Below, in pieces: positions 1-64,000 of a stretch of DNA of 64,000 nucleotides. The notes under the pieces were generated by a model. It made no database searches and had not been told where the DNA came from. It saw only the letters and a list, made by a program, of their open reading frames with translations. The position numbers were made by a program, and so were the translations under genes. Each line of letters opens with the position of its first letter. Position 1 is the first letter of the stretch. Origin of the DNA: Pelovirga terrestris (lineage in GTDB: Bacteria; Desulfobacterota; Desulfuromonadia; Desulfuromonadales; Geopsychrobacteraceae); contig NZ_JACWUN010000005.1 in the NCBI RefSeq assembly GCF_014773365.1, positions 124,001 through 188,000 on the forward strand, read 5' to 3'.

Positions 1-2
1 GC

Positions 3-494
3 TTAAGCCTGGTTGATACCGCGACGTGCGTAAATCTCTTCAGGACTTTTAAGCATCTTTAAAGCATTAATAGTAGCTTTGACGACATTGTGCGGGTTGT
101 TTGTGCCCAGACATTTAGTCAATACGTTACCAACCCCGACCGACTCAAGAACCGGTCGCACTGCGCCACCGGCAATAACCCCGGTACCCTCTGATGCGGG
201 CTTAAGCAACACCCTGCCTGCTCCAAACTTGCCGACAACATCATAAGGGATAGTACTTCCCTGCTGGATCGGAACCCGGATCAGGCTTTTCTTGGCTTGC
301 TCAACCGCCTTACGGATCGCTTCCGGCACTTCTTTGGCCTTACCAAGACCATAACCAACATGACCATCACCATCACCGACAACAACCAGGGCAGAAAAGC
401 TGAATCGACGTCCACCTTTTACAACTTTGGCATTACGATTGATATGAATTACCCGGTCGGTCAATTTCAATTTATCTGGATCAATGCGCAGCAC
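3..494 (-). CDS. rpsE: 30S ribosomal protein S5
   Basis: Small-subunit protein S5, which sits near the decoding site and contributes to translational accuracy. The 163-residue product has the N-terminal double-stranded-RNA-binding half ([15 protein letters not shown] near residue 17) and the C-terminal half with the [15 protein letters not shown] stretch. The start is GTG, with GAGGAG seven bases upstream. It is the last gene of the spc series visible here; the stop is two bases from the window edge, so rpmD and the rest of the series would lie outside. Confidence 0.97.
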
Positions 495-506
495 AGATCA
501 TCTCCT

Positions 507-869
507 CTATAGTTTGAGTCCAGCTTCCCGTGCCGCATCGGCCAGAGCCTGAACGCGCCCCTGATACAGGAATCCATTTCGATCAAAAACAACATTGCTG
601 ATATTCTTTTCCAGTGCCTTGCGAGCAACAGCTGCGCCCACAACCTTTGCAGCTTCCACATTGCCCTTGTGGTTCATATCGATGCCGCTTTCTAACGTTG
701 AGGCCGCCACTAAAGTAGCACCTGCAGTGTCATCAATAATCTGGGCATAAATATGATTTGCACTGCGAAAAACAGACAGCCTGGGGCGCTCACTTGTTCC
801 ACGAACTTTTTTACGCACGCGGGCTTGACGCTTGAGTCGTGCCTGACGTCTCATCTGAGAAACATTCAC
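507..869 (-). CDS. rplR: 50S ribosomal protein L18
   Basis: L18 binds 5S rRNA in the central protuberance together with L5. The product is 120 residues, the usual bacterial length, with the basic N-terminal tail ([15 protein letters not shown]) and the family ending [17 protein letters not shown]. The GTG start is preceded by GGAG at seven bases; an internal ATG five codons later is a less likely start. It lies between rplF and rpsE in normal spc order. Confidence 0.96.
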
Positions 870-895
870 CGTCTTGCTCCTTGCTTTATAATCAT

Positions 896-1432
896 CTATT
901 TACCAGTTTTGCCGGCTTTACGCAGAATACGTTCATCGGCATACTTGATGCCTTTACCTTTGTAAGGTTCCGGGGCCCGGAAAGAGCGTATTTTGGCTGA
1001 GGTCGAACCAACCAGTTGCTTATCAATGCCGACAACGCTCAACTTGGTCTGCTTTTCAACTTCAACGGAGATACCTTCAGGCAGCTCATAAACCACCGGG
1101 TGGGAATAACCAAGCGACATGGTCAACACATTGCCACTGATTTCAGCCCGGTAACCAACACCATTGATTTCAAGGGCCTTTTTAAAGCCCTGAGAGACCC
1201 CTACTACCATATTATTGATCAGGGAACGGGTCAAACCATGCAATGCGAGATCGGTTTTTTCGTTACTGGGACGATTGACAATAATTTGCTCCGCCTCCAC
1301 AGCAATCACCATGCGCTCATGCAATGATTGTTTCAATGTTCCTTTTGGCCCAGTCACGGTCATCTCATTTCCACTCAGAGAAACCTTTACTCCAGCAGGA
1401 ATGGCAACTGGCAACTTTCCTATACGTGACAT
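896..1432 (-). CDS. rplF: 50S ribosomal protein L6
   Basis: L6 binds 23S rRNA near the GTPase-associated region and the sarcin-ricin loop. The 178-residue product begins [14 protein letters not shown], typical of L6, and carries the C-terminal signature [11 protein letters not shown] that marks the second of its two similar domains. The length and the position between rpsH and rplR are standard. Confidence 0.97.
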
Positions 1433-1453
1433 TTTGATACTCCTCGCTCTGCT

Positions 1454-1852
1454 TTACCAGATGGTACAGATAACTTCGCCACCAACATTCTCACGGCGCG
1501 CAGAGACGTCGTCCATGACACCCCTGGAGGTCGACAATATGGATACTCCGAGGCCATTTTTAACCCTGGGTATTTCATCCTTACTGACGTAGACGCGGCA
1601 ACCAGGCTTTGAAATTCGCTTAATCTCATGAATAACAGGCGATTGGTTATCATCGTATTTCAGGAAGATACGCAGGATACCTTGTTTTTTATCACTAATG
1701 ACTTTAAAATTTTTCAAATAACCCTGCTCATGCAATACCGTTGCAACCGCAACCTTCATATTGCTCGACGGCACATCAAGTTTTGCATGACCGGCCATGC
1801 CTGCATTACGAATGCGGGTCAGCAAATCTGCCATCGGATCTGTCATGGACAT
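1454..1852 (-). CDS. rpsH: 30S ribosomal protein S8
   Basis: S8 is an early 16S-rRNA-binding protein of the small-subunit platform; in E. coli it is also the translational repressor of the spc operon. The 132-residue product starts [16 protein letters not shown] and ends [20 protein letters not shown], both typical of S8. Whether S8 represses its own operon in this organism cannot be judged from the sequence. Confidence 0.97.
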
Positions 1853-1873
1853 AAATGGTTCTCCTTAACGCTG

Positions 1874-2059
1874 TTACCAGCTGGACTTGACGACTCCGGG
1901 AATTTTTCCTTCGGACGCCAGTTTCCGCAGACAAATTCTGCACATATCAAACTTACGATAATAAGCACGTGGACGACCGCAAATCGGGCAGCGATTATAC
2001 TGACGAACTCCGAACTTTTGGGTTCGTTGTGATTTAGCAATCATCGATTTCTTTGCCAC
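1874..2059 (-). CDS. rpsN: 30S ribosomal protein S14, zinc-binding type
   Basis: A short 61-residue S14 of the type Z (C+) form. Two CxxC pairs (CPIC and CRIC) make the zinc ribbon, unlike the roughly 100-residue zinc-free S14 of E. coli. It starts [12 protein letters not shown] from a GTG codon behind GGAGG. S14 packs into the head of the 30S subunit. The type Z form in the spc series is usual for this bacterial group. Confidence 0.96.
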
Positions 2060-2083
2060 AGTTTCCTCCGCTTCGGGTAATAA

Positions 2084-2623
2084 CTATTTTCTGAACGGCA
2101 TGCCAAGGCCGGACAAGAGAGCACGTCCTTCCTCGTCTGTTTTGGCCGTTGTAACAATGGTAATGTTCATTCCGGAAACCTTGGCAATAAGATCGAGATC
2201 GATTTCGGGAAAAATAAGTTGTTCGCGGATACCTAGGGTGTAATTACCACGACCATCAAAAGCCTTTGGTGAAATTCCCTTAAAGTCGCGAACACGTGGC
2301 AAGGCAACGTTAATAAGGCGATCGAGAAACTCCCAGGCCCGATCTTGGCGCAGGGTAACGCATGCTCCAATCGACATTTCTTCACGCAGCTTAAAGCTGG
2401 CGATCGACTTTCTTGCCTTAGTAATAACTGCCTTTTGTCCGGTAATCCGACCGAGCTCCTCAACTGCCGATTCGAGAAGCTTAGGGTTCTGAATCGCTTC
2501 CCCGAGTCCCATGTTAAGAACTACCTTCTCAATTCTTGGAACTTCCATCACATTTCTGTACTGGAATTCTTTCATCAGAGCCGGGACCTGCTCCTGAAGA
2601 TGCATCTGCTTTAACCTGGCCAT
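2084..2623 (-). CDS. rplE: 50S ribosomal protein L5
   Basis: L5 binds 5S rRNA and forms the intersubunit bridge with S13. I chose the ATG at 2623 (179 residues, [12 protein letters not shown]), with GGAG six bases upstream, over an in-frame TTG just before it. Family hallmarks include [28 protein letters not shown] and the C-terminal [16 protein letters not shown]. Confidence 0.97.
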
Positions 2624-2635
2624 CAAGATCTCCGT

Positions 2636-2965
2636 TTACTTATCAACGCTCGCGTTACATTTCTTACAGTAACGGGTTTTATTACCATCTTCGAGTTTAC
2701 GCACGCCGGTACGCGTCGGCTCATTACAGGAGCCGCAGACCAACATCACATTGGAAAGACTGATTGCAGCTTCTTTTTCAACAATGCCGCCCTCCGGGTT
2801 GAGCTGGCTCGGTCGCGTATGACGCTTCACAACGTTTAAACTTTCAACAATGACCCGCCCCTTGTCAGGCATAATGCGCAGCACCTTACCTGTCTTGCCA
2901 CGCTCTTTGCCGGCGATAATCTTTACCATGTCATCTTTTTTGACATGCAGTTTAGCTATAGACAT
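2636..2965 (-). CDS. rplX: 50S ribosomal protein L24
   Basis: L24 is an assembly-initiating 50S protein with an N-terminal KOW motif (DDMVKIIAGKERGKTGKVLR). The 109-residue product then has the usual VVKRHTRPSQ segment and a C-terminal tail with two CxxC pairs (CGSC, CKKC), a zinc-binding arrangement seen in many bacterial L24 proteins. Confidence 0.96.
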   Translation of the reverse strand: MSIAKLHVKKDDMVKIIAGKERGKTGKVLRIMPDKGRVIVESLNVVKRHTRPSQLNPEGGIVEKEAAISLSNVMLVCGSCNEPTRTGVRKLEDGNKTRYCKKCNASVDK

Positions 2966-2991
2966 TACTTAATTTCTCCAGTGATAATTTA

Positions 2992-3360
2992 CTACAGAAC
3001 TTCCGGAGCCAGCGACGCGATTTTCACAAAATGGCGAGCGCGCAGTTCTCTGGCAACAGGGCCAAAAATACGGGTTCCGATCGGCTCATTACCATTATTG
3101 ACAACTACAGCAGAGTTGGTGTCAAAACGGATAAAAGATCCATCCGGACGGGGCACCTCTTTGGTTGTCCGGACAATGACCGCACGCACAACGTCGCCCT
3201 TTTTAACTTTAGAATTTGGCAGAGCCTCTTTCACGCTGCATATGATGATATCGCCAACTCCGGCGTATTTGCGCTTGGAACCACCGGGAACCTTGATACA
3301 GCACAGTTTCTTGGCCCCGGAATTATCTGCCACGCTAAGCATGGATTGCATCTGGATCAT
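2992..3360 (-). CDS. rplN: 50S ribosomal protein L14
   Basis: L14 lies at the subunit interface and contributes to bridges with 16S rRNA. The 122-residue protein from the ATG at 3360 ([18 protein letters not shown]) matches family length exactly. The reading frame stays open upstream to 3414, but that part overlaps rpsQ and is not typical of L14. The conserved [13 protein letters not shown] and [14 protein letters not shown] segments are present. Confidence 0.97.
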
Positions 3361-3371
3361 GACATTAACTC

Positions 3372-3647
3372 CTACGCCGTAACGGCTTTCTCCAGTATCT
3401 GGCGCACACGCCACCGCTTGTCCTTGGACAAGGGTCTGGATTCAACTATAAGAACCTTATCACCGACGGAACAGCTGTTAGTCTCGTCGTGAGCTTTACA
3501 GGTAACTTTCCGCTTGATGATTTTTTTGTACATACTATGCTTAACCAGGTTATCCATCTTAACGACGACGGTTTTATCCATCTTGTCGCTGACAACGATT
3601 CCAACCCTGGTATTTCTCTTGCCGCGTTCTGTAACTTCTTGACTCAT
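3372..3647 (-). CDS. rpsQ: 30S ribosomal protein S17
   Basis: S17 is an OB-fold primary 16S-rRNA-binding protein. The start at 3647 ([16 protein letters not shown], 91 residues) is preferred because GAGAGG precedes it; the GTG at 3659 would put the start inside the ribosome binding site. The [19 protein letters not shown] and [15 protein letters not shown] segments are typical. It follows rpmC with almost no gap. Confidence 0.95.
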
Positions 3648-3659
3648 GTGGCCTCTCAC

Positions 3660-3851
3660 TTAAGCTTGTTGCTTGCTGGACAGAAATGTCTTAACCCGAG
3701 CAATATCCTTGCGCACCTGGGACACTCTGGCTGAGTTCTCTAAGTGCCCGGTATGCAACTGAAAACGCAGATTAAATAATTCCTTATGCAGTTCGGTCTC
3801 TTTGGCACAAAGCTCATCGATACTGAGATCCTTAAATTCACTAGCCTTCAT
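3660..3851 (-). CDS. rpmC: 50S ribosomal protein L29
   Basis: L29 is a small alpha-hairpin protein at the peptide exit tunnel, near the docking site for SRP and trigger factor. The 63-residue product ([14 protein letters not shown], then [17 protein letters not shown]) has the LFNLRFQ signature. Its stop codon touches the ribosome binding site of rpsQ, consistent with coupled translation. Confidence 0.96.
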
Positions 3852-4263
3852 TGCCGTCCTCTCTCTTCACAAACCGGGTTTTCATCGGCAGCTTATGGGC
3901 ACCAAGACGAAATGCCTCACGGGCGATTTCTTCGGTTACACCCTGCATTTCATAAAGGATATGTCCCGGCTTGACGACAGCTACCCATTTATCAAGGGAG
4001 CCTTTACCTTTACCCATACGAGTTTCAGCTGGCTTGCTGGTGACCGGCTTATGAGGAAACGCACGAATCCAGATTTTGCCGCCGCGTTTGATATAACGCG
4101 TCATGGCGCGACGTGCAGCTTCAATCTGACGGGATGACAACCAGCCACACTCAGTCGCCTGGAGCGCGTAATCACCGAAGCTCACTTCGGTACCACGAGT
4201 GGCCTGTCCGGTCATCCTGCCGGTAAATTGCTTTCTATGTTTCACCTTCTTGGGCATTAACAT
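3841..4263 (-). CDS. rplP: 50S ribosomal protein L16
   Basis: L16 organises the A-site region of the 50S subunit and contacts the tRNA elbow. The 140-residue product has [15 protein letters not shown], the [16 protein letters not shown] segment and the [18 protein letters not shown] motif. Two ATG codons are possible; the first (4263) has AGGAG at nine bases and is preferred over the one two codons later. The 3' end overlaps the start of rpmC by 11 bases. Confidence 0.95.
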
Positions 4264-4279
4264 GATGTGTAACTCCTGA

Positions 4280-4930
4280 TCAGCCCGCTGGCTGTTCTTT
4301 TTCCTTGCCTAGCACTTCACCTTTGAAAATGAGTACCTTCACTCCAATAATTCCGTAGGTCGTCTTTGCTTCAGCAAAACCGTAGTCAATGTCAGCGCGC
4401 AAGGTATGCAGTGGAACGCGACCCTCACGGTACCATTCGGTTCGACTCATCTCAGCACCACCGAGGCGACCGGAACAGGTGATCTTGATCCCTTTGGCCC
4501 CGAATTTCAAGGCCATTGTGACACTTCGTTTCATCGCCCGCCGGAAAGCAACCCGTCTCTCAAGTTGCAGAACCACGTTCTCAGCAACAAGTTGCGCATC
4601 AACTTCAGGCTTGCGAACCTCCTGAATATTAATAAAGCACTCATCATCGGTAATCTTGGCCAATTCTGCTTTCAAAACTTCAACTTCTGACCCTTTTTTA
4701 CCAATAATAATACCCGGACGCGCAGCATAAATATTGATTTTGACTTTATTCGCAGCGCGCTCAAGCTCTATTTTGGAAATGCCCGCATGAAAAAGACGTT
4801 TCTTCAAAAATGCCCGAAGCTTCAAGTCTGCATGAAGTTTAGCTGCATAATCACCATCTGCATACCAGCGGGACTCCCAAGTCCGGTTGATACCCAGACG
4901 AAATCCTATCGGATGAACTTTCTGGCCCAA
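4280..4930 (-). CDS. rpsC: 30S ribosomal protein S3
   Basis: S3 forms part of the mRNA entry channel and of ribosomal helicase activity. The 216-residue product begins [13 protein letters not shown], has the KH-domain GxxG-type loop IIGKKGSE, and ends in a charged tail. The start appears to be TTG with GGAGG seven bases upstream; no ATG lies in frame at the conserved N-terminus. The length is normal. Confidence 0.96.
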
Positions 4931-4947
4931 AGGGATACCTCCTCGAA

Positions 4948-5280
4948 TTACTTGACGTTCAATACCACTGTAATGTGGCTGGTCGGTTTACGAATCCGGC
5001 TGGCACGCCCTTGAGCCCGCGGCATAAACCGCTTAAGCACTGGACCCTGATCAACCATAATCGATTTGACAAACAACTTGTCGACATCAGCTGCACCCAG
5101 CTGCTCTGCATTGGCCACTGCCGACTTGAGCAACTTGCTAACTATCGGAGCACTTTTCTGGGGAGAAAAGCGCAACAAGTTAAGAGCATCCTGAATATCC
5201 TTACCACGAATCATATCTACTACCAGTCGCGCCTTACGTGGAGAAAGACGGACATTTCGTAACTTAGCTTGTGCTTCCAT
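4948..5280 (-). CDS. rplV: 50S ribosomal protein L22
   Basis: L22 lines the nascent-peptide exit tunnel with its long beta hairpin. The 110-residue protein starts [20 protein letters not shown] and has the hairpin region [18 protein letters not shown] in normal length, with no insertion or deletion of the type linked to macrolide resistance. Confidence 0.97.
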
Positions 5281-5307
5281 TATTCGAAACTCCTGTCAGG
5301 ATAGAAA

Positions 5308-5586
5308 CTATCTGACCTTGCTTTTCTTGTCACTGCCATGGCCGTAGTAGGTACGGGTTGGCGCGAATTCACCGAGCTTATGACCAACCATATTTTCACT
5401 GACAAACACCGGCACAAATTTTTTGCCGTTGTGTACAGCAAAGGTCATACCAACGAATTCAGGAATAATTGTCGACCGCCGAGACCAGGTCTTGACTACC
5501 TTGGTGCGACTTGCATCGCCCTCAACTTCAACTTTACGCATCAATGATTCTTGTACGTAAGGTCCTTTTTTTACCGATCTTGCCAC
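5308..5586 (-). CDS. rpsS: 30S ribosomal protein S19
   Basis: S19 is a 30S head protein that contacts S13 and bridges to L5. The 92-residue product has [11 protein letters not shown] at the N-terminus, [20 protein letters not shown], and the C-terminal [13 protein letters not shown] signature. The start is GTG behind GGAGG. Confidence 0.97.
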
Positions 5587-5610
5587 GTACGCCTCCTACA
5601 GGCTTATAAA

Positions 5611-6438
5611 CTATTTTTTATTTCTACGACGAACAATAAAATTGTCAGTACGCTTGTTGGATCTGGTTTTGTAGCCTTTGGTTGGGACGCCCCAGGGAGT
5701 AACCGGATGCCGCCCACCGGAGCTCTTACCTTCACCACCACCATGGGGGTGATCAACCGGGTTCATGGCCACACCACGTGATTGTGGTCTTTTACCTAAC
5801 CAACGATTACGGCCAGCCTTACCAATCTTGATTTTTTCGTGATCAAGATTTCCTACCTGACCAATAGTCGCGCGGCATTCCTGAAGTACCAGACGTACCT
5901 CGCCCGAAGGTAAACGCAACTGCGCATAACGACCTTCTTTTGCTGCGATCTGGGCGTAGGTACCGGCGCTACGTGCCAACTGTCCACCCTTGCCAACCTT
6001 GAGCTCAACATTGTGGACCCAGGTACCCAGGGGGATTGAGCGAATAGCAAGAGCGTTACCGGGACGAATATCTGCCCCCTCGCTGGCTATCACAGTATCA
6101 CCTACATTGAGCCCTGATGGTGCCAGAATATAGCGCTTTTCACCATCAGCATAAAACAACAAGGCTATCCGGGCGCTACGGTTGGGGTCATATTCAACCG
6201 CTGCAACCTTAGCAGGAACTTCCATCTTGTCACGACGAAAATCAATGACGCGATACTGCTTTTTATGCCCGCCACCGGTGTGTCTCTTGGTAATGCGTCC
6301 AGCATTGTTACGGCCGCCACTACGCTTAATCGGTTCTAGTAATGATCTTTCCGGCTTGCTTTTGGTTATTTCTTCAAAAGTCGAGGACGTCATCTGACGA
6401 CGCCCTGGAGAAGTCGGATTATATTTTCTGATGCCCAT
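5611..6438 (-). CDS. rplB: 50S ribosomal protein L2
   Basis: L2 is essential for subunit joining and peptidyl-transferase-centre structure. The 275-residue product has [16 protein letters not shown] at the start, the [19 protein letters not shown] segment, and the C-terminal [16 protein letters not shown] motif that carries the conserved histidine at the peptidyl transferase centre. Confidence 0.98.
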
Positions 6439-6471
6439 AATTAGCTACTCCATACCTGCTAAGCGTACTGA

Positions 6472-6759
6472 TTAGACGCCGAAAAAATCGATGTCATTAC
6501 CCTCTGCGAGGGTTACAAATGCCTTTTTCCAATTATTACGTTGCCCCAGGTTGGTACCCACACGCTTTACCTTGCCACGAACGACAGCAGTGTTAACGGT
6601 TTTGACCTTAACATCAAAAGCATCTTCAATAGCGCGTTTGATCTCAATTTTATTGGCACCACGCGCAACTTCAAAAGTTACGACACCGGAATCCTCTTTG
6701 AGCAGGTTCCCTTTTTCAGTGATCAAGGGCTTACGAATAATCTGATGCAGTGGTTTCAT
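6472..6759 (-). CDS. rplW: 50S ribosomal protein L23
   Basis: L23 is the exit-tunnel docking site for trigger factor and SRP. The 95-residue product begins [17 protein letters not shown] and has the [19 protein letters not shown] core. Its ATG overlaps the rplD stop by four bases (ATGA), so translation is coupled. Confidence 0.96.
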
Positions 6760-7379
6760 TGCTCCAATGCTCCTTCTACTTCTGTCACAGCCGCCTCTGT
6801 CATCATCAGATTCGGATATTTGAGAATATCATAGACATTGATGCCGGCGGCTCGCAGCACTTTGACTTTAGGTAGGTTGCGCGCGGACAGTTCCACATTT
6901 TTGTTTTCACTGTCAATAACAATCAGCGCACCTTCCAACTCAAAACGCTCAACGATCTGGCGGAATTCCTTCGTGCTGATCGCATCAAGCGAAAGCTCTT
7001 TGAGCAACAGTAACTTTTCAGCCTGGAAACGAGCTGAAAGGGCACTGCAAAGAGCAGCCTTCTTGACCTTACGATTCAGCTTGAAGGTAAAAGAACGGGG
7101 GCTCGGACCAAAGGCTACGCCACCACCAACAAAATGGGGAGCGCGAATTGTTCCTTGCCGGGCGTTACCAGTCCCCTTCTGGCGATAAGGCTTCTTGCCG
7201 CCACCGGATACGGCACTGCGGTTTTTAACCGCCGCCGTTCCCTGACGCCGGGCCGCGCGCTGATAACGAACCATGTCATGAAGCAAATAGGCTCTGACTT
7301 CAACATTAAAAACTGAATCCGACAGGGTACACTCACCTACCTGATTTTTATTCTGATCATACAAGGTTGCTGTTGCCAT
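6756..7379 (-). CDS. rplD: 50S ribosomal protein L4
   Basis: L4 shapes the exit tunnel; in E. coli it also represses the S10 operon by acting on its leader. The 207-residue product has the tunnel loop [18 protein letters not shown] and the [11 protein letters not shown] segment. The position between rplC and rplW is standard. No S10-type leader is possible directly upstream of rpsJ here, because tuf lies 23 bases away. Confidence 0.97.
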
Positions 7380-7406
7380 TATCTAACTCCTGAAGCTCCT
7401 GGCCTG

Positions 7407-8030
7407 CTAAGCCTTAATGCCTTTGCGAATCTCTACCAGTCCGTTTTTAGGGCCAGGAACAGCACCACAAACAAGAATAAGATTTTGTTCCGGTCTGACA
7501 TCAACAACAACCAGATTCTGGGTAGTCGTTCGTTGATTACCCATCTGACCGGGCATCTTCTTGCCTTTTACGACCCTGGCTGGGGTAGCTGACTGACCAA
7601 TAGAGCCGGTTCTGCGCTTAAACATGGAACCATGACTGGCGCGACCGCCAGAAAAACCCCAACGCTTAATAACGCCCTGAAACCCCTTACCCTTACTGGT
7701 AGCCGTCACATCAATCCGGTCTCCCGGCTTGAATATATCACAGGAAAACTGATCACCGACGGCACAGGTACCAGCCGTTTGAAATTCGCGGACAAAGGCA
7801 AAAGCACCTTGACCGGCCTTTTTAAAGTGACCCATTTCCGGCTTGTTGACGCGGTGTGCACTTTTGACACCAAAGCCGAGCTGGGCAGCATCGTAACCAT
7901 CGGTACCGACAGTTTTCAGTTGCAGCACAGTGCAGGGACCGGCTTCAATAACCGTCACCGGAATGCGGCGCCCATCGGCCGCATATGTTTGCGACATCCC
8001 TATTTTTTTTCCTAACAATCCATTGATCAT
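7407..8030 (-). CDS. rplC: 50S ribosomal protein L3
   Basis: L3 is an early-assembling 50S protein whose long loop reaches the peptidyl transferase centre. The 207-residue product begins MINGLLGKKIGMSQTY and carries GVIKRWGFSGGRASHGSM and KKMPGQMGN. This last segment contains the glutamine that is N5-methylated in E. coli L3 by PrmB. Confidence 0.97.
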   Translation of the reverse strand: MINGLLGKKIGMSQTYAADGRRIPVTVIEAGPCTVLQLKTVGTDGYDAAQLGFGVKSAHRVNKPEMGHFKKAGQGAFAFVREFQTAGTCAVGDQFSCDIFKPGDRIDVTATSKGKGFQGVIKRWGFSGGRASHGSMFKRRTGSIGQSATPARVVKGKKMPGQMGNQRTTTQNLVVVDVRPEQNLILVCGAVPGPKNGLVEIRKGIKA

Positions 8031-8067
8031 TGTCGTAGCCTTAATTTATCGCTTAAATAACAAACGC

Positions 8068-8376
8068 TTAGAGCTTAATTTCCACGTCTACACCTGCTGA
8101 CAAATCGAGTTTCATCAGTGCGTCAACAGTCTGCTGAGTTGGGTCCATAATATCGAGCAGGCGCTTGTGAGTCCGGATTTCAAACTGCTCGCGACTCTTT
8201 TTATCGACATGGGGACCACGAAGCACACAGTATTTATTGATTATAGTGGGCAGAGGAATAGGGCCGACCAAGCGGGAACCAGTGCGTTTGGTCGTATCAA
8301 CAATCTCTGCTACAGCCTGATCCAGCAGGCTGTGATCATAGGCCTTCAGGCGAATTCTGATTTTTTGTGTAGACAT
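8068..8376 (-). CDS. rpsJ: 30S ribosomal protein S10
   Basis: S10 is a 30S head protein that also pairs with NusB in antitermination complexes. The 102-residue product has [17 protein letters not shown], the [27 protein letters not shown] loop region (summarised, residues about 39-65) and the [12 protein letters not shown] signature. It is the first gene of the classical S10 operon but sits only 23 bases after tuf, so it is probably transcribed from the str promoter. Confidence 0.97.
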
Positions 8377-8399
8377 CTGTTTTCCTCAGTTTTTTATTG

Positions 8400-9593
8400 T
8401 TACTCAATCACTTCACTGACAACGCCGGCGCCGACAGTACGGCCACCTTCGCGGATTGCAAAGCGCAACTCTTTATCCATCGCAATCGGGGTGATCAGAT
8501 CAACCGTCATAGCGATGTTATCGCCCGGCATGACCATCTCAACGCCTTCCGGCAGCTCGACAATCCCGGTCACGTCGGTGGTCCGGAAATAGAACTGGGG
8601 ACGGTAGCCTTTGAAGAAGGGGGTATGACGTCCTCCTTCTTCCTTGGTCAGGATGTAGGCTTCGGCCTTGAACTTGGTGTGCGGGGTGATACTGCCGGGC
8701 TTGGCCAGCACTTGGCCACGCTCGATATCTTCACGCTTGACGCCGCGCAACAGGATGCCGACATTGTCGCCGGCCTGCCCCTGATCGAGCAGCTTGCGGA
8801 ACATCTCGACGCCGGTAACAACCGTCTTGACGGTGGGCTTCATGCCGACGATGGCAACTTCTTCCTGCACCTTGATGATGCCGCGCTCGATCCGCCCGGT
8901 GGCAACAGTACCACGGCCGGAGATGGAGAAGACATCTTCAACCGGCATCAGGAACGGACGGTCAATCGCCCGCTCGGGCTCGGGGATGTAGCTGTCAACG
9001 GCGTCCATCAGCTCGAGAACCTTGTTCTTGCCGATCTCGTCGTCACGCCCTTCGAGGGCGGCCAGGGCACTGCCGGCGATGATCGGAATATCATCACCAG
9101 GGAAATCGTAGCTGGACAGCAGCTCGCGAATTTCCATATCGACCAGCTCAAGCAGTTCTTCGTCATCAACCATGTCGGCTTTGTTCAAAAAGACAACCAT
9201 CGCCGGTACGCCAACCTGACGGGCGAGCAGGATGTGCTCACGGGTCTGGGGCATCGGGCCGTCGGCGGCTGAAACAACCAGAATGGCGCCGTCCATCTGC
9301 GCGGCTCCGGTGATCATGTTCTTGACATAGTCGGCGTGACCGGGGCAGTCAACGTGAGCATAGTGACGGTTCTCGGTCTCGTACTCAACGTGGGCGGTGG
9401 CGATGGTGATACCACGCTCGCGCTCTTCGGGGGCGTTGTCGATCTGGTCAAAGGCTTTGACCTCACCTTTGCCCATCTTCTCTGCCAGAACCCTGGTGAT
9501 CGCAGCGGTCAGGGTGGTCTTGCCATGGTCGACGTGACCAATTGTTCCAACGTTAACGTGCGGCTTTAACCGCTCAAATTTTGCCTTCGCCAT
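8400..9593 (-). CDS. tuf: Elongation factor Tu (copy 1, in str operon)
   Basis: EF-Tu is the GTPase that delivers aminoacyl-tRNA to the ribosomal A site. The 397-residue product has the G1 motif GHVDHGKTT near residue 18, DCPGHADY (G3), and NKADM (G4), followed by two beta-barrel domains ending in [14 protein letters not shown]. The ribosome binding site GAGGAG overlaps the end of fusA. The predicted protein is identical to copy 2 at 24698-25891, and the DNA reads identical throughout the coding region, ending at a shared base a few positions upstream of the start codon; this suggests ongoing gene conversion. Confidence 0.98.
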
Positions 9594-9604
9594 TGTAAAC
9601 TCCT

Positions 9605-11683
<2,079 letters not shown>

Positions 11684-11709
11684 AATCTATCTCCTAATGA
11701 CAACCGGGC

Positions 11710-12180
11710 CTACCAGCGATAATGAGCAAAGGCCTTATTGGCTTCAGCCATTCGATGGGTATCTTCACGCTTCTTGACTGCAGTGCCACGATTGTTGGAT
11801 GCATCAAGGAACTCACCTGCCAAGCGCTCACACATGGTTTTCTCACTACGCCCCTTGGCGTAGGTCACCAACCAGCGCATCGCCAGAGCTGTACGTCGTG
11901 ACGGACTCACCTCAACCGGCACCTGATAAGTCGAACCGCCAACCCGGCGGGATTTGACCTCAAGCATGGGGCGGACGTTGTCCATTGCTGTTTTGAATAC
12001 GTCAAGCGGGTTATTGCCGCTGCGCTCAGCAACAATATCAAAAGCGCCGTAAACGATCTGCTCGGCGGTGCTCTTCTTGCCGTCGACCATGACGTTATTA
12101 ACAAACTTGGCAACCAACTGATCGCCAAACTTGGGATCAGGCAGAATTACACGCTTGGGAACTTCTCTTCTTCTTGGCAT
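11710..12180 (-). CDS. rpsG: 30S ribosomal protein S7
   Basis: S7 nucleates assembly of the 30S head and contacts E-site tRNA. The 156-residue product begins [16 protein letters not shown] and has the [12 protein letters not shown] hairpin and the C-terminal [20 protein letters not shown]. It lies between rpsL and fusA as in the classical str operon. Confidence 0.98.
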
Positions 12181-12204
12181 AAGGTCCTCTTCTTCCGACT
12201 TTGT

Positions 12205-12576
12205 TTACTTCGGGCGCTTGGCGCCGTACTTGGAACGTCCCTGCTTACGATCTTTAACACCGGCAAGGTCAAGGGTTCCACGCACAATATGATAACGCAC
12301 ACCTGGCAAGTCTTTTACCCGGCCACCCCTGATCAGGACCACAGAGTGCTCCTGCAGATTGTGACCGACCCCCGGGATATAAGAGGTTACGACCATGCCG
12401 TTGGTCAACCGAACACGCGCAACTTTACGCAACGCCGAGTTGGGTTTCTTTGGTGTTGTTGTATAAACCCGCGTACAGACTCCACGCCGCTGAGGACAGG
12501 ATTTTAACGCCGGAGAGCTGGACTTGACCACTCTCTTTTGACGTCCGTTGCGAATCAGCTGGTTAATTGTTGGCAT
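12205..12576 (-). CDS. rpsL: 30S ribosomal protein S12
   Basis: S12 is the decoding-site protein that monitors codon-anticodon pairing. The 123-residue product starts [13 protein letters not shown] and has wild-type-looking streptomycin-region motifs ([12 protein letters not shown] and [13 protein letters not shown]). It is the first gene behind a strong promoter at 12649-12677 and opens the str-S10-spc series. Confidence 0.98.
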
Positions 12577-12648
12577 CTTGTTGCTCCCAATTTTTTATCA
12601 TCATTTCAATCACCTATTTACCAAGCTTTCCGCGAGGAAAACTCGCAG

Positions 12649-12677
12649 ACATTATCAATCGGCCCATGCTTTGTCAA
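12649..12677 (-). promoter_or_regulatory. Sigma-70 promoter for the str-S10-spc series
   Basis: On the minus strand the sequence reads TTGACA (12672-12677), a 17-base spacer, then TAATGT (12649-12654), close to the consensus for housekeeping sigma factors. The predicted transcript begins about 65 bases before the rpsL start. A GCGAG-TTTTC-CTCGC hairpin (12632-12646) lies at the very 5' end of the message. No second comparable promoter was seen between here and the left edge. Confidence 0.8.
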
Positions 12678-12690
12678 GCTCTTTTATTCC

Positions 12691-12712
12691 CGGCTTGCTT
12701 TTTTGCAAGCCG
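12691..12712 (-). other. Hairpin after rpoC
   Basis: A perfect 8-bp stem (CGGCTTGC / GCAAGCCG) with a six-base loop sits 29 bases after the rpoC stop and just upstream of the str promoter. There is no run of U after the stem on the minus strand, so it does not look like a classical intrinsic terminator. It could protect the 3' end of the rpoBC message or act with Rho. Confidence 0.5.
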
Positions 12713-12740
12713 TTTTGCAGCTAAAAAGACCGCAAGACCT

Positions 12741-15700
12741 TCAGTCCTCCAGCTCCTCTGTGTCTTCCGTCTCAGACTCATCTATTTCAAGGGGTGCCTC
12801 TAGCTTGACTTCAGGCTCTGGAGTCTTGAGCTCTGCGGCCCGGTACTTGGCCACACCGGTTCCTGCTGGAATCAAGCGGCCCATGATGACGTTCTCCTTG
12901 AGACCATGCAGCACATCAACCTTACCTTGAATCGATGCCTGGGTAAGGACTTTGGTGGTCTCCTGGAAGGAGGCTGCTGAAATAAAGGATTCCGTTGACA
13001 ATGACGCCTTGGTTATACCCAGCATGATCGGTTCACCAATAGCAGGTTGCCCATCGGCAGCCAGAACCCGTGCATTCTCTTCTTCAAATACCCAGCGATC
13101 AATCTGATCGTCACTCAAGAAAACAGTATCACCGACATCATTAATCTGGACCCGCCGCAACATCTGACGCACGATGGTCTCAATATGCTTGTCATTAATC
13201 TTAACCCCCTGCAGGCGGTAGACCTCCTGCACCTCGTCAACCAGATACTTGGAGAGCTCTTTGCTGCCAAGAACCCGCAGGATATCATGGGGGTTACTGG
13301 AGCCATCGACCAGTTCCTCACCGGCATGAAGATAATCCCCTTCATGAACAGAAATGTGCTTGCCTTTAGGAATCAGATATTCCACCGGCTCGCCCACCTC
13401 AGGAGTAACAATCACTTTACGCTTGCCTTTGGCATCCTTACCGTAGCTGACAACCCCATCGACCTCCGAGATAACCGCCACCTCTTTGGGCTTACGGGCC
13501 TCAAAAAGTTCAGCAACGCGCGGTAGCCCGCCGGTAATGTCCTTGGTTTTGGTGGTTTCACGCGGAATTTTCGCCAGAATGGCACCGGGACGCAACGGCA
13601 CGCCTTCTTCAACAGCGATATTGGCACCAACCGGCAGCATATAGCGCGCCGGCCCGCCATTTGGCAGTTTGCCGGTCTTGCCGTCTTCACCCTTGATGGT
13701 TATTCGCGGGCGTTTGTCAGCCGAACGTGACTCGATGATTACCTTGCGCGACAGGCCGGTCACTTCATCGACCTGTTCTTCCATGGTGACCCCCTCAATG
13801 ATATCTCCATAACGCACGGTCCCGCCAACCTCGGTAACAATCGGCACCGTGTAGGGATCCCACTCAGCCAGGATATCGCCGGTCTTGACCGATGCTCCTT
13901 CCTGACGGGTCAGGTGGGCACCATAGACCAGGGAATAACGTTCACGCTCCCGTCCGGCCTCATCAATAACAGCGACTTCACCCTTGCGGTTCATTACTAC
14001 CGGCAAACCGGCCTCATCATCAACGGTATTGAGATTGATAAATTTCAGGGTACCATCGTAGCGGGCTTCCAGCGCTGTCTGCTCCGCACGGCGTGAAGCC
14101 GCACCGCCGATATGAAAGGTTCTCATGGTCAGCTGGGTGCCAGGTTCGCCGATAGACTGGGCAGCAATAACACCAACCGCCTCACCAAGATTGACCAGGT
14201 GACCGCGGGCCAGATCCCGTCCATAGCACAGGGCACAGATACCGCGCTTGCTCTTACAGGTCAGCACCGAACGGATTTTGACGCGCTCCAGACCGGCATT
14301 TTCGATTCGGGCAACGCCAGCCTCATCAATCATATGGTTGGCTTCAACCAGCACCTCGTCGGTAACCGGATCGACAACATCATCCAAAGTCACACGACCA
14401 AGGATACGATCACCAAGTCGTTCGATGACCTCGCCCCCCTCAGTCTGGGAAGCGACCTCAATCCCATCAAGGGTATCGCAATCCTGCTCAGTGATGATGG
14501 CATCCTGCGCTACATCAACCAGGCGCCGGGTCAGATACCCGGAGTTAGCCGTTTTCAACGCCGTATCAGCCAGACCCTTCCGTGCACCGTGGGTTGAAAT
14601 AAAGTACTGCAGAACCGTCAGACCTTCCCGGAAGTTAGCGGTAATCGGCGTTTCAATGATGGATCCGTCGGGCTTGGCCATCAAACCGCGCATACCTGCC
14701 AACTGCCGAATCTGCTGAGCACTACCACGCGCTCCCGAATCAGCCATCATGTGGATAGCATTGAAGGATGGTACGGTAACGGTCTCACCTTCTTCAGAAA
14801 CAAGCTTGTCGACAGCAATATTGCCAAGCATGATGCCGGCGATATCTTCAGTACACTTGGCCCAGATATCGATGACTTTGTTATAGCGCTCGCCATCGGT
14901 AATCAGACCTTCAGTGTATTGCTGCTGAATGTCCTTAACCTCGTCCGCCGCGACACTGATGCGGTCCTCCTTGGAGGCGGGAATTTCCATATCGTCCAGA
15001 CAGATGGAAACCCCGGCGATGGTTGAGTAGCGAAAGCCGGTTTCCTTGATTTTGTCTGCCAGAATAACCGTTTCTTTGGTGCCGGCCAGGCGGAAACTGA
15101 CATCAATCAGCTGAGCCACCTGCTTCTTGCCCATCACCAGATTGACATGCTTGTACGGGATAACCGCCGGAACAACCTCGCGCAGCAGAATCCGACCGAC
15201 GGTTGTTTTGATTAACTGCAGCGGAGCTCCATCCTCTTCTGCCATGCGCACCTTGATGCCGGCTTGAAGATCGGCCTCACCGGCGTCATAGGCCATACGC
15301 ACTTCTTCCGGTGAAACAAATATCTTACCGGAACCAATAACAAAGGGCCGCTCTCTGGTCATATAATAAAGACCCAGAACCATATCCTGGGACGGTACGA
15401 TAATTGGCTGGCCGCTGGCCGGTGAGAGGATGTTGTTGGTTGACATCATCAGCACCCGCGCCTCTATCTGGCTTTCGATGGACAAGGGCAGATGGACAGC
15501 CATCTGATCGCCGTCAAAGTCAGCATTGAAGGCAGTACAAACCAGCGGATGCAACTGGATCGCCTTCCCTTCTATCAGTACCGGCTCAAACGCCTGAATA
15601 CCGAGACGGTGCAGGGTCGGTGCACGGTTGAGCATGACCGGATGCTCCTTGATGACCTCTTCAAGGACATCCCAGACTTCTGCTTTCTCTTTTTCCACCA

Positions 15701-16898
15701 TCTTCTTGGCGCTCTTGATGGTAGTGGACAGACCGCGCTCTTCAAGTTTCTGATAGATAAACGGCTTGAACAGCTCCAGCGCCATTTTTTTCGGCAAGCC
15801 ACACTGATGAAGCTTCAGCTCGGGACCAACAACGATAACCGAACGACCGGAATAGTCGACCCGCTTACCAAGCAGGTTCTGGCGGAACCGCCCGCCTTTC
15901 CCCTTAAGCATATCTGACAGGGATTTGAGCGGCCGCTTGCTCGGCCCGGTGATAGCACGACCACGACGGCCGTTATCAAACAGCGCATCCACCGATTCCT
16001 GTAGCATGCGTTTTTCGTTACGTACGATCACTTCAGGAGCGCGTAATTCCATCAGACGCTTGAGACGATTGTTGCGGTTGATCACCCTCCGGTAGAGATC
16101 ATTGAGATCCGAGGTGGCAAAACGTCCACCATCGAGGGGCACCAACGGCCGCAATTCAGGGGGCAAAACCGGGATGGTTTCAAGAATCATCCACTCAGCC
16201 TGATTACCACTCTGCCGGAACGCGTTAACAACCTTTAAACGCTTGGAAACCTTTTTGCGCTTAGCCTCGCTGGTCGCCTCTTTCATCTCCAGGCGTAACT
16301 GTTCGCCAATCTCTTCCATGTCGAGCTCGGCCAGCAATTCACGCACCGCCTCGGCACCCATGCCGGCAACAAACTGCCCGGCGAACTCATCCATCGCCTC
16401 ATGGTATTTGTCGTCGGGCAACAATTGTCCCTTGACCAGCGGAGTGTCGCCGGCATCAAGAACGACATAAGCCTCAAAATAAAGAACCTTTTCCAGATCC
16501 TTAAGGGTCATGTCAAGCAAGGCGCCGATGCGTGACGGCAATGACTTCAAAAACCAGATATGCGCAACCGGACAGGCGAGATCAATGTGGCCGAGGCGCT
16601 CGCGCCGTACTTTGCTCGGGATAACCTCTACCCCACATTTTTCACAGACAATACCGCGATGCTTCATGCGCTTGTATTTGCCGCAATTGCATTCGTAGTC
16701 CTTGATCGGACCAAAAATCTTGGCACAGAACAGACCGTCACGCTCCGGCTTGAAGGTTCGATAGTTAATGGTTTCCGGCTTTTTTACCTCACCGAAGGAA
16801 CGCTCGCGGATTTTATCCGGAGAGGCCAATGATAAACGGATTGAATTAAAGCTCAACGGATCTTTCGGGCGCTCAAAGAGACTGAAAATATCTTCCAA
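12741..16898 (-). CDS. rpoC: DNA-directed RNA polymerase subunit beta'
   Basis: Largest catalytic subunit of RNA polymerase, 1,385 residues. The N-terminal zinc site is visible (Cys70, Cys72, Cys85, Cys88), and the absolutely conserved active-site loop NADFDGDQM lies at residues 458-466, with three Asp residues binding the catalytic magnesium. The start is TTG with GGAGG seven bases upstream. It follows rpoB after about 80 bases and ends before a hairpin and the str promoter. The C-terminal acidic tail ([12 protein letters not shown]) is a lineage feature of no known function. Confidence 0.98.
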
Positions 16899-16977
16899 AA
16901 CGCATCCTCCTTGTTGGACGAGTGCTTGGGTTTCTGTAAATTCTATATAATCAAAAGCCGGTTAAAACCGCCCTGGA

Positions 16978-19900
16978 CTATTCTTCTTCCAACAGATCAA
17001 CATCAAGACAAAGGGCCTGCAGCTCTTTGATCAGAACATTGAAGGACTCGGGCAAACCGGCTTCCAGGGTGTGCTTACCCTTAACGATGGCCTCATACAT
17101 GCGGGTTCGACCAGCCACGTCATCCGATTTAACCGTCAAAAACTCCTGCAGTGCATGGGCAGCACCGTAAGCCTCCATCGCCCAGACCTCCATTTCACCG
17201 AGGCGCTGACCGCCAAACTGCGCCTTACCACCCAATGGCTGTTGAGTGACCAGGCTGTACGGTCCGATGGAACGGGCATGGATCTTGTCATCGACCAGGT
17301 GATGGAGCTTGAGCACGTACATGATGCCGACGGTAACCTTCTCTTTGTAGGCTTCTCCGGTTTTACCATCGTAGAGTGTCATCTGGCCGCTTCTGGCGAA
17401 TCCGGCACGTTCGAGTTCGTTCTTGATCTTTTCTTCGTTGACGCCCTCGAAGACCGGCGATGCCATGGGCACGCCATACTGCAGACGGCGACCAAGAGTA
17501 CGCAGGTCATCTTCATCGAGACCATCAATAAAGTCGTCCAGTTCCGGATCAGCATAAGCGGTCTTGATCTGCTTTTTAAGAGCGGCCTCGCTGTACTGCT
17601 CATCCAGTACCTTTTTTATCTGGTTACCAAGACCACGGGCAGCCAGGCCCAAATGCGTCTCAAGGATCTGGCCCACGTTCATCCGTGACGGAACCCCCAG
17701 AGGGTTCAGTACGATCTCAACCGGCGTACCGTCCTCCATGTAGGGCATATCTTCCTGTGGCAGAATGCGCGAAAGAACACCTTTATTACCATGGCGACCG
17801 GCCATCTTGTCACCAACCTGAAGCTTGCGCTTGATGGCGATATAAACCTTGACCATCTTGATGACACCCGGGGGCAAATCATCTCCACGTTTACATTTTT
17901 CGATCCGGTCCTCAAACACGGCATTTACTGCCTGCTCGCGCTCAGCCAGTCGCGCCAGCAGATTACTGACCTTGCTTTCAATGTCATCGCTGCCGGCAAT
18001 GGAGATGTCCTGGATGCGAGAGAAAGGAACCTGGTTAAAGGCTTCCTCAGTTATTTTACGGCGCTTGGGCAACAGCACATTGCCGTCCTTATCCTCGACG
18101 GAAACGGCAGCAGTCTGGCCAACCAGCAACGAGCTCAGCTTCTTGCGGGTAGAGGCTCTTAGAATACGAATCTCATCTTTTAAATCATTACGCAGCTGTT
18201 CAATCTCACGCGCTTCAATCTGCTCAGTGCGCGCGTCCTTGTCTGAGCCTTTGCGCGAGAAGACCCGGGCACCAATAACAACGCCCTCCTCTCCCGGTGG
18301 AACCCGTAACGAGGTATCGCGCACATCGCCGGCTTTTTCGCCAAAAATAGCACGCAGCAGCTTCTCTTCGGGTGAGAGTTGGGTCTCGCCCTTGGGGGTA
18401 ATCTTACCAACCAGGATATCGCCCGCCTTGACGCTGGCGCCGATGCGGATAATACCCGACTCATCCAGATCACTCAGGGCATCCTCACCTAGGTTGGGGA
18501 TATCATCGGTAATTTCTTCTTTACCGAGCTTGGTATCACGAGCGACACACTCAAATTCTTCAATATGGATCGAGGTATAACGATCATCCTGAACCAGCTT
18601 TTCGGAAATCAGGATAGAATCCTCGAAGTTGTAACCATGCCAGGGCATAAACGCGACCAGGACATTCTGACCGAGGGCCAGCTCACCCCACTGGGTTGAT
18701 GGGCCGTCGGCGATCACGTCACCAGCCTTGACCCGATCGCCAATTTTAACGATCGGTTTCTGATTGATACAGGTGTTCTGGTTGGAACGGCTGAATTTGA
18801 GAAGATTGTAGATATCGACCCAGGTACCGGTTTCTTCCATATCCTTGTCGTCAACCTGGACAACGATACGCTCGGCATCAACCCGCTCTACCACGCCATC
18901 GTGGCGAGCAACGATGGAGCTGCCGGAATCGTGGGCAACAATCCGCTCCATGCCGGTACCGACCAGCGGCGCATCAGAACGCAACAAGGGAACCGCCTGA
19001 CGCTGCATGTTCGACCCCATCAAGGCCCGGTTGGCATCATCATTTTCCAAAAATGGAATCAGCGCAGCGGCAACCGAAACAATCTGTTTCGGCGACACAT
19101 CCATCAGGGTGATCTCGTCAGGGGTCAAGAGCAGAAATTCACCATTACGACGAACGTTGACAAGGTCGTTAATAAAGACATTGTTTTCGTCGATCGGGGC
19201 GTTGGCCTGGGCGATGGCATGGCCCTCTTCCTGGAGCGCTGAGAAATATTTGATTTCGTTCGTCACCTGCGAGTTGCTGACCACCCGGTAGGGAGTTTCA
19301 ACAAAACCGTATTCATTGATCCGCGCATAGGTTGACAAAGAGGCAATCAAACCGATATTCGGCCCTTCCGGCGTTTCAATCGGACAGACCCGGCCATAAT
19401 GCGTAGGGTGAACGTCCCGCACCTCAAAACCGGCCCGTTCACGGGTCAAACCACCCGGTCCCAAGGCTGACAAACGACGCTTGTGGGTCACTTCGGAAAG
19501 GGGGTTGGTCTGATCCATAAACTGCGATAGCTGCGATGATCCGAAAAACTCCTTGACGACCGCAGATACCGGCTTCGAATTGATCAGGTCATGAGGCATC
19601 AGGCTGTCAACATCCTGCAGACTCATGCGTTCCTTGATGGCCCGTTCCATCCGCACCAGACCAACGCGATACTGGTTCTCCAACAATTCCCCAACCGCCC
19701 TGACCCGGCGATTACCCAGATGATCAATGTCGTCAATTGACCCCTTGCCGTTACGCAGGTCAATAAGGTAGCGTACCACAGCAAGGATGTCATCCCTGGT
19801 GAGGGTGGACTGTTCGAGGGGAGACTCGAGCCCGAGCTTGTGGTTCAACTTAAGCCGGCCGACAGCGGAAATATCATAGCGATCAGGGTTGAAGAACAGG

Positions 19901-21081
19901 CTTTCAAACAGGGCGGTCGCAGTCTTGACGGTGGGTGGATCGCCCGGACGCAAGCGGCGGAAAATCTCAATAATACCATCTTCCGCAGTGTCGATCTTAT
20001 CCGTGCGCAAGGTGTCGCTTAAATAGGAGCCGACATAGAGATGATCAATGAACAGGATATTGAAATCATGGACGCCACGCTCTTTGAATTCAGTAAGTTT
20101 TTCTTCGGTCAGTTCAGCATTGCACTCGATCAATACTTCGCCGGTCGCCTCATCAATAATGTCGGTGGCAATAATCTTGCCGAGCAGCTCTTCGGTTGTG
20201 ACCGGAACAAACTCGAGCCCCTCTTCCTTAAGCTTGCGGATAGCTGCGCGAGTAAATTTCCGGTTGGCTTTCACCAGAATCTCACCATTGCTTGAGGTAA
20301 CATCCGTGGCGGCACGCTGGCCGGCAAGCAGATCATAGTTGACCCGCTTGACATATTCCGTACCGTTCCATGAAATTTCTTCGAAATCGTAATAATGCTT
20401 CAGCAGCTCTTCGGTAGTGTAGCCCAAGGCCTTGAGCAGCACTGTCGCCGGCAATTTACGCCGGCGATCGATCCGCACCCACAGCAGATCTTTGTGATCA
20501 AAATCAAAATCCAGCCAGGAACCGCGATAAGGAATAATGCGGGCGCTGTAAAGAACCTTCCCACTGGAATGGCTTTTGCCTTTATCGTGGGAGAAAAAGA
20601 CCCCGGGAGAACGATGCAACTGGCTGACAATAACCCGCTCGGTACCATTAATAATGAAGGTACCATTCTCCGTCATCAGCGGAATTTCACCAAAATAAAC
20701 TTCCTGCTCCTTGATGTCCCGAATGGACTGGGTACCTGAGTCTTTGTCCGTATCGAGAGTTACCAGGCGGACCTTGACTTTCATCGGTGCGGCAAAGGTC
20801 ATGCCACGCTGATGACATTCATCGACATCGTACTTGGGCGTACCAAGATCATAGGATACGTACTCCATAGAGCAGGTATCACTGAAATCACGAATGGGAA
20901 AAACCGAGCGAAAAACTGACTCAAGGCCACCCTGCTTGCGCGCAGGGGCAGGGATGTCAGCTTGTAAAAAACGGGAATAGGAAGTTTTTTGAATATCGAT
21001 AAGGTTCGGAATATCGATGATATTCGAAACCTTCGCGAAGTGCTTCCTGAGGAGCGGATTATTCGCAAACGAATAGGCCAT
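16978..21081 (-). CDS. rpoB: DNA-directed RNA polymerase subunit beta
   Basis: Second-largest RNA polymerase subunit, 1,367 residues, full length. The rifampicin-binding cluster reads as the sensitive form ([20 protein letters not shown], then RLSALGPGG), and the C-terminal [18 protein letters not shown] region that packs against beta' is present. It lies 200 bases after rplL across a hairpin, the usual arrangement in which polymerase synthesis is tuned below that of L7/L12. Confidence 0.98.
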
Positions 21082-21229
21082 GGTTTCTCCTTCGGGTCAA
21101 AATCAAAAGGCCGGTTAAGACAATTAAGCACCTGCTGCAGGCCAGAGATTCAAGTAGCAAAACAGATCGTCATCATCGATCTGAGTTCTCGAATCAGAGC
21201 CGAAACAAGGGTTTCCAAACAACGAGAAT

Positions 21230-21256
21230 AGCCAAGGCCGCACTGCGACCTTGGCT
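21230..21256 (-). promoter_or_regulatory. Hairpin in the rplL-rpoB spacer (attenuator-like)
   Basis: On the minus strand AGCCAAGG pairs perfectly with CCTTGGCT (8 bp, extendable by inner pairs), 26 bases after the rplL stop. It is not followed by a U tract, so it would be at most a partial terminator or an RNA-processing site. In E. coli the same spacer holds an attenuator and an RNase III site; equating the two is inference. Confidence 0.55.
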
Positions 21257-21282
21257 AATGCTCAACTATAAACGTACTATTG

Positions 21283-21660
21283 CTATTTCAGCTCCACGCC
21301 GGCGCCAGCTTCTTCAAGCTGCTTTTTGATATCTTCAGCTTCGGCCTTAGAGACTGCTTCTTTGACCGGGTTAGGGGCACCATCAACCAGATCCTTGGCT
21401 TCTTTCAGGCCCAGGCCGGTGAGGGCACGAACAACCTTGATAACGTTAATTTTTTTCTCGCCGGCACTGGTAAGGATAACATCGAACTCATCCTTCTCTT
21501 CGGCGACCTCTGCAGCAGGACCGGCAGCGGCAGCAACTGCAACCGGTGCAGCCGCTGAAACGCCAAACTTTTCTTCCAATTCTTTGACAAATTCAGACAT
21601 TTCAAGAACGGTCATGTTCTCAAGAAATTCAACAACTTGCTCTTTAGTTACTGCAGCCAT
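21283..21660 (-). CDS. rplL: 50S ribosomal protein L7/L12
   Basis: L7/L12 forms the flexible stalk that recruits translation GTPases. The 125-residue product has the N-terminal dimerisation helix ([19 protein letters not shown]), an Ala/Val-rich hinge near residues 35-50 and the C-terminal domain with [20 protein letters not shown]. It is cotranscribed with rplJ, 60 bases downstream of it. Confidence 0.97.
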
Positions 21661-21721
21661 TTTTTCCTCCGTAAGGTATATGTATGTAGCGATATTTTTT
21701 TAAAGTTTAAGTAGCGCCTGG

Positions 21722-22240
21722 TCAAGCAGCCTTGCTTTGACCAATGGCATTTAACACCTGAACCAACGAACGCGGAATCGCTGCCAGAGTACCAACAAAG
21801 TTGGATGCCGGTGCATTCATTGAAGCAAGAGCCTTAGCCAACAGTTCTTCGCGGCTCGGCAGATCCGCAAGGGCATTAATGTCTGCAACGGTGAGCAGCT
21901 TGCCACCGAGAACGCCTGCCTTTAATTCAAAAGCCTGAACGTCCTTGGCAAACTTGGTGAGAATCTTGGCTGGGGCAACTGGATCGGCACCTGCCAGGGC
22001 AATAGCAGTCGGCCCCGCGCAAAAGCTCTGTAAGGGTTCAGCAGAAGTGCCTTTGGCTGCCAGTTTGATCAGATTATTTTTAACAACCCGATACTCAACC
22101 CCGGCCTGGGTTAATTCACGCCGTAGTCTGGTTGCCTGATCAACGTTAATACCTCGATAATCAGCCAGAAAGCTGGCATCAGTCTCAGCAAATCGCTGTG
22201 CCAGTTCTTGAACAACCTGTTCTTTTTCTGTTCTGTTCAT
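21722..22240 (-). CDS. rplJ: 50S ribosomal protein L10
   Basis: L10 anchors the L7/L12 dimers to the ribosome. The 172-residue product begins MNRTEKEQVVQELAQRF and has the ADYRGINVDQATRLRRELTQ N-terminal domain and a C-terminal helix for L12 binding. In many bacteria the L10-L12 complex represses its own mRNA through a leader, and such a leader is recognisable upstream here. Confidence 0.97.
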   Translation of the reverse strand: MNRTEKEQVVQELAQRFAETDASFLADYRGINVDQATRLRRELTQAGVEYRVVKNNLIKLAAKGTSAEPLQSFCAGPTAIALAGADPVAPAKILTKFAKDVQAFELKAGVLGGKLLTVADINALADLPSREELLAKALASMNAPASNFVGTLAAIPRSLVQVLNAIGQSKAA

Positions 22241-22255
22241 TCACTCTCCTCCTTT

Positions 22256-22398
22256 CTTTAAGATCGTGGGATCTTCATGTCCCGACCAAGCCAGCTTGAG
22301 GGAGAGCGGTGACCTATTGTCATAGCACCCTGCAGCCTCGGCAGGTGGAAAACCATTAAATGCACTAATGCATGCCTGCTGTCTTTGACTTAGAGTCT
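22256..22398 (-). promoter_or_regulatory. Ribosomal protein L10 leader
   Basis: The 160-base gap between rplA and rplJ holds a structured leader. On the minus strand it contains GACAGCAGG followed downstream by the CCTGCCGAGG core typical of L10 leaders, and ends with an AAGATC-CCAC-GATCTT hairpin (22259-22274) just before the GGAGGAGAG ribosome binding site. Known members of this RNA family bind L10 with L12 dimers and lower rplJL expression. The family call rests on motif recognition and position, not on a covariance search. Confidence 0.7.
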
Positions 22399-22401
22399 GT
22401 G

Positions 22402-23103
22402 TTATTTAATCATCGCCTGAAGCGCAGGTATGTCGAGATGGATACCTGGACCCATGGTGCTCGACAACGACATTTTCTTCAGGTAAATCCCCTTGGACGT
22501 GGAAGGCTTTGCTTTGACCAGCGCATCAAGAAGAGACAAAATATTTTCTTTAAGCTTGTCTGGATCAAAAGATATCTTGCCTACCGGAGCATGGACAATA
22601 CCGGCTTTTTCTACCCGGTATTCAATCTTTCCCGACTTTGCCTCTTGCACTGCACGGGCCAAATCCATAGTGACGGTACCGACCTTCGGGTTAGGCATCA
22701 GGCCACGCGGTCCGAGCAAACGACCGATCTTGCCGACCACGCCCATCATGTCTGGGGAAGCAATAGCCGTATCGAAATCGAACCAGCCACCCTGAATTTT
22801 TTCAGCGAGGTCGTCAGCGCCAACATAGTCAGCGCCTGCAGCTTCGGCTTCTTGAGCTTTTTCGCCTTTAGCGAAAACCAGAACCCTGACGGTTTTACCT
22901 AATCCATTCGGCAAAACATGGGCTCCGCGCACCATCTGATCAGCTTTACGTGGATCGACACCAAGACGCACGCTGACCTCGACGGTCTCGTCAAACTTGG
23001 CGAAAGCCGATTTTTTTAACAACTCCAGGGCCTCATCGATGCCATAGGTGCGGGTACGATCTACGAGCTCTTTTGAACTTTTAATATTCTTACCAGTTGC
23101 CAT
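22402..23103 (-). CDS. rplA: 50S ribosomal protein L1
   Basis: L1 forms the mobile stalk that moves deacylated tRNA out of the E site; in E. coli it also represses rplKA translation. The 233-residue product has [31 protein letters not shown] and [17 protein letters not shown], all typical. It lies 25 bases downstream of rplK. Confidence 0.97.
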
Positions 23104-23128
23104 CTTTTTTCACTCCACACTCGCCATT

Positions 23129-23551
23129 TCAGGCGATTTCAATTCCCATGCTGCGCGCCGTACCCTCGATAATCCGCACCGCAGCATCTTCAGAAAACGC
23201 ATTGAGGTCAGGCATCTTCAGACGAGCAATTTCAAGAACCTGATCGCTGGTAACTTTCCCTACCTTGTCTTTGTTGGGAACGCCGGAACCTTTTTTAAGG
23301 CTGGCTGCCCGCAACAAAAGAACCGCCGCCGGCGGGGTCTTCGTGATAAACGAAAAAGAACGATCAGCAAAAACCGTGATAACGACAGGAATAATCAAGC
23401 CATCCTGATCCTGAGTTTTGGCATTGAACGCCTTACAGAACTCCATAATATTGACACCATGCTGACCTAACGCCGGACCTACCGGCGGCGAAGGATTAGC
23501 TTTACCAGCAGGGATCTGCAACTTAATCTGTCCTACAACTTTCTTGGCCAT
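23129..23551 (-). CDS. rplK: 50S ribosomal protein L11
   Basis: L11 is part of the GTPase-associated centre and is needed for RelA activation in organisms with stringent response. The 140-residue product has [20 protein letters not shown], the proline-rich N-terminal switch, and the C-terminal RNA-binding domain ending [11 protein letters not shown]. The position after nusG is standard. Confidence 0.97.
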
Positions 23552-23593
23552 TACCGACTCCTTAAACGTCCAAAACCTTTACCCCAGCAACAC

Positions 23594-24127
23594 TCAACTG
23601 GTTTTTTCGACTTGAATGAATTCCAATTCAACCGGGGTAACCCGACCAAAAATACTGACCATGACCTTCAGGGTTCCACGATCGGGCCTAACATCTTCAA
23701 CAATACCGGTGAAATTCAGGAAGGGACCATCAACAACCCGTACTGTTTCCCCGACATCGAACTCTACCTTGGGTTTAGGCTTTTCGACGCCCTCTACCAT
23801 TCGGTTGGTAATCTTGGCAACCTCGTCTTCGGGAATCGCCGGAGGATTGACACCACCCCCGACAAATCCGGTTATCTTTGCCGTTCCGGTAACCACATGC
23901 CAGGTCTCATCGTTTAACACCATCTTAACCAGGATGTATCCAGGAAAGAACTTGCGCGTTGAGGTTTTACGTTCGCCTTTGCGCATTTCAACAACCGTTT
24001 CAGACGGAATCAAAATCTCTTCAAAAAGATCTTCAACTCCGGCAGAACGAATTCTTTCTTCGAGGCTTAGCTTCACCTTGTTTTCATAACCAGAATAGGT
24101 GTGTACGCCGTACCATTTCATTGCCAT
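23594..24127 (-). CDS. nusG: Transcription termination/antitermination factor NusG
   Basis: NusG binds the RNA polymerase clamp, suppresses pausing and links transcription to Rho or to the ribosome through S10. The 177-residue product has the N-terminal NGN domain (KWYGVHTYSGYENKVK, then FPGYILVKMVLND) and the C-terminal KOW domain (GETVRVVDGPFLNFTGIVED). Two ATG codons two residues apart are both possible starts. The upstream neighbour is secE, as in most bacteria. Confidence 0.97.
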   Translation of the reverse strand: MAMKWYGVHTYSGYENKVKLSLEERIRSAGVEDLFEEILIPSETVVEMRKGERKTSTRKFFPGYILVKMVLNDETWHVVTGTAKITGFVGGGVNPPAIPEDEVAKITNRMVEGVEKPKPKVEFDVGETVRVVDGPFLNFTGIVEDVRPDRGTLKVMVSIFGRVTPVELEFIQVEKTS

Positions 24128-24147
24128 GAAAAAGCCTTTTACTCCCG

Positions 24148-24333
24148 TCAGCCCAGAACCACCTGGATCAGGCGCGAGAGAATCATATCAACAACTCCCA
24201 GATAAACTGCACAGAACATGACAACAATAATGACAACCATGGTTGAACCATAGGTATCTTTTTTTGATGGCCAGGTAACTTTTTGTAATTCTTCTTTTAC
24301 ATTGCCAAGAAATGTGTTCAGTTTTCCAGTCAT
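24148..24333 (-). CDS. secE: Preprotein translocase subunit SecE
   Basis: SecE is the small essential clamp of the SecYEG channel in the inner membrane. This 61-residue product is the short single-span form: an amphipathic helix with the conserved LQKVTWPSKKDTYGST segment (residues about 16-31) followed by one transmembrane helix. It is placed between tRNA-Trp and nusG. Confidence 0.95.
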   Translation of the reverse strand: MTGKLNTFLGNVKEELQKVTWPSKKDTYGSTMVVIIVVMFCAVYLGVVDMILSRLIQVVLG

Positions 24334-24372
24334 TTTTCCGTCAGCCTCACTGGGTGGAGCTTATTTAATAAG

Positions 24373-24449
24373 TGGCAGGCCAGGAGGGATTCGAACCCCC
24401 AACACCCGGATTTGGAATCCGGTGCTCTAGCCATTAGAGCTACTGGCCT
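24373..24449 (-). tRNA. tRNA-Trp (CCA)
   Basis: A cloverleaf is readable on the minus strand: acceptor AGGCCAG pairs with CTGGCCT, the anticodon loop carries CCA, the T-loop is GTTCGAATC, and the terminal CCA is encoded. It lies between rpmG and secE, an arrangement common in the Proteobacteria and related phyla. Confidence 0.95.
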
Positions 24450-24478
24450 GCAAAAGAACCCAGGCAGCTTGTAGCAAG

Positions 24479-24628
24479 CTACTTGGTTTCCTTGTGGGTT
24501 GTATGGCGCTTACAAAAGCGACAGTACTTGTTAAACTCCAGCTTGTCCGGAGTATTCTTCTTGTTCTTTGTTGTCGTGTAGTTCCGGCGCTTGCACTCGG
24601 TGCAGGCAAGGGTGACAATGTCACGCAT
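24479..24628 (-). CDS. rpmG: 50S ribosomal protein L33, zinc-binding type
   Basis: A 49-residue L33 of the C+ form, with two CxxC pairs (Cys9/Cys12 and Cys36/Cys39) that would hold a zinc ion. The product begins [17 protein letters not shown] and includes [13 protein letters not shown], the family signature. It sits between tuf copy 2 and tRNA-Trp in the standard order tuf-rpmG-trnW-secE-nusG. Confidence 0.95.
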
Positions 24629-24697
24629 AATAGCTACCTCGTAAAATCCCTCCCGAGTAGATCGGGAGGGATCAGTTCAGCTTGATTCTTAAGGTTG

Positions 24698-25891
24698 TTA
24701 CTCAATCACTTCACTGACAACGCCGGCGCCGACAGTACGGCCACCTTCGCGGATTGCAAAGCGCAACTCTTTATCCATCGCAATCGGGGTGATCAGATCA
24801 ACCGTCATAGCGATGTTATCGCCCGGCATGACCATCTCAACGCCTTCCGGCAGCTCGACAATCCCGGTCACGTCGGTGGTCCGGAAATAGAACTGGGGAC
24901 GGTAGCCTTTGAAGAAGGGGGTATGACGTCCTCCTTCTTCCTTGGTCAGGATGTAGGCTTCGGCCTTGAACTTGGTGTGCGGGGTGATACTGCCGGGCTT
25001 GGCCAGCACTTGGCCACGCTCGATATCTTCACGCTTGACGCCGCGCAACAGGATGCCGACATTGTCGCCGGCCTGCCCCTGATCGAGCAGCTTGCGGAAC
25101 ATCTCGACGCCGGTAACAACCGTCTTGACGGTGGGCTTCATGCCGACGATGGCAACTTCTTCCTGCACCTTGATGATGCCGCGCTCGATCCGCCCGGTGG
25201 CAACAGTACCACGGCCGGAGATGGAGAAGACATCTTCAACCGGCATCAGGAACGGACGGTCAATCGCCCGCTCGGGCTCGGGGATGTAGCTGTCAACGGC
25301 GTCCATCAGCTCGAGAACCTTGTTCTTGCCGATCTCGTCGTCACGCCCTTCGAGGGCGGCCAGGGCACTGCCGGCGATGATCGGAATATCATCACCAGGG
25401 AAATCGTAGCTGGACAGCAGCTCGCGAATTTCCATATCGACCAGCTCAAGCAGTTCTTCGTCATCAACCATGTCGGCTTTGTTCAAAAAGACAACCATCG
25501 CCGGTACGCCAACCTGACGGGCGAGCAGGATGTGCTCACGGGTCTGGGGCATCGGGCCGTCGGCGGCTGAAACAACCAGAATGGCGCCGTCCATCTGCGC
25601 GGCTCCGGTGATCATGTTCTTGACATAGTCGGCGTGACCGGGGCAGTCAACGTGAGCATAGTGACGGTTCTCGGTCTCGTACTCAACGTGGGCGGTGGCG
25701 ATGGTGATACCACGCTCGCGCTCTTCGGGGGCGTTGTCGATCTGGTCAAAGGCTTTGACCTCACCTTTGCCCATCTTCTCTGCCAGAACCCTGGTGATCG
25801 CAGCGGTCAGGGTGGTCTTGCCATGGTCGACGTGACCAATTGTTCCAACGTTAACGTGCGGCTTTAACCGCTCAAATTTTGCCTTCGCCAT
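24698..25891 (-). CDS. tuf: Elongation factor Tu (copy 2, in tRNA-tuf operon)
   Basis: A second full-length EF-Tu gene with the same 397-residue product as the copy at 8400-9593, including [17 protein letters not shown] and NKADM. It has its own strong ribosome binding site (AAGGAGG, seven bases before ATG) and lies downstream of the four-tRNA cluster, the arrangement of E. coli thrU-tyrU-glyT-thrT-tufB. The flanks differ from copy 1 immediately outside the coding region, so the identity is confined to the gene itself. Confidence 0.98.
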
Positions 25892-26009
25892 TGTAGAATC
25901 CTCCTTAGTTTTCTCAACACCTGGTTACTTAATAAAAAATATCCTGCTTACCGCAACTAAGATAAAGCCAATACCACTGAAAAACATTGCATGTAATCTT
26001 GCAAAAAAA

Positions 26010-26085
<76 letters not shown>

Positions 26086-26119
26086 CTGGTGCGCTACCTT
26101 TTTCTGCAGAGACATAAAA

Positions 26120-26196
26120 TGGAGCGGGAAACGGGACTCGAACCCGCGACCCTCAGCTTGGAAGGCTGACGCTCTAGCCAACTGAGCTATTCCCGC
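26120..26196 (-). tRNA. tRNA-Gly (TCC)
   Basis: The minus strand begins GCGGGAATAGCTCAGTTGG; the anticodon loop CTTCCAA gives anticodon TCC, the T-loop is GTTCGAGTC, and the CCA end is encoded. It is the third gene in the cluster. Confidence 0.95.
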
Positions 26197-26314
26197 CCAA
26201 AATTTACAGCCGATAAGCCTTAATCAGGACGCCAGGCCTGCCACTGCCCCAGTACATATGGCTTATCAGCCTCCTGGCGCACAGTTAACGAACCCTTGTC
26301 CGGCAAGTTTTTTA

Positions 26315-26399
26315 TGGTGGAGGGGGGAGGATTCGAACCTCCGAAGTCGCTGACGTCAGATTTACAGTCTGATCCCTTTGGCCGCTCGGGAACCCCTCC
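26315..26399 (-). tRNA. tRNA-Tyr (GTA)
   Basis: The minus strand begins GGAGGGGTTCCCGAGCGG; the anticodon loop contains GTA within CTGTAAA, there is a long variable arm as expected for a class II tRNA, and the CCA end is encoded. It is the second gene in the cluster. Confidence 0.95.
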
Positions 26400-26448
26400 A
26401 GGGGAACCTGCATCTATTTAATTGTCGGGCTAGCCCGTTATTACCTAA

Positions 26449-26524
26449 TGGAGCTGGCGAGAGGAATTGAACCCCCAACCTACTGATTACAAGTCAGTTG
26501 CTCTACCGATTGAGCTACGCCAGC
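26449..26524 (-). tRNA. tRNA-Thr (TGT)
   Basis: The minus strand begins GCTGGCGTAGCTCAATCGG; anticodon TGT lies in CTTGTAA, the T-loop is GTTCAATTC, and CCA is encoded. It is the first gene of the operon and starts about 11 bases after the -10 box of the nearer promoter. Confidence 0.95.
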
Positions 26525-26535
26525 ACAAGAAGCGA

Positions 26536-26564
26536 CTTATATACCAGAAAAAACCGGAATGCAA
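26536..26564 (-). promoter_or_regulatory. Proximal promoter of the tRNA-tuf operon
   Basis: On the minus strand TTGCAT (26559-26564), a 17-base spacer and TATAAG (26536-26541) form a good sigma-70 promoter. Initiation would fall a few bases before the mature 5' end of tRNA-Thr (TGT). Confidence 0.75.
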
Positions 26565-26614
26565 GAAAAAAACCTCGCAACACCCCGGCACTTATTCCGC
26601 GCTGACAGCGCCGT

Positions 26615-26644
26615 CTTATAGAGCATCGGCTGGGATGATGTCAA
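26615..26644 (-). promoter_or_regulatory. Distal promoter of the tRNA-tuf operon
   Basis: On the minus strand TTGACA (26639-26644), an 18-base spacer and TATAAG (26615-26620) form a near-consensus promoter about 80 bases upstream of the proximal one. A GCGCTG/CAGCGC palindrome follows in the transcribed region. Tandem promoters are usual for stable-RNA operons. Confidence 0.75.
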
Positions 26645-26677
26645 CAATAAAGCAACAAAACTTTTGCTGCGACCGGC

Positions 26678-27424
26678 TCAGCGATGTTGTCGCCTCTGAC
26701 GGACGATCTCGAACAAAGCAATCCCCGCTGCCACCGAAGCATTAAGGGAACTCAAAACACCTTCCATAGGTATGGCCAACAGGGCATCGCAATGATTACG
26801 GATGTTGGGGCGCAAACCGCTACCCTCACTACCGACAACCAGAGCGACAGGACCGTCCAGAGGGAAGGCAAACAGGTCTTTAGCCTCAGCTTCACCAGCA
26901 AGGCCGTAACACCAGACCCCTGCCCGCTTAAATTCTTTCAGGGTGCGGGCCAGATTGGTGACCTGACACAAGGGCAGATGAGCCAGGGCACCGGCCGCTG
27001 TCTTTTCAACGACCGGGGTTACCGGACAGGCACGATCTTTGGCGACAATTACGCCATGACAGCCTGCCCCTTCGGCGCTACGCACCAGGGCGCCAAAATT
27101 ATGCGGGTCGGTAATACCATCGAGGACCAGGAAAAACGCAGCGTTTTCTGACTGATTAGCGCGCTCAAGCAACTCCGGCAAAGAAACATAACGAAAAGGC
27201 TCGAGTTGGAGGATAACTCCCTGATGACGATCATGACCTATCAGGCGATCAAGATCATGGCGACTGAGTTGCCGTACGCCAACCTGCCGCCTTGTCGCCT
27301 GTTGCCGTAACAACTCGAAACGTTGCTGGTGACTGTTTTCGACCAGCAACAGCTCCAGCGGTCGCCGACCATCACCGGCAAGGGCCTCAGCTACAGGGTT
27401 AATACCATACAGGTAATCAGCCAT
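26678..27424 (-). CDS. rlmB: 23S rRNA (guanosine-2'-O)-methyltransferase RlmB
   Basis: A SPOUT-family RNA methyltransferase, most likely RlmB, which modifies G2251 in the P loop of 23S rRNA. The 248-residue protein begins MADYLYGINPVAEAL with the N-terminal substrate-binding domain, and has the knotted-fold motifs LDGITDPHNFGALVRSAE, LVVGSEGSGL and PMEGVLSSLNASVA. The ATG overlaps the pyrF stop by one base (TGATG), with GGAGG before it; an in-frame TTG one codon upstream is too close to that site. Related SpoU-type enzymes such as TrmH are less likely because of the N-terminal domain. Confidence 0.88.
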   Translation of the reverse strand: MADYLYGINPVAEALAGDGRRPLELLLVENSHQQRFELLRQQATRRQVGVRQLSRHDLDRLIGHDRHQGVILQLEPFRYVSLPELLERANQSENAAFFLVLDGITDPHNFGALVRSAEGAGCHGVIVAKDRACPVTPVVEKTAAGALAHLPLCQVTNLARTLKEFKRAGVWCYGLAGEAEAKDLFAFPLDGPVALVVGSEGSGLRPNIRNHCDALLAIPMEGVLSSLNASVAAGIALFEIVRQRRQHR

Positions 27425-28155
27425 CAACCCTCCAGCGCAGCGCTGATTTCTTCCAGAATCTGTCCGGCTGCAGCCAAGGGGTCAGCCGCTGCAGAAATCG
27501 GTCGACCGATCACCAGGGCAGTAGCCCCGGCAGCAATCGCCGCCGCCGGCGTCATAATGCGCTTCTGATCATCCACAGCAGCAAAAGCCGGGCGTACACC
27601 GGGGGTAACAATGGCGAAATCCTCACCACAGGCGGCGTGAATCAGGGCGGCCTCTCGAGGAGAGGCCACGACCCCGTCAAAACCGGACGCCTGCGCCAAT
27701 CGCGCCAGACGCACCACCATCTCATCAACTGGCCGCTCAATGCCGATTTCCGCCAAGGTTGCCTGATCAGAGGATGTCAGGATGGTCACCGCCAGCATCT
27801 GCGGACGCGGGCAACCGGCCTGATGACAATAGCCCTCAACTTGCTCGACAGCAGTACGCATCATTTGCCCACCACCCAATGCGTGGACATTGAATATTCG
27901 TACACCGAGCCGGGTCGCTTCGATCGCCGCCTTGGCGACGGTATTAGGAATATCGTGATATTTTAAATCAAGAAAAACATCCGCTCCCTGCGCAACCACC
28001 ATCTTTACTACTGCCGGTCCACAGCGGGTAAAGAGTTGCTTGCCAATTTTGAACACCCCGACCTTATCTTTAAGGGTTTCAACCCAGTAACGTGCCTGGT
28101 CAAAATCATCAACATCCAGGGCAAAAATCAAACGGTCCTTGGCTCTTTCGTTCAT
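27424..28155 (-). CDS. pyrF: Orotidine-5'-phosphate decarboxylase
   Basis: Catalyses decarboxylation of OMP to UMP, the last step of pyrimidine synthesis. The 243-residue TIM-barrel protein has the catalytic DLKYHDIPNT motif near residue 63 (Asp-x-Lys-x-x-Asp) and the phosphate-binding VTPGVRP and VIGRPIS segments. The start overlaps the stop of the DUF4388 gene by four bases (ATGA), and its own stop overlaps rlmB. Confidence 0.96.
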   Translation of the reverse strand: MNERAKDRLIFALDVDDFDQARYWVETLKDKVGVFKIGKQLFTRCGPAVVKMVVAQGADVFLDLKYHDIPNTVAKAAIEATRLGVRIFNVHALGGGQMMRTAVEQVEGYCHQAGCPRPQMLAVTILTSSDQATLAEIGIERPVDEMVVRLARLAQASGFDGVVASPREAALIHAACGEDFAIVTPGVRPAFAAVDDQKRIMTPAAAIAAGATALVIGRPISAAADPLAAAGQILEEISAALEG

Positions 28156-29378
28156 TCATCTCTCCCGGCCAGAGCACGCGCCTGCGCGGTACTCTCCTGA
28201 ACACATGATATAAGTGGACGGGCCTGCTCAGCACTGAGCTGCTGCCTGACCGCCATACTTTTCAGATAGGCAACTTCTGCCAGAGAATCTATCAGTAATT
28301 TGGTTTTATCGCGCGACTCGAGCCCGTCCAGATTACTAACCAGGACCTGACCATCCAGGGTGCCGTCGGCACGAAATTCGGCGTCCCGCAAAACAAAGGA
28401 ATAAGGTTGCGGCAAAACCCGCAACTCGAGGGCAATTTCTTCCATGAAACCGGGATTGTTTTGTTTCAACGGAACATGGAGCTTACGGAACAGGCTATTA
28501 TAAATCGTCAGAATCTGTCCTAGGATCCCATCAATTTCCGTACCTGACGACTCATGCATCCGCAGCAAATCGCGCTCCAGCAAGCCATACAAAAGACGAA
28601 TGCCGTCAAACTCCCGCACCCCTGACTTTCTGAACAGATCACGCGCCTTGAATTGACCAACTCCGGCCAGGTTGAGCATGCGCGTTTCGGTTTCGGTAAG
28701 ATCCCCGACCTCTTTGCCGGTAGCATAGGGATAATAGTCGAGAGAGACCACCTTACGCATGAACAGGGCCTTCTCATCAAGGCGCCGCAGCCCCTCCATA
28801 ATCATATTCTGGGTACTCATGGACAGCCGCAAGATATCTTCCTGTTCAACCGCCTTGGCTTCAAAATAGAAAGCACCACGGGCTGCGTTAAACAGATTAT
28901 AAACGATATTTTCTACTTCACTGCGGGCGGCAGACCACAGATCCTTGGGGGAAACCGATGCCTGTTCAACCAGCAGCTTGCCTAACGTTGTGGTCTCAGT
29001 AACCTGCTCGCGCAGATGCTGAAGCTCCTGCTGCTCAATCTTGCCCAGGGAAAACAGGACCGAACCGATATCTTCGGCCTCAAAGGTACTGGTTGCAAAA
29101 ACCACCTCACCCTGCTGGAAGTACAGCGACTTGCTGCCCCCGACAAGCACAATATGGAGAACTCCACTCTTGCGGAACATGTTGAAATAAGACAACAAGT
29201 CAGGGATTGCTCCCTCTTCCAGCACCCCCGCCAGCAGCACCTGGGCCTGGGGATCCGCCAGCAGCAGATGACCGGCGGAAACCGACAGCAACTCCAGCGG
29301 TGTTTCGGCGAGCAGCTGACAGACATCCGGCGGCAGACCGTGCAACGTCCCCTGTTTATCGACATGAAACCCTGTCAT
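28152..29378 (-). CDS. DUF4388 domain protein
   Basis: A 408-residue cytoplasmic protein with no signal peptide or membrane span. The region around residues 80-190 (FRKSGVLHIVLVGGSKSLYF, residues about 68-88, then QGEVVFATST and GSVLFSLGKI) resembles the DUF4388 or PATAN module found in bacterial regulators linked to response-regulator signalling; the function is unknown. The remainder is predicted helical. It is translationally coupled to pyrF and lies 39 bases after proS. The domain call comes from pattern recognition only. Confidence 0.65.
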   Translation of the reverse strand: MTGFHVDKQGTLHGLPPDVCQLLAETPLELLSVSAGHLLLADPQAQVLLAGVLEEGAIPDLLSYFNMFRKSGVLHIVLVGGSKSLYFQQGEVVFATSTFEAEDIGSVLFSLGKIEQQELQHLREQVTETTTLGKLLVEQASVSPKDLWSAARSEVENIVYNLFNAARGAFYFEAKAVEQEDILRLSMSTQNMIMEGLRRLDEKALFMRKVVSLDYYPYATGKEVGDLTETETRMLNLAGVGQFKARDLFRKSGVREFDGIRLLYGLLERDLLRMHESSGTEIDGILGQILTIYNSLFRKLHVPLKQNNPGFMEEIALELRVLPQPYSFVLRDAEFRADGTLDGQVLVSNLDGLESRDKTKLLIDSLAEVAYLKSMAVRQQLSAEQARPLISCVQESTAQARALAGRDE

Positions 29379-29417
29379 ACCGCCTGATTCCGTGCGGTTG
29401 GCTGCGGCCCTATCACC

Positions 29418-31136
29418 TTAAGTTTCATCGGCCGCGGCAATACGTTGGCATAAAGCGGGGACAATCTCAGCCAGGGGGAGTGCGGACTGTTCACCGCTGG
29501 TCCTGATTTTCAACTCGACCGTCCCGTCCTGCAGCCCACGCGCACCAACCGTGATCCGCAACGGAATACCAACCAGGTCAGCATCTTTGAATTTAATTCC
29601 CGGCCGCTCATCACGATCGTCGAGCAGAACCTCTACGCCCGCTTCCAGTAGTTGTGCATAGATGTCCTCACTGGCCTGACGTACCTGCGCATCCTTGGGA
29701 TTGAGCATCACCACCAGCACCTGGAACGGGGCCAACGGCAACGGCAACTTAAGGCCATGTTCATCGTGGTTTTGTTCTATAGCTGCGGCGACAGTACGGC
29801 CGACACCAATACCATAACAGCCCATCACCAGCGACCGACTTTGCCCCTGGTCATCAAGCACCGTCGCTGCCATGGTTTCCGAATATTTGGTGCCGAGCTT
29901 AAAGACGTGCCCCACCTCAATCCCCCGCCAGCTTTCAAAGCGCCCGTTTTTGCACCGCGGACAGGGGTCCCCCTGTTCAGCCCGGCGCAGATCGGCAAAC
30001 TGGTCGATAACCAGGTCTCGCGGGTGACAAACCCCGACATAGTGACGATCAACAGCATTGCCACCGACGACATAACCACTCATGGTGCGGACTTCGTTGT
30101 CGGCGATCAGACGAGCATCCAGACCGATGGGGCCGGCAAAACCGATTGGCGCCCCGGTCACGTGCCGCACGACTTCTTCTTCGGCCGGAAGGACCCAATC
30201 AACATCCAGGAGATTAGCCAGTTTAATGGTATTGAGTTCACGATCACCGCGTAGCAGCACCGCCACGACCTCTTCCGCGGAGGTCTGCAGGATCAGGGTT
30301 TTCACCAGCCTGGCTGCGGGCAGATCAAGAAAAGCGGCAACCTCCTGAATGGTTTTCTGTTGCGGTGTCTCGACCAATTGCAGCTCCTGCTCGGGCGCCA
30401 CAGCCTCCTGTTCAGTCCACAAGACCTCGGCCTTTTCAACGTTGGCGGCATATTCACAGGAATCGCAGGAAACAATAGCATCCTCCCCCGACTCTGCGAG
30501 GACCATAAATTCGTGAGAAAAGCTACCGCCGATCGCGCCACTATCGGCTTCGACCGCGCGAAAACGCAGACCACACCGCTGGAAGATGTTGCGATAGGCC
30601 TGATACATCTTCTGGTAGGAGATGTCCGCTCCGGCATCGTCAAGGTCAAAGGAATAGGCATCCTTCATGATAAATTCGCGCCCCCGCATGAGGCCGAAGC
30701 GCGGCCGGATTTCATCGCGAAATTTGGTTTGAATCTGATACAGATTCAGGGGCAATTGACGGTAGGAGCGAACCGTGTTGCGCACGATATCGGTCACCAC
30801 TTCTTCGTGGGTTGGTCCCATACAGAAGTCTGCATCCTTGCGATCCTTGAAGCGCAACAGCTCTTTGCCGTATTTCTCCCAACGCCCCGATTCCTGCCAC
30901 AGTTCGGCCGGATTGGCCATCGGCATCAGGCACTCAACGGCCCCGGCGCGATTCATTTCTTCTCGAATGATCTGCTCCATTTTGCGAATAGATCGTAATC
31001 CCAGCGGCATATAGTTGTAGATCCCGGCAGCGACTTTACGGATCATGCCGGCCCGCAGCATCAGCTGATGGCTGATGACCTCGGCATCGGCAGGCACCTC
31101 TTTTAAGGTGGGCAGAAGATATTGGGAGTAGCGCAT
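29418..31136 (-). CDS. proS: Prolyl-tRNA synthetase, bacterial type
   Basis: Charges tRNA-Pro with proline. The start at 31136 ([20 protein letters not shown], 572 residues) fits the family; the reading frame stays open 18 codons upstream without conserved sequence. It has class II synthetase motifs ([32 protein letters not shown], and [20 protein letters not shown], residues about 140-160), a central editing (INS) domain between about 230 and 400, and the C-terminal anticodon-binding domain. A GGCGAC/GTCGCC hairpin (31177-31195) lies in the leader. Confidence 0.95.
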
Positions 31137-31326
31137 GGTTTTTCCTGTAAATTTAGAAGTTGTAACCAAAACGGTCTGGCGACGAACCATGTCGCCGCGG
31201 CTTAGATTTTTTTATTTATTTATTACTTGGCTCCGCCTTGCTGGCTGCCGGACTAGTGGTCAACCAGCTACGAATGGTTAAGGTAAGCGAAAAAGCTAAC
31301 CTGACGAAGCCTGCAAATGCAAGCAC

Positions 31327-32424
31327 TTAACCACGGTTGGAGCCGATATGACTATTTTTGCCTGCCTGTCGCTCGGCAACCTCCTGCCAGGCGGCGGCAA
31401 CCAGGGTATCGGCCAGCTCTGCTTGGGGCACCTTGCACACCAGTTTACCCCGCCGGAAGAGGATCCCCTCATTGCTGCCACCGGCGATCCCCAGATCGGC
31501 CTCCCGGGCCTCGCCCGGGCCATTGACGGCGCATCCCATAACCGCAATCTTAAGCGGCAGGGGAAGGTCCTGAAGCCGCGCCTCAACATCATTGGCAATC
31601 TCTATCAGGTCGATCCGGCAGCGCCCACAGGTGGGGCAACTGATGAAGACCGGCCCGCGCTCACGCAACCCGAGACATTTGAGAATCTCCCAACCCACCC
31701 GAACTTCCGTCACAGGATCACCAGTCAGGGACACCCGCAGGGTATCGCCGATTCCTTCACTGAGCAAAACGCCGAGGCCGACAGCACTCTTGATGGTGCC
31801 GCTGAATACCGTCCCGGCTTCGGTGATACCAACATGTAAGGGGTAATCAACCTGCTGGGCGAGCAGCCGATAGGCCGCTACCGTGCGACCGATGTCGGAC
31901 GCCTTGAGACTGATCTTGATCTGCTCAAAAGACTCCTCTTCGAGCAGGCGGATGTGCCCCAGAGCACTTTCAACCATCGCCGCAGCGGTGGCCTGGCCAT
32001 GCTTGTGCAATAATTCTTTTTCCAGCGAGCCGCCATTGACTCCGATACGGATCGGGATCTGCCGTTCCTGACAGGCCCGTACGACCTCGGCCACCTTCCA
32101 GCGTTCACCAATATTGCCGGGGTTGATGCGCAAACCGTCGATGCCGGCATCAATTGCCGCCAGAGCGAGACGATAATCAAAATGGATATCAGCCACCAAC
32201 GGAATCTGACAGCCGGACCGAATCTGTTTCAGCGCTCGGGCAGCGTCCAGATCAGGCACCGCACAGCGGACAATGTCACAACCGGCCTGCTCAAGAGCAG
32301 TAATCTGGGATAGCGTCGCGGTAACATCCCTGGTGTCGGTACTGCACATCGACTGCACGCTGACTGGTGCATCACCACCAACCAGAAGCCTGCCAAGTTT
32401 GATTTGACGTGTTTTACGCCCCAC
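31327..32424 (-). CDS. ispG: 4-hydroxy-3-methylbut-2-en-1-yl diphosphate synthase (IspG)
   Basis: An iron-sulfur enzyme of the MEP isoprenoid pathway that converts MEcPP to HMBPP. The 365-residue bacterial form has an N-terminal TIM barrel (VGGDAPVSVQSMCSTDT, residues about 14-30) and a C-terminal [4Fe-4S] domain with SCPTCGRC and the later GCAVNGPGEA. The start is GTG. It shares a control region with the divergent rlmD gene; a possible promoter lies at 32464-32492. Confidence 0.95.
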   Translation of the reverse strand: MGRKTRQIKLGRLLVGGDAPVSVQSMCSTDTRDVTATLSQITALEQAGCDIVRCAVPDLDAARALKQIRSGCQIPLVADIHFDYRLALAAIDAGIDGLRINPGNIGERWKVAEVVRACQERQIPIRIGVNGGSLEKELLHKHGQATAAAMVESALGHIRLLEEESFEQIKISLKASDIGRTVAAYRLLAQQVDYPLHVGITEAGTVFSGTIKSAVGLGVLLSEGIGDTLRVSLTGDPVTEVRVGWEILKCLGLRERGPVFISCPTCGRCRIDLIEIANDVEARLQDLPLPLKIAVMGCAVNGPGEAREADLGIAGGSNEGILFRRGKLVCKVPQAELADTLVAAAWQEVAERQAGKNSHIGSNRG

Positions 32425-32463
32425 AAAAGACCTCCGTCATGAACAGATAAAGCAGCGCAGCGC

Positions 32464-32492
32464 AGTTTACCCCATCACCAACCACCAGACAA
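32464..32492 (-). promoter_or_regulatory. Possible promoter for ispG-proS
   Basis: On the minus strand TTGTCT (32487-32492), a 17-base spacer and TAAACT (32464-32469) lie about 40 bases before the ispG start codon. The match is moderate and the assignment is inference. Confidence 0.45.
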
Positions 32493-32587
32493 CCGACAAT
32501 GTTTGACAGCGAATACACACAAGAAGTAGTGTGCTGCCTGCATTCTCGTATTTCTCCAACCAGGCAAAGACAGCCAGACACTCAACT

Positions 32588-33970
32588 ATGATGAAAAAAA
32601 CCCCTGAAAAGAAAAAAACCGGGCGTCCGAAACTTGACACCCTTAAGGTGACCATTACCGAGCTGGATAACGAGGGAGTCGGTACAGCCCGGGAAGATAA
32701 CCTCACCGCCCTGGTCCAGGGCGCATTTCCGGCAGAAACGGTGGTGGCCGAGGTAGAGCATCGGGGACGCACCCATATCTTTACCCGCCTGCTCAAAATA
32801 CTGCGCCGCTCTCCCTCGCGCACCGCCCAACCCGGTTGCCCTGTTGAATTAAGTTGCCTGGGCTGCCCACTGGTCAGCATGCAATACCAGGCGCAACTCC
32901 AATTTAAACAACAGCGGCTTGAGCGGGCCCTGACCGCGCTGATTCCCATAGAGAGCTTTTCCGCCCTGCCGGTGCTCCCCGCTGTCGATACCCTGGGTTA
33001 CCGCACCAGCGCCAAGCTGGTGTTTGCCCGCCAACGGGAAAAACTGCTCCTTGGCCTCTACCGGCGCGGCAGCCACGACGTTGTTGATATTGCCGAGTGC
33101 CCGGTGCACCATCCGCTGATCAACCGCATCGCTACCATCGTGCGTGAGGATGTCGCCCGCCGGCAGGTTTCGGTATACAACCCGCGCCACCAGCGCGGTC
33201 TCTTGCGCTATCTGCTGATCCGGGTCAGCCCCGACAACAACCGCGCCCTGGTGACCTTCGTCTGCCATGACCGGGATTATCAGAATTTGCCTAAACTCGC
33301 AAAAAAACTGATCAAAAAGGTGCCGGAGGTGATCGGTGTTCATCAGAACATCAACAGTTCCAGCGGCAACGTGATCCTCGGCAATGAATCGATCAAACTC
33401 CTCGGCCATCCGGACCTGATTGAACAGGTTGGTGACATCAGGCTGCACATTGCCCCCGAATCTTTTTTTCAGGTTAATACCCGGCAAGCGACCAGAATGT
33501 ATGCCCTGATCACCGACTGGGCAGCGCTGAGCGGCCGGGAAACGGTCGTTGACCTGTTCTGCGGCATTGGCGGCATTGCTCTGAGCCTGGCCAAAGGAGC
33601 ACGGCACGTTATCGGCATCGAGATTGTTCCGGAAGCGGTGCGCAATGCTAAAGCTAACGCAACCCTTAACCAGCTGAGCAATTGTCGATTTATTGCCGGC
33701 GATGCGATGACGGAACTTGAGCGTCTTGCCGGCACTCCCGACCTGGTTACCGTCAATCCGCCGCGCAAGGGCTGTGGGGCTGAGTTGATCCGCCATATTG
33801 TCGCACTGCGCCCGGCTCAGATTATTTACGTCTCCTGTGATCCCGACACCCTGGCGCAGGACCTAAAACAGTTGCTGGCCGGCGGTTACCAGATCAAACG
33901 GCTGCAACCGGTGGATATGTTCCCCCAGACCGCCCATATTGAAACCCTGGTCCAGCTGGTTGCCGGGTAA
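32588..33970 (+). CDS. rlmD: 23S rRNA (uracil-C5)-methyltransferase, RumA/RlmD family
   Basis: An SAM-dependent RNA methyltransferase of the RlmD/RumA-TrmA family. From the ATG at 32588 the protein is 460 residues. It begins with a TRAM RNA-binding domain (VTITELDNEGVGTAREDNLT), followed by a four-cysteine iron-sulfur segment (one at GCPVELSCLGCP), the SAM-binding VVDLFCGIGGIALSLAKGA and the catalytic VSCDPDTLAQDL loop. The exact target uracil cannot be told from the sequence; RlmD acts on U1939 in E. coli. Confidence 0.88.
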   Translation: MMKKTPEKKKTGRPKLDTLKVTITELDNEGVGTAREDNLTALVQGAFPAETVVAEVEHRGRTHIFTRLLKILRRSPSRTAQPGCPVELSCLGCPLVSMQYQAQLQFKQQRLERALTALIPIESFSALPVLPAVDTLGYRTSAKLVFARQREKLLLGLYRRGSHDVVDIAECPVHHPLINRIATIVREDVARRQVSVYNPRHQRGLLRYLLIRVSPDNNRALVTFVCHDRDYQNLPKLAKKLIKKVPEVIGVHQNINSSSGNVILGNESIKLLGHPDLIEQVGDIRLHIAPESFFQVNTRQATRMYALITDWAALSGRETVVDLFCGIGGIALSLAKGARHVIGIEIVPEAVRNAKANATLNQLSNCRFIAGDAMTELERLAGTPDLVTVNPPRKGCGAELIRHIVALRPAQIIYVSCDPDTLAQDLKQLLAGGYQIKRLQPVDMFPQTAHIETLVQLVAG

Positions 33971-34061
33971 GCTGGTTGGCTGAGCATTTATAATCAAATT
34001 CACTCTTTTTCAACAAAATTTGTGCTAAATTATCACCTGACCATCAACTCGGGGACGGGTA

Positions 34062-34095
34062 TTTGTTGCTCTTTTTCTGAGTCAAAAGCAACAAA
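34062..34095 (+). promoter_or_regulatory. Leader hairpin upstream of yedF
   Basis: TTTGTTGCT (34062-34070) pairs perfectly with AGCAACAAA (34087-34095) around a 16-base loop, ending 21 bases before the yedF start. It would fold in the 5' untranslated region. No U tract follows, so it is not an intrinsic terminator. Its role is unknown. Confidence 0.45.
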
Positions 34096-34116
34096 CTGAA
34101 CCTCAAGGAATTCTTC

Positions 34117-34710
34117 ATGTTAGAGTTTGACTATCGGGGACATGCCTGCCCCTACCCGGTTATTGAAACGCGCAAACAGATGCTGGCCAATGCTGCTGAC
34201 AAACTGACCGTACTGGTTGACGACGACGTCTGCCGCGACAATGTCACCCGCCTGGCGGGAAAAATGGGCTATCAAGCCACCGCAGTGGCTATTCCTGACG
34301 GTTATCGTATGGAACTGCTGCCGTCGGCCGGGCAGGCCGAAGCCGCCGGCCCGGCGCCACAGACAGCCGCGATCGGAGCTACCGTTATTTATTGTGGCAG
34401 CGACCGCATGGGCTCCGGTGACGACGATTTGGGTCGGGTGCTGCTGAAAAACTTTCTCATGACTCAACTCGAAATCGATCCGCTGCCGGCAGCTATCCTG
34501 TTTGTCAACAGCGCGATCCATCTGGTTTGTAGTGGGTCAGAGGTTCTTGAGACGTTGGAGGCACTCAAAACCGCTGGTGTTGATATTGCCAGCTGTGGCC
34601 TGTGCCTCGATTTCTACCACCGCAAAGATCAGCTTAAGGTTGGGCGCATCACCAATATGCTTGACATCGTTGATATCCAGCATCAGGCCGGGCGGGTCAT
34701 TGCCCCCTGA
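34117..34710 (+). CDS. yedF: Selenium metabolism protein YedF-like (TusA-DsrE fusion)
   Basis: A 197-residue two-domain protein. The N-terminal 75 residues form a TusA-like sulfur-carrier domain with the CPYP motif (Cys11) that would hold a persulfide. The C-terminal part from about residue 87 resembles DsrE-like proteins and has the paired cysteines SCGLCLDFY near residue 167. This architecture matches the family named YedF, which co-occurs with selenium use; the biochemical role is not established. No selD or selA is nearby. It stands alone on the plus strand between rlmD and malQ. Confidence 0.75.
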   Translation: MLEFDYRGHACPYPVIETRKQMLANAADKLTVLVDDDVCRDNVTRLAGKMGYQATAVAIPDGYRMELLPSAGQAEAAGPAPQTAAIGATVIYCGSDRMGSGDDDLGRVLLKNFLMTQLEIDPLPAAILFVNSAIHLVCSGSEVLETLEALKTAGVDIASCGLCLDFYHRKDQLKVGRITNMLDIVDIQHQAGRVIAP

Positions 34711-34835
34711 GCGACATGTGCCGGTGCGCACTTTTAAGTCAAAGCGCCAACGACAAATAATGGATTGATGCGATTTTTTATGGCAAACGGCCAGATAAAA
34801 ACCCTCTTATTACTTCCTCACTCTCAGGGAGCAAC

Positions 34836-36338
34836 ATGCTGAAACAACGTCGTAGTGGCATTCTGCTGCATCCCACCTCCCTTGCTGGGCCGCAGCATAC
34901 CGGTTCTTTAGGACAGGAGGCGCGCGACTTTATTGATTTTCTCGTCGCCGGCGGACAATCAGTATGGCAGGTCCTGCCCCTCAATCCAACCGGTTACGGC
35001 AATTGCCCCTACAGTTGTTTTTCTGCTTTTGCCGGCAACCCCCTGTTGATCAGTCTGGCTGATCTTGCCCAAACTGACGATCTTGACGTTGCTGATCTGC
35101 CGCTTCCGGCAGCGATGGCCACCCATTGTGACTTTGCCGCTGCTTTTACTACCCAGACCCCCCTGCTGCGCAAAGCATGGCAGATTTTTTATAGTCAGAA
35201 GCAGACATCGCGTTATCAACGTTTCAGCGACTTTTGCCAGGCCCAACAGCACTGGCTGGACGATTACAGCCTGTTCGAGGCAATTCGCTCTCGCCACGAC
35301 TTCCGCAACTGGCAGGACTGGCCGGAACCTCTGCGATGCCGTGATCGGGACGCCCTTGAACAAAGCCGATCGGAGCTTGCCGACGAGATTTTATGGCACA
35401 AGTATCTCCAGTTTGTCTTTTTTGAACAATGGTTTGCATTGCGCCAATACGCCCAACAACGCGGCGTCCTGATCTTCGGTGATCTGCCGATCTTTGTCGC
35501 CGAGAATTCGGCCGACGTCTGGGCTCATTCCCAGCTGTTTCATCTTGATGAACAACAGCGTCCGACATTAGTCGCCGGGGTCCCCCCCGATTATTTCAGT
35601 GCCACCGGTCAACGCTGGGGCAATCCCCTGTACCGCTGGGATCAGCTCAAGGAACAGAACTATCGCTGGTGGCTGCAGCGGTTCGATTGGAACTTCAGCC
35701 TGTTTGATCTGTTGCGGGTCGATCATTTCCGCGGATTTGTAGCCTCCTGGGCCATCCCGGCCCACGACCCGACCGCAGTGAACGGTCAATGGATGGACAC
35801 CCCCGGACGAGAGCTGTTCGACCTGCTGGTCGAGCGCTATTCCCACCTGCCGATCATCGCTGAGGATCTTGGGGTGATTACTGCCGAGGTCGAACAACTG
35901 CGGGATGATTTTTCCTTTCCCGGCATGAAGATTCTGCAATTTGCTTTCGATTCAGACGCAAAGAACCCCTATCTACCCCATCATCATCGCCGTAATTCGG
36001 TGGTTTATACCGGCACCCACGACAACAACACTACCCTGGGTTGGTGGAGCCGGCTCGACGACAGGGTCAAAAGCCGGGTGAAGGAATATCTGGGATCGCG
36101 CGCCACAGATATGCCCTGGTTGCTGGTTGAAACCGCCATGGCCAGTGTCGCCCGGCTTAGCATCACCCCTTTGCAGGATATTCTCAGCCTTGATGAAGGA
36201 GCGCGGATGAACACCCCCGGCACCGCCACCGGCAACTGGTCATGGCGCATCAGCGAAAACGCCCTGGATGAATCTCTGCGCCGGCGACTCCGCGCAACAA
36301 CACATCTCTACGGTCGCGACCTGTGCATCAGCACATAA
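34836..36338 (+). CDS. malQ: 4-alpha-glucanotransferase (amylomaltase, GH77)
   Basis: Transfers alpha-1,4-glucan segments between maltodextrins, releasing glucose. The 500-residue GH77 protein has the catalytic nucleophile in DLLRVDHFRGF (Asp296), the acid/base in IIAEDLG (Glu343) and the transition-state Asp in YTGTHDNNT (Asp396). The start carries the GILLHPTSL motif usual for the family. It likely works with the glycogen genes 12 kb away, recycling short glucans, although it is not in their operon. Confidence 0.94.
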   Translation: MLKQRRSGILLHPTSLAGPQHTGSLGQEARDFIDFLVAGGQSVWQVLPLNPTGYGNCPYSCFSAFAGNPLLISLADLAQTDDLDVADLPLPAAMATHCDFAAAFTTQTPLLRKAWQIFYSQKQTSRYQRFSDFCQAQQHWLDDYSLFEAIRSRHDFRNWQDWPEPLRCRDRDALEQSRSELADEILWHKYLQFVFFEQWFALRQYAQQRGVLIFGDLPIFVAENSADVWAHSQLFHLDEQQRPTLVAGVPPDYFSATGQRWGNPLYRWDQLKEQNYRWWLQRFDWNFSLFDLLRVDHFRGFVASWAIPAHDPTAVNGQWMDTPGRELFDLLVERYSHLPIIAEDLGVITAEVEQLRDDFSFPGMKILQFAFDSDAKNPYLPHHHRRNSVVYTGTHDNNTTLGWWSRLDDRVKSRVKEYLGSRATDMPWLLVETAMASVARLSITPLQDILSLDEGARMNTPGTATGNWSWRISENALDESLRRRLRATTHLYGRDLCIST

Positions 36339-36361
36339 ATTTTCTAAAAAACACACAACTA

Positions 36362-36391
36362 TTGTTGCTGATTTAACGCCTGTGCTATGGT
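36362..36391 (+). promoter_or_regulatory. Possible promoter of the lipoprotein gene
   Basis: TTGTTG (36362-36367), an 18-base spacer and TATGGT (36386-36391) lie about 55 bases before the TTG start codon. It is a moderate match to a sigma-70 promoter. Confidence 0.45.
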
Positions 36392-36448
36392 TCGCGCGTT
36401 TAACGCAGTATCATCTTACATTGTGAACACCATATTTCGGAGGCTACC

Positions 36449-37237
36449 TTGAAAAATCGGATTCTCTATATCGTCTTATCTTTAACCATGACACTGCTGG
36501 TTGGGTGTCAGCAAAGCTCCAACAATCAAAGCGCCGGTACCCAGCCACAAACAGCATCCCCGACATCAACCTCTCAGGCACCAACCAATAACATCAGTGG
36601 GGATGTGGTTGAGACCATGAACGCGCTTGGCTACACCTATGTCCTGGTTGATACCGGCAGTGAACAGGTCTGGGCAGCGACCCCCCAATTTGCCGTGAGC
36701 GTTGGCGATCTGGTGGTTATTCCCGATGGGATGGCGATGCACAACTACCACAGCCAAACCCTCGATCGCACCTTTGATGTGGTCTATTTTGTTGAATCGA
36801 TCCTCAATGCCAGTTCGGCAGCAGCCTCTACCGACACCCCGGCAGCAGACCAGATGCCGGCCGGTCATCCACCCATCTCCGGCATGGGCGGAGCAGCTGC
36901 CGCACCGATTACCGTGACCGCCCTCGAGAAACTCGAAAACGGACACAATATTGAAGAAATCCATGCGGCTCGTGACAACCTGTCCGGTCAGGAGATCAAA
37001 CTGCGCGGCAAGGTGGTAAAATTCAGCCCACAGATCATGGGCACCAACTGGATCCATCTGCAGGACGGTTCGGGTAATCCGGCAGCAGGAACCCACGACC
37101 TGACCCTGACCAGCAACACCCAGCTCAAGGTTGGCGATGTGGTCATTGCCAGTGGCAAGCTCACCATCGATAAAGATTTCGGTCACGGTTACGCTTACGA
37201 CCTGATCGTTGAAGACGCTGTCGTCAGCGTTGAGTAA
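36449..37237 (+). CDS. OB-fold lipoprotein (NrfJ-like)
   Basis: A 262-residue lipoprotein from a TTG start with GGAGG five bases upstream. The signal peptide ends in LLVGC (lipid-bearing Cys20), followed by a Ser/Thr/Gln-rich linker, a central beta-rich segment (residues about 50-115) and a C-terminal OB-fold-like domain (LRGKVVKFSPQIMGTNWIHL, then QDGSG and LKVGDVVIASGKLT). Similar C-terminal domains occur in periplasmic proteins near cytochrome genes of Geobacter-type bacteria; the ligand is unknown. A clear terminator follows. Confidence 0.6.
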   Translation: MKNRILYIVLSLTMTLLVGCQQSSNNQSAGTQPQTASPTSTSQAPTNNISGDVVETMNALGYTYVLVDTGSEQVWAATPQFAVSVGDLVVIPDGMAMHNYHSQTLDRTFDVVYFVESILNASSAAASTDTPAADQMPAGHPPISGMGGAAAAPITVTALEKLENGHNIEEIHAARDNLSGQEIKLRGKVVKFSPQIMGTNWIHLQDGSGNPAAGTHDLTLTSNTQLKVGDVVIASGKLTIDKDFGHGYAYDLIVEDAVVSVE

Positions 37238-37268
37238 CCCGTAAACCCATCCCAAGGCTTTACACTCA

Positions 37269-37301
37269 GCCCTCCACCGTCTCCAGGTGGGGGGCTTTTT
37301 T
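37269..37301 (+). terminator. Intrinsic terminator after the lipoprotein gene
   Basis: GCCCTCCACC pairs with GGTGGGGGGC (10 bp, one G-T pair, seven-base loop) and is followed directly by six T. It lies between the convergent lipoprotein and uvrC genes. Confidence 0.88.
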
Positions 37302-37350
37302 CTGTTTGAGGCCGCAGCCCCGGTAACAAAGGGGATTTCTTCCCGCAAAC

Positions 37351-39186
37351 TTAATTGTAGTGATTTTTCAATGCCGCGACCAGTTGCTGCGCCCGAGCGG
37401 CAGAAAAGCCGGGAACCTGTTGAACCTCGTCCACTCCCGCTGCGCGCAGGCGCTTGAGACTGCCAAAATACTTCAGCAACGCTGTGCGGCGGACCGGACC
37501 GATCCCGGGAATCTGATCGAGGCTGGAGCGCAACCCCTGCTTACTGCGCAGGGTACGATGGAAGCTGATAGCAAAGCGATGGGCTTCATCACGCAACCGT
37601 TCGAGCAAAAAGGCGGCGGCGGAACCGTGGCGAAAGGTCACGGGATTTTTTCGCCCGGGGAGAAAAAACCGTTCTTCGGAGCGCTCTACCACCTTGCCTT
37701 GAACATTTGACACTACCCGGCTTTTGGCAATCCCGACGACCCCGATCTGCCCTGACAACCCCATGCCGGTCATCACGTCGACCAGCACACCAAGTTGCCC
37801 CTTGCCGCCATCGATCAGAATCATATCCGGCAGACAACCCTCTGCCACCCCACGCTCCAGCCGGCGCTGTAACACTTCGTTCAGCGAGGCATAATCGTCA
37901 GCACCGACCACCGTTTTGATATGGTAGCGACGGTATTCCTGTTTGGCCGGTTCACCATCGATAAACACCACCATGCTACCGACCGCCAACTCTCCGTGCA
38001 CATTGGAGATATCGAAGCACTCAATCCGCTGGGGAAAACGTGGCAGCCTTAACCGTTCCTGCAGTTCAACCAGCAGGTTTTTGCGCGCCTGTTTGCGCTG
38101 CCCACGCTGGCGATAGGACTCTTCAGCGTTGCGCTGCGCAAGTTCGCGCAGCCGCCGCTTTTCACCACGCTCAGGGGTCAGTAAGCGCACCCTTTTTCCG
38201 CGCTTTTCACTCAACCACTCAGCCAGCAGTGCGGAACTTTCCAGGGGAAAGGGAAGAATCAGCTGATCGGGGACAATAACCTCGCGGGCATAAAAATCGA
38301 GCAGAAATCCGTGCAACAACTCAGGCAGATCAAGCACCCACTCAAGCAAGAAGCTGCGACGTCCGATCAGTTTGCCATTGCGCACAAACAGCAGGGTAAC
38401 TTCAACCTCACCGCCATCCTGATGCAGGCCGATCACGTCCTGATCTCCGCCGCCATGCTCGGTTACTTTTTGTTTTTCGACACTTTGCTGAATCAGGCGA
38501 ATCTGATCACGTAGCAGCGCCGCCTGTTCGTAATCCATAGTCTCGGCTGCGGCCGCCATCCGTTGGCGTAAGGACGCAATCACCTCAGATTCCCGCCCCT
38601 CCAGTAATTGGATGACGCCATCCACCAGGCGCCGGTAATCTGATCGGCTGATTTTGCCGTGGCAAGGAGCGCTGCATTGCCCGATCTGGTAAAACAGGCA
38701 GGGACGTTGACGCTGACGACAACGCTCGATCGGGGCATGACGCAAGGGGAAAATGCGGTAAATCTGCCTTAAGGTTTCGCGGATAGCTGCGGCAGAGGAA
38801 TAGGGGCCAAAATAGTGGGCGCCGTCATTTTTTACCTGCCTCACCACCTGCATGACAGGGAACTCTTCGCGCAGGTCGATACGTACTGAGACATAGGTTT
38901 TATCATCACGCAGTTCAATATTGTAACGTGGTCGATGCTGCTTGATCAGCGTATTTTCCAGCAGCAGGGCCTCTTTTTCCGTATCGGTAACGATCACCTC
39001 GATGCCCTGGACCTTCTTCATCAGCAAAGGAATCTGCTGACGACCGTCCCCTTTTGCGGAAAAGTAGGAGCGCAGGCGTGAGCGCAGCCGCCGCGCTTTG
39101 CCGATATAGAGAATGGTCCCATCGCCGGCAAGCATCTGATAAATGCCGGGAGCCTGAGGGTAATTTTTCAGGTCTGGGGTAAACAT
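37351..39186 (-). CDS. uvrC: Excinuclease ABC subunit C
   Basis: UvrC makes both incisions in nucleotide excision repair. The 611-residue protein from the ATG at 39186 (MFTPDLKNYPQAPGIYQML) has the N-terminal GIY-YIG nuclease domain (PGIYQML, ILYIGKARRLRSRLRSYF), a cysteine cluster and UVR motif near residues 160-240, the RNase H-like C-terminal nuclease (IECFDISNVHGE, ILIDGGKGQL) and a terminal helix-hairpin-helix (IPGIGPVRRTALLKYFGS). It is complete. Confidence 0.96.
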   Translation of the reverse strand: MFTPDLKNYPQAPGIYQMLAGDGTILYIGKARRLRSRLRSYFSAKGDGRQQIPLLMKKVQGIEVIVTDTEKEALLLENTLIKQHRPRYNIELRDDKTYVSVRIDLREEFPVMQVVRQVKNDGAHYFGPYSSAAAIRETLRQIYRIFPLRHAPIERCRQRQRPCLFYQIGQCSAPCHGKISRSDYRRLVDGVIQLLEGRESEVIASLRQRMAAAAETMDYEQAALLRDQIRLIQQSVEKQKVTEHGGGDQDVIGLHQDGGEVEVTLLFVRNGKLIGRRSFLLEWVLDLPELLHGFLLDFYAREVIVPDQLILPFPLESSALLAEWLSEKRGKRVRLLTPERGEKRRLRELAQRNAEESYRQRGQRKQARKNLLVELQERLRLPRFPQRIECFDISNVHGELAVGSMVVFIDGEPAKQEYRRYHIKTVVGADDYASLNEVLQRRLERGVAEGCLPDMILIDGGKGQLGVLVDVMTGMGLSGQIGVVGIAKSRVVSNVQGKVVERSEERFFLPGRKNPVTFRHGSAAAFLLERLRDEAHRFAISFHRTLRSKQGLRSSLDQIPGIGPVRRTALLKYFGSLKRLRAAGVDEVQQVPGFSAARAQQLVAALKNHYN

Positions 39187-39286
39187 CGATTTTCCCGGTT
39201 CCGACAGCAAAAAACCACGGCAACACTAATGGCCCGAATAAAATACACAGGTCAGTATACTATTAATCATATCAACTGTGTTATAT

Positions 39287-39301
39287 TTTGTCCTGGACAA
39301 A
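39287..39301. promoter_or_regulatory. 15-bp palindrome, candidate operator
   Basis: TTTGTCC-T-GGACAAA is a perfect inverted repeat, 28 bases upstream of the flavoprotein start and abutting a TATATT sequence that could be its -10 box. Position and symmetry suggest a dimeric repressor site; the regulator is not identified. uvrC starts 100 bases away on the other strand. Confidence 0.5.
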
Positions 39302-39328
39302 TAACCCAACCAGCAACAGGAGCCCACG

Positions 39329-39730
39329 ATGACCCTCAACGAGTACTTCTCAACATCCCAGGGAATCGGTATCTTATCAACCGCCGACAATCTGGGCAAT
39401 GTCACCAGCGCCATTTATGCCCGACCAAGGGTCCTGGCTGACGGCACATTGGTATGTTTGATGCGGGAACGACTGTCATACCAGAATATCTGTACCAATC
39501 CCCATGCAACCTATATGTTCATTGAATCCGCTGCAGGCTATCAGGGGGTTCGCTTATATCTGCATAAAATTGACGAAATGAACGACCCACAAATGGCGCA
39601 GCAGATGACCCGTAAAAGCCTGACCGCAAGACAGGACCAGGAAAAAGGTCCGAAGCATCTGGTTCGTTTCAGGGTTGAAAAATCACTGGCCCTGATCGGA
39701 GCACAAGAACGCCGGTTTACTGATTCTTGA
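39329..39730 (+). CDS. Pyridoxamine 5'-phosphate oxidase-like flavin-binding protein
   Basis: A 133-residue protein with the split-barrel fold signature of the PNPOx-like flavoprotein superfamily: GIGILSTADNLGNVTSAIYA, then LVCLMRERLSYQNICTNPHA and GYQGVRLYL. Members bind FMN, heme or F420 and the substrate is not predictable. It is followed after about 100 bases by a BFD-like iron-sulfur protein, which may point to a redox role, and is preceded by a palindromic operator candidate. Confidence 0.7.
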   Translation: MTLNEYFSTSQGIGILSTADNLGNVTSAIYARPRVLADGTLVCLMRERLSYQNICTNPHATYMFIESAAGYQGVRLYLHKIDEMNDPQMAQQMTRKSLTARQDQEKGPKHLVRFRVEKSLALIGAQERRFTDS

Positions 39731-39831
39731 AGGTTTTATTGTAAAAAACTCTTGTGTCAATTGCCAAGCCCGCTACCCTGGGGGTATAATCATCAGCGAC
39801 AAGAAAAACCAACCCATCAAAGGAGACCGTT

Positions 39832-40002
39832 ATGTCTGAAACTGTATGTCATTGCATGGATGTCGATCGTGACACCATCGTGAAAGCGATCAAGGAACAA
39901 AACCTCACCAGCGTTGAAGAAGTTCAGGAGGCCACCAACGCCGGCACCGGCTGTGGTGGCTGTGTTCCGGACATTGAGGCCCTGCTGGCTGAAAACAAGT
40001 AG
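39832..40002 (+). CDS. BFD-like [2Fe-2S]-binding protein
   Basis: A 56-residue protein, MSETVCHCMDVDRDTIVKAI at the start, with the four cysteines of the BFD fold: CHC (Cys6, Cys8) and CGGC (Cys41, Cys44). This domain occurs in bacterioferritin-associated ferredoxin and in NifU and nitrite reductase. A stand-alone copy may donate electrons or sense iron. The ribosome binding site is AGGAGA, and a terminator follows. Confidence 0.85.
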   Translation: MSETVCHCMDVDRDTIVKAIKEQNLTSVEEVQEATNAGTGCGGCVPDIEALLAENK

Positions 40003-40030
40003 CACCCTGGCCCGCCACAATTCAAACAAG

Positions 40031-40075
40031 AGCCCCAGCCTTGCAGCTTCACGCTAGGACGTTGGGGCTTTTGTC
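40031..40075 (+). terminator. Intrinsic terminator after the BFD-like gene
   Basis: AGCCCCAGC pairs with GTTGGGGCT (9 bp, one G-T pair) around a 21-base loop that can fold further, followed by a T-rich stretch (TTTTGTCTTTT). Confidence 0.75.
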
Positions 40076-40235
40076 TTTTCTAAGTTCTTGCGACTTTGCC
40101 GGCAAAACCTTCTGCAACCACCTGCGTTCGAATTTTTCTGGAACTGGCAGCGGCGCCTGTTATATCATGCCGCTCCACCAGCATTCTGATGATTCCTTTT
40201 CCTTATTGCAGGTCGATCATGCTCCGGGATAAACC

Positions 40236-40769
40236 ATGAATCCAAACCCCTTCTGGCAAAATATTTTCCGCAATCAGGCTAACAAGCAGACCCTGGCTTA
40301 TTTCTTAAGTCAGGTACCGATGTTCTCCAAACTCAGCCGGCGGGAACTTAAGTTCCTTGAAAAAATTGTTCACATCCGCAATTTCGAGGCGGATGAAATG
40401 ATTTTTTCGGCAGGGGATATCGGCTCGGGCATGTACATTATCCGTTCCGGCCAGGTGCAAATTTTCTCTATTGACACCAACGGCAAGGAGGTTGAACAGG
40501 CGATTCTTGAACCGGGCGATTTCTTTGGCGAGGTCGCCCTGACCGGGACCCGTCCCCGTACGGCAGGGGCCCGGGCGACAACCGCCTCGTCCCTGATGGG
40601 CCTGTTCCGTTCCGACATTCTCGAAGCGACCCTGCGCCATCCGGCACCAACCGCAAAAATTCTGTTTGGACTAAACCGCGTTCTTGCCGACCGCCTTCAC
40701 CAGTGCAGCCAGCAACTCGAACTGCTGCAGGCCGGGGCCACAACTCCCGAGGAACCGCACAATGAGTGA
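40236..40769 (+). CDS. Cyclic nucleotide-binding domain protein without DNA-binding domain
   Basis: A 177-residue protein consisting of one cNMP-binding domain of the Crp/Fnr type (residues about 28-150): MFSKLSRRELKFLEKIV, GSGMYIIRSGQVQIF, GDFFGEVALTGTRPRTAGAR. The phosphate-binding cassette reads FGEVALTGTRPRTA, close to the cAMP-binding form. No helix-turn-helix follows, so it cannot act as a classical transcription factor. Its stop overlaps the start of the permease gene (ATGAGTGA), suggesting the two proteins work together, perhaps with this one gating the permease. Confidence 0.8.
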   Translation: MNPNPFWQNIFRNQANKQTLAYFLSQVPMFSKLSRRELKFLEKIVHIRNFEADEMIFSAGDIGSGMYIIRSGQVQIFSIDTNGKEVEQAILEPGDFFGEVALTGTRPRTAGARATTASSLMGLFRSDILEATLRHPAPTAKILFGLNRVLADRLHQCSQQLELLQAGATTPEEPHNE

Positions 40770-41892
40770 TTCTACCGGCTTCAGACGTGCCCAGGTCGCA
40801 GTGATGTACCTGGTTCTGACCACGGCAATCGCCTCGGGAATAGCCATCTATTCGTCTGCTACCACCTTTACCAGCCTGTTACAAACAGCGACTGCCGGAT
40901 TGTTCCTGCCGATTCTGCTGGCCCTGATCGTTGCCTTCATGCTTGAACCACTGGTAAGCCTGATTGAAAATCGTGGTGTCCACCGAACCTTCGCCATCTT
41001 TATCATCTATCTGCTGTTTTCCGCAGCAGTGATCCTGCTGCTGCTGCTCATCGGCCCACCTAACTGGCGTGGCATGATGCAAGCGCTCAAAGCCGATGTA
41101 CCGCGCTATATCAGTTTTGCCATCGTCTATCTGACCGGCTTGCTCGAACTGGCGCAGCAGCATTTCCCCTTTATCGCCCATTACAATCTGGGTGATCATT
41201 TGCGCAATTTCTCCCAGGAGCTGATCGGTGCTATTCTGGTACAGACCCCGCGCTCGGCCATGCGCATTGGCAGCCTGCTGATTCTGGTACCACTGTTCTC
41301 CTTCTTTTTTCTGCGTGACAGTCGTCGGATCATGCGCGGGCTGATTTCCCTTACCCCCAATCGTTATTTTGAAATGGTGCTGGATATCTACGCCCACGTC
41401 AGCTGGCAACTGTCCCATTTTATCCGCGGCAGAGTCATTGAAGCCATTATTATCGGGCTGGTGGTCTGGGTCGGGCTGGCGCTCACCGATATCCGCTATG
41501 CCCCCATTCTTGCTGTGGTTGCCGGGATTACCAACCTGGTTCCCTATGTCGGCCCGATTTTTGGCATGCTGCCGGGAATCACTATCGCTCTGGTTGATCT
41601 GGGTGTTGGTCCCCAGTTCTGGTGGATTCTGTGTGTTTATATTCTGATCGCCCAGATCATCGTCGACAATATGATCCTGATTCCCATCCTGATCTCCAAG
41701 GTATCCAATCTGCACCCCCTGTGGGTCATTCTGGCAATCATTATGGGGGGGAAACTCTACGGTATCCTGGGAATGATTATCGGTGTCCCCATCGCCAGTA
41801 TCATTAACATCATCATTCTCGAAATCCGCCAGTACCGGCGCACCTTTAACCTCTATAACCGCTACTTTTCCAGCCGCGGAAAGATGCTTTGA
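40762..41892 (+). CDS. AI-2E family transporter (PerM/UPF0118-like permease)
   Basis: A 376-residue inner-membrane protein with about eight predicted spans. The C-terminal half has the family signature GITNLVPYVGPIFGMLPG followed by DNMILIPILISKVSNLHPLW. Members include the AI-2 exporter TqsA and Na+/H+ antiporter-like proteins, so the substrate is open. The start chosen, inside the end of the cNMP gene, gives the usual short cytoplasmic N-terminus; an upstream in-frame ATG at 40684 would overlap the cNMP gene by 86 bases. Confidence 0.85.
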   Translation: MSDSTGFRRAQVAVMYLVLTTAIASGIAIYSSATTFTSLLQTATAGLFLPILLALIVAFMLEPLVSLIENRGVHRTFAIFIIYLLFSAAVILLLLLIGPPNWRGMMQALKADVPRYISFAIVYLTGLLELAQQHFPFIAHYNLGDHLRNFSQELIGAILVQTPRSAMRIGSLLILVPLFSFFFLRDSRRIMRGLISLTPNRYFEMVLDIYAHVSWQLSHFIRGRVIEAIIIGLVVWVGLALTDIRYAPILAVVAGITNLVPYVGPIFGMLPGITIALVDLGVGPQFWWILCVYILIAQIIVDNMILIPILISKVSNLHPLWVILAIIMGGKLYGILGMIIGVPIASIINIIILEIRQYRRTFNLYNRYFSSRGKML

Positions 41893-41991
41893 CGATGTTC
41901 CATACCCAACAGCAACCGCTGACTTGCCAAAACGATCGTACCGATCAAGGTAGAGCACAGTATTTCTTGCGAAAAACGGACAATAAAAAAA

Positions 41992-42804
41992 CTAGTTACC
42001 GCCCAACTCGCGCGAGCGAGCCGCCGACGCTGAAACGGCCTCCATCAGTGTCGTACGCAAACCATTTTTTTCCAGAGTGCTGACACCGGTAATGGCCGTG
42101 CCGCCGGGGGAACAGACCTGATCGCGTAAGATGGCCGGGTGCTCTTTGGTCTCTCGTACCATCAGCGCCGCCCCGACCACCGTTTGAACTGCCAGGGCAT
42201 GCGCCACTTCACGACGCAACCCTTCCCGTACCCCGCCATCGGCAAGGGCCTCGATCACGGTATAGATATAAGCAGGCCCGGATCCGGACAAGCCGGTTGC
42301 CGCATCCATCTGACGCTCATCGATCAACTGTACCATACCGACACTCTCAAACAGTTCGCGGACAATCTGCAAGTCCTCGTTGGTGGCATGGGTACCGCGG
42401 CAAATGGTACTAGCCGCTTCACCGACCAACGCCGGGGTGTTCGGCATAACCCGCACGACCCGTGGCGACCCGGCGAACTGTCTTTCGATACTGGTACAGG
42501 TTACCCCGGCCAGGATCGATACCATCAACTTATGGTCATTCCAGATCGAGGCAATCTCAATAAGCACTTCGTCGACAATTTGCGGCTTGATTGCCAGGAC
42601 GACAATCTCACAGGAACCTACCAGCTGCAGATTGTCGGCCATCACCGTCACTCCGAAAACCTCATCTAAGTGCTTGCGCCGGTGTTCAAGGGGTTCCGAT
42701 ACCACGAGTTTGTCAGCTGGATAATTCCCTGCCAAAAGCCCTTTGATTAAAGCTTCGGCCATGTTGCCGCCACCAATAAATCCAATTTTACAAACATTTG
42801 TCAT
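41992..42804 (-). CDS. proC: Pyrroline-5-carboxylate reductase
   Basis: Catalyses the NAD(P)H-dependent last step of proline synthesis. The 270-residue protein from the ATG at 42804 (MTNVCKIGFIGGGNMAEALI) has the Rossmann glycine motif at its start, VRVMPNTPALVGEA and the C-terminal signature DQVCSPGGTAITGVSTLEKN. An open frame upstream of that ATG has no conserved sequence. Confidence 0.95.
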   Translation of the reverse strand: MTNVCKIGFIGGGNMAEALIKGLLAGNYPADKLVVSEPLEHRRKHLDEVFGVTVMADNLQLVGSCEIVVLAIKPQIVDEVLIEIASIWNDHKLMVSILAGVTCTSIERQFAGSPRVVRVMPNTPALVGEAASTICRGTHATNEDLQIVRELFESVGMVQLIDERQMDAATGLSGSGPAYIYTVIEALADGGVREGLRREVAHALAVQTVVGAALMVRETKEHPAILRDQVCSPGGTAITGVSTLEKNGLRTTLMEAVSASAARSRELGGN

Positions 42805-42948
42805 CACGATTTTCCTTTTTTTATTTTCGCTGATTGTTTTAAATAATCGACCCTGCTGTTTGCTCTTGAAGACACCATTGTTTAACATAGTGAATAGAAA
42901 AAAGCAGCCAGACAAACAAAGGTCATTATTTCGGGACAGGAGACCAGA

Positions 42949-43269
42949 ATGACGTTAAGCGAACTGATAAACTTCGATGGACAAAACGGCAAACCGGCCT
43001 ATGTCGCGGTAAGTGGCATAATTTACGATGTCAGCAGCAGCAAACACTGGCAGCAGGGGAACCACGAAGGAGCACATCAGGCCGGTCAGGATCTCACTGA
43101 AGAATTGAAGACCGCTCCCCATGTCCGTTCGGTCATTGAACGCTTTCCCGTGGTTGGACAACTCACAAGCGCAGAGACCGCCCGGCAACCAGGGAGGAAA
43201 TTGCCGGTGGTTGCAGTGGTTGCAGGTGTTGTCGTTGTTTTGCTCCTGGTGCTGATGTTATTACGTTGA
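42949..43269 (+). CDS. Cytochrome b5-like heme/steroid-binding membrane protein
   Basis: A 106-residue protein with a cytochrome b5-like domain in residues 1-72 (AYVAVSGIIYDVSSSKHW, then GNHEGAHQAGQDLTEEL) and one C-terminal membrane anchor (residues about 84-105, mostly Val/Leu). Possible heme-ligating histidines are His39, His43 and His58, though the classical HPGG is not present; related short bacterial proteins carry the same GxHxxxHxAGxDLT pattern. The cofactor is unproven. It diverges from proC. Confidence 0.72.
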   Translation: MTLSELINFDGQNGKPAYVAVSGIIYDVSSSKHWQQGNHEGAHQAGQDLTEELKTAPHVRSVIERFPVVGQLTSAETARQPGRKLPVVAVVAGVVVVLLLVLMLLR

Positions 43270-43288
43270 CCAAAATAAGAGAGGCGGC

Positions 43289-43678
43289 TTACCGATCCTG
43301 AGCCAAAAGACTTGCAATCGTTGCCGGTAATTTGAAGAAGATATCGGTTTTGGCGAGCACAGCTTTGATGTTGGTTGCAGCAATCCCCTCCTCCGCCATG
43401 GTTAACAGGTAGCCCGAGCATAGAATGATCGGCAACTGCGGGGCCAGCTTAAACAACTGCTGCGCTAATTCGATACCTGTCATGCCCGGCATCGACTCGT
43501 CGGTCACAACCAGATCAACCTGTTGCCCATGCTGCGCAAACAAGTCAAGGGCCTCGCGAGCGCCGGCAGCACAAACCACCTCGTAGCCTTCTTCAACCAG
43601 CAGATCTTCGCCCAGGGCCTGTAACGCCGGTTCATCGTCAACAAACAGGACCTTGATGGATGGGAGTGGAATACTCAT
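43289..43678 (-). CDS. Stand-alone response-regulator receiver (CheY-like)
   Basis: A 129-residue single receiver domain. Acidic pocket Asp14/Asp15, phosphoacceptor Asp60 (VVTDESMPGMTG), Ser88 in place of the usual Thr/Ser, and Lys110 are all in register. The usual KP after beta-5 is KT here. There is no output domain and no kinase gene nearby, so it would act by protein-protein contact in a phosphorelay encoded elsewhere. Confidence 0.9.
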   Translation of the reverse strand: MSIPLPSIKVLFVDDEPALQALGEDLLVEEGYEVVCAAGAREALDLFAQHGQQVDLVVTDESMPGMTGIELAQQLFKLAPQLPIILCSGYLLTMAEEGIAATNIKAVLAKTDIFFKLPATIASLLAQDR

Positions 43679-43825
43679 CTACGACCTTGTTCCTTCACGA
43701 AGATATCTCAACATATCGCACATTAAAATTTCCAAGTGATTGTTCCCTAACCCTATCACAACAAAAGCCCTGCGCAACAAAATTTACCTTACTCATAGCA
43801 AAAAACGATTTTCTCCGTTTAACCC

Positions 43826-43854
43826 TTGCCAACCAGAAAGAAAATTAATAGAAT
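43826..43854 (+). promoter_or_regulatory. Possible promoter of the 89-residue protein-rluD genes
   Basis: TTGCCA (43826-43831), a 17-base spacer and TAGAAT (43849-43854) lie 45 bases before the start codon. Confidence 0.55.
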
Positions 43855-43899
43855 TAAATCCTTGGCACGTCAGACTGCAACACTATGGAGGCATGATCT

Positions 43900-44169
43900 A
43901 TGGCAAGAGTAGTTGAAAATCCCGACCTGGCCTTTCGTCTGGCCAGAGCGATTGTTTCCGATATCGCCCTGTACAACCAGGATAAGGTAGCCGAAGGAAT
44001 CAAAGGTGACAATATCTTCGAACTGATGAATGCCGAGCTGGAAGAAGGGCGCGAACATTTCTACTCGCGTGTTTCGGCTGATATTGCTAATCGTGACCAC
44101 CTCTATGAGCGTGCCATTGTTGATGTCATGATCAAACAGGCCGGGAAAATTGAGAGCCAGATCTGGTAA
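43900..44169 (+). CDS. Conserved-looking 89-residue protein upstream of rluD
   Basis: I cannot name this protein. It is 89 residues, soluble, acidic, mostly alpha-helical by composition, begins MARVVENPDLAFRLARAIVS and has EGREHFYSRVSADIANRDHL in the middle. The ribosome binding site GGAGG is clear and the stop codon directly abuts the rluD ATG (TAAATG), so the two are translationally coupled. Codon use looks like that of its neighbours. Confidence 0.8.
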   Translation: MARVVENPDLAFRLARAIVSDIALYNQDKVAEGIKGDNIFELMNAELEEGREHFYSRVSADIANRDHLYERAIVDVMIKQAGKIESQIW

Positions 44170-45159
44170 ATGACCCTGTCCCGGCAGCTGGTGTTCCCCT
44201 ATGATGCCCCTGCGCAGCGCATTGATGCGTTTCTGGCCGACGTCCTGCCCGATATCAGCCGGGCACAACTTAAAAAACTTATCGACCATCAGCAGGTTAC
44301 CTGCGATGGCGCGGCAACCAAAGCCGGCGTCAAACTTAAAGGTGGTGAAACCATTGAGGTTTTGCTGCCGCCACCAGAGCCGAGCACAGCTCTGGCGGAA
44401 GATATCCCCCTGCATGTCCTCTACGAAGATCAGGATCTGATCGTCATCAACAAACCCGCCGGCATGGTGGTCCATCCGGCTACAGGAAACGTTCACGGCA
44501 CCCTGGTCAACGCTCTGCTTCATCATTGCGACGATCTTGCCGGTATTGGCGGCACCCTGCGCCCCGGCATAGTACATCGTATCGACAAGGATACCTCCGG
44601 GGTTCTGGTCGTCACCAAAAATGATCAGGCCCATCAGCATCTAGCCGAACAATTTCATCAGCACAGCATCAAGCGCGAGTATCTCGCCCTGATCCACGGT
44701 CACTTGCCAACCCGCAAGGGGACCATCGATCAACCTCTGGGGCGCCATCCGGTTCAGCGAAAAAAATTCAGCACGAAAGCCAGACACAGCAAACGAGCGG
44801 TCACACACTGGTACGTTGTCACAAATTTTTCGAATGAAAAGTTCAGCCTGATCCGCCTGCAACTGGAAACCGGACGAACTCATCAGATTCGTGTTCATTT
44901 GAGCGAATCCGGCCACCCCCTGGTAGGTGACCCGCTCTATGGCCGGCGTTCGGAGCTTCATCATATCAAGGATCAACAGTTACGCACCTTGATCCGCCAG
45001 CTCCCAGGTCAGGCCCTGCACGCCCACACCCTCGGATTTATTCACCCACGCACCGGTGAATATCTCGAATTTAGCAGTGACATCCCGGCGCCACTGCGTC
45101 ATATTATCGCCTATCTGGAACAGAGTGGGTCAAGCCACGAAACCGACTACCCGATCTGA
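44170..45159 (+). CDS. rluD: Ribosomal large subunit pseudouridine synthase, RluD family
   Basis: Converts uridines to pseudouridine in 23S rRNA (helix 69 for E. coli RluD). The 329-residue protein has an N-terminal S4 RNA-binding domain (AQRIDAFLADVLPDISRAQL), YEDQDLIVINKPAGMVVHP and the catalytic HRIDKDTSGVL with Asp139. The RluA/RluD/RluC group is clear; RluD is favoured by the S4 domain and by the pgeF gene downstream, an association common in bacteria. Confidence 0.9.
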   Translation: MTLSRQLVFPYDAPAQRIDAFLADVLPDISRAQLKKLIDHQQVTCDGAATKAGVKLKGGETIEVLLPPPEPSTALAEDIPLHVLYEDQDLIVINKPAGMVVHPATGNVHGTLVNALLHHCDDLAGIGGTLRPGIVHRIDKDTSGVLVVTKNDQAHQHLAEQFHQHSIKREYLALIHGHLPTRKGTIDQPLGRHPVQRKKFSTKARHSKRAVTHWYVVTNFSNEKFSLIRLQLETGRTHQIRVHLSESGHPLVGDPLYGRRSELHHIKDQQLRTLIRQLPGQALHAHTLGFIHPRTGEYLEFSSDIPAPLRHIIAYLEQSGSSHETDYPI

Positions 45160-45195
45160 TCTGTACCACCATCATCTTGCTATGGAGTTGTTGTA

Positions 45196-45990
45196 ATGAA
45201 ACTGGTCCGCACCGGGAAAATATCCTATCTGCAACCTGCCGCGCTGGCTACCGGATTAACCGCGGGATTCAGCACCCGTAACGGTGGGGTCAGCCGTCCC
45301 CCTTATCACTCCCTGAATCTGGGCACCAACACCGATGATATAAAAGCGCATGTCGAAGGTAACCGCTCGACCCTGGTCCGCGCATTCGACCTTCCGTTAC
45401 ATCAACTGCTGACGGTTAAGCAGGTTCATGGCAATGATCTGTTGCTGATCGACGAAGCCAATCTCGACTTGAGCCATTTCGCCCGGGTCGAGGTCGATGC
45501 GATAGTCACCAATCAACCCGGTATCATGATCGGCATTCTTACCGCGGACTGTTATCCCTTACTGTTATGGAACAAACAGCAGACGGTTATTGCTGCCATC
45601 CACATCGGCTGGCGCGGAGCGGCCGGCAGCCTGATTTACAAAACGATCAAGGCAATGACAACCCATTTTGACTGCATACCCGCAGATCTGGTCGCTGCCA
45701 TTGGACCCGGTATCGGTGCCGACAACTATGAAGTCGACCGCCCGGTGCGGGAGGCTTTTCGCCAGGGGAGTGGATTCTGGAATGAAATCAGCCGGGAAAC
45801 CAGCCTCGGGCACTGGCACCTCAACCTCGCCCGCAGTTGCCGTTTACAACTGGAACAGGCCGGTCTGAAACCTGATAACATCGAAGAATCAGGACACTGC
45901 ACCCTGACCCAGGCAGAAATGTTTTTCTCGTACCGCCGCGATCAAGGTATAACCGGTCGCCAGCTCGGCTTTATCATGCTAAACCGATAG
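45196..45990 (+). CDS. pgeF: Laccase-domain protein PgeF/YfiH (peptidoglycan editing factor)
   Basis: A 264-residue YfiH-family protein, which in E. coli prevents misincorporation of amino acids into peptidoglycan precursors and has also been reported as a purine nucleoside phosphorylase. The zinc-ligand set is visible: His78 (VKQVHGND), Cys119 (TADCYPLL) and His136 (AIHIGWRG). It follows rluD after 36 bases and probably shares its message. Confidence 0.9.
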   Translation: MKLVRTGKISYLQPAALATGLTAGFSTRNGGVSRPPYHSLNLGTNTDDIKAHVEGNRSTLVRAFDLPLHQLLTVKQVHGNDLLLIDEANLDLSHFARVEVDAIVTNQPGIMIGILTADCYPLLLWNKQQTVIAAIHIGWRGAAGSLIYKTIKAMTTHFDCIPADLVAAIGPGIGADNYEVDRPVREAFRQGSGFWNEISRETSLGHWHLNLARSCRLQLEQAGLKPDNIEESGHCTLTQAEMFFSYRRDQGITGRQLGFIMLNR

Positions 45991-46027
45991 CGTGACCAGA
46001 AAAATCAGGACAAAGGCGTGAAAACAA

Positions 46028-46309
46028 GTGGATTTTTATCTGGATATTGATGAGCAGCAAATCCGCCGGGAACGCGAAAAAGCGCGGGAACTGCGCCAGC
46101 AGGGGTGGTGGAAGAACCGCATCGCTACCGGCATCTGTCACTATTGCGGCCGACAATTTGCCCCGAAAGAACTCACCCTCGACCATATTGTCCCCATTAC
46201 CCGCGGCGGCCGCAGTACCAAGGGCAACTGCGTTCCCGCGTGCAAAGAATGTAACAACCAGAAGAAGGACCTGTTACCGCTGGAATGGAAAGAGTATCTG
46301 GGAAAGTAG
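46028..46309 (+). CDS. Small HNH endonuclease
   Basis: A 93-residue protein from a GTG start. A zinc ribbon is formed by Cys37/Cys40 (CHYC) and Cys72/Cys75 (CKEC), and the catalytic core is TLDHIVPITRGG (Asp52-His53) with NCVPACKECNNQK. Stand-alone HNH proteins of this size are common; some act in repair or restriction, others are domesticated. No methylase or phage genes adjoin. The N-terminal 25 residues are charged and helical. Confidence 0.88.
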   Translation: MDFYLDIDEQQIRREREKARELRQQGWWKNRIATGICHYCGRQFAPKELTLDHIVPITRGGRSTKGNCVPACKECNNQKKDLLPLEWKEYLGK

Positions 46310-46321
46310 GATGACATAATT

Positions 46322-46338
46322 CCGATTAGACTAATCGG
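46322..46338. other. 17-bp perfect palindrome between convergent genes
   Basis: CCGATTAG-A-CTAATCGG is a perfect inverted repeat in the 42-base space between the HNH gene and amrS, both of which end here. A one-base loop is too tight, so as RNA the lower 5 bp would pair around a seven-base loop. It could end transcription in both directions or bind a protein. Confidence 0.45.
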
Positions 46339-46351
46339 TATTATGACCCCC

Positions 46352-47377
46352 CTATTGCTCCTCTTTTCCCATCCCCACACCAGCAATCTGTTGTCCACAG
46401 TCAGGACAGCGACTCTCTCTACCAATCCGGTTGTTTCTAAGGTCGTAGCCACGACGCTGAATCAGCGTTGCTCCGCACCCGGGACAAAGGGTACTGTTAT
46501 CAACTCCGAGGTTGCCGGCATAAACATGCATCAATCCGGCTGTCCGACCAATCTCCACCGCCTGATTGATGGTGGCCGACGGGGTTGACGGGAGGTGATT
46601 CAGTTGATATTGGGGATAGAAGCGGCTGACATGCCAGGGGGTAGCTGCACCTAATTCGGTGACGATAAATTCGGCCAGTTCTTTGAGTTCCTGCAGATCA
46701 TCATTGATCCCGGGAATGATCAGGGTGGTAACTTCGAGCCAGATACCAAGGGTGTGCAGTTTTTTCAGGCTGTCAAGAACCGGCTGTAAACGGGCGCCCG
46801 CATACTTGCGGTAGGTTGTATCACGAAAGGATTTGAGGTCGATGTTGGCGGCATCCAGGTACGGCTGAACCAGATCAAGCATCTCTGCTGTCATATAGCC
46901 GTTACTGACATAGACATTGGCCAGGCCGGCATCATGGGCCAGACGGGCCGTGTCGAGGCTGTACTCGAAAAAGATCGTCGGTTCGGTATAGGTGTAGGCG
47001 ATGGAATGACTGTCGCTCTGTTGAGCGGCAACGACAATCTGCTCAGGCGTCATAGCATCCCCCACCGGAAATTTCACGTCGCGCGGTACCTGGGAGATCC
47101 CGGCATTCTGACACCAGTGACAGTGCATGTTGCAGCCGGGGGTCGCGATGGAGAGGGAGCGACTGCCGGGATAAAAATGGTACAGGGGCTTTTTCTCGAT
47201 CGGATCAACATGGTGAGCAATGGTGTGCCCGTAAACCAGGGAATAGAGTATGCCATCACGATTTTCGCGCACCCCGCAACGACCCCGCTCGCCACAGTTA
47301 ATCACGCAGAAGTGGGCACACAGACGGCAGGCGACCTGATGGTTTTCCCGGTTATCGTACAGCAGGGCCTCTTTCAT
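46352..47377 (-). CDS. amrS: AmmeMemoRadiSam-type radical SAM protein AmrS
   Basis: A 341-residue radical SAM enzyme. From the ATG at 47377 it has an N-terminal cysteine cluster (ACRLCAHFCVINCGERGRCG, residues 16-35), the radical SAM CxxxCxxC in GCNMHCHWCQN (Cys82, Cys86, Cys89), YTYTEPTIFFEY, and a C-terminal rubredoxin-like part with CPGCG and CPDCGQQ. This fits the AmrS family, related to pyruvate-formate-lyase-activating enzymes; members often sit next to Memo and AMMECR1 genes, which are not seen here. The target is unknown. It is the last gene of the glucan/redox run. Confidence 0.85.
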   Translation of the reverse strand: MKEALLYDNRENHQVACRLCAHFCVINCGERGRCGVRENRDGILYSLVYGHTIAHHVDPIEKKPLYHFYPGSRSLSIATPGCNMHCHWCQNAGISQVPRDVKFPVGDAMTPEQIVVAAQQSDSHSIAYTYTEPTIFFEYSLDTARLAHDAGLANVYVSNGYMTAEMLDLVQPYLDAANIDLKSFRDTTYRKYAGARLQPVLDSLKKLHTLGIWLEVTTLIIPGINDDLQELKELAEFIVTELGAATPWHVSRFYPQYQLNHLPSTPSATINQAVEIGRTAGLMHVYAGNLGVDNSTLCPGCGATLIQRRGYDLRNNRIGRESRCPDCGQQIAGVGMGKEEQ

Positions 47378-47381
47378 AGCC

Positions 47382-47474
47382 TTAGCTGTTCTGCAGCCAG
47401 GCAAACAGCACCACCATCACCATAATAAGCACCCCGGTCACCCAGGCCAGCAGATTGGCAAACAAAAGTCTCAT
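47382..47474 (-). CDS. 30-residue single-span membrane peptide
   Basis: A short gene reads M-R-L-L-F-A-N-L-L-A-W-V-T-G, continues with a Val/Met/Leu-rich stretch and ends FAWLQNS. Almost the whole peptide is one hydrophobic helix (about residues 3-26). AAGGAG lies seven bases before the ATG, and the stop is four bases before the amrS start, so it is very likely translated with amrS. The ferric-reductase gene ends 22 bases upstream. It resembles the small subunits that stabilise membrane oxidoreductases, but no homology can be claimed. Confidence 0.65.
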   Translation of the reverse strand: MRLLFANLLAWVTGVLIMVMVVLFAWLQNS

Positions 47475-47496
47475 CCACTTACTCCTTAAGGGTCGA

Positions 47497-48813
47497 TTAT
47501 ACCATATCAAACAATTCCGAATGGATCCGCGCCAGCGGCACCCCGCCCTGATGCAGAAGTTTCTCGGTCAGTTCGATCATTTTTACCGGTCCGCAGATCA
47601 GGTAAGACTGTTCCGGGTCTGCCAGCGGCACTCTTCGTTGTAATAGATCGGCAGTCACCAGCCCGGATTCACCTTCCCAATTCGGGGGCGGGTCCTTCAA
47701 CAGCCAGATAATTTCCAGGTCAAGGCGCTCTTCCAGCTCCTGCAGCTCATCCCGAAAGGTCAACCGATCCCAGGTATTATAAGCATAGAGCAGCTTGAGT
47801 GGGCGCTTTTCCCGGCGATCAGCAAAGGTTCGCAGCACTGACATCATCGGTGCGATGCCGATTCCCCCGGCAATCAGGACAAAGCCACCGGCCGTCATCC
47901 GATCCGGGCTGAAAGCACCGTAAGGGCCATCAATATAGGCGATCTGTCCGGGCTTTACCTGCTTGATCGTGCTACTGAAATCACCCAGTTCCTTGATGGT
48001 GAAGGTCAGGGCTGGAACCTTCTCGGCACTGCCGGCAAAGGAAAAGGGGTGTTCCTTCAAGGCAAAGGGGGAACTGCCCAGGGTCAGCCAGGCAAATTGT
48101 CCCGGCTGGAAGCGTAAGCCCGCATGACCATCCGGCTCGAGGGTCAAACTCCAACTGTCCGCTTTTTCCTCTTTGACCTCAACCACGCGGTAGGGGTGGC
48201 GCAACTGCTGCAACGGCTTATACAGCCGCACATACACCAGCAGCAGCAACCACGACAGGGAAAAGGTACCCCACAATTGTTTGCGCCAGGGCGTGTCGAC
48301 ATAATGGCCGACACCCAGCACATGCCAGATCGCCAGCCCCAGGGCGAGTACCGCCAGCAGCGCATGAAGAACCCGCCAGAGATCATAATCGAGGGCTAGT
48401 TGTTTGCGCCAGATCGATGTTGCCACCAGCGCCAGCAGCGCCAGGGTAGAGACAACCGCGCCCCAGAGATGGGCGGGGGCCACCCCCGGTTTGAAGAGAT
48501 CGAAAAGCTGTGGTTTGAGAATCAGCAGAATGATCGGGTGGGCGACAATAAAAAGAACGGCGATCAACGCCACCTGGCGGTGAAAATAGTAGATAATATC
48601 GATGCCGAAGGGCGCTGAGGCCCGACGAAACCGGGCCGTTTGCAGAAACAGCATTCCCATCATAGCGGTGCCGGCAAAACCCAGCCCCAGGGAGACATCC
48701 CACCAGAAACCATTACCGGGGGGGACCGGCTCGATCAACAGGATCGCCAGGGGGGCCAGGATCAACAGCAGATACACCCCGATCCAGAATGCGCCTTTTG
48801 CTACGTAGCTCAT
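47497..48813 (-). CDS. Ferric-reductase-like transmembrane flavocytochrome
   Basis: A 438-residue protein of the ferric reductase/NADPH oxidase superfamily. The N-terminal 200 residues hold about six membrane spans with two histidine pairs in canonical 14-residue spacing (His78/His92 and His150/His164), which would ligate two b-type hemes. A FAD-binding beta barrel follows (RFQPGQFAWLTLG, KEHPFSFAGS) and then an NAD(P)-binding domain (GGIGIAPMMSVLRTF, YLICGPVKMIE). It would move electrons from NAD(P)H across the membrane; the acceptor is unknown. It starts three bases after the GH13-GT5 gene ends. Confidence 0.85.
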   Translation of the reverse strand: MSYVAKGAFWIGVYLLLILAPLAILLIEPVPPGNGFWWDVSLGLGFAGTAMMGMLFLQTARFRRASAPFGIDIIYYFHRQVALIAVLFIVAHPIILLILKPQLFDLFKPGVAPAHLWGAVVSTLALLALVATSIWRKQLALDYDLWRVLHALLAVLALGLAIWHVLGVGHYVDTPWRKQLWGTFSLSWLLLLVYVRLYKPLQQLRHPYRVVEVKEEKADSWSLTLEPDGHAGLRFQPGQFAWLTLGSSPFALKEHPFSFAGSAEKVPALTFTIKELGDFSSTIKQVKPGQIAYIDGPYGAFSPDRMTAGGFVLIAGGIGIAPMMSVLRTFADRREKRPLKLLYAYNTWDRLTFRDELQELEERLDLEIIWLLKDPPPNWEGESGLVTADLLQRRVPLADPEQSYLICGPVKMIELTEKLLHQGGVPLARIHSELFDMV

Positions 48814-48816
48814 CGT

Positions 48817-51800
48817 CTAGTCCTTTGTTTCCTCCTGGAGCGCCGGCAGGCCGATCATGTATCGGTAAAGCTTAAGGTATTCCTGGGCAGATGGCAGCCA
48901 GCTGAAATCCTGCCTCATGCCACGCTTAACCAGCTTGGTCCAGGTTGGGGGCTGCTGGTAATAGTGCAAGGCCCGATCAATGGTAGCCAGCAACAGCCAG
49001 GGGTCAGAATGATCGAAAACAAAACCGTTACCGACGGCGGGATGCTCGTCAATATCAACGACCGTGTCGGCCAGCCCACCGGTACGACGCACCAGAGGCA
49101 AGGCGCCGTACTTCAGGGCAATCATCTGGGTCAGACCGCAGGGTTCATATAAACTCGGCACCAGCAAGAGATCAGCCGCCGCGTATAGACGGCGCGACAG
49201 TCCTTCGTTAAATGTCAGATTGATCGACACCTGACCGGAGTTTGAACCCTGGCGTTCCTGCCAGAACCGCATATTTTCTGGGGTCCCTGAGCCGAGCAGG
49301 CAAAACTGCAAGGGGCGCTCGAGCAGTTGCGGCCAGATGGTCTCAATCAGGTTAATCCCCTTCTGGCGATCGAGACGACTGATCACCACCACCAGCGGCA
49401 CATCGGCGCGCACCTCAAGCCCCAACTCCTGCTGCAGCAAAGCTTTGCATTTCTGCTTGTTCTTGAGCTGCCGCGAACTGTAGTTATGCGGCAGCGCTGC
49501 ATCCTGGGCGGGATTCCAGACCCGCTCATCAAGGCCATTGAGGATGCCGTGGAGATGCGCACTGCGCTCGCGCAACAGACCATCGAGGCCGTAGCCCTGC
49601 TCTACCGTCTGAATTTCGCGACAGTAGGTCGGCGACACCGTGTTGACCAGATCGGAAAAAACAATCCCCCCTTTGAGCAGCGACAGATTACCGTAATATT
49701 CCAGTGCCGCCGGGCTGGTCAGTTCACCCGGCAGCTCAAGTTGCCGCAGCAAGGAGAAGGGGAACGTGCCGTGGTAACCCAGATTATGAACCGTCAGCAG
49801 GGTCCTGGTATGGGCAAAGAACGGATCGCTGATATAGCTGGTCTTCAGCAACACCGGCACCAGCCCGGTCTGCCAGTCATGCAGATGGATGATATCCGGA
49901 GGAAACTTCAGGGTTCTGGCCAGTTCCAGCAGCGCCCGGCAGAAAAATCCAAAACGCATGCCATTGTCGGGGTAATCACCATCAGGACCGGAGTAGAGTC
50001 CATCGCGCTGGTACAGATCCGGGGTATCGATAAACCAGTAGGGTACGCCATCGTAAACCGCCTGTTTCAGGCTGGCGCGGCGGGGCACCCCTGCCATGAC
50101 AATTTCAACACTCTGCGGCGCCTTGCGTGGAATCGCCGGCGCTTTGTCGATCTGCGGATAAGCAGGGATGACCACCTGGACATCGTGACCGAGCAAGCGC
50201 AGGGCACGTGGCAACGAACCGGCGACATCAGCCAACCCCCCCGATTTGGCAAAGGGGGTCGCTTCGGAGGCAACAAAGAGGATTTTCAAACCACCAGCTT
50301 GGGCCGGCAACGGCTTCTCCAATGGTGGACGCGGATCAAGTTGTGCCAGCAACTGGTCAACGCGATAGCCGACCCTGGTCGCCTGACGTTGTAATCCGGC
50401 AATGACCCGCAGCAACTCAATGGTGCTATCAATCATGACCTTCGGTTCTGTCGTGATCCGGTCCCCTTGACGGAACAGCTGGTAGCTGAGCAGGACCAGA
50501 CAGAAACGCTCCAGATCCTGATGAACACACCAGTCGCTGAAATCGTAGTAGTGGCAACCGAGTAATGGCCGCAGGGGATAGCGGTTGCAGATCCGGTCAA
50601 ACAGCTGGAACCAGCCATCCGCCGTAGCAGCACGATCAAGGTACCAGGCCAGCTCGCCATAACCTTCCTGCTGCCGGGGCAGATCAGGATAACGCCCGCG
50701 CGTCAGCACTTCGAGGACATAGTCCGGCGGCATATCGGCAAGGGGTGAAGCCGTATAGGTGGACACCAGTTCGGTCAGTAGCTGGCGGATCTGCCGGCGC
50801 GCCCGCTGGGGCTGAGGCAGCGCAAGCAGGTCACTTAGCAGCGGCCAGCTTTTTTCAAGCAACAGGCCATCATGCTCGAGCCACAGGTGACGCACACCAC
50901 GATCACCGTGCTGCTGCCACAGGCGCTGCCAGCGCCCATCCTCGTCCCGGCGTGGGACAAAGCTGCCAATCACCCGAACACTGTAGGGCGCCAGGGTAAA
51001 GGCTCCCCCCCGGCGCAGGGAAGCAGAAGGTTGCAGATACTGGAAGTTGTCGATCAGATCGTTCAGCACGACAAAATCGCTGCGGCAATCAATCGCACAG
51101 GCATCAACGACATCGCGTCCGGCGCGTCCGGCCATGGTGACCGGGGCCGCGATGCGACCGGTAATGCTCTTGTCCGAGTTATTACAGATCACCAGCACCC
51201 GGCGCTGATCAAGCTGATTGCTGTAAACAAACACATCCTCTTCGACCCCGTAAACCGATTCAAAATCGTACAACTGAAAGGCGTCCGCGCCGCTGAACAG
51301 GGCACGTTGACGCAGCAGGGGAAAGATACTCAGCCGATGACGCTCAAGTAACGGTTTGTCGACCGGTTCGTCCCAACGCGGGGCCAGATACTCCATCCCG
51401 TATTTCTCACGCAGCCCTTCAATCTGACCATGACCGAACATGGGCAGGCCGGGCATGGTGGCGAGCATGGTAGCGACACAGAAGTATTTGTCGCCATCAC
51501 CAAACTGCTCAATCGCCGGTTCTTCATCAGGGTTGCTCATGAAATTGACAAAGCGCTGGAGGATCGCCGGGTCAAACACCAGGATATTCTTGATGGTCTG
51601 GCGGTACTTGGCGTTTTCTTCCTGCATCAGCATATTCATGAAGGCGCTGTTGTAGACCCGGTGCATCCCCAGGGTGCGAACAAAATACCCTTCCATCAGC
51701 CAGAAGGCTTCGGCCACCAGCAGGGTATCGGGAGCTTCAAGCTGCACCCGATCCACCAGTTCACGCCAGAATTCAATGGGAAAATAGTGATTGAAGTCCT

Positions 51801-53454
51801 GCTGACTCAGGGCGTGATCGCTGCGTGACGGCACCCCGCCGGCAGACCCCGGCAACGGGTACCAGAGACGCTGAAAGTGGCGCTTGGCCAGGGTCATGGC
51901 GGCGTCGAAACGGATAATGCGAAAACGCCTGGCCACCCGGATGATCAGCTGAATCATCGCCTCACGCATCTGCGGAAGCAGGTAGTTGAGCTGTACCGTA
52001 TCATTCCACGGCAGATGGGTACCGTCGTTGCCGTGGTAGATGTAGCGCACCTCGCCGCTCTGACGGTGCTGGTAACGACAGACAACCGCAGCCTCAGAGT
52101 GGTCGTAATAACCATCTTCAATCTGAATGCTGTAATCCGGGCTGCTGCTCAAATCGGGGCCGGTGAAGCGATAACCGGGATAGGGGGAATAGGATAACTG
52201 GACAAACCAGTCGGGGTGCTCACGCAGCCAGGTCGACTCAATTCCGGTGTGGTTGGTAACCACGTCACAAGCCAGATCGAGCCCGCGCTGCAGGCAGCGA
52301 TGACGCAGTTGCTCAAACGCCGGCTCGCCACCGAGCTTATCATCGATGACATAATCGTCAATGGCATAAGCCGAAGCGGCAACATCCTGTTGGCCGCAGA
52401 GATTTTTTACCTTCAGGGAAGCCTGGGACCGTTTCCAGATACCGATCAACCAGAGGCTGGTAAAACCGTATTCAACCAACGCATCAAGTTCCTCATCGGG
52501 AATCCGGTCAAGGGTATAAATCGGTCGTTGATAGCGTCGTGACAGTTGCTCGAGCCAAACGTAGGTGGATTTGGCGAGCAGCACTGCCCGCGGCATCCAG
52601 GCCAGGTCGGCGGTAAAACCGGCGTATTCATGGTCACCAAAGGTGGCCGGATCAAGCGGCGTGGTATCCGGCGGTCCGGGAAACCCGGGCTTGTGCCCTT
52701 CCACCTCAAACTGCTGGATCGCGGTACTAATCCGCGCCAGCAGTTCCGCCGGCAACAGATCCGCCCAGAGATCACGCAGCAACTGCACCTGGGCATAGAG
52801 GTCCTTGCCTTTACGCAAGGGTTCGAGCAACCGCGCCAGCAAGGTCTGCGGCTGGGCGGCGTAGCCATCATCGAGGGTCGGCAGGGCCTGATCAAGTAAG
52901 ATCAATTGTTGCTCGTAGGCGCTGATCCGGCGCAACTGCAGCTCCTCTTCGGCAAACAGGGAACGTGCGCCGATTAAGGCCGGATTGTGACTCTGAACAT
53001 AAAGCAGCACCAACTCCAGCAACAGATCCAGCCATTCACCACGGTCACCCAGTTGCTCTACATAGGTAGCTGGATCCACCGACTCCAACTGCAGGGGCAA
53101 CGCCGGGAAAAAACCGAAAAATGAGGTGAAGCTGGTCTTCAGTGCCGGCATGGGCAGCTGACGGTCACCAATCTCCATGGCATTTTTGGTCAAGCGACAG
53201 CCACGGCGGCGTAAAAAATCGGTCGCCACCTCACGCAGGATCTGATTCAGGGTTGCCAACAGCTCCAGCTCCGCGGCAGTGATGCCTTGCGCTGACTGAG
53301 CGCGCAGGTGGTCAGCGAGGAGGTGACGCATAAAGGTGCGCCCCGGCAGCTGGTCGTGGCGGAAGTAACTGGTCAGATTGATGGCATCCCAGACCTTACG
53401 GCTGCAGTGAAGGTCAAGGGGATAGTGACGTTGTGAAAAGGATGGTCCTGTCAT
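48817..53454 (-). CDS. GH13 alpha-amylase-family / GT5 glycogen synthase fusion
   Basis: One uninterrupted 1,545-codon frame joins two enzymes. Residues about 1-280 are a helical region I do not recognise. Residues about 300-830 are a GH13 catalytic unit: DVVTNH (397-402), IRFDAAMT with the likely nucleophile Asp517, LLVAEAF with acid/base Glu582, and SNPDEE with Asp643 (the usual NHD is NPD). Residues 830-1050 form another helical linker. Residues 1056-1540 are a full GT5 ADP-glucose-type glycogen synthase: KILFVASEATPFAKSGGLAD near 1057-1076, ISRLDRQKG at 1358, and EPCGLTQMIALKYG at 1437 with RRTGGLADTV. The protein would both build and rework alpha-1,4-glucan. It lies three bases after the GalT-like gene. 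It is called a fusion because the GT5 part is complete and has no internal start with a good ribosome binding site that I could see. Confidence 0.88.
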   Translation of the reverse strand: MTGPSFSQRHYPLDLHCSRKVWDAINLTSYFRHDQLPGRTFMRHLLADHLRAQSAQGITAAELELLATLNQILREVATDFLRRRGCRLTKNAMEIGDRQLPMPALKTSFTSFFGFFPALPLQLESVDPATYVEQLGDRGEWLDLLLELVLLYVQSHNPALIGARSLFAEEELQLRRISAYEQQLILLDQALPTLDDGYAAQPQTLLARLLEPLRKGKDLYAQVQLLRDLWADLLPAELLARISTAIQQFEVEGHKPGFPGPPDTTPLDPATFGDHEYAGFTADLAWMPRAVLLAKSTYVWLEQLSRRYQRPIYTLDRIPDEELDALVEYGFTSLWLIGIWKRSQASLKVKNLCGQQDVAASAYAIDDYVIDDKLGGEPAFEQLRHRCLQRGLDLACDVVTNHTGIESTWLREHPDWFVQLSYSPYPGYRFTGPDLSSSPDYSIQIEDGYYDHSEAAVVCRYQHRQSGEVRYIYHGNDGTHLPWNDTVQLNYLLPQMREAMIQLIIRVARRFRIIRFDAAMTLAKRHFQRLWYPLPGSAGGVPSRSDHALSQQDFNHYFPIEFWRELVDRVQLEAPDTLLVAEAFWLMEGYFVRTLGMHRVYNSAFMNMLMQEENAKYRQTIKNILVFDPAILQRFVNFMSNPDEEPAIEQFGDGDKYFCVATMLATMPGLPMFGHGQIEGLREKYGMEYLAPRWDEPVDKPLLERHRLSIFPLLRQRALFSGADAFQLYDFESVYGVEEDVFVYSNQLDQRRVLVICNNSDKSITGRIAAPVTMAGRAGRDVVDACAIDCRSDFVVLNDLIDNFQYLQPSASLRRGGAFTLAPYSVRVIGSFVPRRDEDGRWQRLWQQHGDRGVRHLWLEHDGLLLEKSWPLLSDLLALPQPQRARRQIRQLLTELVSTYTASPLADMPPDYVLEVLTRGRYPDLPRQQEGYGELAWYLDRAATADGWFQLFDRICNRYPLRPLLGCHYYDFSDWCVHQDLERFCLVLLSYQLFRQGDRITTEPKVMIDSTIELLRVIAGLQRQATRVGYRVDQLLAQLDPRPPLEKPLPAQAGGLKILFVASEATPFAKSGGLADVAGSLPRALRLLGHDVQVVIPAYPQIDKAPAIPRKAPQSVEIVMAGVPRRASLKQAVYDGVPYWFIDTPDLYQRDGLYSGPDGDYPDNGMRFGFFCRALLELARTLKFPPDIIHLHDWQTGLVPVLLKTSYISDPFFAHTRTLLTVHNLGYHGTFPFSLLRQLELPGELTSPAALEYYGNLSLLKGGIVFSDLVNTVSPTYCREIQTVEQGYGLDGLLRERSAHLHGILNGLDERVWNPAQDAALPHNYSSRQLKNKQKCKALLQQELGLEVRADVPLVVVISRLDRQKGINLIETIWPQLLERPLQFCLLGSGTPENMRFWQERQGSNSGQVSINLTFNEGLSRRLYAAADLLLVPSLYEPCGLTQMIALKYGALPLVRRTGGLADTVVDIDEHPAVGNGFVFDHSDPWLLLATIDRALHYYQQPPTWTKLVKRGMRQDFSWLPSAQEYLKLYRYMIGLPALQEETKD

Positions 53455-53457
53455 CTT

Positions 53458-54531
53458 CTATAGTCCTGGCTCGGCACTGCGCAAAAATTCGGCGGCTTCC
53501 TCCGGCGGGGTCGGGTTAATGTGAAAGCCGGAGCCCCACTCAAACCCGGTCAACCTGGTCAATTTAGGGGCCAGCTCGATATGCCAGTGATAATCAAAGG
53601 GGAGAGATTCCCAGTAATCGGGGCGTCCCATGCGTGGATGGCGAGGTGGTGAACTGTGCAGAATCAACGAATAAGCCGGATCGCGCAGGGCAGTGCGCAG
53701 CCGCTGCAGGATATCACGCAGGGTACGCGCCAGCAGGCGCAGCTGCTGGTCACTCTGCTGGGCAAAGTCGTGATGATGGGCCAGAGGCGCAATCATCAAC
53801 TCAAACGGAAAACGCGAAGCATAGGGTGCATACACCAGAAAATTACCATCATCACGCACAATTCGGGATTTATGCTGTTGTTCCTGACGGATCAGGTCAC
53901 ACACCAGACAACGCTCTTTTTGCTGAAAATGTTTGCGGCATTGTTCCAGTTCATGGGAAATCAGGGGCGGCATCAAGGGGACCGCCATCAGCTGGGAATG
54001 AGCGTGGGAAATAGTGGATGAGGTTCCCACCCCATGATTTTTGAAGATAAAGATATAGCGAAAACGGCTGTCCTTACGCAGATCGAGCATACGTGAGCGA
54101 TAGGCTTTGAGCACCTCGGCGATCTGGACTTCGCTCAAATCCGCAAGGGTTTTACCATGATCCGGGGTCTCGACGATCAGTTCGTGGGCGCCAATCCCGT
54201 TCATTCGGTCATAGAGCCCTTCTGCCCGGTTCTCAAGCTCACCTTCAATACGCAGCGCCGGGAACTTGTTGGGGATCACCCGTACCTGCCAGCCCGGCTC
54301 GTTGGGGGCGCTGCCCTGGGGACGGCAGGCCATAATTTCCGGTGGCGTGCGCCCTTCGTGGCCGCTGCATAACGGACAGTTATCCTCCGGCATCTGCAGC
54401 CGCTGATAATCAGAACCTTCCGGCGCACAATCCTCCTGGCGTTTCTGGAGGAATTCCTGCGGGCGACGACTGTGCCCCAGGGTCATGATCACCCAGCTAT
54501 TTTTCAATGGATCCCAACGCAACTCAGACAA
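53458..54531 (-). CDS. GalT-like nucleotidyltransferase (HIT superfamily)
   Basis: A 357-residue protein of the galactose-1-phosphate uridylyltransferase family. Zinc-type CPLC (Cys52/Cys55), a second CLVC (Cys208/Cys211), the active-site ISHAHSQLMAVP with His176-Ala-His178, and YHWHIEL (His316, His318) are visible. The HAH-SQ form recalls the ADP-glucose phosphorylase branch (plant GalT-like enzyme) as much as true GalT, whose motif is HPH-Q. Given glycogen synthase downstream, ADP-glucose or glucose-1-phosphate chemistry is as likely as galactose use; no galK or galE adjoins. The start is TTG. Confidence 0.8.
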   Translation of the reverse strand: MSELRWDPLKNSWVIMTLGHSRRPQEFLQKRQEDCAPEGSDYQRLQMPEDNCPLCSGHEGRTPPEIMACRPQGSAPNEPGWQVRVIPNKFPALRIEGELENRAEGLYDRMNGIGAHELIVETPDHGKTLADLSEVQIAEVLKAYRSRMLDLRKDSRFRYIFIFKNHGVGTSSTISHAHSQLMAVPLMPPLISHELEQCRKHFQQKERCLVCDLIRQEQQHKSRIVRDDGNFLVYAPYASRFPFELMIAPLAHHHDFAQQSDQQLRLLARTLRDILQRLRTALRDPAYSLILHSSPPRHPRMGRPDYWESLPFDYHWHIELAPKLTRLTGFEWGSGFHINPTPPEEAAEFLRSAEPGL

Positions 54532-54552
54532 GGTATCTATCCTTTCAGACGG

Positions 54553-56694
54553 TTAAACCGACCAGTTTTCTTCATCAAGGGCACTGCCACGATAACATAA
54601 AACCGCATCCCCTTCCGTTGGCCAACGACCATTTTCCCGTTGTTGGCGAACAACATGACAACTGATGCGGATACTCTGGCCCTGCTCCAGTTGCAATAAC
54701 TCGATCGGCACCGCCAACTCGAGGATCTTGTCGGAGGCCCCCCGACCACCGGGCACCTGTTTGCCGTCGATCAGCACCTTGACCTTATTGTCGGTAAAAC
54801 TGAAACAGACATGAAAAATGCCGCTGCCGTTGAGGCGCAATTCAAAGTAACCGTCTTTACCGCACAGGCGCCTGAGCAGATCAGACTGATCGATACGAAA
54901 ATAGAGATGCTCATTATCATAACCGTAATAAAGATGGTCCAGGCCTTCGCGGCCGCTGTACATGGCCCCGCCAACGGCGAGGTCGATACAGCCGGTTGCC
55001 AGCCACTCGAAATAATCACCGATGCGCCCGTCAATACTCGGAGTGAAACAGGCCGATGGTTCATAACCACCGGTGACGGTCCTCACGCCGGGCTTGATTC
55101 GCTGTTGCAGGCTCGCCGGCACCGGCAATCCTTTGAGGTGATACATCCCCTCCAGATGCAGACGAAATAAACGGTCAAAAATATCGGCCTGTAAACTGGA
55201 ATGCTCATCGCCGAACCACCAGAACCAATCACTGCCTTCAGCCCGCAGGAGCTCCTGCACCAGATCGCTCAGCGGTTCCTGCGGGTTAGCCAGGGCATCA
55301 GTCACCTCGGTGGTGATACAGTCGCGGCGCGCCTGATAGAGCAGCTGCCAGGCGACGTTATCCTCGGGGTGGCCGATCCAGGTGGTAAAATCTGAGCGGA
55401 TCCAGGATCCGGCGGCCAGCCGCGTTAAGGGCTCCGGCCTGCTCTGCTCCAAAGCCTCGCCAACTGTGTTCATAACAAACTGGTCGTCCTGGTCAAGCAT
55501 CTGGTAAAGATCGCGCAAAAAGGGGTAACCATTGTCGGCATAGCGCTCCCAGCAGTTTTCACCATCAAGGATGATAGCCACCGTTCCACCTGGAGCCATC
55601 CGGGCAATCTGGCGCAGGCGCTGCTGGATATCTGCTACCGCTTCAGACGCCTTCCAGGTGGCGTAAAGAAAGCCGACCCGATCAGACAATTCGCGATCGC
55701 GGAAGATCAGGGGCAACCCCTCATACTCATAAAATCGGTACAGCCGACCGCGATCACGCAGACCACCATCCAGGCTGCGCGCCAGGATGTCCTCATCGGT
55801 CGCCGCCCACAAAGCCCCCTCTTCCTGCATCAGCAGCGCTGCTTCATGGCTAACGCCCCCTTCTGCCGGCCACATGCCACGGCGGCGCTTGCCAAAAAAA
55901 CGCTCTGCGGTACGCAATCCTTCGCGTACCTGCAAGCGCGCATCCTCCGGATAGCGAAAATCAGCGGCCGGCAACGGCAATCCCGGCGACGGCTCCCACG
56001 CGCTTTGCAGATTACATAACAGGGGCAGAATCGGATGAGCATAGGGGGTTATGGTAATTTCAATCAGGCCGTCCGCTTCCAGCTCCCGGTGAAAATCGAT
56101 GATGCGGGCGATCTCCTCATGGCACACCAGCAGCAGCTGGTGCTTCTGCTCTTCATGATAGAGCCCGCCACGCTCAAGCAAGGCACTGACCAGGGATGAG
56201 CGTTGGCGCAGATGATAACCGGTCCAGGCCAGCAGAAAACAGACCTGCAGATCGAGGATATCCTGAGGGCTGAAGCTCTCGGCCCGTGGCTCAAGGGTCC
56301 CCCGCTGCAGATAGAGTTGGTGATAACGGCGGTTGGGCAGGATCTGGGTCTCGATGTTAACGGAAAAAAATTGTTCAACCACGAATTGCCGCTCTGCATC
56401 CGATAGTTTGTCAGCCGGCCGGGCGATCAATTCGAGCCAACGGTCCTGATCCTTGCCGCCGGCATAACGTTCAAGTTGCTCCAGCAAAGAGGGAACCAGA
56501 TTAACCGTCACCCTGGCCTTGGTTTGAGCCACGGTTTCAAGCATTTCGCCATAATCTTTTAAGCCATGCAGCCAGGTCCAGGGAAGCAGGGTCTGACCAC
56601 CGACCGGATCACGGTAGTCAGGTTGATGCATATGCCAGAGAATACAGACTTTCAGTTGTGCCGGGGAGGCAGTAGAAACATCAGGAGAAGCCAT
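54553..56694 (-). CDS. Glycoside hydrolase family 57 protein
   Basis: A 713-residue GH57 protein, cytoplasmic (no signal peptide). Family motifs are CILWHMHQPDYRDP (residues 17-30), AHPILPLL (219-226), MWPAEGGVS with the likely nucleophile Glu278, and FRDRELSD with the likely acid Asp333. GH57 members include alpha-amylases, 4-alpha-glucanotransferases and branching enzymes, and the exact activity is not clear. Residues about 560-713 form an extra beta-rich domain (GSGIFHVCFSFTDNKVKVLI region) of the kind found in related long GH57 proteins. It is the first gene of the run, with galT 21 bases behind. Confidence 0.88.
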   Translation of the reverse strand: MASPDVSTASPAQLKVCILWHMHQPDYRDPVGGQTLLPWTWLHGLKDYGEMLETVAQTKARVTVNLVPSLLEQLERYAGGKDQDRWLELIARPADKLSDAERQFVVEQFFSVNIETQILPNRRYHQLYLQRGTLEPRAESFSPQDILDLQVCFLLAWTGYHLRQRSSLVSALLERGGLYHEEQKHQLLLVCHEEIARIIDFHRELEADGLIEITITPYAHPILPLLCNLQSAWEPSPGLPLPAADFRYPEDARLQVREGLRTAERFFGKRRRGMWPAEGGVSHEAALLMQEEGALWAATDEDILARSLDGGLRDRGRLYRFYEYEGLPLIFRDRELSDRVGFLYATWKASEAVADIQQRLRQIARMAPGGTVAIILDGENCWERYADNGYPFLRDLYQMLDQDDQFVMNTVGEALEQSRPEPLTRLAAGSWIRSDFTTWIGHPEDNVAWQLLYQARRDCITTEVTDALANPQEPLSDLVQELLRAEGSDWFWWFGDEHSSLQADIFDRLFRLHLEGMYHLKGLPVPASLQQRIKPGVRTVTGGYEPSACFTPSIDGRIGDYFEWLATGCIDLAVGGAMYSGREGLDHLYYGYDNEHLYFRIDQSDLLRRLCGKDGYFELRLNGSGIFHVCFSFTDNKVKVLIDGKQVPGGRGASDKILELAVPIELLQLEQGQSIRISCHVVRQQRENGRWPTEGDAVLCYRGSALDEENWSV

Positions 56695-56783
56695 GTCAGT
56701 CCTTTTGCAACCAGAGGTTGGCGCATGAAGCGGTGAAGAGATTCTGCGCAGGCAACGAAGAATCAGTCCATTAAAGCCACGAC

Positions 56784-56809
56784 ATGTTGTTAGATCATGT
56801 TGCTAGATA
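56784..56809. repeat. Tandem 13-bp direct repeat upstream of the GH57 gene
   Basis: ATGTTGTTAGATC is followed at once by ATGTTGCTAGATA (11 of 13 identical), about 90 bases upstream of the GH57 start and in the 274-base region shared with the divergent YhcC gene. Two adjacent helical turns of a binding site would look like this; the role is unproven. Confidence 0.4.
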
Positions 56810-56968
56810 ACCATCAGGCAAGCTTGATACGCGCATCCGATCAAGGGTGCCGTTGTGCAGTGTAACAATTTTTTCCCGGGGATGTCACTTAATCCCCGCA
56901 TATTTATTCTGCCTTGATTGCCTAATTAACACCTTGCCCAGATGTAACGAGGCTGGCATAGTTGCATC

Positions 56969-57910
56969 ATGCGCAAAGAGAAAATGCTCCTCTACTCAAC
57001 CTATCTTAAACATCGCTTCGGGGGGCGGGTTCACAAGATTTCCGTTGATGCCGGCTTTGGCTGTCCTAACCGCGCCAACGGGCGCGATGGTCACGGATGC
57101 ATCTTTTGTGACAGCTCCGGCTCAGCGGCGGTGGGCATTGCCCGTCAGGTCAGCATTAGGCAGCAACTGGAGCAGGCCAAGGCACTGATGCAGCGTAAAT
57201 ACCGAGCCAAATGGTTTATTGCCTACTTCCAACCCTACTCCAACACCTTTGCCCCCCTCGCGCAACTGCGGCGCTGTTATGATCAGGCCCTGAAGGTCGA
57301 CAAAGTGGTCGGTCTGGCCGTCGGGACGCGACCCGACTGCGTAGACGATGGGGTGCTGGACCTGCTGGCCGAATATCATCGGCGCACCTATTTGTGGCTC
57401 GAGCTGGGTCTGCAGAGCAGCCACGACCGGACCCTTGCCTATCTGGGTCGTGGTCACGATTATGCCTGTTTCCTCGATGCCTATCAGCGTGCCAAAACGC
57501 GCGGTCTGCGTGTCTGCGTTCACCTGATTATCGGTCTGCCCGGTGAAAGCCGTGACGACATCCTGCAGACTGCGCGGGAAATGGCCGGACTCGGGGTTGA
57601 CGGCATCAAACTGCACCTGCTCCACGTTTTACGTGGCACCCCCTTGGGCGACAGGTATCTGGCCGGTGAGATCAACACCCTGGCAAGGGAGGAGTATGTC
57701 CAGCTGGCGGTCGATGTGATTGAGTGCCTGCCGCCCCACACCCTGATTCAGCGCCTGACCGGCGACGGCCCACGCGAACTGTTACTGGCGCCATTGTGGT
57801 CACTTAATAAATGGGAGGTGCTCAATGCGATTGGGGCGGAGCTTGAACGGCGGGGAACCCGCCAGGGGAGTCATTTCCCAGGTACAAAATCCCGTACCTG
57901 CGATTTGTAA
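56969..57910 (+). CDS. YhcC family radical SAM protein (TIGR01212)
   Basis: A 313-residue radical SAM protein of the YhcC/Elp3-related group. After KHRFGGRVHKISVDAGFGC the iron-sulfur ligands are Cys32, Cys44 and Cys47 (GCIFCDSS), the spaced form typical of this family rather than CxxxCxxC. It continues with WFIAYFQPYSNTFAPLAQLR, WLELGLQSSHDRTLAYLGRG and IIGLPGESRDDILQTAREMA. The target is unknown. The start lacks a strong ribosome binding site; a TTGCCC-17-CATAGT element ends six bases before the ATG, so a leaderless message is possible, and a second ATG five codons in is an alternative. Confidence 0.85.
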   Translation: MRKEKMLLYSTYLKHRFGGRVHKISVDAGFGCPNRANGRDGHGCIFCDSSGSAAVGIARQVSIRQQLEQAKALMQRKYRAKWFIAYFQPYSNTFAPLAQLRRCYDQALKVDKVVGLAVGTRPDCVDDGVLDLLAEYHRRTYLWLELGLQSSHDRTLAYLGRGHDYACFLDAYQRAKTRGLRVCVHLIIGLPGESRDDILQTAREMAGLGVDGIKLHLLHVLRGTPLGDRYLAGEINTLAREEYVQLAVDVIECLPPHTLIQRLTGDGPRELLLAPLWSLNKWEVLNAIGAELERRGTRQGSHFPGTKSRTCDL

Positions 57911-57950
57911 AAAACAAGGACGCAGTCCCGTTCCGCAAAGGATGAAACCT

Positions 57951-58076
57951 TCAGGCCGGGTTGCTGTTGGTCGTTACCACTGTTGATCGGTCTGGTTCGG
58001 GGGTCGCCCCGCTCCAGGAAATCAATAGCAGTGAAGCCCAGAGTATGCTGATAATAACTATTGCCATTCGAAACAT
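57951..58076 (-). CDS. Possible 41-residue membrane or secreted peptide
   Basis: In the 340-base gap between YhcC and the helicase, the minus strand reads MFRMAIVIISILWASLLLIS and then a polar Pro/Ser/Thr tail. The first 22 residues would be a signal or anchor helix. There is no clear ribosome binding site, but TTGATT (58107-58112), a 17-base spacer and TAGATT (58084-58089) end seven bases before the ATG, which would give a leaderless transcript. Nothing else is seen in this gap. Confidence 0.3.
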   Translation of the reverse strand: MFRMAIVIISILWASLLLISWSGATPEPDRSTVVTTNSNPA

Positions 58077-58251
58077 GGCGCGCAATCTAGCAGAAGCCTG
58101 TGCGAGAATCAACTGTTTTACTCACGATTCTCTTTTTATCCTCAAACCTTAAATCAACCTTCGGAAGCTTCACCGGCGACCACCCCCTTGACCCACAGGA
58201 GGTTCTCGGGTATCAGATAGGTCCACTATTTCACTGCGCAGGCATGCCACC

Positions 58252-60288
58252 ATGTTCGATCTGAACCAACTCAATCCTCAGCAGCGTCAGGCCGTGACCC
58301 ATGGCGCCGGGCCGTTGCTGCTACTCGCCGGCGCCGGCTCGGGCAAAACCCGGGTCATTACCTGCCGTATTGCCCACCTGGTGCAGCAAGGCACCAGCCC
58401 CGAGCAGATTCTGGCGGTGACCTTTACCAACAAGGCGGCGCGGGAGATGCGCGAACGGGTGCAGGAGATGACCGGCCGCAACGCCGTCAAGGGGATGACC
58501 ATCTCCACCTTTCATTCCCTTGGTGTGCAGATTCTCAAAAGCCACATCGATCGCCTCGGTTTCAAGCGCAACTTCTCCATCTATGCCACCAGTGACCAGC
58601 TGCGCCTGGTCCGTGAATTGCTGCGCGAAGCCGGAGCGGACAGCAGCAACCGCGATGCTGAACAGATGATCTGGCGAATTTCAGCGGCCAAGAATCGCCT
58701 GATTGACGCCGGCCAGTATCAGCCCACCCTACGTGACCCCCTCTCACATCTGGTCGCCACTATCTACCCCCGCTATCAAAAAGCTCTAAAAGCCTACAAT
58801 GCGGTTGATTTTGACGATCTGTTACTGTTGACCGTCCGCCTGCTCGAGGGTCAAAGCGAGCTTCTGGCGCACTACCAACAGCGCTTTGTCTACCAGATGG
58901 TCGACGAATATCAGGACACCAACCCGGTCCAGTACCAACTGCTCAAGCTGCTGGCCGGCGGCCACAAAAACCTCTGTGTTGTCGGTGATGATGATCAGTC
59001 TATCTACGCCTTTCGCGGTGCCGATATCAGCAATATCCTCGATTTTGAAAAAGACTTTCCCGGCACGCGGATCATCAAGCTGGAGCAGAACTATCGTTCC
59101 AGCGCCACCATTCTGGCGGCTGCCAACCAGCTGATTGCCAACAACCGCCAGCGCCGTCCCAAAACCCTGTGGACCAGCAGCCCGGCAGGGTACGCCATCG
59201 ATTATCTGCGCTGTGAGGATAGTGAGGATGAAGCACGACAGGTGGTCGAACTGATCCATGCCGAGACCTTCCGACATCAGCGCAAGTTCAGCGACTTTGC
59301 CATTCTGTATCGCACCAACACCCAGTCGCGCGCCTTTGAGGAACAGCTGCGCTACGACAACATCCCCTATGTCCTGATTGGAGGGCAACAGTTTTTCGAC
59401 CGCAAGGAGATCCGCGATCTGGTCGCCTACCTGCGCACTATCCTCAACCCTGCCGATGAAGTGAATCTGCTGCGCATCATCAACTACCCCAAGCGCGGAA
59501 TCGGGGAAAACAGCATCGATCAGATCATCCGTCGATCGGCCGAACAGAACGCCGGCATCTGGCAGCTTTTACAGCAACCGGAACAGTTTGACGGCATAGG
59601 GCAAAAGACCCTGACCGCCATTGCAGAGTTTGTCGCGCTGATTAAAAGCTATCAGAGCACGTTCAAAAATCCTCTGCGCCTGCTCGACACCCTGCGCCAG
59701 CTGCTGAACGAGCTCAAGCTGGCTGATGAAATCTACCGTCAGGAAAAAGATCCCCAAACCGCCCAGCGCCGGATTGAAAACCAGAACGAAATCCTCAACT
59801 CCCTCGGCGCTTATATTGAACGCAACGAACGTCCCAGTCTTGCCGGCTTTGTCGATGCTATTTCCCTGCTCGATGCTGATCCCGCCGGCAAGGACGACAA
59901 GGAGAAGTTGCTGTCCGGCAACACGGTGACGCTGATGAGTCTGCACTCAAGCAAGGGGCTGGAGTTTCCGGTGGTTTTTCTGGCAGGAATGGAGGAGGGC
60001 TTTTTGCCGCACAAAAAGTCCCTGGATGTCACCTGTGATATCGACGAAGAACGGCGACTCTGCTATGTTGGTATTACCCGCGCCGAGCAACGGCTGGTCC
60101 TGCTGGGCGCCCGTCAACGCCGCAAACATGGCAAGCTGGAACTACGTGAACCAAGCCGCTTTCTGGCGGAGCTACCGCAACAACTGCTGGCGACCCGTCA
60201 GGCCGGGGTTCCCGCCGACGACGGGGAAGAACAGCAGGAAAAAAGCGCCAATCAGTTTTTTCAGCAGATGCAGCAACTGCTGGGGTAA
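58252..60288 (+). CDS. ATP-dependent DNA helicase, UvrD/Rep family
   Basis: A superfamily 1A 3'-5' helicase, 678 residues, close in length to Rep and PcrA. Motifs in order: Q motif LNPQQRQAV, Walker A AGAGSGKT (residues 26-33), TFTNKAAREM (Ia), VDEYQDTN (II, 217-224), GDDDQSIYAFRGA (III), LEQNYRSSATIL (IV), LMSLHSSKGLEFPVVFLAG (V) and YVGITRA (VI). Rep is favoured by the DEYQDTN motif and the overall length, but UvrD/PcrA cannot be excluded. Confidence 0.93.
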   Translation: MFDLNQLNPQQRQAVTHGAGPLLLLAGAGSGKTRVITCRIAHLVQQGTSPEQILAVTFTNKAAREMRERVQEMTGRNAVKGMTISTFHSLGVQILKSHIDRLGFKRNFSIYATSDQLRLVRELLREAGADSSNRDAEQMIWRISAAKNRLIDAGQYQPTLRDPLSHLVATIYPRYQKALKAYNAVDFDDLLLLTVRLLEGQSELLAHYQQRFVYQMVDEYQDTNPVQYQLLKLLAGGHKNLCVVGDDDQSIYAFRGADISNILDFEKDFPGTRIIKLEQNYRSSATILAAANQLIANNRQRRPKTLWTSSPAGYAIDYLRCEDSEDEARQVVELIHAETFRHQRKFSDFAILYRTNTQSRAFEEQLRYDNIPYVLIGGQQFFDRKEIRDLVAYLRTILNPADEVNLLRIINYPKRGIGENSIDQIIRRSAEQNAGIWQLLQQPEQFDGIGQKTLTAIAEFVALIKSYQSTFKNPLRLLDTLRQLLNELKLADEIYRQEKDPQTAQRRIENQNEILNSLGAYIERNERPSLAGFVDAISLLDADPAGKDDKEKLLSGNTVTLMSLHSSKGLEFPVVFLAGMEEGFLPHKKSLDVTCDIDEERRLCYVGITRAEQRLVLLGARQRRKHGKLELREPSRFLAELPQQLLATRQAGVPADDGEEQQEKSANQFFQQMQQLLG

Positions 60289-60333
60289 GCTGGGCGCTAC
60301 GCAATATCACCTTGTTATCAGGAGTCGTTGATT

Positions 60334-60726
60334 ATGGCCACAGTTGACGTCAGTTTTCCCGGCGGCGTTCAGGTCGCCGCCCGTATCGGTTCCTTCGCTA
60401 TTCTCACCGACCAACCGCCGGAGGATGGCGGCAGCCATGCCGCGCCCTCCCCTTACGACCTCTTTTTGAGCTCGGTGGCGACCTGCGCCGGTTTTTATGC
60501 CTTGCGCTTCTGCCGGCAGCGTCAGCTCCCGACCGAAGGGCTGGCCATTGCGCTGGATATCGAGCGCCACCCCGACACCCGGCGGCTGGAAACCATCAGG
60601 ATGACACTGAGCCTGCCCACCGATTTTCCGGAAAAGTACCAGCAGGCCATCCTGCGCAGCGTTGATCAGTGTTCGGTAAAAAAGGCGCTGAGTGATCCAC
60701 CCGAGATTGAGCTTATTCTAGCCTGA
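60334..60726 (+). CDS. OsmC family protein
   Basis: A 130-residue protein with the OsmC/Ohr fold: the two active-site cysteine positions are in SSVATCAGFYALRFCRQR (Cys54 region) and IDQCSVKKALSDPPEIEL-like C-terminal sequence (VDQCSVKKALSDP). Members detoxify organic hydroperoxides using two conserved cysteines, both of which have counterparts here. The start is ATG with AGGAG at nine bases; an in-frame TTG two codons upstream is too near. Confidence 0.82.
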   Translation: MATVDVSFPGGVQVAARIGSFAILTDQPPEDGGSHAAPSPYDLFLSSVATCAGFYALRFCRQRQLPTEGLAIALDIERHPDTRRLETIRMTLSLPTDFPEKYQQAILRSVDQCSVKKALSDPPEIELILA

Positions 60727-60803
60727 TTTGTAAGCGGGCTGAACAATGTTTTTTGGTTTTCTGTTTGACTCTTTGACTCCGGTAAAGCAGAAAAGAGGAA
60801 GTA

Positions 60804-60877
60804 GATTCTGCGACTGCGCGCAGAATGACTGCAGCGTTTAATTGCATCAATGTCATCCTGCGCGCAGTCGCAGGATC
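60804..60877. repeat. Palindromic repeat between convergent genes
   Basis: A 26-base arm (60804-60829, GATTCTGCGACTGCGCGCAG and so on) is matched by its inverted copy at 60852-60877 with two differences that pair as G-T, around a 22-base spacer. The arm sequence resembles the scattered palindromic elements of many bacterial genomes. It lies between the convergent OsmC and DUF523 genes and could end transcription from both sides. Confidence 0.75.
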
Positions 60878-60925
60878 CAGATTATTAGCGGGCAGTATCA
60901 ATCTCGATCCTATAAACAACGTTGT

Positions 60926-61888
60926 TCAGATCTGATTGAGCAGCTTCAGCTCCTTGGGATGCGGATTCAGATAATACTGCTGACGCAGATAAGCCTGATC
61001 ATACTTGCGGACAAAGTGATTGAGCAGGGTTAAAGGCACGATCAAGGGCACCAGCCCCTGGCGGTAATGTTCCATCAGTTCGAGCACTTCCTGTTTTTCA
61101 TCGGCCGCAAGCCGGCGCTTGAAATAGCCGAGGATATGCTGCATGACATTGACCTGTTTCTTCACCGTGGTTTTCAGGCGCAGGGCGGCCACCAGTTCCG
61201 CCAGATAGTTCTCACGCAGCTCCGTCAAGGAAAAATCTTTCCCAGCCGCTACCAGCTTGCCCATCTGCCGGTAATGCTGCGGGCTGTGGGCCATGATCAA
61301 CAGTTTATGACGGGTATGAAACTCCACCAGCCGCCCAAGGCCAAAGCCCGCAGCCAGCAACTGGCGCCAGCGCTTGAGGACAAAAATGGCGGTGATAAAA
61401 TTCTCCCGCAGGCGCGGATCATTCAGGCGACCATCTTCTTCAACCGGCAGCAGGGGAAAGTGCTCCATGAAATGCCGGGCAAACACCCCGACCCCGACCT
61501 TTTTCGGCACCCCGTTACGATCATAAAGCTTAACCCGCTCCATGCCGCTGCTGGGTGACTTTGCCTTGAAGACAAAACCGTCAAGCTGTTCTTTTTCCAA
61601 TTGTCTGACACGCTCGCGCGCCCACCCCTCCATCCGCTCGGTGATATCCTCGCCGCTGCGTGAAAACACCAGACGCACCTGCTGCTCAGCGTTCTCTACC
61701 AGCCGCAAGGTGTCGCGCGGAATCGGCAACCCAACCTCAACCTCAGGACAGACCGGCACATACTCGACATAGTCGCCCAGCACATCGCGCAGGAACCGGT
61801 CAAGCTGGTGACCGCCATCGTAACGTACCTGGGCTCCCAACAGACAGGAACTGATACCGAGTCGAATCTTATCATTTTTATCATCCAT
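60926..61888 (-). CDS. DUF523 and DUF1722 (YbgA-like) protein
   Basis: A 320-residue cytoplasmic protein in two parts. Residues 1-150 match DUF523 (LGISSCLLGAQVRYDGGHQL at 9-28, VPVCPEVEVGLPIPRDTLRL, KAKSPSSGM), with conserved cysteines 15 and 43-region that may bind metal. Residues 160-310 match DUF1722 or YbgA (VEFHTRHKLLIMAHSPQHYR and HILGYFKRRL). The same fusion occurs in many Gram-negative bacteria, often near photolyase or stress genes. The function is not established. Confidence 0.85.
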   Translation of the reverse strand: MDDKNDKIRLGISSCLLGAQVRYDGGHQLDRFLRDVLGDYVEYVPVCPEVEVGLPIPRDTLRLVENAEQQVRLVFSRSGEDITERMEGWARERVRQLEKEQLDGFVFKAKSPSSGMERVKLYDRNGVPKKVGVGVFARHFMEHFPLLPVEEDGRLNDPRLRENFITAIFVLKRWRQLLAAGFGLGRLVEFHTRHKLLIMAHSPQHYRQMGKLVAAGKDFSLTELRENYLAELVAALRLKTTVKKQVNVMQHILGYFKRRLAADEKQEVLELMEHYRQGLVPLIVPLTLLNHFVRKYDQAYLRQQYYLNPHPKELKLLNQI

Positions 61889-61930
61889 GCTATACTCTCC
61901 TCGCTGGGCAGATTATTATTTGGCCATATT

Positions 61931-62064
61931 TGTTCTGCACCGGATCGGGGTTCCTATGGCAAGGGACGCGATTGTTTCCCGTTGGGTCATCCCTGACCGC
62001 TTGTTGTCGCCGTCCATGGCGACAAACACCCTTGCCACAGAAACCCCGACCCTGCGCAAGGACA
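61931..62064 (+). repeat. Structured palindromic repeat element, copy 1
   Basis: A 134-base imperfect palindrome. The 35-base left arm (61931-61965) matches the inverse of the 36-base right arm (62029-62064) at 29 positions, and most differences are transitions that can wobble-pair. The interior holds two hairpins: GGTCA-TCCC-TGACC (61985-61998) and TTGTCGCC-GTCCAT-GGCGACAA (62004-62025). It lies in the 326-base divergent space between the DUF523 and NAD(P)-binding genes. Its inverted partner is at 63880 onward. Confidence 0.85.
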
Positions 62065-62214
62065 GTGGTGAATAGTTTACATTTGCCCCATACTAGCAGA
62101 AAACAGTGCTCAAACAATCCTGGATATCTTCATCAGGAAAGATCAGAGTGCCATTAACCAGGTTTTTTTGATGCGGCAACCAGTCTCATCACCCACTGGC
62201 CGCAGGAGATACCC

Positions 62215-63744
62215 ATGAATAGTCATCCTGAAAACAATCTGATCCTGGTCACCGGCGGCAGCGGTTACATTGGCGGTCGTCTGATTCCGCGCCTGCTTGA
62301 TGCCGGCTACCGGGTCAGAGCCCTGGCGCGCACCCCGAAAAAACTCGCTGGACGGCCCTGGGGAAACCATGCGAATCTGGAAATTATCAAAGGGGACGTA
62401 CTTGATCCTGACAGCCTGACCGCAGCAGCGGCTCACTGCCGGGCGGCCTACTACCTGGTTCACTCCATGCTCCCAGGGGTCCACGATTTTGCCAACACCG
62501 ACAGGATTGCGGCAGAGAACATGGCCCATGCGGCAAGCCATGCCGGATTGGAGCAGATCATCTACTTAAGCGGACTGGGTGAAGACCATGCCAACCTGAG
62601 CCACCATCTGCAGTCACGTACCGAAGTCGGCGATTACCTGCGTCAGGGGAAGGTGCCGGTCACCATTCTGCGGGCAGCGATGATCATCGGTTCCGGCAGT
62701 GCCTCGTTTGAGATCCTCCGTTATCTGGTCGATCGCCTGCCGGTCATGGTCACGCCACGCTGGGTCAGCACCCCCTGTCAGCCGATCGGCGTGCGCAACG
62801 TCCTCTACTATCTGATTGGCTGCCTTGAACAACCACAGACCCTTGGTCGAACCTTCGACATCGGTCAGCCGCAGGTAACGAATTATCGCGAATTGATGGA
62901 AACCTATGCCGAAGAAGCGGGTCTACGTAAACGATTAATCATCCCGATCCCCCTGTTGACCCCCCGCTTGAGCTCCTACTGGATTCACCTGGTCACTCCG
63001 GTTCCCGCCACCATCGCCCGCCCCCTGGCAGAAGGGCTCAGCAATCCGGTGGTGTGCACCGAAAACAGCATCACCGAGCTGCTACCCCAGGAACTCTTTG
63101 ATGCGCGCAAGGCGATCCGGCTGGCTCTCGACCGCATTCGCCAGCAACAGGTGGAAACCACCTGGAGCGACTCCGGCAACCTGCACCCGGCTGAGTGGAG
63201 CAGCGCCGGTGATCCAAGCTGGTCGGGGGGGAGCGCCTTTGAAGATTCCCGCGAACTGGTGCTTGACGCATCAGCCGAAGAAATCTGGCCGGCCGTCACC
63301 TCGATTGGCGGCGACGTCGGCTACTACTATGCGAACTGGCTGTGGCAACTGCGCGGACTGATCGACCGCCTTGGCGGCGGCGTCGGTTTACAGCGGGGTC
63401 GGCGCAGCGCCGCCGCTCTTTACCCGGGTGATGTCATCGATTTCTGGCGGGTTCTGGCGATCAAGCCGCAACAGCAGTTGCTGCTGATTGCTGAAATGAA
63501 ACTGCCGGGCAAAGGCACTCTGTCCTTCCGATTAATAGAGCAGGACCAGGGCACGACCACCCTGCAGCAAACGGCCCGCTTTTTGCCCCGCGGACTGTTG
63601 GGTCTGCTCTACTGGTATCTGATCACCCCTTTTCATTTTTTTGTCTTCAACGGCATGATTCGCGGCATTGCCGCTGCGACCCAAAAACCGATCAAGTCCG
63701 GACCACGCAAGATAAAGGTTCCCGGCAGCGCTGAGAGGACCTGA
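62215..63744 (+). CDS. NAD(P)-binding epimerase-like protein with DUF2867 domain
   Basis: A 509-residue protein. The N-terminal 300 residues are an atypical short-chain dehydrogenase with the glycine motif VTGGSGYIGGRLIPRLL (residues 11-27) and a YLVHSMLPG segment. Residues about 340-490 match DUF2867, a SRPBCC-like ligand-binding domain (WPAVTSIGGDVGYYYANWLW, DVIDFWRVLA). This two-domain form is widespread; the substrate is unknown. GGAG lies six bases before the ATG. It is flanked by two inverted copies of a structured repeat. Confidence 0.82.
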   Translation: MNSHPENNLILVTGGSGYIGGRLIPRLLDAGYRVRALARTPKKLAGRPWGNHANLEIIKGDVLDPDSLTAAAAHCRAAYYLVHSMLPGVHDFANTDRIAAENMAHAASHAGLEQIIYLSGLGEDHANLSHHLQSRTEVGDYLRQGKVPVTILRAAMIIGSGSASFEILRYLVDRLPVMVTPRWVSTPCQPIGVRNVLYYLIGCLEQPQTLGRTFDIGQPQVTNYRELMETYAEEAGLRKRLIIPIPLLTPRLSSYWIHLVTPVPATIARPLAEGLSNPVVCTENSITELLPQELFDARKAIRLALDRIRQQQVETTWSDSGNLHPAEWSSAGDPSWSGGSAFEDSRELVLDASAEEIWPAVTSIGGDVGYYYANWLWQLRGLIDRLGGGVGLQRGRRSAAALYPGDVIDFWRVLAIKPQQQLLLIAEMKLPGKGTLSFRLIEQDQGTTTLQQTARFLPRGLLGLLYWYLITPFHFFVFNGMIRGIAAATQKPIKSGPRKIKVPGSAERT

Positions 63745-63879
63745 CGCCTGTCCCATCAACAACTGATAACTTGCTACTTTTACTGACAAAAACATGTTAG
63801 GGCAGCAAACAAAGAGTACCCCATCGAAAAAAATCGTGTTAGAGTGCGGATCCTGATAAAATCGTAACCATGCAGCTGC

Positions 63880-64000
63880 TGTCCTTCGCGCAGGGTCGGG
63901 GATTCTGTGGCGAGGGTGACTGTCGTCATGGACGGCGACACCAAGAGGTCAGGGATGACCCAACGGGAAACAATCGCGTCCCTTTCCATAGAATTCAAAG
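63880..64000 (-). repeat. Structured palindromic repeat element, copy 2 (partial)
   Basis: The inverse of copy 1, cut by the window edge. A 38-base core including GGGACGCGATTGTTTCCCGT (reverse complement at 63962-63981) and the GGTCA/TGACC hairpin (63947-63960) is identical to copy 1. The second hairpin TGTCGTC-ATGGAC-GGCGACA (63921-63940) keeps pairing with one G-T. Differences elsewhere would change amino acids in any frame, so it is not a coding repeat. Confidence 0.8.

Follow-up and report, generated by a model that had tools for sequence, protein, structure and literature searches.

The window, a 64,000-nt stretch of the Pelovirga terrestris genome (contig NZ_JACWUN010000005.1, positions 124,001 to 188,000), closes with two inverted palindromes that bracket a single gene, and this arrangement raises the question of what the palindromes are and whether they and the gene belong together. 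The original prediction offered a small non-autonomous mobile element or a structured RNA family as alternatives. Both descriptions appear to hold together for the same repeat.

The two palindromes were correctly recognized in the original prediction, but the limits given there (61931-62064 and 63880 to the edge) fell inside the true ones (61926-62080 and 63864-64020) and terminal repeats had been overlooked. In an alignment of 53 copies from the same genome and two related MAGs, conservation extended as far as GTATCTGTTCAGCAC on one side, and on the other as far as the reverse complement of GTAACTATTCAGCAC. The ends of copy 1 were read from the alignment of more than 50 copies, with the last base placed by the terminal inverted repeat and the target-site duplication. 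The full element so defined occupies 61926-62080 with its RNA sense on the minus strand, where model R1 matched 61926-62079 (146 bits, E = 3.9e-48). Its left terminal inverted repeat (61926-61940, plus strand) reads ATATTTGTTCTGCAC, for which the family form is GTATCTGTTCAGCAC; the right one (62065-62080, minus strand) has the family form GTAACTATTCAGCAC with one additional A in copy 1. Copy 2 lies on the plus strand from 63864 to the window edge at 64000 and extends 20 bp further, to 64020 (the full copy is L020:3865-4021), and its R1 match of 87 bits is cut at the 3′ side by the edge. Each copy is 155-157 bp long, and these two were the only R1 matches within the 64-kb window. Their inverse relationship was borne out by arms at 61954-62057 and 63888-63991 (104 nt, 92% complementary), and the reported 38-base identical core, AAGGGACGCGATTGTTTCCCGTTGGGTCATCCCTGACC, is directly readable in both. 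The description as a structured palindrome was also upheld, the strand folding at -81.9 kcal/mol against a shuffle mean of -47.4 (z = -9.2).

The gene between the copies (62215-63744, plus strand; L020:2216-3745) is, as annotated earlier, an NAD(P)-binding/DUF2867 gene. The proposal that it forms a unit of about 2 kb with the flanking palindromes was not sustained. Copy 1 is flanked by ATTTGGCC (61918-61925) and ATTTGCCC (62081-62088), target-site duplications with 7 of 8 bases the same, and copy 2 by ATAAAATC (63856-63863), whose partner was found past the right window edge, with all 8 bases matching. Since the duplications differ between copy 1 and copy 2, two insertion events took place and the gene did not travel with them as one unit. 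Copy 1 is a polymorphic insertion: it is missing at the corresponding position in G086, G088 and G103, where the adjacent genes align, and in G086 the joined flanks align straight over the copy 1 junction, which is not base-exact because the intergenic sequence has diverged. Inversion of the enclosed gene had also been suggested; no sign of it was seen, and the relatives lacking copy 1 retain the gene and both neighbors in unchanged order. Neither a single duplication outside the pair nor joint presence and absence with the gene was found. Bracketing by two inverted copies is what speaks for a composite unit or invertible cassette, and with a different duplication at each copy and the neighborhood kept where copy 1 is absent, such a unit is exceedingly improbable; the gene is a bystander outside the element.

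The repeat is almost certainly a mobile element. Its terminal pattern GTAWCTRTTCAGCAC, present at both ends of the element, was found with at most one mismatch at 148 sites in the 3.1-Mb genome, and the reversed control gave none. At least six of eight flanking bases were duplicated in 66 of the 88 copies with both ends readable, compared with about 3% when flanks were dealt out at random, and mean flank identity peaked sharply at a length of 8 (0.77, with 0.40 at 7 and 0.39 at 9). The elements are 143-157 bp in size, dispersed, and without an ORF, as is characteristic of MITEs. Terminal repeats, 8-bp duplications and the many copies support the first alternative of the original prediction, and the capacity of these MITEs to transpose is, as judged from sequence, well supported. 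Further copies were found both in this genome and in relatives. Model R1 detected at least 89 each in the P. terrestris genome and its congeners G087 and G088, with 89 candidates scored in each, 86 in G045, 84 in G050, 73 in G042, 66 in G098, 51 in G080 and 44 in G032, the counts in distant genera being upper estimates for the two-hairpin type because weak matches may be same-end elements with other cores; the search covered 36 genomes, and 11 of these gave no copy. Exact ends occurred in 81 of 277 genomes of the class, and outside it the exact pattern of two GGA hairpins was seen in only three sampled genomes of the phylum, where the matches resemble other things. A simple ORF test placed 59 of 63 copies between genes. 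Relative to adjacent genes no strong strand preference was seen (same sense as the downstream gene in a ratio of 32:28, as the upstream gene 23:37), and no strand or 3′-UTR bias among the copies was convincing. Plasmid collections gave no match to the window copy, and plasmid and phage collections gave none to the G043 copy (L121). Copies in G088 (L146, L147 and L148) are closely grouped, with, for example, three in 500 bp at G088:C13:2777-3249, which suggests nested or repeated insertion.

Assignment to the IS66 type is very probable. IS66 elements have GTAA... ends and generate an 8-bp target duplication, and the repeat shows both features. Autonomous, single-gene IS66 elements of about 1.72 kb, encoding transposases of 472-483 amino acids and carrying the same ends, were found in related genomes (L116, L117, L118 and L120). 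In G080, G098 and G124 both termini of the IS66 elements are GTAACTATTCAGCA or a near match, the two readable cases have perfect 8-bp duplications at their flanks (AATAAAAG and CTTGTTTT), and G216 has another IS66 locus with one such end. The IS66 protein tested matched the transposase family PF03050 (E = 9e-43). The shared ends and the shared 8-bp duplication thus place the repeat in an IS66-type MITE family. The IS66 element of the P. terrestris genome (L057) was rejected as the parent on account of its different ends, GTAAGCGTCAACCC; it is the only IS66 in this draft assembly, no cognate element was seen there, and no IS66 was seen in congeners G087 and G088. Draft assemblies can lose IS copies, and a MITE does not strictly need a resident parent; with no cognate IS66 in these three genomes, we infer the transposase source for the present copies. 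A pair of facing ends 3.3 kb apart in G009 was likewise rejected as an autonomous element, the two ends belonging to separate short copies with ordinary genes in between.

Short elements with the same ends and unrelated interiors are present in G009, G041 and G080, including one 37-bp piece with little beyond the two ends. Other MITEs with GTAACTATTCAGCAC ends (L087:1001-1037, L104:1182-1322, L105:1431-1645 and L106:1480-1613) have unrelated palindromic cores without GGA loops. Compared with the single-gene IS66 type (ISBst12-like), the MITE has in common the GTAA ends, the 8-bp duplications and 12-15 terminal bases; it differs in having no ORF and a body that is not derived from the IS and holds a conserved two-hairpin RNA. 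The ERIC/IRU, Correia (NEMIS) and RUP repeats are, like this MITE, intergenic palindromes of about 100-160 bp in tens to hundreds of copies, but they differ from it in ends and duplication length. We know of no CsrA-type loops in these or other palindromic MITEs, and a full-text literature search for CsrA and MITE returned only an unrelated database paper.

Folding of the GGA-loop strand gives a long stem that ends in a pair of hairpins, each with a hexaloop of the form A-N-G-G-A-Y. In copy 1 (minus strand), hairpin 1 (62001-62022) has the GGA within the hexaloop AUGGAC, enclosed by the stem strands UUGUCGCC and GGCGACAA, and hairpin 2 (61984-61999) has it within the loop AGGGAU, enclosed by GGUC and GACC. 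In copy 2 (plus strand), hairpin 1 (63921-63940) encloses AUGGAC by UGUCGUC and GGCGACA, and hairpin 2 (63947-63960) repeats the GGUC-AGGGAU-GACC arrangement. Alignment A1 comprised 36 sequences from several genera in four families of the order, and the proposed pairs were standard in 93.7% of its cells. Double changes were observed in 108 cells, compared with 35.4 by shuffling (0 of 500 shuffles reached 108), the rows being related copies and the changes therefore not fully independent. Sliding the structure by 1-3 bases lowered pairing to 34-51%, a comparison that favors the proposed structure insofar as it was drawn from one of the aligned sequences (L029). Covariation held for the main arms as well as for both inner hairpins, in agreement with the earlier claim that pairing is kept in the internal hairpins, and the stem of hairpin 2 is GUC/GAC, GCC/GGC or CCC/GGG according to lineage, with the same kind of loop. 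Pairing compensated across genera and the kept GGA hairpins likewise support the second alternative, a structured RNA family. The paired change from TTGC/GCAA to TCGC/GCGA reported in the right arm is present in the letters of the two copies, but it does not represent conserved covariation, the GCGA partner being found in 1 of 10 TCGC copies; it is a coincidence of copy 1 and copy 2. Two subfamilies differ next to hairpin 2 (window 61964-61990), with CCCAACGGGAAACAAUC, which includes a further GGGA, in one and GAAAA in the other (L029, L031, L044 and others).

The loops themselves are restricted in sequence. Among 110 copies they read AUGGAC, AUGGAU, AGGGAU, AGGGAC, ACGGAC or AAGGAU with few exceptions, and the spacing of the two GGA motifs was 23-24 nt in 83 of 90 copies. 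On a tree built without the loop columns, 13 changes were inferred over the eight A, G, G and A columns and 48 over the four N and Y columns, the most extreme split among the 495 partitions of the twelve loop columns. A CsrA dimer holds two GGA hexaloops of the form A-N-G-G-A-Y, for which a spacing of 23-24 nt is allowed, and the CsrA SELEX core, CARGGAUG, fits the GGA hexaloops of both this MITE and the CsrB/Rsm RNAs. It is quite likely that selection has maintained the loops for recognition by a sequence-specific RNA binder, for which CsrA is the obvious candidate; the A-N-G-G-A-Y pattern is the signature of a CsrA/RsmA site and would predict CsrA binding. Repeated ANGGAN hexaloops on one strand are a property of CsrB/Rsm-type RNAs, and multiple GGA hexaloops are indeed common to the MITE and CsrB/CsrC/RsmX/Y/Z; the difference lies in two sites per copy and about 90 dispersed mobile copies, as against one to five loci. 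The P. terrestris genome has one csrA, with a flgL-like gene on one side and fliW on the other. Biofilm formation and electron transfer are under CsrA control in Geobacter (PMC11934962). Geobacter relatives have CsrA and FliW with no characterized CsrB-type RNA (PMC13407953), and three software predictions of CsrB-type RNAs are on record for Geobacter (PMC13407953, PMC11934962). In G637, a genome of another class, tandem GGA-hexaloop hairpins (for example GCGCC-AAGGAC-GGCGC, GGCC-AUGGAC-GGCC and GGCGCC-AGGGAU-GGCGCC) occur at two loci (L172 and L176) and were matched at a third; these arrays may be CsrB-like RNAs or leaders under CsrA control.

The nearest Rfam family is TwoAYGGAY (RF01731, clan CL00106). 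The closing stem and two AYGGAY hexaloop hairpins, in the same order, occur in both, with the second loop of the MITE often AGGGAU, so that the Y is not strict. The TwoAYGGAY covariance model aligned over its full length (1-168) and gave 49 matches of 17-38.5 bits in the P. terrestris genome (28.4 bits for copy 1), none reaching the gathering threshold of 43 bits. A match above this cut-off (50.9 bits) was found in the relative G043 at an assembly fold-back; there, the sequence around the element is repeated in inverse orientation at the start of contig C170 (L121:1-300), probably through a fold-back at the hairpin during assembly, and the target-site duplication is unreadable. MITEs with the same terminal repeats and other cores gave no TwoAYGGAY match. 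In excerpts of the literature, TwoAYGGAY is reported from gut metagenomes, gamma-proteobacteria and Clostridiales (PMC2864571) and is proposed to be a CsrA-binding RNA (PMC4333381), and the same excerpts contain no description of it as mobile. Outside the order, a pattern scan of viral contigs gave 103 stretches, with one plausible two-hairpin core (L236, IMGVR_UViG_2924561020_000002). This core, CGCGGC-AUGGAU-GCCGCG followed by CCC-AUGGAU-GGG, closely resembles the G032 and G066 versions, has no clear terminal repeats, and is a possible link to TwoAYGGAY elsewhere. For Geobacter and Pelobacter genomes, 'multicopy nucleotide sequences' have been tabulated (PMC2700814, PMC3543383), and a related repeat may already be among them.

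Several explanations can be set against this evidence. The most serious is that of an ordinary IS66-type MITE in which the palindromic body is kept for reasons of transposition or other DNA-level reasons, with the GGA loops simply carried along from a founder sequence. It accounts fully for the terminal repeats, target-site duplications and copy number, and same-end families lacking GGA loops show that the loops are dispensable for mobility. It does not readily accommodate the swapping of outer arms and hairpin stems between genera with A-N-G-G-A-Y retained, the near-fixed A, G, G and A columns beside fast N and Y columns on one strand only, or the fixed GGA spacing, patterns that DNA cruciforms would not require; we regard it as unlikely, though deserving of attention.

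Stand-alone sRNA genes of the CsrB/RsmY kind that had increased in number through duplication instead of transposition would explain the structure and the GGA loops, which resemble those of CsrA-sequestering RNAs (TwoAYGGAY being a proposed one). Such genes would not be expected to have 8-bp duplications exactly at their ends, IS66 ends, or empty matching sites in relatives, and a convincing promoter was not found in copy 1; this origin is very improbable. Scarcely more probable is an ERIC/REP-like repeat serving mRNA 3′-end protection or termination. The intergenic position, the length of about 150 bp, the long hairpin, the many copies, and terminator-like patterns in copy 1 in excess of shuffles all suit that role, but the RNA-sense strand lies downstream of and co-oriented with genes in only 23 of 60 cases, and a plain terminator or stabilizer has no need of conserved GGA loops.

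The explanation that we consider reasonably probable is that the palindromes are IS66-type MITEs, placed by two independent insertions, with a body selected on one strand as a CsrA-docking RNA. Mobilization would be provided in trans by the IS66 transposase of single-gene elements with the same ends, found in related genomes and not now in this one. The body, a long stem with two A-N-G-G-A-Y hexaloop hairpins 23-24 nt apart, would be selected as RNA, and the hairpin pair would bind one CsrA (RsmA) dimer. Read-through transcription over any of the approximately 90 copies could then yield a CsrA decoy dispersed over the genome, or introduce a CsrA site into a host mRNA, and the element might, speculatively, gain from CsrA-protected transcripts. 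The copies show no uniform cis role, being without strong strand preference relative to adjacent genes, and the lack of strand bias fits action in trans as a decoy, or a selfish role, better than a role in cis. A cell-wide decoy effect is speculative, and we are doubtful, without dismissing it, that a physiological sponge effect exists.

MITEs are usually regarded as inert debris. Conservation of the body at base level suits contact between protein and RNA better than mobility, and this MITE may connect selfish spread with post-transcriptional control on a global scale. It offers a directly testable CsrA-RNA candidate in Geobacter relatives, where CsrB-type RNA is uncharacterized (PMC13407953); if the sponge reading is true, it would be a mobile CsrA sponge in a class without a characterized CsrB-type RNA. 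We suggest that the orphan Rfam family TwoAYGGAY merits re-examination as a mobile element. As a tentative proposal, these MITEs may have spread double CsrA-binding sites, about 100 per genome, across the Desulfuromonadales as a mobile CsrA sponge, and TwoAYGGAY may consist at least in part of IS66-type MITEs and not of a conventional RNA gene. A parasite-like repeat may in this way have scattered the binding sites of a regulator over an order of bacteria.
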